Part shown: positions 1 to 33,469 of the stretch, one piece after another
Position numbering within the stretch: position 1 is the stretch's first letter
Layout of the letters: each line of letters begins with the position of its first letter
DNA from: Acidiphilium sp. 37-60-79
GTDB lineage: Bacteria > Pseudomonadota > Alphaproteobacteria > Acetobacterales > Acetobacteraceae
Direction: 5' to 3'
DNA length: 33,469 nt
Assembly (NCBI GenBank): GCA_002279355.1
Contig: NCBV01000025.1
Span: 1-33,469, forward strand
The notes under the pieces: model-generated
The model's input: the letters and a program-made list of their open reading frames with translations, nothing else
What the model was told of the DNA's origin: nothing
Databases searched by the model: none
Made by a program: the position numbers and the translations under genes

Positions 1-162
1 GGTGAGCCAAAATTTCCCCATTTATCGTTTCCATTACACCAATTTCCGTCAGATTTGCCCCGATTCGCAAGCTTCAAACTGCCGAATTTAGGTTGATGGG
101 TCGTGCTTCGTTCCGCGATCTCGGCTCAGGGGATGATCGGCTTGAAGCGGCTTGTTGCTGAA
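1..162. other. Left edge, no supported gene
   Basis: This stretch is more A+T-rich than the rest of the window. Short open frames run in from the left edge on the + strand but stop within about 30 codons and look like no family I know. It lies downstream of the BLUF gene; I see no convincing terminator hairpin. Confidence 0.5.
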
Positions 163-669
163 CTAATTAGCGCGCCCTAGGGAATCCAGCGACTTTGTCG
201 CCAGATGATCGAGAATACGTTTCAATGCTGCGATATTGTTTTCGTCTTCGGCGCTTTCGAGTGCGTCTTGGAGCACTTCGTGGATGTCCTCGGCACTGAC
301 TCGCTCCATCTGCCAATTCGGATATAGACGCTCGCGCTGTTCTGCGCTCTGCTCTAGCGAGACGATATCGTAATGGCGCGGATCGCTATGCAGGCTCGCC
401 ATTAGCTTGCGCACTGCGGCTTCTGGCCCTTCGATCCATTGGAAGAAGACGCCACTGCCGAATACGAGTACCCCGGTGATGCCGCAGGTGCGATTGTGGC
501 GTTGCGCCGCTTCGATGAGGCGGTTGACCTCGGCGTCGTCCACGCGGTCGGCGGCACGACTGCAATAGACGAACGTGTGAAGTGGGGGCGTGGCGGCGTC
601 ATAATCAGGGTCGCTTGGAAAACCGGGTTCGTCGAACATGGATTGGCTCGCTTTGTCTATGTCAGGCAT
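163..669 (-). CDS. BLUF-domain blue-light sensor protein
   Basis: This is a short single-domain BLUF photoreceptor of 168 residues. BLUF domains bind FAD and rewire a Tyr/Gln hydrogen-bond network in blue light. The family's key residues are visible: Tyr35 in FVYCSRA, Asn59 before the CGITG strand, Gln77 in FFQWIEG and Trp119 in YPNWQ. About 30 acidic, Pro-rich residues precede the domain and about 45 helical residues follow it, as in stand-alone BLUF proteins that signal by protein contact. No EAL or cyclase domain is fused. Met11 is an alternative start. The gene is separated from ispG by a hairpin, so it is probably transcribed on its own. Family assignment is firm; the partner and output are unknown. 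Confidence 0.9.
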   Translation of the reverse strand: MPDIDKASQSMFDEPGFPSDPDYDAATPPLHTFVYCSRAADRVDDAEVNRLIEAAQRHNRTCGITGVLVFGSGVFFQWIEGPEAAVRKLMASLHSDPRHYDIVSLEQSAEQRERLYPNWQMERVSAEDIHEVLQDALESAEDENNIAALKRILDHLATKSLDSLGRAN

Positions 670-718
670 GTCGTGTCACACGGTTGGTGGGGATCGGCAA
701 GCGTGGGAGGGGTGGGTG

Positions 719-741
719 CTGCGCTGTGCTCGCAATGACGG
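719..741. repeat. Possible REP-type intergenic repeat fragment
   Basis: Read on the minus strand, this matches the start of the widespread GTCATTGCGAGC...GCAGC intergenic palindrome seen in many proteobacteria. Only one arm is clear, so this is probably a decayed copy. Recognition is from memory of the family. Confidence 0.4.
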
Positions 742-772
742 GGTGGTGGCGTGTTGGAGCGAAAGTTTTTCG

Positions 773-794
773 CTGCTTTTTTTCAAAAAAGCAG
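773..794. terminator. Hairpin terminator between ispG and the BLUF gene
   Basis: A perfect 10-bp stem (CTGCTTTTTT / AAAAAAGCAG) with a 2-nt loop starts about 35 bp beyond the ispG stop. It is flanked by T-runs on the + strand and A/T runs on the other, so it could act in both directions. It would end the lysC-to-ispG operon. Similar T-loop hairpins are common between genes in Acetobacteraceae. Confidence 0.6.
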
Positions 795-827
795 GTTTTT
801 GCACCTGATTTTTTATGTCGTGCCGGG

Positions 828-1964
828 TTATTCGGCGGCGTGTTGGGCGGTGGCTTTGGCGGCTTGTTGCTCGGCTTGGAGTTTGGTGGCGCGGGCTTCG
901 ACGAGGGCGACGACGTGATCGATCATGGTTTCGCCTTCGATGGTGTGGTCGGTTTTGCCGGCGGCGTAGACCATGTGGCGGCCGTTGCCGCCGCCGGTGA
1001 TGCCGAGGTCGGTCATCAGGGCTTCGCCGGGGCCGTTGACGACGCAGCCGATGATCGAGAGGGTGATCGGGGTTTCGATGTGGGCGAGGCGGTCTTCGAG
1101 TTTGGCGACGGTATCGATGACGTTGAAGCCTTGGCGGGCGCAGGAGGGGCAGGAGATGATGCGCACGCCGCGATGGCGGATGCCGAGGGATTTGAGGATA
1201 TCCCAGCCGACGAGGACTTCTTCTTCGGGTTCGGCGGAGAGGGAGACGCGCATGGTATCGCCGATGCCGGCCCAGAGGAGCGAGCCGAGGCCGATGGACG
1301 ATTTGACGGTGCCGGTGCGTCGGCCGCCGGCTTCGGTGATGCCGATATGGAGCGGGTGATCGCAGACTTCGGCGAGTTGTTGGTAGGCGGCGACGGCCAT
1401 GAACACGTCTGAGGCTTTGACGCTGATTTTGAATTCGTGGAAATCGTGATCTTGTAGGATTTTGGCGTGTTCGAGGGCGGATTCGACCAGGGCGTCTGGG
1501 TTGGGTTCGCCGTATTTTTCGAGCAGATGGCGTTCGAGGGAGCCGGCGTTGACGCCGATGCGAATGGAGCAGCCGTGATCGCGGGCGGCGGTGACGACTT
1601 CGCGGACGCGTTCGGCGCTGCCGATATTGCCGGGGTTGATGCGCAGGCAGGCGGCGCCGGCGCGGGCGGCTTCGATGGCGCGTTTGTAGTGGAAATGGAT
1701 GTCCGCGACGATGGGGACGTTGACTTGTTTGACGATGCTGGCGAGGGCGGCGGTGGCGGCTTCATCGGGGCAGGAGACGCGCACGATATCGACCCCGGCG
1801 CGTTCGGCGCGGTGGATTTGGGCGATCGTGGCGGCGATGTCGTCGGTGAGGGTGTTGGTCATGGTTTGGACCGTGATCGGGGCGTCGCCGCCGACTTTGA
1901 CCGAGCCGACGTTGATTTGGCGTGATTTGCGGCGGGTGATTTGCTGATATTCGCGGTAATTCAT
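828..1964 (-). CDS. ispG: 4-hydroxy-3-methylbut-2-enyl diphosphate synthase (flavodoxin)
   Basis: IspG carries out the penultimate step of the non-mevalonate isoprenoid pathway, reductively converting MEcPP to HMBPP with a 4Fe-4S cluster in the cytosol. The 378-residue length is normal for the short bacterial form. The N-terminal TIM-barrel is recognisable from VQTMTNT, RVSCP and RINPGNIG. The cluster ligands are present: CPSC near residues 271-274 and Cys in [11 protein letters not shown] near 306. The start codon overlaps the stop of the upstream rodZ-like gene (ATGA), so the two are translationally coupled. It is the last gene of the five-gene minus-strand operon, and the 773-794 hairpin lies just beyond it. 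Confidence 0.97.
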
Positions 1965-3025
1965 TTTGGCACCGAATTGTTGGGGGGCGGGCTGGTGGGG
2001 GAGGCGGGTGGGGTGGTGGATGCGGCAGAGTTGGGGGCGGGCGGGGTGAGTTCAACATGGCGCAGCACGACACCTGCGGTGCCGAGCGGGGCGGAGGGTT
2101 GACCGTTATGCAGCAGCACGGTGCCGCCGGCGTTGCCGGTGCTGAGGGTGAGGCCGGGTTCGTTCGGGACGGGCCAGAATTCGTTGGCTTTGAGGATGCG
2201 GGTGAAGAGGATGTTGCCGGTGGCGTCGCGGATTTCGATCCAGGCGGGGGCGGTGGCGGCGACGGCGAGTTTACCGGGTGCGGTGGTTGGGGCGGGTGTG
2301 GGGGTGGTTGGGGCGGGTGTGGGGGTGGCGCCGATCGCGTGGAAGGGTGACGGCGGTGCTGGTTGTGTCGTGCTGGGTGGCGTCGCTGTGGTTTGCGCCG
2401 TGGTATTTTGCACCGTGGTATTTTGCACCGTGGTTGGTGCGGGCGTGGGTGCGGGCGTGGGTGCGGGTGTGGGCGTGGGTGTGGGTGTGGGTGTGGGTGT
2501 GGGTGTGGGTGTGGGTGTGGGTGTGGAAATTTTCGGGATGGCTAGGGGGGCCAGTTTGGCGGGCACTGGCGGCACGTCTTGTGCCAGATGGCGTTGATGT
2601 TCGGTATGGCGATACCAGAGAAAATAGGCGCCGATGGCGATGAGCAGCACCAGGAGCGCTAACGCGCCGGGTGGGACGGCGCGATCCGGCACCGGGCGGG
2701 GGAAGGCGAGTTTGGGTTGTTTGGGTGGGGCCGTGCCGGCGGCGCGGAAGCGGCGGAGAATTTCGTCGGGGTCTAGCCCGATCATGTCGGCATAGGCGCG
2801 GATGAAGCCGGTCGCGTAGGCCGGGGCTGGCAGGGCGGCGAGGTTGCCCGCTTCGATGGCTTCGAGTTGGGCGGCGCGGATTTTCAGCCGGACCGAGAGT
2901 TCGGTGATGGACCAGCCGAGCTGTTCGCGCACGGCGCGCAGTTCCGCGCCAACTTGCGCGGGGCCGGGTGCGCGATGGGTCTCAGTGTCAGGATCGCTGG
3001 ATTTTCTGTCGGATCGGTCTGCCAA
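1961..3025 (-). CDS. RodZ-like cytoskeleton/HTH membrane protein
   Basis: This is a 354-residue protein of the RodZ type. A cytoplasmic helix-turn-helix (HTH_25) at about residues 25-95 ([33 protein letters not shown]) is followed by one membrane helix near 115-135 ([19 protein letters not shown]). A long extracytoplasmic linker then leads to a C-terminal DUF4115 beta-domain at about 250-330 ([13 protein letters not shown]...). RodZ anchors MreB to the membrane for rod shape; this role is by family only. The linker has a run of Thr-Pro dipeptides (about 166-196) encoded by a hexanucleotide repeat. The assigned start is TTG; no ATG in frame lies close by. The gene follows ptsP by 63 bp and overlaps ispG. 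Confidence 0.88.
2436..2526. repeat. GTGGGT hexanucleotide repeat inside rodZ-like gene
   Basis: Roughly fifteen tandem GTGGGT / GCGGGT units (+ strand) encode the Thr-Pro / Ala-Pro linker of the RodZ-like protein. The central part is a pure GTGGGT run and the left end is interrupted by C substitutions. A nearby 15-bp tandem duplication at about 2396-2430 encodes the VQNTT repeats. Gain or loss of a unit adds or removes two residues without a frameshift. Confidence 0.9.
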
Positions 3026-3088
3026 AATCGGATCGCCATGGTTGGGATTTGCTGGGAGAGAAACACCGGGCGATGTAGCGCGTCGGCG

Positions 3089-5380
3089 CTAGATGGGCAA
3101 ATTATGCTCGCGCGCCCAGGCGGTCAGCGGCTCGCGCAGGCTGGTTCCTGCGGCGCCGGCGCGGCGGAGTTCGCGCAAGACCGGGTGCAGGACGTTGAGG
3201 TCGGCGCTGGCGAGGAGGGCTTTGACCCGCAGGATCGAGCCGCCGGACATCGACAGGGTGCGCACACCGATGGCGGCGAAGGCGAGGGCATCGAGCGGGC
3301 GGCCTGCGGCCTCGCCGCAGATGGAAAAGCCGACATCCTCCTCGCGGCAGGCGGTGGCTAAGCCTTCGAGCAATTCCAGGACCGGTGCGGAGAGCACGTC
3401 ATAGCGCCCGGCGAGGCGGGGGGTGCCGCGATCGGCGGCGAACAGGAATTGCATGAGATCATTGGTGCCGACCGAGAGAAAATCGGCCTCGGCGAGCAGG
3501 CCGGGCAGTTGGAACAGCAGTGAGGGCACTTCGAGCATGGTGCCGACCGATAGGCTGCGCGGGCCGGGGCTGAGCTTGCTGGCCTCGCTTTCGAGCAAAT
3601 CGCGCGCGGCGCGGAACTCGGCGACGGTGGCGACCATGGGGAACATGACCGAGAGATCGGCCCCTGCCGCGCCGATCAGCAGGGCGCGGAGTTGGCGGCG
3701 CAGCACGGCCGGGCGATCGAGCCCGACGCGCAGGCTGCGCCAGCCCATTGCGGGATTTTCCACCGGCTCCTCGGTTTCGTTGGGCAGGATTTTATCGGCA
3801 CCGAGATCGAGCGTGCGAAACACGACCGGCGTGCCGCCCGCGCGGGCGATGACTTTGCGGTATTCGGCGGCTTGATCGGCGACGCTGGGGACGCGCCCGG
3901 CGGCGAGGGCGGCGATTTCGGTGCGATACAGGCCGATGCCTTCGGCGCCGGTGCGTTCGAGCTGGTCAAGCTCGAAGGCGAGGCCGACATTGAGCATCAG
4001 GGTCAGGCGCGTGCCATCGGCGGTGATGGCCGGGCGGGTACGGAATTCGGCGAGCTCGGCATTGCGGGTGGAGCGCGTGGCGAGGGCGCGGTCATAGGCG
4101 GCGGCGACATCCGGGTCGGGGCGGAGGATCAGCACGCCGGTTTCGGCATCGAGCAGGACCGGCTCATTGGCGGTGATGGTGTTGACGGCGCCCGCCTCGA
4201 TGGCGATGGCGGGCAGGTCGAGGGCGCGGGCGAGGATGGCGGCGTGGCCGTTGGCGCTCGCTTCCTCGATCGCGAAGCCGGCAATGCCGCGACGATGCCA
4301 GTCCAGCAATTCGGCGGGGCCGAGGCGGCGGGCGATCAGGATCATGCCATCGGCGCGGTCGGGGCGGGGCGGCACGGCGCCGAGGGCGGTAAGCATGCGC
4401 TCGATCATGTCTTCGATATCGGCGAGGCGTTCGCGCAAATAGGGATCGGCGATGCGGCGCATGCGGGCATGCAGGGCGGCGCCGGCTTGATCGACCGCAG
4501 CTTCAGCGCTGAGCCCTTCATTGATGGCGCTGCGCACCCGCTCCAGCCAGCCGCCGCTTTGGGCGAGCATGCGGTACGCGTCCAGCACGTCGCGGCTGGT
4601 GTCGCCATCGGGCAGGGTTTCGGCGATCAGCGCGTTCAGGCTGGCTTCGGACTCGGCGATGGCGCGGTTCAGGCGGAGATGCTCGGCGGCGGGGTCGGGT
4701 GCGAAAATGGTTTTCGGGGCGCTGGCGCGACCGAGCGGCAAGGCGGTGCCCGCGATGATGCCGGGGGCGAGCGCGAAACCGAGATAGCGGCGCGACAGCG
4801 CGTCACCGAGGCTGGCTGGGCCGGTTTGCACGACGCCGAGATTGGTGATGGTTTCGCCGAGCAGCATGGCGATGGTGGAGACCACGTCGGCTTCCATGGC
4901 GGCGAAACGGCGAGCGATGCGGTCTTGCAGGGTGATCACGCCCAGGCAGCGCCCGGCGCGGCGGATTGGCACGGCGAGCATGGCGGCGAAATCATTTTCG
5001 CCGGTATCCGGGCGGGCGGCGAAATCGGGGTGGGAGCGCGCATCGGCCAAATTGAACGCGGTGGCCGAGGCGGCGGCGATGCCGACAATGCCTTCACCGA
5101 TGCGCAGCCTTGTTTGCCCGACCGATTGCGGTTTCAGGCCGAAACTTGCCACCAGCTCGAGCATTTCGCCGGGGCGGGTGATGTAGATTGAGCAGACATC
5201 GGCCGCCATTTCGCTGGCGATCAGGCGGGTGAGTTCGGGCAGGCTCCAATCACCGGCGGCGAGGCGTTCGCGCAGCGTGGCAAACAGCCGCCGCGAGGCG
5301 GCAACCCGATGGGTGCGCTCGCGCGGCGGTTTCAGCGCGCCCGCTGGTGCGGCGTTACGCGGCTTGGCTGGCCGCTTCAT
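3089..5380 (-). CDS. ptsP: Phosphoenolpyruvate-protein phosphotransferase PtsP (enzyme I-Ntr)
   Basis: EI-Ntr starts the nitrogen-related PTS relay by taking phosphate from PEP and passing it to NPr, a regulatory chain rather than a sugar importer. The 763-residue protein has the expected order: an N-terminal GAF domain (about 25-170) that senses nitrogen status in the family, a linker and HPr-binding helical region, the phosphohistidine domain with its His near 377 in NGHAAILAR, and the PEP-binding barrel with GTNDLMQF near 640 and CGEAAG near 690. The active-site loop reads NGHAAI rather than the usual SHTAI, but the His is kept. The start lies 26 nt inside the end of the upstream oxidoreductase gene, which suggests coupled translation. 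Confidence 0.95.
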   Translation of the reverse strand: MKRPAKPRNAAPAGALKPPRERTHRVAASRRLFATLRERLAAGDWSLPELTRLIASEMAADVCSIYITRPGEMLELVASFGLKPQSVGQTRLRIGEGIVGIAAASATAFNLADARSHPDFAARPDTGENDFAAMLAVPIRRAGRCLGVITLQDRIARRFAAMEADVVSTIAMLLGETITNLGVVQTGPASLGDALSRRYLGFALAPGIIAGTALPLGRASAPKTIFAPDPAAEHLRLNRAIAESEASLNALIAETLPDGDTSRDVLDAYRMLAQSGGWLERVRSAINEGLSAEAAVDQAGAALHARMRRIADPYLRERLADIEDMIERMLTALGAVPPRPDRADGMILIARRLGPAELLDWHRRGIAGFAIEEASANGHAAILARALDLPAIAIEAGAVNTITANEPVLLDAETGVLILRPDPDVAAAYDRALATRSTRNAELAEFRTRPAITADGTRLTLMLNVGLAFELDQLERTGAEGIGLYRTEIAALAAGRVPSVADQAAEYRKVIARAGGTPVVFRTLDLGADKILPNETEEPVENPAMGWRSLRVGLDRPAVLRRQLRALLIGAAGADLSVMFPMVATVAEFRAARDLLESEASKLSPGPRSLSVGTMLEVPSLLFQLPGLLAEADFLSVGTNDLMQFLFAADRGTPRLAGRYDVLSAPVLELLEGLATACREEDVGFSICGEAAGRPLDALAFAAIGVRTLSMSGGSILRVKALLASADLNVLHPVLRELRRAGAAGTSLREPLTAWAREHNLPI

Positions 5381-6398
5381 CGGGGCGGCTCATGGGGGTG
5401 GTGCGGGCGGCCAAGGCGGCTTCGGCCTGGGCGATCAATTCGGCGATGATTTCGCGCACCGGCTGGATGGCGGTGACCATGCCGACCGATTGGCCGGCCA
5501 TGACTGAGCCGGTTTCGACATCGCCATCGATCACCGCGCGGCGCAGCGCGCCGGCCCAGAAATGTTCGATGGAGAGTTGGGCGGCTTCGCGATCAAGCTC
5601 GCCCGATTGAAACCGTTTGATGGTTTCGGCTTGATGGGCGAGGAAGCGGCGGGTGCCATCATTGGCGAGGCCGCGCACCGGGATGACCGGGAATTGCGGA
5701 TCGAGCTGGATGGAGGGCAGCGCGTCACGCGCATTGGCGCGGATGAAGGCGTTTTTGAAATTGGCGTGGGCGATGCTCTCGGTGGCGGCGGCGAAGCGGG
5801 TGCCGAGCTGCGCGCCGGAGGCGCCCATTTCGAGGAAGGCGAGAATGGCTTCGCCCCTTCCGATGCCGCCGGCAACAAAAACCGGCACCTCGCGGATCAT
5901 CGGGAGAATTTCCTGCGCCAGCACCGCGAGCGAAACCGGGCCGATATGCCCGCCCGCTTCCGAGCCTTCGATGATCAGCGCATCGGCGCCGATTTTGATC
6001 AGCCGCTTGGCCATCACCAAGGCGGGGGCGAAGCCGATGAGTTTCGCACCACTCGCTTTGACCGCGCGCACCGCATTGGTGGAGGGCACGCCACCGGCGA
6101 GCACGATATGGCTGACCTGATGGGCGGCGCATACGCCGATGAGATCATCAAGCTGCGGGTGCATGGTGATCAGATTGACGCCGAACGGCTTGTTGGTCAG
6201 GGCTTTGGTGGCGGTGATTTCGGCATCGAGCAGAGCGGGGGGCATGCCGCCGCAGGCGATCACGCCGAAGCCACCGGCGTTGGAGATGGCGGCGACTAGA
6301 TGGCGTTCGCTCACCCAGCTCATGGCGCCGGCCATGATGGCGGTGTCGGTGCCGAGGAAGGCGCGGCCACGCGCCCAAAGCGGATCGAGTGTGCTCAT
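5355..6398 (-). CDS. Nitronate monooxygenase / FabK-like FMN oxidoreductase
   Basis: This is a 347-residue flavoprotein of the 2-nitropropane dioxygenase / FabK superfamily, a TIM barrel that binds FMN. Diagnostic parts are the N-terminal IMAGAMSWVSERHLVAAISNAGGFGVI, the EGSEAGGHIG loop near 143-152 with the candidate catalytic His, the phosphate-binding VFVAGGIGRG segment, and the C-terminal GSVMAGQSVGMV signature. The family includes nitronate monooxygenases and FabK enoyl-ACP reductases. The motifs do not decide the substrate, and the lysC/ptsP neighbourhood gives no clue. It overlaps lysC by ATGA and ptsP by 26 nt, so it belongs to the same operon. Confidence 0.85.
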   Translation of the reverse strand: MSTLDPLWARGRAFLGTDTAIMAGAMSWVSERHLVAAISNAGGFGVIACGGMPPALLDAEITATKALTNKPFGVNLITMHPQLDDLIGVCAAHQVSHIVLAGGVPSTNAVRAVKASGAKLIGFAPALVMAKRLIKIGADALIIEGSEAGGHIGPVSLAVLAQEILPMIREVPVFVAGGIGRGEAILAFLEMGASGAQLGTRFAAATESIAHANFKNAFIRANARDALPSIQLDPQFPVIPVRGLANDGTRRFLAHQAETIKRFQSGELDREAAQLSIEHFWAGALRRAVIDGDVETGSVMAGQSVGMVTAIQPVREIIAELIAQAEAALAARTTPMSRPDEAASQAA

Positions 6399-7612
6399 GC
6401 GACGTCCAGTCCATAGGCGGTGTGCAGGGCGCGCACCGCGAGTTCGGTATATTCGGCGGCGATCAACACGCTCACCTTGATTTCGCTGGTGGAGATGACT
6501 TGGATATTGATGCCGCGCCCAGCGAGGGCCTTGAACATGGTGCCCGCGACCCCGGCATGGCTGCGCATGCCCACGCCGACCACCGAGATTTTTGCGACAT
6601 CGGAATCGGCGGCGAGTTCGGCGTAGCCGATGCTGCCATGCAGCGATTCCAACACGGCGCGGGCGCGTGGCAATTCGGCCTTGTTGAGGGTGAAGGTCAT
6701 GTCAGTGGTGCCATCCTCGGAGACGTTTTGCACGATCATATCGACATTGATGCCCGCTTCCGCCAGCGGGAAGAACACGGCGGCGGCGATGCCGGGCCGG
6801 TCAGGCACACGACGGACGGTGAGTTTTGCTTCGTCGCGCGAATAGGCGATGCCCGCGACAATTTCCTGTTCCATGATTTCATCCTCATCGACAACGAGTG
6901 TGCCAGGCGCATCGGTAAAGCTGGAGAGCACCTGCACGCGCACGCGCTCTTTCATCGCGAGTTCGACCGAGCGGGTTTGTAGCACTTTGGCGCCTACCGA
7001 GGCGAGTTCCAGCATTTCTTCATAGGTAATGTGGGTGAGTTTGCGGGCTTTGGCAACGATGCGCGGATCGGTGGTGTAGACGCCATCGACATCGGTATAG
7101 ATATCGCAGCGATCCGCTTTGAGGGCGGCGGCGAGGGCGACCGCCGAGGTATCCGAGCCGCCGCGCCCGAGCGTGGTGATCCGGTGATCTGGGCCGATAC
7201 CCTGAAAGCCTGCGACGATGGGCACTTGGCCGGTTTGCATCCGGCGGATCAGCGCCTCGCCCTCGATGCTGTTGATCCGGGCTTTGCCATGCTGGCCATC
7301 GGTTGCGACCGGGATTTGCCAGCCGGTCCAGGAGCGGGCGTCCACCCCGATGGTTTGCAGCGCGATGGCGAGCAGGCCGGCGGTGACTTGTTCGCCGGTG
7401 GCGACCACCGTGTCATATTCGCGGGCGTCATAGAGCGGCGAGAGTTCCTGGCACCAGCCGACCAGCTGATTGGTGGTGCCGGCCATGGCCGAGACCACCA
7501 CGGCCACTTCATTGCCCGCCGCCACCGCGCTGGCGACGCGGGCGGCGACATTGCGGATTCGTTCAAGGTCGGCCACCGAAGTGCCGCCGAATTTCATGAC
7601 CAGACGCGCCAT
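6395..7612 (-). CDS. lysC: Aspartate kinase
   Basis: This enzyme phosphorylates aspartate, the committed step to lysine, threonine, methionine and diaminopimelate. The 405-residue protein has KFGGTS at residues 7-12, the RGGSDTSAVALAAAL nucleotide/Asp site, and two C-terminal ACT domains starting near 265 (VRRVPDRPGIAAAVF) and 337 (ISVVGVGMRSHAGVAG). In this family the ACT domains bind lysine and/or threonine for feedback control. It is the first gene of the minus-strand operon running to ispG, and the promoter should lie in the 144-bp gap shared with divergent ubiG. No clear lysine riboswitch or attenuator was seen there. Confidence 0.97.
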   Translation of the reverse strand: MARLVMKFGGTSVADLERIRNVAARVASAVAAGNEVAVVVSAMAGTTNQLVGWCQELSPLYDAREYDTVVATGEQVTAGLLAIALQTIGVDARSWTGWQIPVATDGQHGKARINSIEGEALIRRMQTGQVPIVAGFQGIGPDHRITTLGRGGSDTSAVALAAALKADRCDIYTDVDGVYTTDPRIVAKARKLTHITYEEMLELASVGAKVLQTRSVELAMKERVRVQVLSSFTDAPGTLVVDEDEIMEQEIVAGIAYSRDEAKLTVRRVPDRPGIAAAVFFPLAEAGINVDMIVQNVSEDGTTDMTFTLNKAELPRARAVLESLHGSIGYAELAADSDVAKISVVGVGMRSHAGVAGTMFKALAGRGINIQVISTSEIKVSVLIAAEYTELAVRALHTAYGLDVA

Positions 7613-7756
7613 AGGGTCCTGTTTCCGAGTTCAATCAAGCGATTCAGTGCGCGCGCCGGCGGTTCTTGCCGAGCGGGCGCGGTGCGCTCACATAAAGGCG
7701 GGTGCGGCAGAGAGCAATGCACCGGCACAAGCGACGGGCAGGCGCGATAGGGGATA

Positions 7757-8512
7757 ATGATGGCGGGCGAGCAGATACAGGGTTTGGGCGGTAGCGGTTC
7801 GACGCCGGCGGAATTGGCGAAATTCAACGCGATTGCGGGGCGCTGGTGGGACCGAGACGGGCCGATGCGGGCCTTGATGGCGATGAATCCGCTGCGCACC
7901 GATTGGATCATGCAGCGCGTGCGGCCCCGCTTTGGTGCGGGGGTGCGGGTGCTTGATGTTGGCTGCGGTGCGGGATTGCTCGCGGAGAGTTTGGCGCGGG
8001 CGGGATGTGCGGTGACCGGGCTGGATGCGGCAGCGGAGACGATTGCGGTGGCACGGGCGCATGCGGCGCAATCGGGGCTGGCGATCGAGTATCAAGTCGG
8101 CACGGCGGGGGATCTGGCCGCGCGTGGTGCTAAATTTCCGGTGGTGACGGCGCTGGAGATTATCGAGCATGTTGACCAGCCGGAGCGGTTTGTCGCGGCG
8201 TTGGCAGGGTTGGTGGAGCCGGGCGGGATGTTGTTTATCTCGACCATCAATCGCACCCGGCGATCGTTTTTGGGGGCAAAGCTGGGGGCGGAATATTTGC
8301 TGCGGTTGGTGCCTGCGGGCACGCATGATTGGCGCAAATTCGTCACGCCCGCGGAATTGAGCGGCTGGGGGCGCGATGCTGGGCTGCGGCTGGGCGCGAT
8401 GGCGGGCATCACGCCGGATGGCTCGTTACGGCGGTTTCGGGTGAGTGCGTCGCTGGCGATCAATTATATCGCTTTATTTGAAAAAGGCGGGTTAGAGAAA
8501 GATATCGATTAA
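7757..8512 (+). CDS. ubiG: Ubiquinone biosynthesis O-methyltransferase
   Basis: UbiG is a SAM-dependent methyltransferase that makes both O-methylations in ubiquinone synthesis at the inner membrane face. The 251-residue protein shows the family-specific N-terminus (ELAKFNAIAGRWWDRDGPMRALMAMNPLR), the SAM-binding glycine loop VLDVGCGAGLLAE near 64-76, and the UbiG hallmark INRTRRSFLGAKLGAEYLLRLVP. Two consecutive ATG codons occur at 7757 and 7760; either may be used. It is divergent from lysC, the usual order in Acetobacteraceae. A palindromic repeat lies 12 bp after the stop and may act as its terminator. Confidence 0.95.
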   Translation: MMAGEQIQGLGGSGSTPAELAKFNAIAGRWWDRDGPMRALMAMNPLRTDWIMQRVRPRFGAGVRVLDVGCGAGLLAESLARAGCAVTGLDAAAETIAVARAHAAQSGLAIEYQVGTAGDLAARGAKFPVVTALEIIEHVDQPERFVAALAGLVEPGGMLFISTINRTRRSFLGAKLGAEYLLRLVPAGTHDWRKFVTPAELSGWGRDAGLRLGAMAGITPDGSLRRFRVSASLAINYIALFEKGGLEKDID

Positions 8513-8524
8513 ACCAATATTGAT

Positions 8525-8577
8525 CTAGTGTCCCGATTCTGAAATCCGTTGGATTTCGGAATCAGAGTGGACACTAG
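8525..8577. repeat. 53-bp REP-like palindromic repeat, copy A
   Basis: An imperfect palindrome bounded by CTAGTGTCC and its complement GGACACTAG, with inner arms GATTCTGAAATCC / GGATTTCGGAATC around a short TT-containing loop. An almost identical sequence in opposite orientation lies at 23140-23192. It sits just after ubiG. Size, palindromy and intergenic placement fit a REP- or MITE-like element. Confidence 0.85.
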
Positions 8578-8643
8578 CGGCGCGCGCTATGCGTAGATTC
8601 CGAGTCTAAGAACTCTTACGCAGGCGTTCCATCTGAGGGAGAG

Positions 8644-8657
8644 GACCGAGATCGGTC
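8644..8657. promoter_or_regulatory. Small inverted repeat in 5' leader
   Basis: GACCGA-GA-TCGGTC is a perfect 6-bp inverted repeat about 24 bp before the start of the exported Thr-rich protein. It could be a leader hairpin or an operator; nothing else supports either. A second inverted pair (TGCGTA at 8590, TACGCA at 8617) lies just upstream. Confidence 0.25.
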
Positions 8658-8680
8658 TGCAAACCCAAAGGACAGGAACG

Positions 8681-9037
8681 ATGAAACCCTATTTAGGCGT
8701 AGCGGCTGGCGTGTGGCTTGGGCTGTGCGGTGCGGCCCTCGCGCAAACCACGACCAGTTCACAGAGCACGAGCACCACCTCCACCGCGCCGCCGGCGTTG
8801 GTCGGGCCGAATTTGGCGCCGACGCTGGTTCCGGTGGTCCCGCCGCCCAGTGGCGTGCTGAGTTCGACGGTGAAGCGCCGGTCGATCGATAGTCAGGGCA
8901 ACACCAGAGAATCGACCAAAACCACCATCGGTAATCAATATGGTGCGGCCAGTTCGAGCAAGGAAACCACCACGATCCGTCCGCCACCGGTGACCACATC
9001 ATCCAAGCGGACGACCACGACCACGACATCCCAATAA
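8681..9037 (+). CDS. Small exported Ser/Thr-rich protein
   Basis: I do not recognise this 118-residue protein. It begins with a clear signal peptide (MKPYLGVAAGVWLGLCGAALAQ, probable cleavage after ALA). The mature part is of low complexity, rich in Thr, Ser and Pro, has almost no hydrophobic core, and ends in a Thr run followed by SQ. A ribosome-binding site (AAAGGACAGG) sits a few bases before the ATG. The following lipoprotein gene begins 23 bp later and shares the TTTTSQ tail motif, so the two are probably co-transcribed envelope proteins, perhaps glycosylated or unstructured. No function is proposed. Confidence 0.75.
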   Translation: MKPYLGVAAGVWLGLCGAALAQTTTSSQSTSTTSTAPPALVGPNLAPTLVPVVPPPSGVLSSTVKRRSIDSQGNTRESTKTTIGNQYGAASSSKETTTIRPPPVTTSSKRTTTTTTSQ

Positions 9038-9060
9038 TCCCGATCATTCAGGAGGCGACA

Positions 9061-9297
9061 ATGCGCTCAAGCAATTCGGTTAACTCGACCTTTCATGTTC
9101 TGCGTGCGGCAGCCATTATCGCGGCGGTTATCGCGCTGGCGGGATGTAGTGATCCGCCGGTAACCTCGACCACCACGACGAGCCAGGAAACCACGGCGGC
9201 CCCGGCGATGATGGTGCCGGTGCCGAGCACGGTGACGACGCGAACCACCAACACCCAGACCATGCCGTATGGGACGATGCCGAGCAATAACCAGTAA
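9061..9297 (+). CDS. Small Thr-rich lipoprotein
   Basis: This 78-residue protein has an N-terminal hydrophobic helix ending in the lipobox LAGC (Cys29), so it should be lipid-anchored. The remaining 50 residues are Thr/Pro/Met-rich and look unstructured (TSTTTTSQETTAAP, TTRTTNTQTMPYG). A strong ribosome-binding site (AGGAGGCGAC) precedes the ATG. It follows another Thr-rich exported protein with similar composition, as a probable two-gene unit. It converges on mfd with only 12 bp between the stops. Function unknown. Confidence 0.75.
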   Translation: MRSSNSVNSTFHVLRAAAIIAAVIALAGCSDPPVTSTTTTSQETTAAPAMMVPVPSTVTTRTTNTQTMPYGTMPSNNQ

Positions 9298-9309
9298 AAC
9301 TTGGTTTGC

Positions 9310-12300
9310 TCAGGCGGCTTGCGGCTGGGTGGCGAGGCGTTGGAGATTTAACACCACGTCGCGCGCGGCGGCGAGTCGCGCTTGCACATTCATATCCCGG
9401 ATCATCACCAGCTTATGGTCCGGGCGCAGGCGCAATAGGCCGTTTTTGGTGGCGATATAGGCCAGCAAACCGGCGGGATTGGCGAAATAATTGCGGCGAA
9501 AGCCGATGACCATGCCTTTCGGGCCGGCTTCGAGTTTTTCCACCCCAGCATCACGGCAGGCGCGTTTGAGGGCAACGGTGGCGAGCAGGTTTTCCACCTC
9601 GCTGGGCATCGGGCCGAAGCGATCGACCAATTCGGCGGCGAGGGCTTCGCTGTCAGCATCCGTGGTGAGCGCGCCGATGCGCCGATACAGGCCGAGGCGC
9701 ACGGGCAGTTCGGTGACGTAGCTTTCCGGGATCAGCACCGGCAGGCCGAGCGAGATGTTGGGCGTCCAATCGCGGCTATGCTCGCGGGATTTTTGGCCGC
9801 CCTCGGCGCGCAAATCCGCCACCGCATCTTCCAGCATTTGTTGATAGAGCTCGATGCCGACTTCGCGGATATGGCCGGATTGCTCATCGCCGAGCAGATT
9901 GCCAGCGCCGCGCAAATCCAGATCATGCGAGGCGAGGGTGAAGCCCGCACCCAGCGTATCGAGTGTTTGCATCACTTCGAGGCGCTTTTGCGCGGAGGCG
10001 GCGAGCTTATGGGTGGCGGGCCAAGTGAGATAGGCGTAGCCGCGCTGTTTGCCGCGCCCGACCCGGCCGCGCAATTGATAAAGCCCGGCCAGGCCGAATA
10101 GATCGGCGCGCCAGATCAGGATGGTGTTGACCGCTGGCATGTCGAGCCCGGATTCGACGATGTTGGTGGCAAGCAAAATATCGTATTTGCCTTCGCTGAA
10201 TTCGGTCATCACCCGCTCGATTTCCGAGGGCGGCAGGCGGCCATGGGCGGTGGCGCAGCGTGCTTCGGGGGCAATTTCGGCGAGGCGCTCACGCATCCGA
10301 TCGAGATCCTCGATATGCGGCACCACGCAGAAAATTTGTCCGGAGCGAAACCGCTCGCGCGCCAGGGCTTCGCGGATCACCAGCGGGTCCCACGGCATGA
10401 TGAAGGTGCGCACGGCGAGGCGATCGACCGGCGGGGTGGTGATGAGTGAAAGATCGCGCACGCCGGTGAGGGCCAATTGCAGGGTGCGCGGAATCGGCGT
10501 GGCGGTCAGGGTCAGCACATGGACATCGGCTTTGAGCTGCTTGAGCCGTTCTTTGTGGGCGACGCCGAAATGCTGTTCCTCATCGACGATCAGCAGGCCG
10601 AGCTGGGCAAAATTGATCGATTTGGCGAGCAAAGCATGGGTGCCGATGACGATATTGATCCGGCCATCGGTGAGGCCGGTGCGCACGGCCGTGGCGTCTT
10701 TGGCGGAAACCAGGCGCGAGAGTTGCGCCACATGGATGGGCAAGCCGGCGAAGCGTTCGGCGAATAGGCGGTAATGCTGGCGGGCGAGCAAGGTGGTGGG
10801 CACCACGACGGCGACTTGGGTGCCGGCCATGGCGGCGACGAAGGCGGCGCGGAGTGCGACTTCGGTTTTGCCGAAGCCGACATCGCCGCAAATCAGCCGG
10901 TCCATCGGTTTGCCGGCGGCGAGGTCTTCCAGGACATCGGCGATGGCGCGGGATTGATCCTCGGTTTCGGTATAGGGGAAGCGGGCGCAGAACTCGGCGA
11001 AACTGCCATCCTCGGCGGCGAGCAGCGGGGCATCGTGCAGCTTGCGCTCGGCGGCGAGGCGGATCAGCCCGGCGGCAATGTCACGGATGCGGTTTTTGGC
11101 GCGGGCATGGCGGGCCTGCCAGGACGCGCCGCCGAGCTTGTCGAGCGAGACGCCTGCGGTTTCGGTGCCAAAGCGGGACAGCAGCTCGATATTTTCGACG
11201 GGCAGAAACAATTTATCGCCGCCATCATAGAGCAGCCGCAAGCAATCATGCGGGGCGCCATCGACGGTGAGGGTGACCAGCCCGTCATAGCGGCCGATGC
11301 CGTGTTCTTGGTGGACCACCAGATCGCCTTCGGCGGTTTCGGTGGCATCGGCGATGAATTGGTCGGCGCGCGGGCGGCGCGGCTTTGGCCTTGCGATGCG
11401 CGCACCGAGGAGATCCTGTTCGGCGATCACCGCCATATCATTGGCGACGAAGCCGCGCTCAAGCCCCAGCACCGCGAGCAGCACGGCGGTGCCTTGGGCG
11501 ATGCGCACCTCATCGGCATTGTCGATCGGGATCGAGCTGAGCCCGTGATCGCGCAGAAGTGCCGCGAGCCGGTCACGCGAGCCTTGGCTCCAGGCGGCGA
11601 GCACGACGCGGCGCCCGGCATCCTGCCAGCGGCGCACCAGTAGGCGAAATTCGTCAAAGACCGAATTGCTGGCGCCGGTTTGGGTGAGCACCGCGCCGGG
11701 GCGTGCGCCGGCATCGATCCGGTCGCTGCGTTCGGTGTCGGGGGCAGCGAAGGGGTCGAACATGAAACTGGGGTGCTGCGCCAAAATCGCGTCGAACTCG
11801 GCTGGGCTGAGATAAAGCTGCTCGGGGGCGATCGGGCGGTAGGGCACATCGCCGGGGCGGGTGGGGGTGCGCCGTGCGTCATAATGGTCGGCGATCATCT
11901 CGAACCGCGCGGCGGTGGAGGCTGGGGCTTGATGATCGAGGCTGATGGAGGCGTCGGGCAGGGCCTCGAACAGGGTGCTCATTTGCGTGGTGAAGAGTGG
12001 CGCGTAATGTTCCATGCCGGGATGGCGATGCCCGGCGGAGATGGCTTGATAGAGGGAATCATTGATCGCGTCCGCGCCGAATAGGTCGCGATAGGCGCTG
12101 CGAAACCGGCTGATCGAGTCGGGATCGCGCGGGATTTCTGAGGCGGGGTGAAATTCGAGGCGGGTGAGCGGCTCGGCGCTGCGTTGGGTGACCGGATCGA
12201 AGCTGCGCAGCGTATCGACCTGGTCGCCGAATAGGTCGATGCGCGCCGGCGTGGCGTCGCCTGCGGGCCAGACATCGAAAATGCCGCCGCGAATCGCGAA

Positions 12301-12750
12301 ATCGCCTTGTTCCATCACGGTGCCGACCCGGTGATAGCCTTGGGATTCCAGGAAGCGCGCCCAATCGGCGGGGTCGAGCACGGTGCCGGGGGCGATCTGG
12401 CGGGAGACGCCCGCGAATTGGGTGGCGGGCATGACGCGCTGGATGGCGGCATTGACCGTGGTGAGCAGCACCAGCGGGCCGGGGCGGCTTGTTTGCAAGC
12501 GGGTGAGGGTGGCGACGCGCTCGGCGATGATCGCGGGGTTGGGCGATACCCGGTCGTAAGGCAGGCAATCCCAGGCGGGAAAGCGCAGGACCGGGAGGGT
12601 GGGTGCAAAAAACCCGATCGCATCGGCGAGGCGGGCGAGGCGGGCATCATCGCGTGCGATATGGATGACCGCGCCGGTTTCCTGGGCGCGGCGGGCAATC
12701 AGGCTGGCATCGAACCCTTCGGGGGCGCCATGAACGGTGATCACGCCCAT
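9310..12750 (-). CDS. mfd: Transcription-repair coupling factor
   Basis: Mfd removes RNA polymerase stalled at DNA lesions and recruits UvrA. The 1146-residue length is typical. Regions in order are an N-terminal UvrB-homology part (VLRFPAWDCLPYDRVSP), the RNA polymerase-interacting CarD-like domain near 480 (GDLVVHQEHGIGRYDG...DKLFLPVENIELLSRFG), and the RecG-like translocase with Walker A GDVGFGKTE near 625, DEEQHFGV near 723 and TATPIPRTLQLAL. A QLRGRVGRG motif VI and the C-terminal TRCF domain complete it. It begins 3 bp after sdhE ends, so both are read as one unit from the divergent sdhE/recG gap. Confidence 0.97.
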   Translation of the reverse strand: MGVITVHGAPEGFDASLIARRAQETGAVIHIARDDARLARLADAIGFFAPTLPVLRFPAWDCLPYDRVSPNPAIIAERVATLTRLQTSRPGPLVLLTTVNAAIQRVMPATQFAGVSRQIAPGTVLDPADWARFLESQGYHRVGTVMEQGDFAIRGGIFDVWPAGDATPARIDLFGDQVDTLRSFDPVTQRSAEPLTRLEFHPASEIPRDPDSISRFRSAYRDLFGADAINDSLYQAISAGHRHPGMEHYAPLFTTQMSTLFEALPDASISLDHQAPASTAARFEMIADHYDARRTPTRPGDVPYRPIAPEQLYLSPAEFDAILAQHPSFMFDPFAAPDTERSDRIDAGARPGAVLTQTGASNSVFDEFRLLVRRWQDAGRRVVLAAWSQGSRDRLAALLRDHGLSSIPIDNADEVRIAQGTAVLLAVLGLERGFVANDMAVIAEQDLLGARIARPKPRRPRADQFIADATETAEGDLVVHQEHGIGRYDGLVTLTVDGAPHDCLRLLYDGGDKLFLPVENIELLSRFGTETAGVSLDKLGGASWQARHARAKNRIRDIAAGLIRLAAERKLHDAPLLAAEDGSFAEFCARFPYTETEDQSRAIADVLEDLAAGKPMDRLICGDVGFGKTEVALRAAFVAAMAGTQVAVVVPTTLLARQHYRLFAERFAGLPIHVAQLSRLVSAKDATAVRTGLTDGRINIVIGTHALLAKSINFAQLGLLIVDEEQHFGVAHKERLKQLKADVHVLTLTATPIPRTLQLALTGVRDLSLITTPPVDRLAVRTFIMPWDPLVIREALARERFRSGQIFCVVPHIEDLDRMRERLAEIAPEARCATAHGRLPPSEIERVMTEFSEGKYDILLATNIVESGLDMPAVNTILIWRADLFGLAGLYQLRGRVGRGKQRGYAYLTWPATHKLAASAQKRLEVMQTLDTLGAGFTLASHDLDLRGAGNLLGDEQSGHIREVGIELYQQMLEDAVADLRAEGGQKSREHSRDWTPNISLGLPVLIPESYVTELPVRLGLYRRIGALTTDADSEALAAELVDRFGPMPSEVENLLATVALKRACRDAGVEKLEAGPKGMVIGFRRNYFANPAGLLAYIATKNGLLRLRPDHKLVMIRDMNVQARLAAARDVVLNLQRLATQPQAA

Positions 12751-12753
12751 GGC

Positions 12754-13065
12754 TCAGCGCCCGGTTTTGGCTTGGGCGACGTCCGGCGCTTCCAGTTGGA
12801 TTTGGCGCAGCAGGGGGGAATCGGCATGGTCGGGAATCGGCAACCGACCGGTCAGCCAGTCGGCCAGATCGACATCGGGGAACTCCATGAGCGCCTCGAA
12901 CGCGTCCAACGCGGCATCGTCCATGGTCGCGACATGGCGATGGGCGAAGCCGCCGATCATCAAATCATTTTCGTAGGTGCCGCGATGGGTGGCGCGGTAC
13001 AGGACGCGCTTGCGGCGCTGGATGAGGGCGGGATGGGGATCGGGCTGCGGGGGATCAGGGATCAT
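12754..13065 (-). CDS. sdhE: FAD assembly factor SdhE (succinate dehydrogenase assembly factor 2)
   Basis: SdhE is a small helical protein that helps attach FAD covalently to the SDH flavoprotein subunit. The 103-residue product contains the family signature RGTYENDLMIGGFA, a variant of RGxxExD with the RG pair that contacts FAD. Acidic helices follow (DAFEALMEFPDVDLADWLTGR). An open frame extends 11 codons further upstream, but ATG at 13065 gives a start like that of homologues. The mfd gene follows by 3 bp, and recG starts 42 bp away on the other strand. Confidence 0.88.
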   Translation of the reverse strand: MIPDPPQPDPHPALIQRRKRVLYRATHRGTYENDLMIGGFAHRHVATMDDAALDAFEALMEFPDVDLADWLTGRLPIPDHADSPLLRQIQLEAPDVAQAKTGR

Positions 13066-13107
13066 GATGGGTTGCGATATAGAGTGCCAAGGCGGCACTG
13101 TCAGCCC

Positions 13108-15162
13108 GTGACCCCTGAGATGATCGATTCGCTACGCGCACCGCTGACCAGCCTGCCCGGCATTGGACCACGGCTGGCTGGGTTGCTGGCGCGTGCGGTG
13201 GGCGGTGAGACGGTGCTGGATGTGCTGTTTCATTTGCCGGAGGGATTTATCGACCGGCGCGGGCGGCTGCTGTTGAGCGAGGCGGTTGCGGGGCAGTTGG
13301 GCAATTTCGTGGTTGAGGTGATCGGGCATGAGGCGCCGGGGCGGCGCGGCCAGCCGCATCGGGTGGTGATCCGTGATGCGAGCGGTTTCGGCGAGGTGGT
13401 GCTGTTTCATGCCGGGCGGTTGGTGCAGTTTCCGGTGGGGGCCAAGCTACTGATTGCGGGCAAGGCCGAGCGGTTTGGCGCGCGCGTGTCGATCCGGCAT
13501 CCTGATTATGTGCTGCCGGCTGAGCAAGCATCGTCCTTGCCCGCGATTGAGCCGGTTTGGCGGCTGACGGCGGGGCTAACGCGGGGGGTGGTGGCGCGGG
13601 CGATGCGCGGGGCGTTGGCCGTCGTGCCGGAGCTGGCGGAATGGCAGCGCCCGAGGATTTTGGCGGATCGCGGCTGGCCCGGCTTTGTGCAGGCGCTGCG
13701 GCTATTGCAGATGCCTGCGCAGATCCCCGATGATAAGGCGGCGCGGCGGCTGGCTTATGATGAATTATTGGCGCGCCAGATTGCGTTTGCGCTGATCCGC
13801 AGGCGGCGGCACAAACGGCCGGGGCGGGCCTTCGTGGCGCAGGGGCGGCTGCGTGTGCAAGCGTTGGCGCGGTTTGGCCATCAGCCAACGCCGGCCCAGG
13901 CACAGGCTTTGGACGAGATTGACGCTGATTTGCGCGCCCCGCATCGGATGTTGCGGCTGTTGCAGGGCGATGTGGGGTCCGGCAAAACGCTGGTGGCGGC
14001 CTTGGCGATGCTGCGCGTGGTCGAAGCCGGGGCGCAGGCGGCGTTGTTAGCGCCGACCGATTTGCTGGCCCGCCAACATTACGCGACCTTGGCGCGGATT
14101 TGTCCGGTGCCGGTGGTGTTGCTCACCGGCTCGCTGAAGGCGCAGGAGCGGCGGGCGGCGCTCGCGGGGATCGCGGATGGGTCGGTCCCGATGATTGTTG
14201 GGACCCACGCGATTTTCCAGAAATCGGTCAATTTTCATGATCTCGGCTTGGCGGTGGTGGATGAGCAGCATCGCTTCGGGGTGGATCAGCGCCTCGCCTT
14301 GGGGGCAAAGGGGGCGGCGACGGATATGTTGGTGATGACGGCGACGCCGATTCCGCGCACGTTGTTGTTATCGCATTGGGGCGAGATGGCGGTGTCGCGG
14401 ATTACCGCAAAGCCGGCGGGGCGCACGCCGATCAAGACCACATTGCACCGGATTGATCAGATGGAGGCGATTACCGAGGCGGTGGCGCGGATGATTGCGC
14501 GGGGCGGGCGGGTTTATTGGGTTTGTCCGCTCGTCGCCGAGAGCGAAATGCTCGATATTGCGGCGGCGGAGTTGCGGTTTGCTGCTTTGACGGTTCGCTT
14601 TGGTGCGCGGGTGGGCTTGGTGCATGGGCGTCAGAAAATCGAGGCGCGGGCTGCGACACTTGCTGATTTTGCCGCCGGGCGGCTGGATATTTTGGTGGCC
14701 ACCACGGTGATTGAGGTGGGGGTGGATGTGGTGGATGCGACGGTGATGGTGATCGAGCATGCGGAGCGGTTTGGCCTTGCGCAATTGCATCAGCTGCGCG
14801 GGCGGGTTGGGCGCGGGGCGGCGGTGAGTTTTTGTTTGTTGCTGCATGATGCGGGGTTGAGCGTGGCTGCGCGCAAGCGGCTCGCGATTTTGCGTGAAAC
14901 GGATGATGGGTTTCGGATTGCTGATGAGGATTTTGCGATCAGGGGTGGGGGTGATTTGTTAGGAGCCAAGCAATCGGGGTTTCCGGGCTATCGGCTCGCT
15001 GATCCGGAGCGCGACGCCGATTTGATCGCGATGGCGCATCAGGATGCGACCTTGCTGCTGGAGGAGGACCCGAGGCTCGAAGCGGCGCGCGGGCAGGCCG
15101 TGCGGGTGTTGCTGCGCCTGTTCGATCATGCGCGGGCAGTGCGCGCTTTGGTGGCCGGATGA
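13108..15162 (+). CDS. recG: ATP-dependent DNA helicase RecG
   Basis: RecG reverses stalled replication forks and processes branched DNA. The GTG at 13108 gives 684 residues, and ATG at 13120 is an alternative. The N-terminal wedge/OB domain begins LPGIGPRLAGLLARAVGG. The helicase core has Walker A GDVGSGKT near 290, DEQHRFGV near 385, TATPIPRTLLLSHWGEM and QLRGRVGRG, ending with the RecG-type DFAIRGGGDLLGAKQSGFPGYRLAD. The reading frame stays open far upstream across sdhE on the opposite strand, but that part is antisense and is not RecG. It overlaps the next gene by ATGA. Confidence 0.96.
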   Translation: MTPEMIDSLRAPLTSLPGIGPRLAGLLARAVGGETVLDVLFHLPEGFIDRRGRLLLSEAVAGQLGNFVVEVIGHEAPGRRGQPHRVVIRDASGFGEVVLFHAGRLVQFPVGAKLLIAGKAERFGARVSIRHPDYVLPAEQASSLPAIEPVWRLTAGLTRGVVARAMRGALAVVPELAEWQRPRILADRGWPGFVQALRLLQMPAQIPDDKAARRLAYDELLARQIAFALIRRRRHKRPGRAFVAQGRLRVQALARFGHQPTPAQAQALDEIDADLRAPHRMLRLLQGDVGSGKTLVAALAMLRVVEAGAQAALLAPTDLLARQHYATLARICPVPVVLLTGSLKAQERRAALAGIADGSVPMIVGTHAIFQKSVNFHDLGLAVVDEQHRFGVDQRLALGAKGAATDMLVMTATPIPRTLLLSHWGEMAVSRITAKPAGRTPIKTTLHRIDQMEAITEAVARMIARGGRVYWVCPLVAESEMLDIAAAELRFAALTVRFGARVGLVHGRQKIEARAATLADFAAGRLDILVATTVIEVGVDVVDATVMVIEHAERFGLAQLHQLRGRVGRGAAVSFCLLLHDAGLSVAARKRLAILRETDDGFRIADEDFAIRGGGDLLGAKQSGFPGYRLADPERDADLIAMAHQDATLLLEEDPRLEAARGQAVRVLLRLFDHARAVRALVAG

Positions 15163-15608
15163 GCCGTGAATTTCCCGCCGCACCGCGTGTGGGCATTGGC
15201 GTGGTGGTGTTGCGCGGCGAGGCTGTTTTGCTGATCCGCCGGGGCCGTCCGCCCGGGCTGGGACAATGGAGCTTGCCCGGTGGCGGGCAGGAATTGGGGG
15301 AGACGGCGGAAGCGGCGGCGCGGCGCGAGTTGCGGGAGGAAACCGGCCTGACCGTTGGGGCGATGGTGCTGGCGGGCTATGCCGATCAAATTCATCACGA
15401 TGCTGAGGGGCGCGTGCAGTTTCATTACACGGTGCTGGATTTTGCCGCCCGCTATCAGGGCGGTGAGGCCCGATGCGGTGATGATGCGGCGGATTTGGCT
15501 TGGGTGATGCCGGCCGATTTCGCGGCTTACGGCGTGACGCCCGCGGTGCAGCGCATGGTGGGTCAGGCGCAACAGGCAATCCGACATATTCATGATGAAT
15601 TAATATGA
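15159..15608 (+). CDS. Nudix hydrolase, ADP-ribose pyrophosphatase-like
   Basis: A 149-residue single-domain Nudix protein. The Nudix box is complete at about residues 41-63 (GGGQELGETAEAAARRELREETGL), with the REETG metal-binding glutamates. The N-terminal strand VGIGVVVLRGEAVLLIRRG and a GLGQWSLPGG lead into the box. Such proteins hydrolyse nucleoside diphosphates linked to another moiety; the exact substrate cannot be read here. Its start overlaps the recG stop by ATGA, so the two are co-translated. It could be a housecleaning enzyme linked to DNA repair by context only. Confidence 0.9.
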   Translation: MSREFPAAPRVGIGVVVLRGEAVLLIRRGRPPGLGQWSLPGGGQELGETAEAAARRELREETGLTVGAMVLAGYADQIHHDAEGRVQFHYTVLDFAARYQGGEARCGDDAADLAWVMPADFAAYGVTPAVQRMVGQAQQAIRHIHDELI

Positions 15609-15733
15609 CACTTATGTTGCAACGCACCATGAACGGGCGGCGGCTGGTGCCTATTTGAGGTTCAGACCACGGCACTAGCGAAGGCGACCCCGCTGTGAGG
15701 CCGCTAACTGCCTGGATCAGATAGGAGTTTTCG

Positions 15734-16036
15734 ATGAATAAGATGATTGTTGTTGCGGCTGTTGCGGCCGCTTTGGCTGCAGGCTCGGTGGCGTATGCGG
15801 GTGAGGGCATTCCGAATTTGCCGGCACAGCCGATTGTGGCGCAGGTTGACACCGGGGTGATGGGCCAGAGCGATCCGCGCTTTACCGGCGTGCCGCATCA
15901 ATTGGTGGCGTTGCAGTTTGCCGCCAACATGGCGGGGCAGGATTATCCGCGTTTTGCGCCGGTGACGGTGGTGCCTGCGGTGGGTTCGACGGTTGAATAT
16001 GCCCAAGGGTCGGCGCGCGCGAAACCGCGTGGCTAA
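15734..16036 (+). CDS. Small exported protein of unknown function
   Basis: I do not recognise this 100-residue protein. It has a clean signal peptide (MNKMIVVAAVAAALAAGSVAYA, cleaved before GEG). The mature part of about 78 residues contains several short Pro/Gln/Val segments (GIPNLPAQPIVAQ, SDPRFTGVPHQLVALQFA, QDYPRFAPVTVVP) and no cysteine. The two DPRF/DYPRF-type phrases suggest a weak internal repeat. A GGAG ribosome-binding site lies 7 bp before the ATG. It has its own terminator downstream, so it is probably a single-gene unit encoding a periplasmic protein. Confidence 0.75.
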   Translation: MNKMIVVAAVAAALAAGSVAYAGEGIPNLPAQPIVAQVDTGVMGQSDPRFTGVPHQLVALQFAANMAGQDYPRFAPVTVVPAVGSTVEYAQGSARAKPRG

Positions 16037-16114
16037 TCGCCACACGATATAGGCGAGCCACTTTATCCGAGCAGATGATTTCATCGGATCGGATGGGGCT
16101 CTGGGTTGGCCAAG

Positions 16115-16148
16115 GGGGCTGCGCATCATCGGGTGCGCGGCCCCTTTT
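16115..16148 (+). terminator. Rho-independent terminator
   Basis: An 11-bp G+C-rich stem (GGGGCTGCGCA with TGCGCGGCCCC, one G-T pair), an 8-nt loop and a TTTT tail follow the exported-protein gene by about 80 bp. It argues against yejA starting at the earlier in-frame ATG at 16106. Confidence 0.85.
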
Positions 16149-16252
16149 GGTTTGCTTGGTCGCAGGCGGCGCGGCATAAGGCTGCATGGGTTTTAGCATC
16201 TCCCGCGTTGGTTCGCGATGAAAATTGGCGTGTTTTGCCCCGGCGCCTTGAG

Positions 16253-17860
16253 ATGATTCGCCGGTGGTGCGGCTGGCTCACCCTGGCGATGATGGTGGTG
16301 ATATTGCTCGGTGGCTGGGCTTCGGCTGTGACGCCGCCCGGTTTGCGCCTTGCCGCGATTGGCAGTTTTGACAGTTTTAACCCGTTCGTGCTGCGCGGCA
16401 CCGCGCCGCGCGGCATTTATCGACTGTGGATGCCGCTGATGCGCGCCTCGGCGTTTCGCCCGGGCGTGCTGCATCCGGCGGTGGCACTGAGCATGCGCGT
16501 CACGGCCAACCCGAGGCAGGTGACGTTTACGCTTAATCCAAAAGCGCGCTTTGCCGATGGCGCCGCGATCACCCCGGCTGATGTGATTTGGACATTTCAC
16601 ATATTGACCACGCAGGGTCAGCCGTTTTTTCGCTCCTATTATCGCGGGATCAAGGCGGTGAGCGCGGCGGGGCCGACGCAGGTGGTGTTTTCGCTCCGCG
16701 CCGATGCCGGGCGGGCTTTGCCTGCGGAAATTGCCGGAGAGCCGATTTTGCCCGCGCAATTTTGGCAGGGGCGACGCTTTGATGCGCTGCTGCGCACGCC
16801 GCCACCTGGATCCGGCCCGTATCGGATTGCGGCGGTTCGGATGGGGTCATCGATTACCTATCAGCTTGTGGCGCATTGGTGGGGTGATGGCGCGATGCCT
16901 CAGCAAACCGGCTTGCCGCGGCTGACTTATGAGTATTTTCGCAATCGCGCGGTGGCGCGTCAGGCGTTTCGCGCCGGGGCGCTCGATGTGTGGGTGCTGC
17001 ATGATCCGCGCCGGGCGGCGGGCTTGGTGCAAGCGGGGGTGCGGCTGGTGGCTTTGCCGATCAGGGAGCCTGCGGGCATGCATGGGCTGGTGTTTAATCT
17101 GCGCCGCCCCGCGCTGCGGGCAGTGGCGCTGCGCCATGGGCTTGCGGTGATGTTTGATTTTCCCTGGATCAACCGGGTGTTGCTGGGCGGGGTGATGCGG
17201 CGCAGCGATAGTTTTTTTAGCAATTCGCGGCTTGCTGCGCGCCGCGATGTGCCGACGCTGCCGAGCGGGGGGGCTTCTGGTTTCGATGATGCGGCGTTGC
17301 GTCAGGCGGTGCAGCTTCTGGGTCAGGCGGGCTATCGGCTGCATCAGGGCGTGATGGTTGATCCGAGCGGTGCGCGGCTGCGGGTTCGAGTGATTGTGGA
17401 AAATACGGCGTTGATGGCGCCGCTTATTGCCTATCGGGCGATGCTGGCGCGCTTGGGGGTTGGGCTGCGCATCGATCAGCTTGACCCGGCGGCGTATCAG
17501 GCGCGGTTGCAGGCGCGCAATTATGATTTGGCCTATGCGGATTTCCCGCAATCGCGGCATCCGGGGGCGGCAGAGGCGGATTATTTTGGCTGCGCGGCGG
17601 CGGCGCGGCCGGGAAGTTATAATTTGGCGGGGCTGTGCAGCCGGCGGATCGATCGCTTGATTGGGCGATTGCGGGCGGCGCCTGATCGTGCGGCGCGGGT
17701 GGTTGCGGCGCATCGGCTGGACCGTGCGTTGCGGCGGCGCTGGATTATCGTGCCGGGTTGGTATCAGGACCGGGTGTTGGTGGCGTATCGGGCTGGGGTG
17801 GTGCCGCCGCGGCGTGTGCCGTTGCGCGGGTTCGATGTTAGCACGTGGCGGCGCCGATGA
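16253..17860 (+). CDS. yejA: YejA-like peptide ABC transporter substrate-binding protein
   Basis: This is a periplasmic solute-binding protein of the SBP_bac_5 family, closest by eye to YejA, which with YejBEF imports peptides such as microcin C in E. coli. Starting at ATG 16253 gives 535 residues with a signal peptide (MIRRWCGWLTLAMMVVILLGGWASA). YejA-like phrases are FDSFNPFVLRG, FRSYYRGIKAV, and near 300 FDFPWINRVLLGG...RRSDSFFSNS. The frame is open back to 16106, but that would place the start inside a terminator and bury the signal peptide. It overlaps yejB by ATGA. The usual partners yejE and yejF are not next to it. Confidence 0.85.
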   Translation: MIRRWCGWLTLAMMVVILLGGWASAVTPPGLRLAAIGSFDSFNPFVLRGTAPRGIYRLWMPLMRASAFRPGVLHPAVALSMRVTANPRQVTFTLNPKARFADGAAITPADVIWTFHILTTQGQPFFRSYYRGIKAVSAAGPTQVVFSLRADAGRALPAEIAGEPILPAQFWQGRRFDALLRTPPPGSGPYRIAAVRMGSSITYQLVAHWWGDGAMPQQTGLPRLTYEYFRNRAVARQAFRAGALDVWVLHDPRRAAGLVQAGVRLVALPIREPAGMHGLVFNLRRPALRAVALRHGLAVMFDFPWINRVLLGGVMRRSDSFFSNSRLAARRDVPTLPSGGASGFDDAALRQAVQLLGQAGYRLHQGVMVDPSGARLRVRVIVENTALMAPLIAYRAMLARLGVGLRIDQLDPAAYQARLQARNYDLAYADFPQSRHPGAAEADYFGCAAAARPGSYNLAGLCSRRIDRLIGRLRAAPDRAARVVAAHRLDRALRRRWIIVPGWYQDRVLVAYRAGVVPPRRVPLRGFDVSTWRRR

Positions 17861-18882
17861 CGCGCTATGTGTTGATCCGGTTGGGCTTGATGGTGCCGAC
17901 TTTGGTGGTGGTTTTGGCGCTCACCGTGGCGATTTTGCATGTGGCGCCGGGAGGGCCTGCGAGTGCGGCGATGGCGCGGGCGGCGGCGGCGGCGGCTCAG
18001 CACGGGCAGGTGCTGACCCAGGCCGATATCGCGGCGATCCGAGCTTCCTATCGGGTGCGGTGGGGGGCGGCTGCGTTTATGCGGGCGATGCTGCGCTATG
18101 CGACGTTTCATTTGGGCCATTCGGCGGTGACCGGGCAGAGCGTGGCGGGGTTGATCGTGCAGCGCTTGCCGGTGTCGATGGGGTTGGGTGTTGGCTCGAC
18201 CTTGCTGGTCTATGGGTTGGCCGTGCCGCTGGGGATTGCCCAGGCGATGCGCGCTGGCTCGCGCTTTGATCGGGGCGTGACATTGGCGATGTTGAGCGGT
18301 GCGGCGTTGCCGGGGTTTTTGGTCGCGGTTTTGCTGGTGGTGGGGTTTGGTGCGGGCGGCGTGTTGCCGTTATTTCCGCTGCGCGGATTGATGTCGGGCA
18401 GCCTCGCTTCGGGTGGGTTCGGTGCGGCGCCGCTGGGGGTGCGCCTGCTCAACGGCGCGTGGCATTTGGTGTTGCCGATTATCGCGGTGAGTGCGGGCGG
18501 GATTGCCGGGTTAGCGCTCCTGGTGCGTCATGCGACGTTGGAGGCGTTGGGCAGCACCTACATGATGGCGATGCGCGCCCGTGGGGCGAGTGAGCGCCAG
18601 ATTGCGTTGCGTTATGCCGGGCGGCGCGCGATGTTGGTGGTGGTGGCGGGGTTGCCGCAAAGTTTTGTGGCGATGTTGTTTACCGCAGCTTTGCTGGTGG
18701 AGATTGTGTTTTCGCTGCCGGGATTGGGGTTGTTGGGGTATCACGCCGCACTCGATCGTGATTTTCCGGTGCTGCTGGGGAGTTTGTATATTTATACGCT
18801 AACCGGGTTGCTCGCGCATTTAGCGGGGGATTTACTGGCGCGGGCGGTTGATCCGCGGATTGATTTTACCCCACTCCGGTGA
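17857..18882 (+). CDS. yejB: YejB-like ABC transporter permease
   Basis: An inner-membrane permease of the DppB/OppB type, 341 residues with about six membrane helices. The start MTRYVLIRLGLMVPTLVVVLALTVAILHVAPGGP is typical, and FPLRGL, GSRFD and the EAA-type cytoplasmic loop near 228 (EALGSTYMMAMRARGASERQIALRYA) match YejB, where the loop docks the ATPase. The start overlaps the yejA stop. The 3' end overlaps the convergent mutY gene by 17 bp. A complete importer needs a second permease and an ATPase, neither of which is in this window, so these would have to come from elsewhere. Confidence 0.85.
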   Translation: MTRYVLIRLGLMVPTLVVVLALTVAILHVAPGGPASAAMARAAAAAAQHGQVLTQADIAAIRASYRVRWGAAAFMRAMLRYATFHLGHSAVTGQSVAGLIVQRLPVSMGLGVGSTLLVYGLAVPLGIAQAMRAGSRFDRGVTLAMLSGAALPGFLVAVLLVVGFGAGGVLPLFPLRGLMSGSLASGGFGAAPLGVRLLNGAWHLVLPIIAVSAGGIAGLALLVRHATLEALGSTYMMAMRARGASERQIALRYAGRRAMLVVVAGLPQSFVAMLFTAALLVEIVFSLPGLGLLGYHAALDRDFPVLLGSLYIYTLTGLLAHLAGDLLARAVDPRIDFTPLR

Positions 18883-19906
18883 GCAGCGCGGCGAGCCCGG
18901 CGGCGACCGCTTTTTTCATCACGGTGGGTAGCGGATGATCCGGCGGGGCGGGGGTTAGTTCGTTTGGCAGGTGCGCCACGTGCGCGGCCTGCACGGCTAG
19001 GCGCAGTTCGAAATGGGTGAAGACGTGAATGATCGCGCCGGCATCCTGCCAGTGACCGGCGATGGGTGGCGCGGCGGGGGGGGCTTGCTGTTCGGCCCAG
19101 GGACTGCCGGGCAGTTCGAACATGCCGCCGAGCAGGCCGCGGGGCGGGCGGCGGCGCAGGCCGATATTCCCCGCCGCATCGCGGAGCAAAAACACGGTGC
19201 CATAGCGGATCGGGCGCGGGGTTTTGGCGGCTTTGCGGGGTAGGGCGTTGGCGATGCCGTTGGCATGCGCGGCGCAGTTTCGTTGCCATGGGCAGAGCAG
19301 GCATGAGGGGTTGCGCGGGGTGCAGAGGGTGGCGCCGAGATCGAACAGGGCCTGGGCGAAATCACCGGGTGCTGTGCGGGCGGCTTTTTGCGCGCCGAGC
19401 GTTGCGGCGGCGGCGGCGATGGTTTGTTTGGCGGCGGGCAAGGGCGCATCGATCGCGAAAATCCGGGCGGTGACGCGCTCGACATTGCCATCGACCGGCA
19501 CGACGGGGCACGAAAACGCGATGGCGCCGATGGCGGCGGCGGTATAGGCGCCGATGCCGGGAAGGGCGCGCAAGCCTTCGAGGGTGGCGGGGAAATCACC
19601 GCGCGCGGTGACGGCGCGGGCGCAGGCGATGAGGTTACGCGCCCGCGCATAATAACCAAGGCCGGCCCAGAGATTGAGCACGTGATCATCGGGGGCGGCG
19701 GCGAGATCGGCGATGGTGGGAAATTGTTCGAGAAAACGCTGGAAATAGGGTATGACGGTGGTGACCGTAGTTTGTTGGAGCATGATTTCGCTCAGCCAGA
19801 CTAGGTACGGATCGGCGTTGCTGCCGGGCGCTGCGCGCCAGGGCAGATCGCGCCGGTGTGCATGATACCAGCGGAGTAAGGCGAGCGATGGCGGTGCGGC
19901 GTTCAC
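18866..19906 (-). CDS. mutY: A/G-specific adenine DNA glycosylase
   Basis: MutY removes adenine mispaired with 8-oxoguanine. Starting at GTG 19906 gives 346 residues, the usual length. The catalytic Glu lies in SEIMLQQT near 40, the helix-hairpin-helix LPGIGAYTAAAIGAIAF near 117, the catalytic Asp in VDGNVERV near 138, and the 4Fe-4S ligands Cys-x6-Cys-x2-Cys-x5-Cys near 194-211 (CTPRNPSCLLCPWQRNC). The Nudix-like C-terminal domain that reads 8-oxoG follows. The open frame continues about 90 codons upstream as Pro/Ala-rich antisense of the DUF721 gene, which is not MutY-like. Its 5' end overlaps that divergent gene by 19 bp. Confidence 0.94.
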   Translation of the reverse strand: MNAAPPSLALLRWYHAHRRDLPWRAAPGSNADPYLVWLSEIMLQQTTVTTVIPYFQRFLEQFPTIADLAAAPDDHVLNLWAGLGYYARARNLIACARAVTARGDFPATLEGLRALPGIGAYTAAAIGAIAFSCPVVPVDGNVERVTARIFAIDAPLPAAKQTIAAAAATLGAQKAARTAPGDFAQALFDLGATLCTPRNPSCLLCPWQRNCAAHANGIANALPRKAAKTPRPIRYGTVFLLRDAAGNIGLRRRPPRGLLGGMFELPGSPWAEQQAPPAAPPIAGHWQDAGAIIHVFTHFELRLAVQAAHVAHLPNELTPAPPDHPLPTVMKKAVAAGLAALLTGVG

Positions 19907-20373
19907 GGCAAAAGGATGTGGCGGGAAATTCGGCGCCTGTCGAGCCAGCGCGGCATTATGGGGCGCGGGGTATTGGCGCGTTATTGGCGCCGGTGGTGCG
20001 CCCGGCTTTGCGCGCGCGCGGGCCTGCTTTGGCCTCGGTTTTGGAGGATTGGGAGGCGCTGGTGGGGCCGGAGATCGCGGCCCGGAGCCAGCCGGTGAAG
20101 CTCGCGGCGGGGAGTTTGACTTTGGCGTGCGCGGGGCCCGATGCGCTGGAGTTGCAGCATCGCGCACCTTCATTGATTGGGCGGATTAATCAAGCGTTGG
20201 GCGGTGCGCCGGTGACGCGGTTGAAATTTGTCGCGGTGGCAGCGGGCCCGGCCCCGGCCGCGCCTGCGCTGCATAGGCGGGCGAGCGAGGCGCCGCCGCT
20301 GGCCGATGGGTCGTTGGATGCGGCGTTAGCGCGCCTGCAATGGCACTTGGGGACGGGCGAGAAGCGGCGTTGA
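19888..20373 (+). CDS. DUF721 / DciA-like protein
   Basis: A 161-residue DUF721 protein. The family includes DciA, the ancestral loader/partner of the replicative helicase DnaB. The conserved core is RPALRARGPALASVLEDWEALVGPEIAARSQPVKLAAGSLTLACAGPDALELQHRAPSLIGRINQALG, with the typical W..LVGPEIA..S.P phrase and a KH-like fold by family knowledge. A GGAG ribosome-binding site supports ATG 19888. It sits head-to-head with mutY, the common alphaproteobacterial arrangement. The DnaB-loading role is inferred from the family; alphaproteobacterial members are short and less studied. Confidence 0.82.
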   Translation: MAVRRSRQKDVAGNSAPVEPARHYGARGIGALLAPVVRPALRARGPALASVLEDWEALVGPEIAARSQPVKLAAGSLTLACAGPDALELQHRAPSLIGRINQALGGAPVTRLKFVAVAAGPAPAAPALHRRASEAPPLADGSLDAALARLQWHLGTGEKRR

Positions 20374-20379
20374 GTGCGC

Positions 20380-23100
20380 TTAGGCTTTGCTCGCGATGAT
20401 GGCGGCGGCGAGCTGGCGGCGGACTTTGTCGGCGAGGGTTTGCAAGCGGGTGACGTCAGGGTCTGGCCGGTCCATGCAGGTCATCAAGGCGGCGTAATTT
20501 TGCCCGAGCTCGCTTGGTGTGAGCGCGTTGGCGGCGAGAAAATCCTGGATCGATAGCGGGCCGGAGCGCCGGAGATAGTGACGCAGCGACGCCTCGCGCG
20601 GGGCGAAGGCGAACACCCGCAGCCAGCGCGCATGGAGTGCGAAGGCCCCGAGCAAGGTTTGCGGTGGACCTTTGATCGGCTTTGGTCGGGGTTCGGCGAG
20701 CCAAGCCACTAAGGCGGCCTCGGTCATCGGACGAGCGATGCCGAACCCCTGCGCGAGGGGCACGCCCATGATGCGTAGCGCATCCAGCACGTCCGGCGCT
20801 TCGACCCCTTCGACGCAGACTTGCAGCGACAGCATGGTGCTCATCGCCAAGAAATTCGCGAGCAGCAGCAAATCGTTCGGTTCGGCTTGGATTTCGGCGA
20901 GGAAGGATTTGTCGATTTTGACGAAATCGACCGGCAGGCGCTGCACCCGCCGCAAGGTGGTGAATTCGACGCCGAGATCATCGAGGGCAATTTTTACGCC
21001 GACGGCGCGCAGCGCGTTGAGGTGATGTCGTGCCGATGGCAGGTCGGCAAATTCGTGGCTTTCCAGGATTTCGATGATGATGCGTCGCGGCTCAATGCCA
21101 TGCGTCGCGATGGTGGTGGCGAGCAGGGTGGTGATCGGGGCTTTGCTGATCACCTCGGCATCGAGATTGATCGATAAATTCAGCGTGTGGCCGGCGGCAT
21201 CCAGCCGCCGCAGGCAGGCTAGCCCTTGGGTCAGGCCGGTCTCGAACAAGGCGAGCCGGTCCCCTGGTGATAGATTATCGAGAAAGGCGGCGGGGCTGAG
21301 CAGGGTATTGCCATCGCGCAGGCGGGCGAGCGCCTCGATTGCGACGGGGACGCCGTTATGCAGCGTAATGACCGGCTGATAGTGAAATTCGACCTGATGC
21401 GCGGCGATCAGGGCGCTATGGCGCGACGGCTCGGCGCCGGGGTTGGCTAATCCGGAATAGAGGGTCCAGAACTGGCTGCGGGTCGCTTTGGCGTATTTTG
21501 CGGCATAGAGCGCGATATCCGCGTGACGGACCAGCGTGTCGGCTTCCGAGGGGTCCGCCGGGTGTAGGGTGATGCCAAAGCTCGCCGCCATGGTGATGGT
21601 TTCGCCGGTTTCGAGTTGGATCGGCGCGATCAAGGCGGCGTTTAGCCGATCGCACAGCTGCTCGACCGCACGAATCGTCGGCAAATCATGAATGATGAGT
21701 GCAAATTCATCGCCGCCGAGCCGTGCGATGAAATCGCGCTCGCGCAGGGTGCTGCGCAGCCGCTTGGCGAGGCAGCGCAATACGTGATCGCCCGCAGCGT
21801 GCCCGAACCGGTCGTTGATCGGTTTAAATCCATCAAGGTCGAGCATGCCGATACCGATGGCGCTGCCGGTGCGGCGCATTTCCGCGATTGCGGTCGGCAG
21901 GGCTTCTTCGAATGCACGCCGATTGGGCAAGAGCGTCAGCGCATCGTGCCGGGCAATCCGGCTTTGTGTTTCGCGCTCGGCGCGCAGGGCGGCTTTGACG
22001 TCCAGATCATCAAGGGTGCGCCCGATCGTGCGGGCGATTTGCTCGATCAGGCGTTGGGTTTCCGGATCGATCGCGGCGGTATCGCTCGAGACGACGAACA
22101 GGATGGCATGGATTGCCGCACCCCGGCGGATGGGGGCTGCGGCGGCGGATTGCCAGCCGCCGCGCGCCGCGATGGATCGCCATTTGCGGAGTTTGAGCAG
22201 CGAGGCGTAGCCGTTGGCGGTATGCAGGGTGCCTGACTTCCAGGCGCGCACGCCGAGCAATTGCTGCTCGCTGTCATCATTGATGGATTGGCGCAGACGA
22301 CGCACGCCCGCCGCATCGGCCCCCGCCGCGATGCGATAGCCGAAACGGCCTTGCTGATCGACCGTGCCGATGGCGGCTGCGGTGAATAGGCCGGTTTCGC
22401 TCAGCCGCTGGCAGATCGTTCGTAAGGCGGCATCCGCGCTATTGGCTTCGAGCAGGGTTTCTGAGCCGATCAACAGCGTATCGAGCAGGCGTTTCGAGCG
22501 TTGCAAGGCGTGATGGCGTAGACGGTTTTCAATCGCGGTGCCGATGATGGCGCCGAACTCAGATAGCTGCGCCACCGGCCAGGCGGTATGGAAAAAATCA
22601 GGATCGCTACTGTATAAAATCAAGAGCCGATGGGCACCGTCCAGCCCGGTGAGGGGCACGCATGCGCAGGAACGCAGCCCGTGAATTTCCCAGTCGGCCC
22701 GCCAAGGCTGTAGGCTGTGATCATGCAGCACATCGCTCGAAAGCTCGGTGCAGCCATGTCGCCAAGCGCGCCCGGCTGGCGATAATGAATTTGCGCCTTG
22801 ACGCAGCCGGATCATGCGATCGGGCTCGCGCAGGACCGGCATATCCGGAGCCGATACGGCTTCGGGCACCAATAATTCGTCATCATTGGGCCGACCGATC
22901 CAGGCACCATCGATCCTGGGAATCGTGCGCAGCATGCCGACCAGACGGGTCATGAACTCCCGCGGGTCCGAGGTGGCGGCCAATAGCTGGTCAAACCCGG
23001 TTAAGGCGCGCCATGGCGGCGGCAGATGGTGCTGCGCGACGCCGTGATGATCAACCCCATTGCGAACCAGGGTTATTAACGGGGCTTGGGGTGTTGCCAT
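20380..23100 (-). CDS. GAF-GAF-GGDEF-EAL cyclic-di-GMP signalling protein
   Basis: A soluble 906-residue c-di-GMP enzyme with no membrane helix. Two GAF-like sensory regions span about 35-200 and 205-360. The diguanylate cyclase domain (about 375-540) has an intact GGDEF near 460 preceded by the RxxD inhibitory site (RERDFIARLGGDEF). The phosphodiesterase domain (about 560-790) keeps EALARL near 588, IEILESHE, ALDDLG, KIDKSF and GVEAPD, so both activities may be functional. About 115 helical residues beyond the EAL domain (ALHARWLRVFAF...) match nothing I recognise. It converges on the DUF721 gene with 6 bp between the stops. Ligands of the GAF domains are unknown. Confidence 0.92.
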   Translation of the reverse strand: MATPQAPLITLVRNGVDHHGVAQHHLPPPWRALTGFDQLLAATSDPREFMTRLVGMLRTIPRIDGAWIGRPNDDELLVPEAVSAPDMPVLREPDRMIRLRQGANSLSPAGRAWRHGCTELSSDVLHDHSLQPWRADWEIHGLRSCACVPLTGLDGAHRLLILYSSDPDFFHTAWPVAQLSEFGAIIGTAIENRLRHHALQRSKRLLDTLLIGSETLLEANSADAALRTICQRLSETGLFTAAAIGTVDQQGRFGYRIAAGADAAGVRRLRQSINDDSEQQLLGVRAWKSGTLHTANGYASLLKLRKWRSIAARGGWQSAAAAPIRRGAAIHAILFVVSSDTAAIDPETQRLIEQIARTIGRTLDDLDVKAALRAERETQSRIARHDALTLLPNRRAFEEALPTAIAEMRRTGSAIGIGMLDLDGFKPINDRFGHAAGDHVLRCLAKRLRSTLRERDFIARLGGDEFALIIHDLPTIRAVEQLCDRLNAALIAPIQLETGETITMAASFGITLHPADPSEADTLVRHADIALYAAKYAKATRSQFWTLYSGLANPGAEPSRHSALIAAHQVEFHYQPVITLHNGVPVAIEALARLRDGNTLLSPAAFLDNLSPGDRLALFETGLTQGLACLRRLDAAGHTLNLSINLDAEVISKAPITTLLATTIATHGIEPRRIIIEILESHEFADLPSARHHLNALRAVGVKIALDDLGVEFTTLRRVQRLPVDFVKIDKSFLAEIQAEPNDLLLLANFLAMSTMLSLQVCVEGVEAPDVLDALRIMGVPLAQGFGIARPMTEAALVAWLAEPRPKPIKGPPQTLLGAFALHARWLRVFAFAPREASLRHYLRRSGPLSIQDFLAANALTPSELGQNYAALMTCMDRPDPDVTRLQTLADKVRRQLAAAIIASKA

Positions 23101-23139
23101 AACCGACCTTTCATCGCCCGACGCTAAATCATTGAATTT

Positions 23140-23192
23140 CTGGTGTCCACTCTGATTCCGAAATGCAACGGATTTCAGAATCGGGACACTAG
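23140..23192. repeat. 53-bp REP-like palindromic repeat, copy B
   Basis: Reverse-complement of copy A (8525-8577) with only about two differences: CTGG for CTAG at one end and AAATG for AAATC beside the central loop. It lies in the gap between the GGDEF-EAL gene's start and the alpha/alpha-toroid gene, about 40 bp upstream of the former. Confidence 0.85.
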
Positions 23193-23351
23193 GCTAAATT
23201 TGTTAACCAATTGTGAATCGCCTAGATTGGGCGAGAGCATCATCCATGCACCAGCATGAGCGATCATGACCAAGGTGCGCGGTGATGGTGGTGTGGCGGT
23301 CATTGTCGATTGATTATCACGTTCAACATTCGAGAACAGGGAAGCGACGAC

Positions 23352-24314
23352 ATGAGCGAGGTGGAGCGGGCCATTGATGGGTCGGTGCGCTATTTGGGCT
23401 CCACTCTGGCGATTGAGGCCCTCCGGGAGAGCCCCTATTGGCCGAAGTGGGATCAGCCTTGGTGGCATATGTTGCTTTTGCATGAGATGGGGGAAACTGC
23501 CCGTATTCCGCCGGTCATTGTGCGGGCTTTTGTCGAGGCGTTGAATGCAACGCCGGTTCAGATTTTTCCGATCTGGCCAGGAGAGGCTCCCGAAGGGGCT
23601 GATCCGTACCGTGACTGGGCGTGTCATTGTCAGCTTGGCAATGTCTATCGGGTCTTAGACGCCTCGGGTGTTGATATGGATGCCGAATTACCCTGGGTGG
23701 GAACTTGGTTTTTACAATACCAGATGGCGGATGGTGGGTTGAACTGTGATGAGGCCGCCTATCGCATTGAGAATGAATGCCCAAGCTCGATGGTGGGCAC
23801 GATTGCGGCCTTTGAGGCACTAACGTTACACACGCGCCGGCCATGGAATGCGGCGGAGCAAAAATTTCTCGACGCGGCGGCGCATTTTATGATCGAGCGG
23901 CGGTTGGTATTGGGGTCGCCGACGACGCATAATGCGGCGGAACGGATTGCGGCACAGGATTGGGGATTGCTTTGTTTTCCACGATTTTACCAATATGACG
24001 TCCTGCGGGGGTTGACCGCGTTGGTCAATTGGGCCGAGCGCTCGGGGTGGGGGGTGCCGCGTGAGGTGGTTGCGCCGATTCTTGCCGATTTAGAAAGGCG
24101 ATTTCCGGATGGGGTGGTTCAAACGGAGCGTTATAGCTGCGATGAGCATGGCACGATTACGCGACTCGCTGATGGAATATGGGACCATACGCGCCGACCA
24201 TCATCCTCGTTTCCGCTGCTGGATTTGGTGCGGACGCGAAATATGGTGTCGCCTTATTTGAGTCTGGAATTCGCGCAAACGAAACAGCGTTTGCAGAATT
24301 TAATGCGCCTCTGA
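23352..24314 (+). CDS. Squalene-cyclase-like alpha/alpha-toroid protein, function unknown
   Basis: A 320-residue protein with features of the terpenoid cyclase / prenyltransferase alpha/alpha-toroid fold. It has an MADGGLNCDE phrase near 126, PSSMVGTIAAFEALT near 144, and FPRFYQYDVLRGLTAL near 210-222. These correspond to the DGGWNC, SSxHxTIxxLEGL and FPxxxxYDVLRxL repeats of bacterial squalene-cyclase-like hypotheticals. It has no signal peptide and lacks the DxDD motif of hopene cyclases, so it is unlikely to be a true cyclase. ATG 23352 follows a GGGAAG ribosome-binding site; the open frame begins 14 codons earlier. It overlaps convergent polA by 15 bp. It appears to be a single-gene unit, possibly binding a lipid or peptide. 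Confidence 0.8.
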   Translation: MSEVERAIDGSVRYLGSTLAIEALRESPYWPKWDQPWWHMLLLHEMGETARIPPVIVRAFVEALNATPVQIFPIWPGEAPEGADPYRDWACHCQLGNVYRVLDASGVDMDAELPWVGTWFLQYQMADGGLNCDEAAYRIENECPSSMVGTIAAFEALTLHTRRPWNAAEQKFLDAAAHFMIERRLVLGSPTTHNAAERIAAQDWGLLCFPRFYQYDVLRGLTALVNWAERSGWGVPREVVAPILADLERRFPDGVVQTERYSCDEHGTITRLADGIWDHTRRPSSSFPLLDLVRTRNMVSPYLSLEFAQTKQRLQNLMRL

Positions 24315-27050
24315 CCAATTTTGGCCGATACCGGCTTCAACCTCCAGGGGCACGGAGAGCGATGCGGCGTCGCGCATGATGGTTTTCGCGAGGGTGGCGA
24401 GGGTTTCCGCTTCGGCGCGAGGCGCTTCGAATACCAGCTCGTCATGGACTTGCAGGAGCAAAATTGCTTTGAGTCCGGCGGCGTGCAGGGCGGCGGGCAG
24501 GCGGATCATGGCGCGTTTGATAATATCGGCGGCGCCGCCCTGTAACGGCGCGTTAATGGCTTGGCGCTCGGCATAGCTACGGCGGGCGGCATTTTTATCG
24601 GCAATGCCGGGCACATAGCAGCGCCGACCGAACGGGGTGAGCACGTAGCCGTTGGTGCGGGCGAATTCGGTTGTTTCGTTCATATAGCGGCGAATTTCGG
24701 GATAGCGGGCGAAATACGCATCGATATAGCGCCGCGCCTCCCCGTTTTCGATGCTGAGCTGCCGGGCGAGGCCAAAGGCGGAAATACCGTAGATGATGCC
24801 GAAATTAATGGCTTTGGCGCGGCGGCGGGTGAGCGGGTCCATTTTGTCCATGGGCACGCCGAACACTTCGGAGGCGGTGCGCGCATGAATATCTTCGCCA
24901 TCGGCAAAGCTCTTTTTCAAAGCGGCGATATCGGCCACATGGGCCAGCAGGCGAAGTTCGATTTGCGAATAATCCGCCGAGATCAGCGCATGGCCGGGTG
25001 CGGCGATGAAGGTGCGGCGGATGCGCGCCCCTTCCTCCGTGCGGATCGGGATATTTTGCAAATTGGGATCGTTCGAGGAGAGCCGACCCGTCGCGGCGAT
25101 GGCTTGGGCGTAGCTCGTATGCACGCGGCCGGTTGCGGGATCGATATCATTAACCAGGGCGTCCGCGTAGGTGGATTTGAGTTTTTGTAGCTGGCGCCAA
25201 TCGAGAATCCGAGCGGGGAGTGGGTGCCCGGCTTCGGCCAAGCCTTCTAACACCGCGGCATCGGTGCCCCAGGCGCCGGTTTTGGTGCGCTTGCCGCCGG
25301 GCAGTTTCATTTCATCGAACAGGATTTCGCCCAATTGCTTGGGGCTGCCGAGATTAAAGGCGTGGCCGACGAGTTGTTCGATATCGCGTTGAATTTCATC
25401 CATCCGGCGGCTGAATTCGGCGGACATGGCGACCAGATCATCACGATCGACGCTGATACCGGCGCGCTCCATGCCAATCAGCACCGGGACCAGCTTGCGC
25501 TCCAGTGATTGATAGAGGGCAAGGGCGCCTTTGGTCCGCAATTGCGGGCCGAGCACTAACCAGAGACGCAGCGTAACATCGGCATCTTCGGCGGCATAGG
25601 CGGTGGCGCGATCCAGCGGGATTTCGGCGAAGGAGACCCGGTTGCGCCCGGTGCCGGTGATTTCATCATAGCTGATTGGCTTGTGATTGAGATGCAGGAG
25701 CGAAAGCTCATCCATGCCATGCCCGTGCGCGCCGGCATCCTGCGCGTAGGAAATGAGCATGGTGTCATCAAACGGTGTGGCATCTGGCATGCCCGCGCCG
25801 GCCAGCACATGGATATCGAATTTGGCGTTATGGAAAATTTTGAGAATGGCCGGGTCGGTCAGGATGGGTGTTAGTTTTTGATACACAGCCATGCGCGGCA
25901 ATTGCTCGCCGCTGACATGGCCGAGGGGGAGATAAGCGGCGCGACCGGGAGCGGTCGCGAGGGAGAGGCCAATCAGGCGGGTGTGGCGGGCATCGAGATC
26001 AGCGGTTTCGGTATCGAGCGCAAAACAACCGACCGCTTGGATTTCGGCGATCCAGCGATCCAGCGCATCAAGCGTGCTGATGGTTTCATAGGGACCGAAC
26101 GGCGTGTTATCAGGGCTGTCGATCGTGCGGGCTTGCGCGGCCAGCGCGGGGGTGATGGTTGGGGGCGTGGGTGTGGCGGTGATGCCCGGCGTGCCGCCGA
26201 GCCGGTGCAAAATGCTCTTGAATCCCTGCGCTTCGAGAAATTCGATGAGTTTGGCTTGATCGGTCAAGCCGGTGGTGAGGGCTTCGATGGGCAATGGGAG
26301 CGTCACGTCGCGCCGCAATTCGACGAGGCGGCGCGACCGGCGCGCAGCCTCCGCGTGTTCTATTAACGCATCACGGCGTTTGGAGGGTTTCATCGCGCCG
26401 CTGGCGGCGGCGGCGAGAATGGCCTCGAGGGTGCCAAATTCGGCGATGAGTTGTGCGGCGCCTTTTGGGCCGATGCCGGGCACGCCGGGGACGTTATCGA
26501 CGGAATCGCCCATCAATGCTTGGGCGTCGATCATTTGCGCCGGGGTCACGCCGAATTTGGCGATAACGTCGGCCGGGCCGATTGGCGTTGATTTGATCGG
26601 GTCCAGCATATCGACCCGGTCATTGAGGAGCTGCATCAAGTCTTTGTCGGAGGAAACGATGGTAACGGCACCGCCAGTGGCGGTCATGGCGGCGGCATAG
26701 CTCGCGATCAGATCATCGGCCTCGAACCCTTCGAGTTCGATCGCGGGGACACCGAAGGCCGTGGTTGCTTCGCGGATCAGGGCGAATTGCGGGATCAGTT
26801 CGGGCGGCGGATCGGGCCGGTGGGCTTTATAGTCGGGGTCGATCGCGTTGCGAAAGGTGGTGCGGCCCGCATCGAAAATGACGGCGATATGGCTGTCCGT
26901 ATGGTCTTTGAGCAGCCGGGCGAGCATGGCGCAAAAGCCATAGACGGCATTCACCGGCGTGCCATCGGCGCGGTTCATCGGCGGCAGGGCGTGGAAGGCG
27001 CGGAAAATGAATCCCGAGCCGTCGATCAGCACCAGGCGGTGATGGTTCAA
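24300..27050 (-). CDS. polA: DNA polymerase I
   Basis: Pol I fills gaps and removes RNA primers. The 916-residue product carries all three activities: the N-terminal 5'-3' exonuclease (LIDGSGFIFRAFHALPPM), the 3'-5' proofreading domain with DTE near 343 (FALDTETADLD), NAKFDIHVL and YAAEDAD, and the polymerase with motif A DYSQIELRLLAH near 692, motif B RRAKAINFGIIYGIS near 745 and motif C VHDELVFE near 868. The most likely start is TTG 27050, which overlaps the stop of the upstream zinc-finger gene (TTGA) and so implies translational coupling. The frame is open for another 38 codons, but those lie antisense to or within the neighbour. Confidence 0.95.
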   Translation of the reverse strand: MNHHRLVLIDGSGFIFRAFHALPPMNRADGTPVNAVYGFCAMLARLLKDHTDSHIAVIFDAGRTTFRNAIDPDYKAHRPDPPPELIPQFALIREATTAFGVPAIELEGFEADDLIASYAAAMTATGGAVTIVSSDKDLMQLLNDRVDMLDPIKSTPIGPADVIAKFGVTPAQMIDAQALMGDSVDNVPGVPGIGPKGAAQLIAEFGTLEAILAAAASGAMKPSKRRDALIEHAEAARRSRRLVELRRDVTLPLPIEALTTGLTDQAKLIEFLEAQGFKSILHRLGGTPGITATPTPPTITPALAAQARTIDSPDNTPFGPYETISTLDALDRWIAEIQAVGCFALDTETADLDARHTRLIGLSLATAPGRAAYLPLGHVSGEQLPRMAVYQKLTPILTDPAILKIFHNAKFDIHVLAGAGMPDATPFDDTMLISYAQDAGAHGHGMDELSLLHLNHKPISYDEITGTGRNRVSFAEIPLDRATAYAAEDADVTLRLWLVLGPQLRTKGALALYQSLERKLVPVLIGMERAGISVDRDDLVAMSAEFSRRMDEIQRDIEQLVGHAFNLGSPKQLGEILFDEMKLPGGKRTKTGAWGTDAAVLEGLAEAGHPLPARILDWRQLQKLKSTYADALVNDIDPATGRVHTSYAQAIAATGRLSSNDPNLQNIPIRTEEGARIRRTFIAAPGHALISADYSQIELRLLAHVADIAALKKSFADGEDIHARTASEVFGVPMDKMDPLTRRRAKAINFGIIYGISAFGLARQLSIENGEARRYIDAYFARYPEIRRYMNETTEFARTNGYVLTPFGRRCYVPGIADKNAARRSYAERQAINAPLQGGAADIIKRAMIRLPAALHAAGLKAILLLQVHDELVFEAPRAEAETLATLAKTIMRDAASLSVPLEVEAGIGQNWSEAH

Positions 27051-27271
27051 GTAGCGCTCTCGGCGAGCCGGTAGCGGCGCGTGCAATAGGGGCAATCGAC
27101 ATGGTCGGTCTCGATGCGCAAATAGATTCGCGGATGACCGAGCGGGCCGTCGCCGCCATCGCACGATGCTGTGCGGTTGGTGACGGTGATGATCTCGATC
27201 GGCTGGCTGCCTTGGCCGGTATGGCCGGGGGCGTCGGCGGGATTGGCGATGCTGGGCTGGTTCACGAACAC
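27047..27271 (-). CDS. zf-CHCC zinc-finger protein
   Basis: A small protein of 74 (GTG 27271) or 72 (GTG 27265) residues ending in a zf-CHCC domain: Cys in TASCDGG, His in GHPRIYLRI, and CPYC before TRRYRL. This is the bacterial relative of the mitochondrial complex I subunit NDUFS6; alphaproteobacterial members bind zinc and may assist respiratory complex assembly. Its stop overlaps the polA TTG start, so polA may depend on its translation. It diverges from the lipoprotein hydrolase with about 25-45 bp between starts. Confidence 0.8.
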   Translation of the reverse strand: MFVNQPSIANPADAPGHTGQGSQPIEIITVTNRTASCDGGDGPLGHPRIYLRIETDHVDCPYCTRRYRLAESAT

Positions 27272-27313
27272 CTCACTGGGGATTTTTCCGCTCCTATGAT
27301 AAGGCGCGCAGCG

Positions 27314-28342
27314 ATGATCGAACAGAGGCTGCGCGCGATTTTGGGTTTGAGGTTGGGTTTGATTTGGGGCCTGATCTGGGGCCTCCTTGGATTGTTGCTG
27401 TTGACCGCCTGTGCAGTGCGGTATCCGGCGCCGAGGGCGAAGCCCGGTTATCCGATTGTTACCAATGGCTATTTTGCGCTCTCGCCGCAAAGGCGGCTCC
27501 CTTATCGCGATTGGCGCCCGGCGGGGCCGCCGCGTGTGGTGGTGCTCGCGTTGCATGGGTTTGATGACAGCCGTGATGCGTGGGTGACTGTGGGGCCACG
27601 GCTCGCGCGGCATGGGGTTTTGCTGATCGCGCCGGATCAGCGCGGTTTTGGCGCGGCGCCGGGGCGCGGCTTTTGGCCGAGCACGGCGACCTTGTTGAGC
27701 GAAGCGCGGCAAATGATCGCGATTTTGCATCAGCGCTATCCGCACACGCCATTGACCCTGATGGGGGAGAGCATGGGAGCGGCAGAGACGCTGATGATCG
27801 GGGCCTCGGGTGATCGGGCGGTGTCATCCTATGTGTTGATTTCGCCGGCCGTGTGGGGTGGCCGGGCGATGGCGCCGCCGACGCGTTGGGCGGCGGCACT
27901 TGGCGGGGCGGTTGCGCCGGGCGTGCGACTGACGGGGCGGCAGGCGCATATTTTGGCCTCGGATAATATCGCGGCGCTGATAAGGCTGTCGCATGATCCG
28001 TTGACGATTTTGCAAACGCGGCTGGCATCGGTTGCCGGGATCGTGCGGCTGATGGGCCGTGCGCAGGCCGCTTGCGGGCGTTTCGCCCCGGCCCATGCGC
28101 TGGTGATGTATAGCGGGCATGATCAGCTGATCCCGAAATCCGCGATGGCGCGATGCTGGCAGGCGATGCCGATGGACCCTGGCGTGGTGCTGGCTGATTA
28201 TCCGGCGGATTATCATTTGATGGTGCTGGACCATCAGCGCGCCGTGCCGATTGGCGATATTTTGTCGTTCATCCTGCACCCGAACCGGCCGATCCCGTCA
28301 TCAGCGCCGACCGAGGCGGTTATTTTCATGGCCGAGCATTGA
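27314..28342 (+). CDS. Alpha/beta-hydrolase lipoprotein
   Basis: A 342-residue serine hydrolase of the monoacylglycerol-lipase type with a lipoprotein signal: a hydrophobic helix (LGLIWGLIWGLLGLLLL) followed by the lipobox LTAC. Oxyanion region LALHGFDDSRDAW and nucleophile GESMG near 150 are clear. Asp in SGHDQLIP near 268 and His in DYPADYHLM near 300 complete the triad. It is probably anchored in the envelope and acts on lipid or ester substrates, but the natural substrate is unknown. ATG 27296 is an alternative start six codons earlier; the longer frame back to 27101 is antisense to the zinc-finger gene. tRNA-Arg follows after 34 bp. Confidence 0.88.
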   Translation: MIEQRLRAILGLRLGLIWGLIWGLLGLLLLTACAVRYPAPRAKPGYPIVTNGYFALSPQRRLPYRDWRPAGPPRVVVLALHGFDDSRDAWVTVGPRLARHGVLLIAPDQRGFGAAPGRGFWPSTATLLSEARQMIAILHQRYPHTPLTLMGESMGAAETLMIGASGDRAVSSYVLISPAVWGGRAMAPPTRWAAALGGAVAPGVRLTGRQAHILASDNIAALIRLSHDPLTILQTRLASVAGIVRLMGRAQAACGRFAPAHALVMYSGHDQLIPKSAMARCWQAMPMDPGVVLADYPADYHLMVLDHQRAVPIGDILSFILHPNRPIPSSAPTEAVIFMAEH

Positions 28343-28376
28343 GTTCGCCCGGGAACCGGGGTATGCGGAGCAAGCG

Positions 28377-28453
28377 GGACCTGTAGCTCAGCTGGATAGA
28401 GCGTTGCCCTCCGAAGGCAAAGGTCGCACGTTCGAATCGTGTCAGGTCCGCCA
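28377..28453 (+). tRNA. tRNA-Arg (anticodon CCG)
   Basis: A complete 77-nt cloverleaf: acceptor GGACCTG/CAGGTCC, D-arm GCTC...GAGC, anticodon stem TTGCC/GGCAA with loop CTCCGAA (anticodon CCG at 28411-28413), T-arm with TTCGAAT, and an encoded CCA end. It decodes CGG. Its 3' end is the junction with the mobile-element-like region, and tRNA 3' ends are the commonest attachment sites for tyrosine recombinases. Confidence 0.97.
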
Positions 28454-28486
28454 TATAAATCAACGGTTTAAGAGGTTTTTTTCTCA

Positions 28487-28548
28487 GCCTCAAAAATCGG
28501 TAGCTACCCCATAGTTATCTTTTTGAGGCCAAACCCCCCTCAAAAATC
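28487..28548. repeat. CCTCAAAAATC direct/inverted repeat cluster
   Basis: GCCTCAAAAA at 28487-28496 pairs with TTTTTGAGGC at 28520-28529 (perfect 10-bp arms, 23-nt spacer). CCTCAAAAATC recurs in direct orientation at 28488 and 28538. It starts 34 bp after the tRNA-Arg 3' end. Confidence 0.75.
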
Positions 28549-28555
28549 CCCATTC

Positions 28556-28675
28556 TCACAATCGCGTGATGTCTGCCATGATAGCGCTCGGTCTGGGCTG
28601 AGGTAGTCGGTGCTGCACCAGGGTCTCATAGGGCCCAAAATCATAGAGCCGGTGATATGCAATCACCTGATCCAA
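28556..28675 (-). pseudogene. Possible small protein or gene remnant
   Basis: Reading from TTG 28675 (or GTG 28666) gives about 39 residues ending in IMADITRL. The composition looks protein-like (QVIAYHRLYDFGPYETLVQH), with a run of codons unlike random intergenic sequence. An in-frame stop lies about 12 codons upstream, so if real it is either a very short gene or the C-terminal scrap of a larger one. No family recognised. Confidence 0.25.
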
Positions 28676-28753
28676 AGTGAAAAAACCGAGGCAAAGCGCC
28701 GATTACAGCGCGATATTTCCGCGCCTAGTCTCGCTGGGGTTTCAGTGGGGTCA

Positions 28754-28793
28754 CGAATAGCGGCGAACAGGGGCGAATAAGGGCGCACGGATT
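28754..28793. repeat. 10-bp-period repeat array, possible recombinase arm sites
   Basis: Three consecutive 10-mers, CGAATAGCGG, CGAACAGGGG and CGAATAAGGG, followed by a weaker fourth (CGCACGGATT). The consensus is CGAAYARSGG, with a period of one helical turn. It lies between the tRNA and the first element gene, where arm-type integrase sites often occur. Confidence 0.55.
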
Positions 28794-28841
28794 GGCACGA
28801 GTCGCCACCCTCACGGGCGCTTGGCGGTGATTTATTGGCCG

Positions 28842-28857
28842 GGCTCAGATTTGAGCC
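28842..28857 (-). terminator. Stem-loop after the element operon
   Basis: GGCTCA and TGAGCC flank a 4-nt loop; longer G+C arms continue with one bulge. It lies about 22 bp past the last minus-strand element gene. No T-run follows on the minus strand, so it would be a weak or Rho-assisted terminator. Confidence 0.4.
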
Positions 28858-28879
28858 GGGCTCCGAGTGTCACGCTCAG

Positions 28880-29095
28880 TCAGCCCATCCGGCCCGATAA
28901 CACGCGCGCGACGATGGATTCGGGGTTGCGCGGGGGCTTCAGCGTGACAGGCGCACGATACCCCCGCACCCTAGACCCATCGACACGCCATTGCGCGGGC
29001 GTCCAGCCGGTGCCAGCGAGCGCACTACCCGTTGCAGCGGCGATGACGCGGGCAACCAGCATCACGCCAGCACGTTGCCGGGGGTCAATCGACAT
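28880..29095 (-). CDS. Small element protein of unknown function
   Basis: A 71-residue protein (or 72 from GTG 29098) at the end of the minus-strand chain. It has a short hydrophobic N-terminal third (GVMLVARVIAAATGSALAGTG) and a basic C-terminal half (WRVDGSRVRGYRAPVTLKPPRNPESIVARVLSGRMG). It overlaps the preceding gene by 11 bp, less tidy than the ATGA junctions upstream, and has no strong ribosome-binding site. Support comes mainly from its place in the chain. No function proposed. Confidence 0.5.
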   Translation of the reverse strand: MSIDPRQRAGVMLVARVIAAATGSALAGTGWTPAQWRVDGSRVRGYRAPVTLKPPRNPESIVARVLSGRMG

Positions 29096-29309
29096 CACCC
29101 AACCAGGTCGAGAACGCTGCCAGCACCGGCTGCGCCAGGCGCTTCATCTCGGCAGGGTCCCGGCAGGCCCGCGCCTCATCGATTAACTTGATGCCTTCGA
29201 AAAGCCGATTACGCACGGTCTTCAGGCGGGATTTAAATTCGACCAATTCGGCCCGCTCAGCTTGCGGCAGTCCCCGGCCAGCCATCTGCCCAGAAACGAA
29301 GCCGGTCAT
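29085..29309 (-). CDS. Small helical element protein of unknown function
   Basis: A 74-residue, highly charged protein, probably all helical (QAERAELVEFKSRLKTVRNRLFEGIKLIDEARACRD). It resembles no family I know. An AAGAGG ribosome-binding site lies 5 bp before its ATG, and the start overlaps the stop of the 44-residue gene upstream (ATGA). Its position in a chain of short coupled genes is typical of phage or satellite accessory operons. Confidence 0.65.
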   Translation of the reverse strand: MTGFVSGQMAGRGLPQAERAELVEFKSRLKTVRNRLFEGIKLIDEARACRDPAEMKRLAQPVLAAFSTWLGDVD

Positions 29310-29440
29310 ACGCGCCTCTTTTCTGCGATCAGTTTCTTAACCATGCGCTTGCTCGGCTTGACGCGGCCAGCTTTTGCATCGGCGCAAAATTGCCGCCATT
29401 CGCGAATGCTTTTCCGGCTTGGTGCCCTACGCTTGCCCAT
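29306..29440 (-). CDS. Very small basic element protein
   Basis: A 44-residue, strongly basic protein beginning MGKRRAPSRKSIREWRQF, with further basic stretches and an end in KKLIAEKRRV. It overlaps the stop of the 219-residue gene upstream by one base and the start of the next gene by ATGA, the same junction style as the rest of the chain. That spacing is the main reason to accept so short a gene. High Arg/Lys content suggests nucleic-acid contact; this is inference only. Confidence 0.55.
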   Translation of the reverse strand: MGKRRAPSRKSIREWRQFCADAKAGRVKPSKRMVKKLIAEKRRV

Positions 29441-30099
29441 TAGGCTGCCCGGCGTTTGGCATCGAGCATCGCGACTTCGCGGGCGCGCCGGATTTCCAAG
29501 TCAATTTGGGCGAGATGACCGGTGCCGCTGGGCAGGGCTTGGAACCCAGCCAGAACATCATCGCGCTGCCTCACGGCGGCGTAGAGGCTGCGCAGAGATG
29601 GACCGTCGAGGGGTGGCAGGAGGCGGGCGGCGATGGTGTTTAGACCGCCCATCACGATGATGTGCTTAGGGGCGCTTGCGGCAACCTCCGCATCGAGCCG
29701 CTCTAGCGTTTTCAGGGCTTCGCGGGCTGCCCGGATTTTTTCCGCAACAGCGTCGGCCATCTCCGCGCGGGCTTCGCACCGGCCCCGATAATCGAGAAGG
29801 TTTTGCACCTGCGTTTCCAGGCTCAATTGCCGATGAGCATCACGCTCGGCATTGGCTGCGATGGTTGCGGCCTCTGACCATGCGCCATGATCGGTTTCGG
29901 CGCTGGCGACGGCCAGGGCGGCGGCGGCCAAGTCCCCCGGCTTGACCGCCTCGCCGCGACCAGCGGCTTTCAGCAATTCGCGGCGGCCGGTTTGGGCGGC
30001 AATCAATGCCGCTTGGGCGGCGGCGGCTTTGCCGCGCACCCCGTTGAGGGTGTTTAAGGTATCAGCGTGGTGGGTGCGGGCTTGATCAAGATCGGTCAT
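29440..30099 (-). CDS. Coiled-coil element protein of unknown function
   Basis: A 219-residue protein, mostly Ala/Glu/Arg-rich helix, with probable coiled coil over about residues 10-140 (QARTHHADTLNTLNGVRGKAAAAQAAL, ETQVQNLLDYRGRCEARAEMADAVAEKIRAAREALKTLERLDAEVA). A more compact C-terminal part includes KHIIVMGGLNTIAARLLPPLDGPSLRSLYAAV. A GGACG ribosome-binding site precedes the ATG, and the start overlaps the upstream stop (ATGA). It resembles the scaffold- or tail-associated helical proteins of phages in composition only; no family can be named. Confidence 0.7.
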   Translation of the reverse strand: MTDLDQARTHHADTLNTLNGVRGKAAAAQAALIAAQTGRRELLKAAGRGEAVKPGDLAAAALAVASAETDHGAWSEAATIAANAERDAHRQLSLETQVQNLLDYRGRCEARAEMADAVAEKIRAAREALKTLERLDAEVAASAPKHIIVMGGLNTIAARLLPPLDGPSLRSLYAAVRQRDDVLAGFQALPSGTGHLAQIDLEIRRAREVAMLDAKRRAA

Positions 30100-30317
30100 T
30101 CTTTGCGTCCTTTCAATACGGCAACATACGCCGCCTCGGCCTTGCGGCGGCTGGTAACTTCAGCGTCAACGCTCATCATCGCCTTGGCCGCAGCGTATTC
30201 TTCCGGGGTCATCGCCAGGGCGGATTTTTCCTCAAAATTAGCCGGCAGTCCCCGTGCCAGTCTGCGCCGATTTTCTGCCTTCTCGGTCTCGGTCATTGCG
30301 GAAAACGGTTTCGCCAC
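30096..30317 (-). CDS. Small element protein of unknown function
   Basis: A 73-residue charged helical protein (MTETEKAENRRRLARGLPANFEEKSALAMTPEEYAAAKAMMSVDAEVTSRRKAEAAYVAVLKG). GTG 30317 is chosen because a GAGGAG site lies 8 bp before it; an earlier GTG at 30326 is too close to that site. It is the first gene after a 70-bp gap in the chain, so a promoter for the downstream small genes may lie at about 30330-30390, which is A+T-rich. Function unknown. Confidence 0.65.
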   Translation of the reverse strand: MAKPFSAMTETEKAENRRRLARGLPANFEEKSALAMTPEEYAAAKAMMSVDAEVTSRRKAEAAYVAVLKGRKE

Positions 30318-30390
30318 AGTCGACACTCCTCATTCATCTTTCAGAACGATAGCATAGTTGGGGCACAGGAAACAAGATTTATTGATATAG

Positions 30391-30591
30391 TCACTTCAAG
30401 TCATGGCGCGTCATAGGTGTGAATACTTGCGAATACTTATGAACTGGCGCAGATGACTGTTGCCGAGCAAGGCGGCGCAGTTCGGCGGCGATTTCGGATC
30501 GAGCCTCAAAAAATCTTTCTGGGTTTTGCCAGTCTGGACGCAACCGCCCGATGCGCTGGGCGAGTTCGGCGAGCGGGTGCTGGTCATTCAT
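30391..30591 (-). CDS. Small element protein of unknown function
   Basis: A 66-residue protein with an N-terminal helical part (HPLAELAQRIGRLRPDWQNPERFFEARSEIAAELRRLARQ) and a short tail. A GGAGG site lies 5 bp before the ATG, and the start overlaps the stop of the zinc-ribbon gene (ATGA), so it is co-translated with it. The tail is encoded by a 10-bp DNA repeat (30421-30440). It may partner the preceding protein; no family recognised. Confidence 0.65.
   Translation of the reverse strand: MNDQHPLAELAQRIGRLRPDWQNPERFFEARSEIAAELRRLARQQSSAPVHKYSQVFTPMTRHDLK
30421..30440. repeat. Tandem 10-bp repeat GAATACTT
   Basis: GAATACTTGC followed directly by GAATACTTAT, then GAAC. It lies in the 3' end of the 66-residue gene, next to the operon gap at 30327-30390. 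The CGAATA core echoes the array at 28754-28793. Confidence 0.6.
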
Positions 30592-30872
30592 GCGGCCCTC
30601 CGATCACCTAACAATTCCGCGCCCTCGGTTATGATAGCCTGGCGTTCATCGGCAACATATTGCCAGTCCGGCGCACAACCGGCGCAGAGCCACCCGCCCG
30701 GATTTTCGATGGCGACAATCTCTCTCGCTGATCCGCACGCTGCGCATAAAATCAGGATACGCGGATGCACCAATTCGCGGAGAATATCCGCCTCATCGGC
30801 ACGGATTGCGGACCTAATTTCCGGTTGTAATTGGTCCGGGTTCTCAGCCCAGACGCGGGCGCGGAGTGTCAC
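30588..30872 (-). CDS. TubC_N-like / zinc-ribbon small element protein
   Basis: A 94-residue protein in two parts. Residues about 5-35 (RARVWAENPDQLQPEIRSAIRADEADILREL) resemble the TubC N-terminal docking domain. Residues about 42-70 form a C-x2-C...C-x2-C zinc ribbon (CAAC and CAGC). TubC_N-like segments recur in short proteins of mobile elements and DNA primases, where their role is unclear. The GTG start lies 29 bp inside the ATPase gene's 3' end, suggesting coupled expression. It may work with the adjacent ATPase and primase-like proteins; this is inferred from position. Confidence 0.6.
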   Translation of the reverse strand: MTLRARVWAENPDQLQPEIRSAIRADEADILRELVHPRILILCAACGSAREIVAIENPGGWLCAGCAPDWQYVADERQAIITEGAELLGDRRAA

Positions 30873-32487
30873 TACCCGCTACTTTGCTGTATTTTTCAGC
30901 CATGGTTGCCGATTTTCCATCCGCTACCGATCCGCTACCGTCCGATTTTGCATCCGCTACGCTACCGCCCGTAGCGCCGCTACTTTCACTCGGTAGCGGA
31001 TCGGTAGCGTTCCCATTTTTGGAAAGTTCCCCTGTAAAATGGCCAATAGTAGCGGGTAGCGGATTGGCAGGGGGGGATGGAGGATCGGAGGGTAGGTATC
31101 TGGTCCAGGCATCGGCGAAGTGATCGCGCTGATATCCCTTCCGCACCTGTGCAGTTCCGGCGATTTTCATATTCTCGGACCTGATGCGGAAAGGGGCCAA
31201 TGCCCGCGAAAGTTGCGTTGGTGTGATCGGTTTGCTTTGTCGCCATTCCGGCCATGGGCGATCCTCCATAGCTCCCAATTTTTCGGCCAATTCGGCGGTG
31301 GTCATCCGCATAGAGCTTGTATCCGTGAAAACTTGGCGGATGTCGGCAAGCAGCATCGCGCCGGTGCCAGCAGCCTCATCATCGTTAGAGCGATCACCAA
31401 ATAATGTTTGCAGCGCCCTGCGTCCGCGCCCAGCCCAGACAGGCCCGGCGGCATCGGCAATCGAGAGGATCGGAACGGAAATATCGCCTTCGCGGTCGTT
31501 CAATGCCGACGGGATTGCCGGGTTTTCATCGAGTTTATTCACGGCATCGCGCCCCCATCGAGCCAGCTTCCGGCCAATGATCGCGATTGCCGCCCGCGCC
31601 CCTCCATCGCGCATTTTGTCAACGGTTTGATCGACTGTTTTGCGCTCCAGGCGGATAGGGATTGCCCGATCCTCTAGCGTGCCGGGTAGGCATTTGATCG
31701 CGGCCAGGGCGACGGGCGCGAAGGTGGCGAATTGCACCGGCTGATGCTCGCCCTGTATTTCGACCACGCGGATCACGTTACCGCTCGCCTCAAACCCAGA
31801 ATTAAGCACGCCCCGCAGTTCTTCTGCGTTCTCGCGCAGATGCGTGTCAGCCTCATCGATTAAGAGGGTGAGCGGTGACAGAGCTTCAATCGTGCGAAAC
31901 ACTGATGACGCGGAGATGTTGTCAGCCTTGATCGGTGACAGGCATGTCGCGCGCAATATATCGAGAAGCGTTGACTTACCGCACCGTTTCTCAGGCGACG
32001 TGATCGCCAATCGCGGAGAGTATTGGAAACGCGAATATACCCATGTATGCGCGATCCACAGAGCGGTTGCATCACGGGCGGCAGTGGCGAGGATCACATG
32101 CCGGTCAATGGCGGCGGCGAGTTCATCGAGCACGTCGGCTAAGTTCACAGGATCGGCCCATGGTTCATGGGTTTTGAACGACAATCGCCGCCCGTGCGTT
32201 GGTTCTGCGCCCTCGCCGCGCGCCTTGCGGACTTCATCATCCAGGGTGGTCACGCGGATGCCTAATGCATCGGCTTCGGCGGTGCGGCTCTGGTCGTATT
32301 CGATGGCGGTTAGTTTCGCCAAGCGTTCGATGGCTTTTTGCGCGGTCTCGGCTGGGATTGCATGGTCGCTGATGCTGAGTTCCGGCGTGTCTGTTGCCGA
32401 CGCAATCGGCGCGGGATCGGTCATCACGGTTTCGCCCATCATGGCCTTAGCGGCCCGCAGATCGGCGCGGCGGGGTTGCTTGTTCAT
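30844..32487 (-). CDS. DUF3631-domain AAA+ ATPase/helicase of mobile element
   Basis: A 547-residue protein of the DUF3631 type found in prophages, islands and plasmids beside primase/Toprim proteins. Walker A is SPEKRCGKSTLLD near 165 and Walker B LTLLIDEADTHL near 209, followed by the family's FATFAPVALAAIKCLPGTLEDRAIPIRLERK segment. The DUF3631 C-terminal module continues through LGDRPWPEWRQSKPIT-like phrases (EDRPWPEWRQSKPITPTQLSRAL). The last ~75 residues are a low-complexity Ser/Gly/Asp tail whose DNA carries a cluster of GTAGCG motifs. It overlaps the Toprim gene by ATGA. It probably unwinds or remodels DNA for element replication; helicase activity is inferred. Confidence 0.88.
   Translation of the reverse strand: MNKQPRRADLRAAKAMMGETVMTDPAPIASATDTPELSISDHAIPAETAQKAIERLAKLTAIEYDQSRTAEADALGIRVTTLDDEVRKARGEGAEPTHGRRLSFKTHEPWADPVNLADVLDELAAAIDRHVILATAARDATALWIAHTWVYSRFQYSPRLAITSPEKRCGKSTLLDILRATCLSPIKADNISASSVFRTIEALSPLTLLIDEADTHLRENAEELRGVLNSGFEASGNVIRVVEIQGEHQPVQFATFAPVALAAIKCLPGTLEDRAIPIRLERKTVDQTVDKMRDGGARAAIAIIGRKLARWGRDAVNKLDENPAIPSALNDREGDISVPILSIADAAGPVWAGRGRRALQTLFGDRSNDDEAAGTGAMLLADIRQVFTDTSSMRMTTAELAEKLGAMEDRPWPEWRQSKPITPTQLSRALAPFRIRSENMKIAGTAQVRKGYQRDHFADAWTRYLPSDPPSPPANPLPATIGHFTGELSKNGNATDPLPSESSGATGGSVADAKSDGSGSVADGKSATMAEKYSKVAGSDTPRPRLG
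30877..31061. repeat. CGCTAC/GTAGCG cluster, candidate replication origin
   Basis: Eleven copies of CGCTAC (30877, 30922, 30933, 30955, 30960, 30978) or its complement GTAGCG (30971, 30993, 31004, 31049, 31056) in 185 bp. Segments 30921-30940 and 30991-31010 are inverted copies matching at 19 of 20 positions. Copies at 30922/30933 and 30993/31004 are 11 bp apart. It lies in the 3' end of the ATPase gene. Confidence 0.75.
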
Positions 32488-33350
32488 TGCTTCACCCCCT
32501 CACGCTGCATCAGAACGTCCGCAAAATCCGCACCGGGCAGATTGGGCTTGACGATCCGCGCGGCGCGGCCCTCGCCCTGCCAGCGCCTAGCAGCGGCTTC
32601 GGCGGCTTCGATGCCGGGCGCGTCGTTATCGGCGGCGATGATGATACTGCGCACCGATGGTGGTAAATCCAGTTTGCTGCGAATGTTGCCAGCGGCGACG
32701 CCAGCCCATGCCGGTTTGCCGAGGATCAGCCCGGCGCTGGCGGCGGTTTCGATGCCCTCGCCGATCACCAGATCGCCTCCGGGTGGCGAAAGGCGGATCG
32801 CCGCGCCGAATATCGGGCCAAGGCTGGCCTTGGGCGGATCGAGAACGGCTTTTCGACCATCGAACGTGAGATATGTGCGGTGGATGGCGACGGGGCTTCC
32901 AGCGGCATCCTGCGCCAGTGCGATCATGGCTGGGTGGCTTCCCCCCCCGGATGGGTGCGGTGTATCGCGCCGGTAGCGCAGCACGGTTGACGAGGTGAGC
33001 GCCGCCAAGCCGCGCCGGGTCAGGTATTGATGCACCGGATCGCCTGGGCGGATTGTCTCGCTACCGGCCCAGAGTTTCAGCGCGCGTTCGGCGGCCTTGG
33101 CGCGGGCCTCAGCGGGCTTGGCGTCGTCGCGAGGGTCGTTGGTGCGGCTGGGTGGTGTAGCGGCCCCCAGCGCCGCCCGGATGGCGGGTTGATCTCTGCA
33201 TGAGGCGCAAAAGCCCATGACCCTGCCAGCACGAGTTGCTGAAAGAGTGAAGGCATCCTTGTTATACCCGCAAGCCGGGCATGACCCGCGCCATTCACGC
33301 CCCGCGCGGTGAAGGTTAAGCCGGGCGGCGATGGATTCGATGGAGGTCAT
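32484..33350 (-). CDS. Zinc-ribbon/Toprim primase-like protein of mobile element
   Basis: A 288-residue DNA-primase-like protein. The N-terminus has a CHC2-type zinc ribbon (CPACGYNKDAF...GFCASC, about 24-52). A central DUF7146-like region (PVHQYLTRRGL...LRYRRDTPHPSGG) follows. The C-terminal Toprim domain has its Glu in LVIGEGIETA near 195 and the acidic pair in AADNDAPG near 240, ending GADFADVL. Such proteins pair with DUF3631 ATPases as mobile-element primase-helicase sets. A GGAGG site lies 7 bp before the ATG inside the upstream gene, and both junctions are ATGA overlaps. Primer synthesis is inferred; the catalytic subdomain beyond Toprim is not evident. Confidence 0.88.
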   Translation of the reverse strand: MTSIESIAARLNLHRAGREWRGSCPACGYNKDAFTLSATRAGRVMGFCASCRDQPAIRAALGAATPPSRTNDPRDDAKPAEARAKAAERALKLWAGSETIRPGDPVHQYLTRRGLAALTSSTVLRYRRDTPHPSGGGSHPAMIALAQDAAGSPVAIHRTYLTFDGRKAVLDPPKASLGPIFGAAIRLSPPGGDLVIGEGIETAASAGLILGKPAWAGVAAGNIRSKLDLPPSVRSIIIAADNDAPGIEAAEAAARRWQGEGRAARIVKPNLPGADFADVLMQREGVKQ

Positions 33351-33469
33351 TGCTCGCCTCCTTCCGAGTTGTCACTGGCGGGCGGCGTTTCGATTTCGCG
33401 GGCGGCTGCGGCCTCATAGATTTCATCGGGCGGCGTCGGCCAGTTCGGAATATCGTTGCTATTTTCGGG
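33347..33469 (-). CDS. C-terminal end of a truncated element gene
   Basis: Only the last 40 codons are in the window; the gene continues past the right edge. The visible part reads NDIPNWPTPPDEIYEAAAAREIE and ends in a Pro/Ser/Glu-rich tail (PPASDNSEGGEQ). Its stop overlaps the Toprim gene start (ATGA), so it is the next member of the same operon. Not enough is present to assign a family. Confidence 0.7.
   Translation of the reverse strand, partial: PENSNDIPNWPTPPDEIYEAAAAREIETPPASDNSEGGEQ

Follow-up and report, generated by a model that had tools for sequence, protein, structure and literature searches.

The locus and the DUF3631 protein

We analysed a 33,469-nucleotide window of Acidiphilium sp. 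37-60-79 DNA, which is the whole of contig C91. It encodes, on the minus strand, a 547-residue protein that matches PF12307 (DUF3631) at 133.2 bits (cut-off 24), and the gene lies just downstream of a Toprim/DUF7146 primase gene (Table 1). The last 49 bases of a tRNA-Arg gene of the window have one other match in the genome, on contig C33, and that match adjoins a tyrosine integrase (PF00589). By joining the two contigs we infer an integrative element that has one end in C91 and the other in C33, its middle being unassembled; granted this join, the integrase by a tRNA with att repeats is as in a P4-like satellite. P4 alpha joins primase and helicase in one protein (excerpt of PMC4234260). Unlike this fusion, the primase and helicase of the window are two genes, and no alpha-type fusion with GGTGAACA-type repeats was found.

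DUF3631 is the sole Pfam family in the protein at E≤0.001; the search gave no homology to DUF927 or Primase_Cterm/D5_N and no rolling-circle (RCR) endonuclease domain, and the predicted fold is helicase-like. Sequence searches of the PDB with two profiles returned nothing usable (one match at E 0.38 with one profile, none with the other). The full-chain model (mean pLDDT 78) gave 92 Foldseek matches at E≤0.001, which include the helicase region of NrS-1 (E 1.2e-6), PriRep1 of SaPI5 (E 1.7e-5), MCM, D5-type helicases, the primase-helicases of ASFV and poxviruses, RuvB and AAV Rep40. The fold search thus points to an AAA+ helicase fold, at low TM-scores over the whole chain (0.2-0.3 by query length). 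The modelled protein is similar to AAA+ helicases, SaPI5 PriRep1, NrS-1 and MCM among them. We therefore predict that it is an AAA+ self-loading helicase, which would be a likely function for what Pfam lists as a 'protein of unknown function' family.

The C-terminal part contains a winged helix (residues 364-468) predicted at a mean pLDDT of 91. Searched alone, the winged-helix model had no PDB match at E≤0.001 (top E 0.11, weak generic matches), and the P4 origin-binding domain was absent among its best 50 fold matches. The winged helix is followed by a tail, encoded by the array described below, with a low-complexity look and pLDDT <50 at residues 478-543.

Table 1. Features of the window discussed in the text
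Feature	Position	Strand	Evidence
Proposed replication origin, mirrored iteron array, dyad at 30965.5	30870..31061	.	copy count, codon controls, mirror test
Degenerate outer site CACTAC, one mismatch, mirror of 31056	30870..30875	+	mirror test
Outer site CGCTAC, mirror of 31049	30877..30882	+	copy count, mirror test
A+T-rich gap, 59% A+T (gene 41%), possible unwinding stretch	30883..30921	.	composition
Inner site CGCTAC, mirror of 31004	30922..30927	+	copy count, mirror test
Inner site CGCTAC, mirror of 30993	30933..30938	+	copy count, mirror test
Central site CGCTAC, mirror of 30971	30955..30960	+	copy count, mirror test
Extra CGCTAC without mirror mate	30960..30965	+	copy count, mirror test
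Central site CGCTAC	30971..30976	-	copy count, mirror test
Extra CGCTAC without mirror mate	30978..30983	+	copy count, mirror test
Inner site CGCTAC	30993..30998	-	copy count, mirror test
Inner site CGCTAC	31004..31009	-	copy count, mirror test
A+T-rich gap, 62% A+T, possible unwinding stretch	31010..31048	.	composition
Outer site CGCTAC	31049..31054	-	copy count, mirror test
Outer site CGCTAC	31056..31061	-	copy count, mirror test
DUF3631 protein, predicted AAA+ self-loading helicase and origin binder; tail encoded by proposed origin	30844..32487	-	Pfam, structure model, fold search
C-terminal winged-helix domain, residues 364-468	31084..31398	-	structure model
Codon of N439, strand before wing; best correlate of site base 3	31171..31173	-	covariation, model
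Codon of V448, first of strand after wing; best correlate of site base 4	31144..31146	-	covariation, model
Toprim/DUF7146 primase, 4-bp overlap with helicase gene	32484..33350	-	ORF list, Pfam
Small downstream ORF within DNA common to sister contig C79	30588..30872	-	ORF list, DNA comparison
tRNA-Arg(ccg), proposed integration target	28377..28453	+	tRNA search
49-bp repeat, proposed att site	28405..28453	.	genome match at G000:C33:148761-148809

The CGCTAC array

The initial annotation had noticed eleven copies of a 6-mer in a 185-bp stretch inside this gene, in both orientations, and proposed that they form a candidate origin. An exact count bears out the cluster: CGCTAC occurs 11 times at 30877-31061, six times on the plus and five times on the minus strand. 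A 20-bp inverted repeat with one mismatch, also claimed at the time, is consistent with the perfect 19-nt inverted arms at 30922-30940 and 30991-31009. In the whole window CGCTAC occurs 23 times, versus a mean of 9.53 (s.d. 3.06) in shuffled sequences, none of 100 of which reached 23.

The cluster could be a by-product of a protein-level repeat or of a low-complexity tail, as the look and low pLDDT of the encoded residues may suggest. The copies, however, lie on both strands and occupy all three reading frames. We ran three codon controls on the 62 tail codons, with 20,000 trials per control for CGCTAC and 4,000 for any 6-mer. Permuting synonymous codons within the tail gave a mean of 3.07 copies (maximum 9), drawing codons from the usage of the gene gave 0.69 (maximum 5) and permuting codon order gave 0.37 (maximum 5), so that 11 copies were never reached in any control. 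Nor did any 6-mer reach 11 copies in the 4,000 trials of each.

The array is also symmetric. Four pairs of sites mirror each other exactly about one dyad, a fifth pair does so with one mismatch, and two sites are without a mate (Table 1); four exact mirror pairs arose in 23 of 200,000 random placements and more than four in none. The array reads as a pair of sites (7 bp), 45 bp, a pair (11 bp), 22 bp, a single site, 16 bp, a single site, 22 bp, a pair (11 bp), 45 bp and a pair (7 bp), and its two long gaps are richer in A+T than the gene. An earlier placement of the window's sites in a six-site frame (45/27/45 bp, one mismatch) was superseded by this exact dyad.

The window has another dense cluster, of a GGTGTGG-type 7-mer at 2294-2521, whose copies all lie on one strand at spacings divisible by 3. 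The minus-strand ORF around it (1961-3025) encodes a protein with a PT-repeat linker. This spacing pattern is what a protein repeat would give, in contrast to the CGCTAC array.

Arrays in other DUF3631 genes

We collected DUF3631 genes from relatives of the window protein, from Pfam searches of three overlapping genome sets (397, 385 and 398 genomes, of which 18, 11 and 14, respectively, had a match), from plasmid and phage records, and from viral contigs. Four of five plasmid/phage matches were taken in, a weak Acinetobacter match being left out. The viral contigs gave nothing when searched with the single window protein and 62 loci when searched with an alignment. Rows were reduced by identity of the last 70 domain residues and those short of the C-terminal end of the domain were excluded, which left 104; L157 was then excluded for having too little DNA past the domain, leaving 103 genes. 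These were scanned without a preset motif, any 7-mer being accepted that was arranged as A1-A2-A3 mirrored by A4'-A5'-A6' in a 550-bp stretch around the domain end, with a threshold of at least 36 of 42.

A mirrored array was found at the 3' end of 42 of the 103 genes, versus 2 of 979 control stretches from the same loci, where the two matches (in L150 and L161) are unrelated 7-mers. The window is counted among the 42 under its first, six-site assignment. The spacing is near-fixed, at 8 / ~43 / ~18-20 / ~43 / 8 bp. Between A2 and A3 it is 43 bp in 22 loci, 44 in 14, 45 in three and 42 in three; between A3 and A4, 18 bp in 20, 20 in ten and 16-27 in the others; and between A4 and A5, 43 bp in 29 and 42-45 in the others. 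The spacing ranges were set once 46 of the 103 loci had been viewed, and the limits on mismatches were loosened a little later; the geometry was found in 29 of those 46 and in 13 of the 57 loci fetched afterwards. A second statistic, at least six copies of one CGNNA[CG] word with at least two per strand, was satisfied by 35 of the 103 genes versus 1 of 1160 controls.

One or other array type is present in 57 of the 103 genes. Conservation of position among related DUF3631 loci, proposed as a check by the initial annotation, is borne out in many of them, though not in all: 46 genes show neither array type. Among these 46, degenerate or variant arrays were visible by eye in, for example, L054, L119, L107, L110, L017 and L007, and in others no array was seen by eye; several genes of this group have tails of at least 60 residues, some with degenerate arrays. 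Canonical arrays occur in records of Pseudoroseomonas, Thermohalobaculum, Nitrospinae, Planctomycetota and Acidobacteria and in a Pseudomonas phage. Two circular Streptomyces plasmids carry non-canonical arrays, CCGCTAC in 11 and 13 copies, at the end of the DUF3631 gene.

The sites read CCGNNACA, the variable NN differing between elements. A half-array consensus, built from the 51 of 84 halves whose spacing is 43, has sites of the form A(A/T)CCGNNACA, with a second site in tandem and a run rich in T ahead of the inner site. The A2-A3 and A4-A5 gaps average 51% A+T versus 40% for the loci, each being higher in 38 of the 42, and the array centre and flanks differ from the locus by about 1 point.

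Some loci depart from the common site. L129, L135 and L148, and also L030, have G for C at the sixth base (CGTCAGA, CGGTAGA), and the first three have a shorter wing region. In L108 (all sites) and L115 (four of six sites) the site starts with CT instead of CG, and both proteins have KMGY after the wing where others have KGY.

The arrays lie wholly inside the reading frame in 38 of the 42 loci, straddle the stop codon in two (L076, L124) and lie wholly beyond it in two (L055, L061), so the array is a DNA-level feature. In L055 and L061 the protein ends 9-10 residues past the domain and the array lies just beyond the stop; a protein-level cause cannot therefore explain an array where the tail is nearly absent. 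In addition, the common spacings of 8 and 43 are not multiples of 3. Even though most arrays are translated, we thus reject a protein-level repeat, to which we assign a negligible probability, by the reading frames, the codon shuffles and the arrays beyond the stop. The earlier claim that no protein repeat accounts for the cluster stands.

A second cassette in the same genome

The start of contig C79 is the end of C91 (window position 33469, position 1 of locus L035), with the same bases on opposite strands; it is probably a collapsed repeat common to two related elements. At E≤0.001, the similarity of C79 to the window runs outward from 30872 (82% over 419 columns), reaches down to 33096 at the upstream end (83% over 385 columns) and includes two pieces near 28.6-28.9 kb. 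No match at this threshold was found for 30873-33095, and helicase and array therefore differ together between the two contigs. Shared DNA resumes beside the outermost site of the array. In the corresponding slot C79 encodes another protein with no Pfam family over cut-off (weak AAA_16, E 0.019), and TGCGCCC occurs 11 times, on both strands, at the 3' end of its gene (L035, 2640-2846). A Toprim primase is present there as well, making C79 a second replication cassette of this genome.

Covariation of wing residues and site bases

To relate protein columns to site bases we used normalised mutual information over 414 columns in the 42 loci with a geometry score of at least 36, among which near relatives (for example L122/L124 and L084/L101) are not independent. 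For site base 3, residue 439 ranked first and 448 second (z 8.5 and 5.4); for site base 4, residue 448 ranked first and 439 second (z 7.8 and 5.7). The domain model places residue 439 in the strand that leads into the wing and residue 448 at the start of the strand that follows it. In 319 pairs with ATPase identity below 40%, NN was shared by 25 of 47 pairs in which both residues were the same, versus 28 of the 272 other pairs, and residues 448 and 439 led again among 370 columns scored on pairs less than 40% identical.

Loci with both N439 and V448 had CGCTAC without exception, in the training set (8 of 8) as well as among the held-out loci (4 of 4: L099, L100, L082, L017), two of the latter being the circular Streptomyces plasmids. 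All eight training loci with N439 have both V448 and CGCTAC. Nine held-out loci have N439 without V448, and of these only L131 (P448) had a two-strand CGCTAC array; none appeared among the two best words of L130, L126, L121, L123, L075, L137, L163 and L078. K439 went with CGGAAC in two training loci and in held-out L141. Of 13 training loci with T439 and T448, seven have CGTCAC and six have CA, CG, CC or TA as the variable bases. A natural pair of such loci is L004 (N439/V448, CGCTACA) and L005 (T439/T448, CGTCACA). Exceptions have CGCTAC with D439 (L103, L111, L128), S439 (L124) or Q439 (L115).

On a tree of the ATPase part with 42 tips, NN changed at least 26 times. Phylogenetically independent pairs went in the expected direction, and this test alone was not significant because few pairs were available (4-6 supported pairs per test, median p 0.06-0.25). 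The covariation suggests which two helicase residues read which two DNA letters. The initial annotation had named the DUF3631 and Toprim proteins as possible binders of the cluster. Of the two, the DUF3631 protein is the more likely candidate, because the site bases track residues of its winged helix.

We consider it reasonably probable, with less assurance than for the origin itself, that a protein-DNA code exists in which residues 439 and 448 specify the two variable bases of the CCGNNACA iterons. Replication specificity would then have changed repeatedly through co-evolution of wing and in-gene origin, and related elements could coexist in one cell as separate replicons. In the literature on RepAM/pMEA300, iterons, winged helices and self-loading helicases, we recognised no description of the array or of the code among the matches listed.

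Proposed origin and its alternatives

The computational observations are the array with its geometry, its being a feature of the DNA, the covariation of residues and bases, the likeness of the predicted fold to helicases and the cassette difference between C91 and C79. We hold it highly probable that they reflect a single arrangement, in which the cluster is the element's own origin, in two half-origins, and DUF3631 is a self-loading AAA+ helicase whose winged helix binds the sites. The candidate origin proposed at the outset is supported by the enrichment over codon controls and by the conserved position in many DUF3631 loci. Binding by DUF3631, melting, two hexamers and replication at the array are what we infer from them. 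Each CCGNNAC-type site would be bound by the C-terminal winged helix, whose residues 439 and 448, one on each flank of the wing, would read the two variable bases. Each of the two mirror-image half-origins would comprise an outer tandem pair, an A+T-rich gap of ~43 bp and inner site(s) up to the dyad. The two halves probably load two hexamers facing opposite ways, the A+T-rich gaps probably melt and replication probably starts in both directions, with primers that would come from the neighbouring Toprim primase. Since the array is part of the 3' end of the gene, the helicase would travel together with its origin as one cassette.

Mirrored sites are typical of operators, and this array extends to the point where the downstream ORF starts (30872). 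The cluster might thus be a regulatory operator for transcription or copy number, bound by DUF3631 or another protein of the element, with the origin elsewhere; the P4 record likewise marks crr and a separate ori. We find this improbable. A mirrored array of ~130 bp with A+T-rich gaps, found at the helicase 3' end in 42 of 103 relatives, is larger than usual operators and otherwise placed, and in the C91/C79 comparison the array goes with the helicase and not with the shared downstream DNA.

Centromeres and packaging signals, too, can contain iterated inverted sites. For a partition or packaging site of the element, however, we see hardly any chance: a Pfam scan that covered four ORFs of the region, including two that lie downstream of the array, showed no such family, and the sites track the predicted DNA-binding wing of the helicase itself.

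A less likely form of the array, and in our estimate a very unlikely one, is a stem-loop, in RNA or as a cruciform, of the kind put forward for the pRN1 origin. In its favour are the mirrored layout, the 43% likeness of gap 1 to the reverse complement of gap 2 (28% in shuffles; 42 loci) and the case made in an excerpt of PMC4234260 for a stem-loop located 3' of a replication gene with a winged helix. The conserved gap positions, however, may just reflect one half-origin consensus present in both halves, and the way in which site bases follow residues of the wing favours protein sites. The most likely reading is a replication origin that lies within the end of the gene for its own helicase.

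Relation to known systems

The best reading, by analogy, is that the array would work like the origins of SaPI, SCC Cch2 and P4, yet embedded in the gene. SaPI Rep and SCC Cch2 use their C-terminal domains to recognise iterons that lie just past the genes encoding them, and SaPI Rep appears to bind as two hexamers (excerpt of PMC7581432). As in SaPI Rep and SCCmec Cch2, a helicase with a C-terminal, here predicted, DNA-binding domain is accompanied by iterons at the 3' end of its gene, and as in SaPI/SCCmec elements the same element encodes a primase (same excerpt); PriRep1 of SaPI5 is, in addition, among the fold matches of DUF3631. Unlike SaPI Rep and Cch2, DUF3631 is the sole Pfam family of the protein, which has no sequence match to a PDB chain; the array is mostly inside coding sequence with a dyad-symmetric ~43-bp geometry; and the sites co-vary with two wing residues.

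The initial comparison with P4, as a satellite with iterated origin sites near its replication gene, holds in kind. In the P4 annotation, crr with its iterated 8-bp sites lies 46-345 bp past the alpha stop, the repeat spacing is 9/43/18/14 in one crr copy and 10/11/22/43/10 in ori, and 43 occurs in both. The P4 sites are bound by a winged helix (excerpt of PMC4234260). Unlike here, the P4 site is GGTGAACA instead of CGCTAC, and the site orientations differ.

RepAM initiators of actinobacterial integrative elements (ICEs) share the Pfam domain DUF3631, and part of a RepAM paper relays the prediction that RepAM starts rolling-circle replication of the pC194 type. The helicase-like fold, as modelled, and the iteron array speak for a helicase-loading start instead, which would challenge the published prediction for actinobacterial DUF3631 members. 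An origin inside a gene has precedents. The lambda ori lies inside gene O, and RA3 and lambda have other initiators and another site layout than the DUF3631 array. The proposed origin resembles the lambda ori and the oriV of the IncU plasmid RA3, located in the 3' end of repB (excerpt of PMC9455977), in being embedded in an initiator gene.

The array offers a computable origin signature for integrative elements, phages and plasmids with a DUF3631 helicase. The candidate specificity code, which is unusually testable, would give mobile elements a compact way to change origin specificity and is a likely basis of replicon compatibility in one cell.

A CGCTACC array at 6059-6211 of L049 (G004:C23), in a genome with no DUF3631 match found, may be an origin that has decayed or been orphaned. 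Other helicase families, too, have two-strand arrays at the 3' end of the gene or shortly after it, e.g. the C79 protein and a DUF5906 helicase. In the latter case (L037, G002:C20), CCTAGAC occurs seven times at 11658-11891, six times on one strand and once on the other, just past the stop of a DUF5906/VapE-like protein encoded at 9877-11643.
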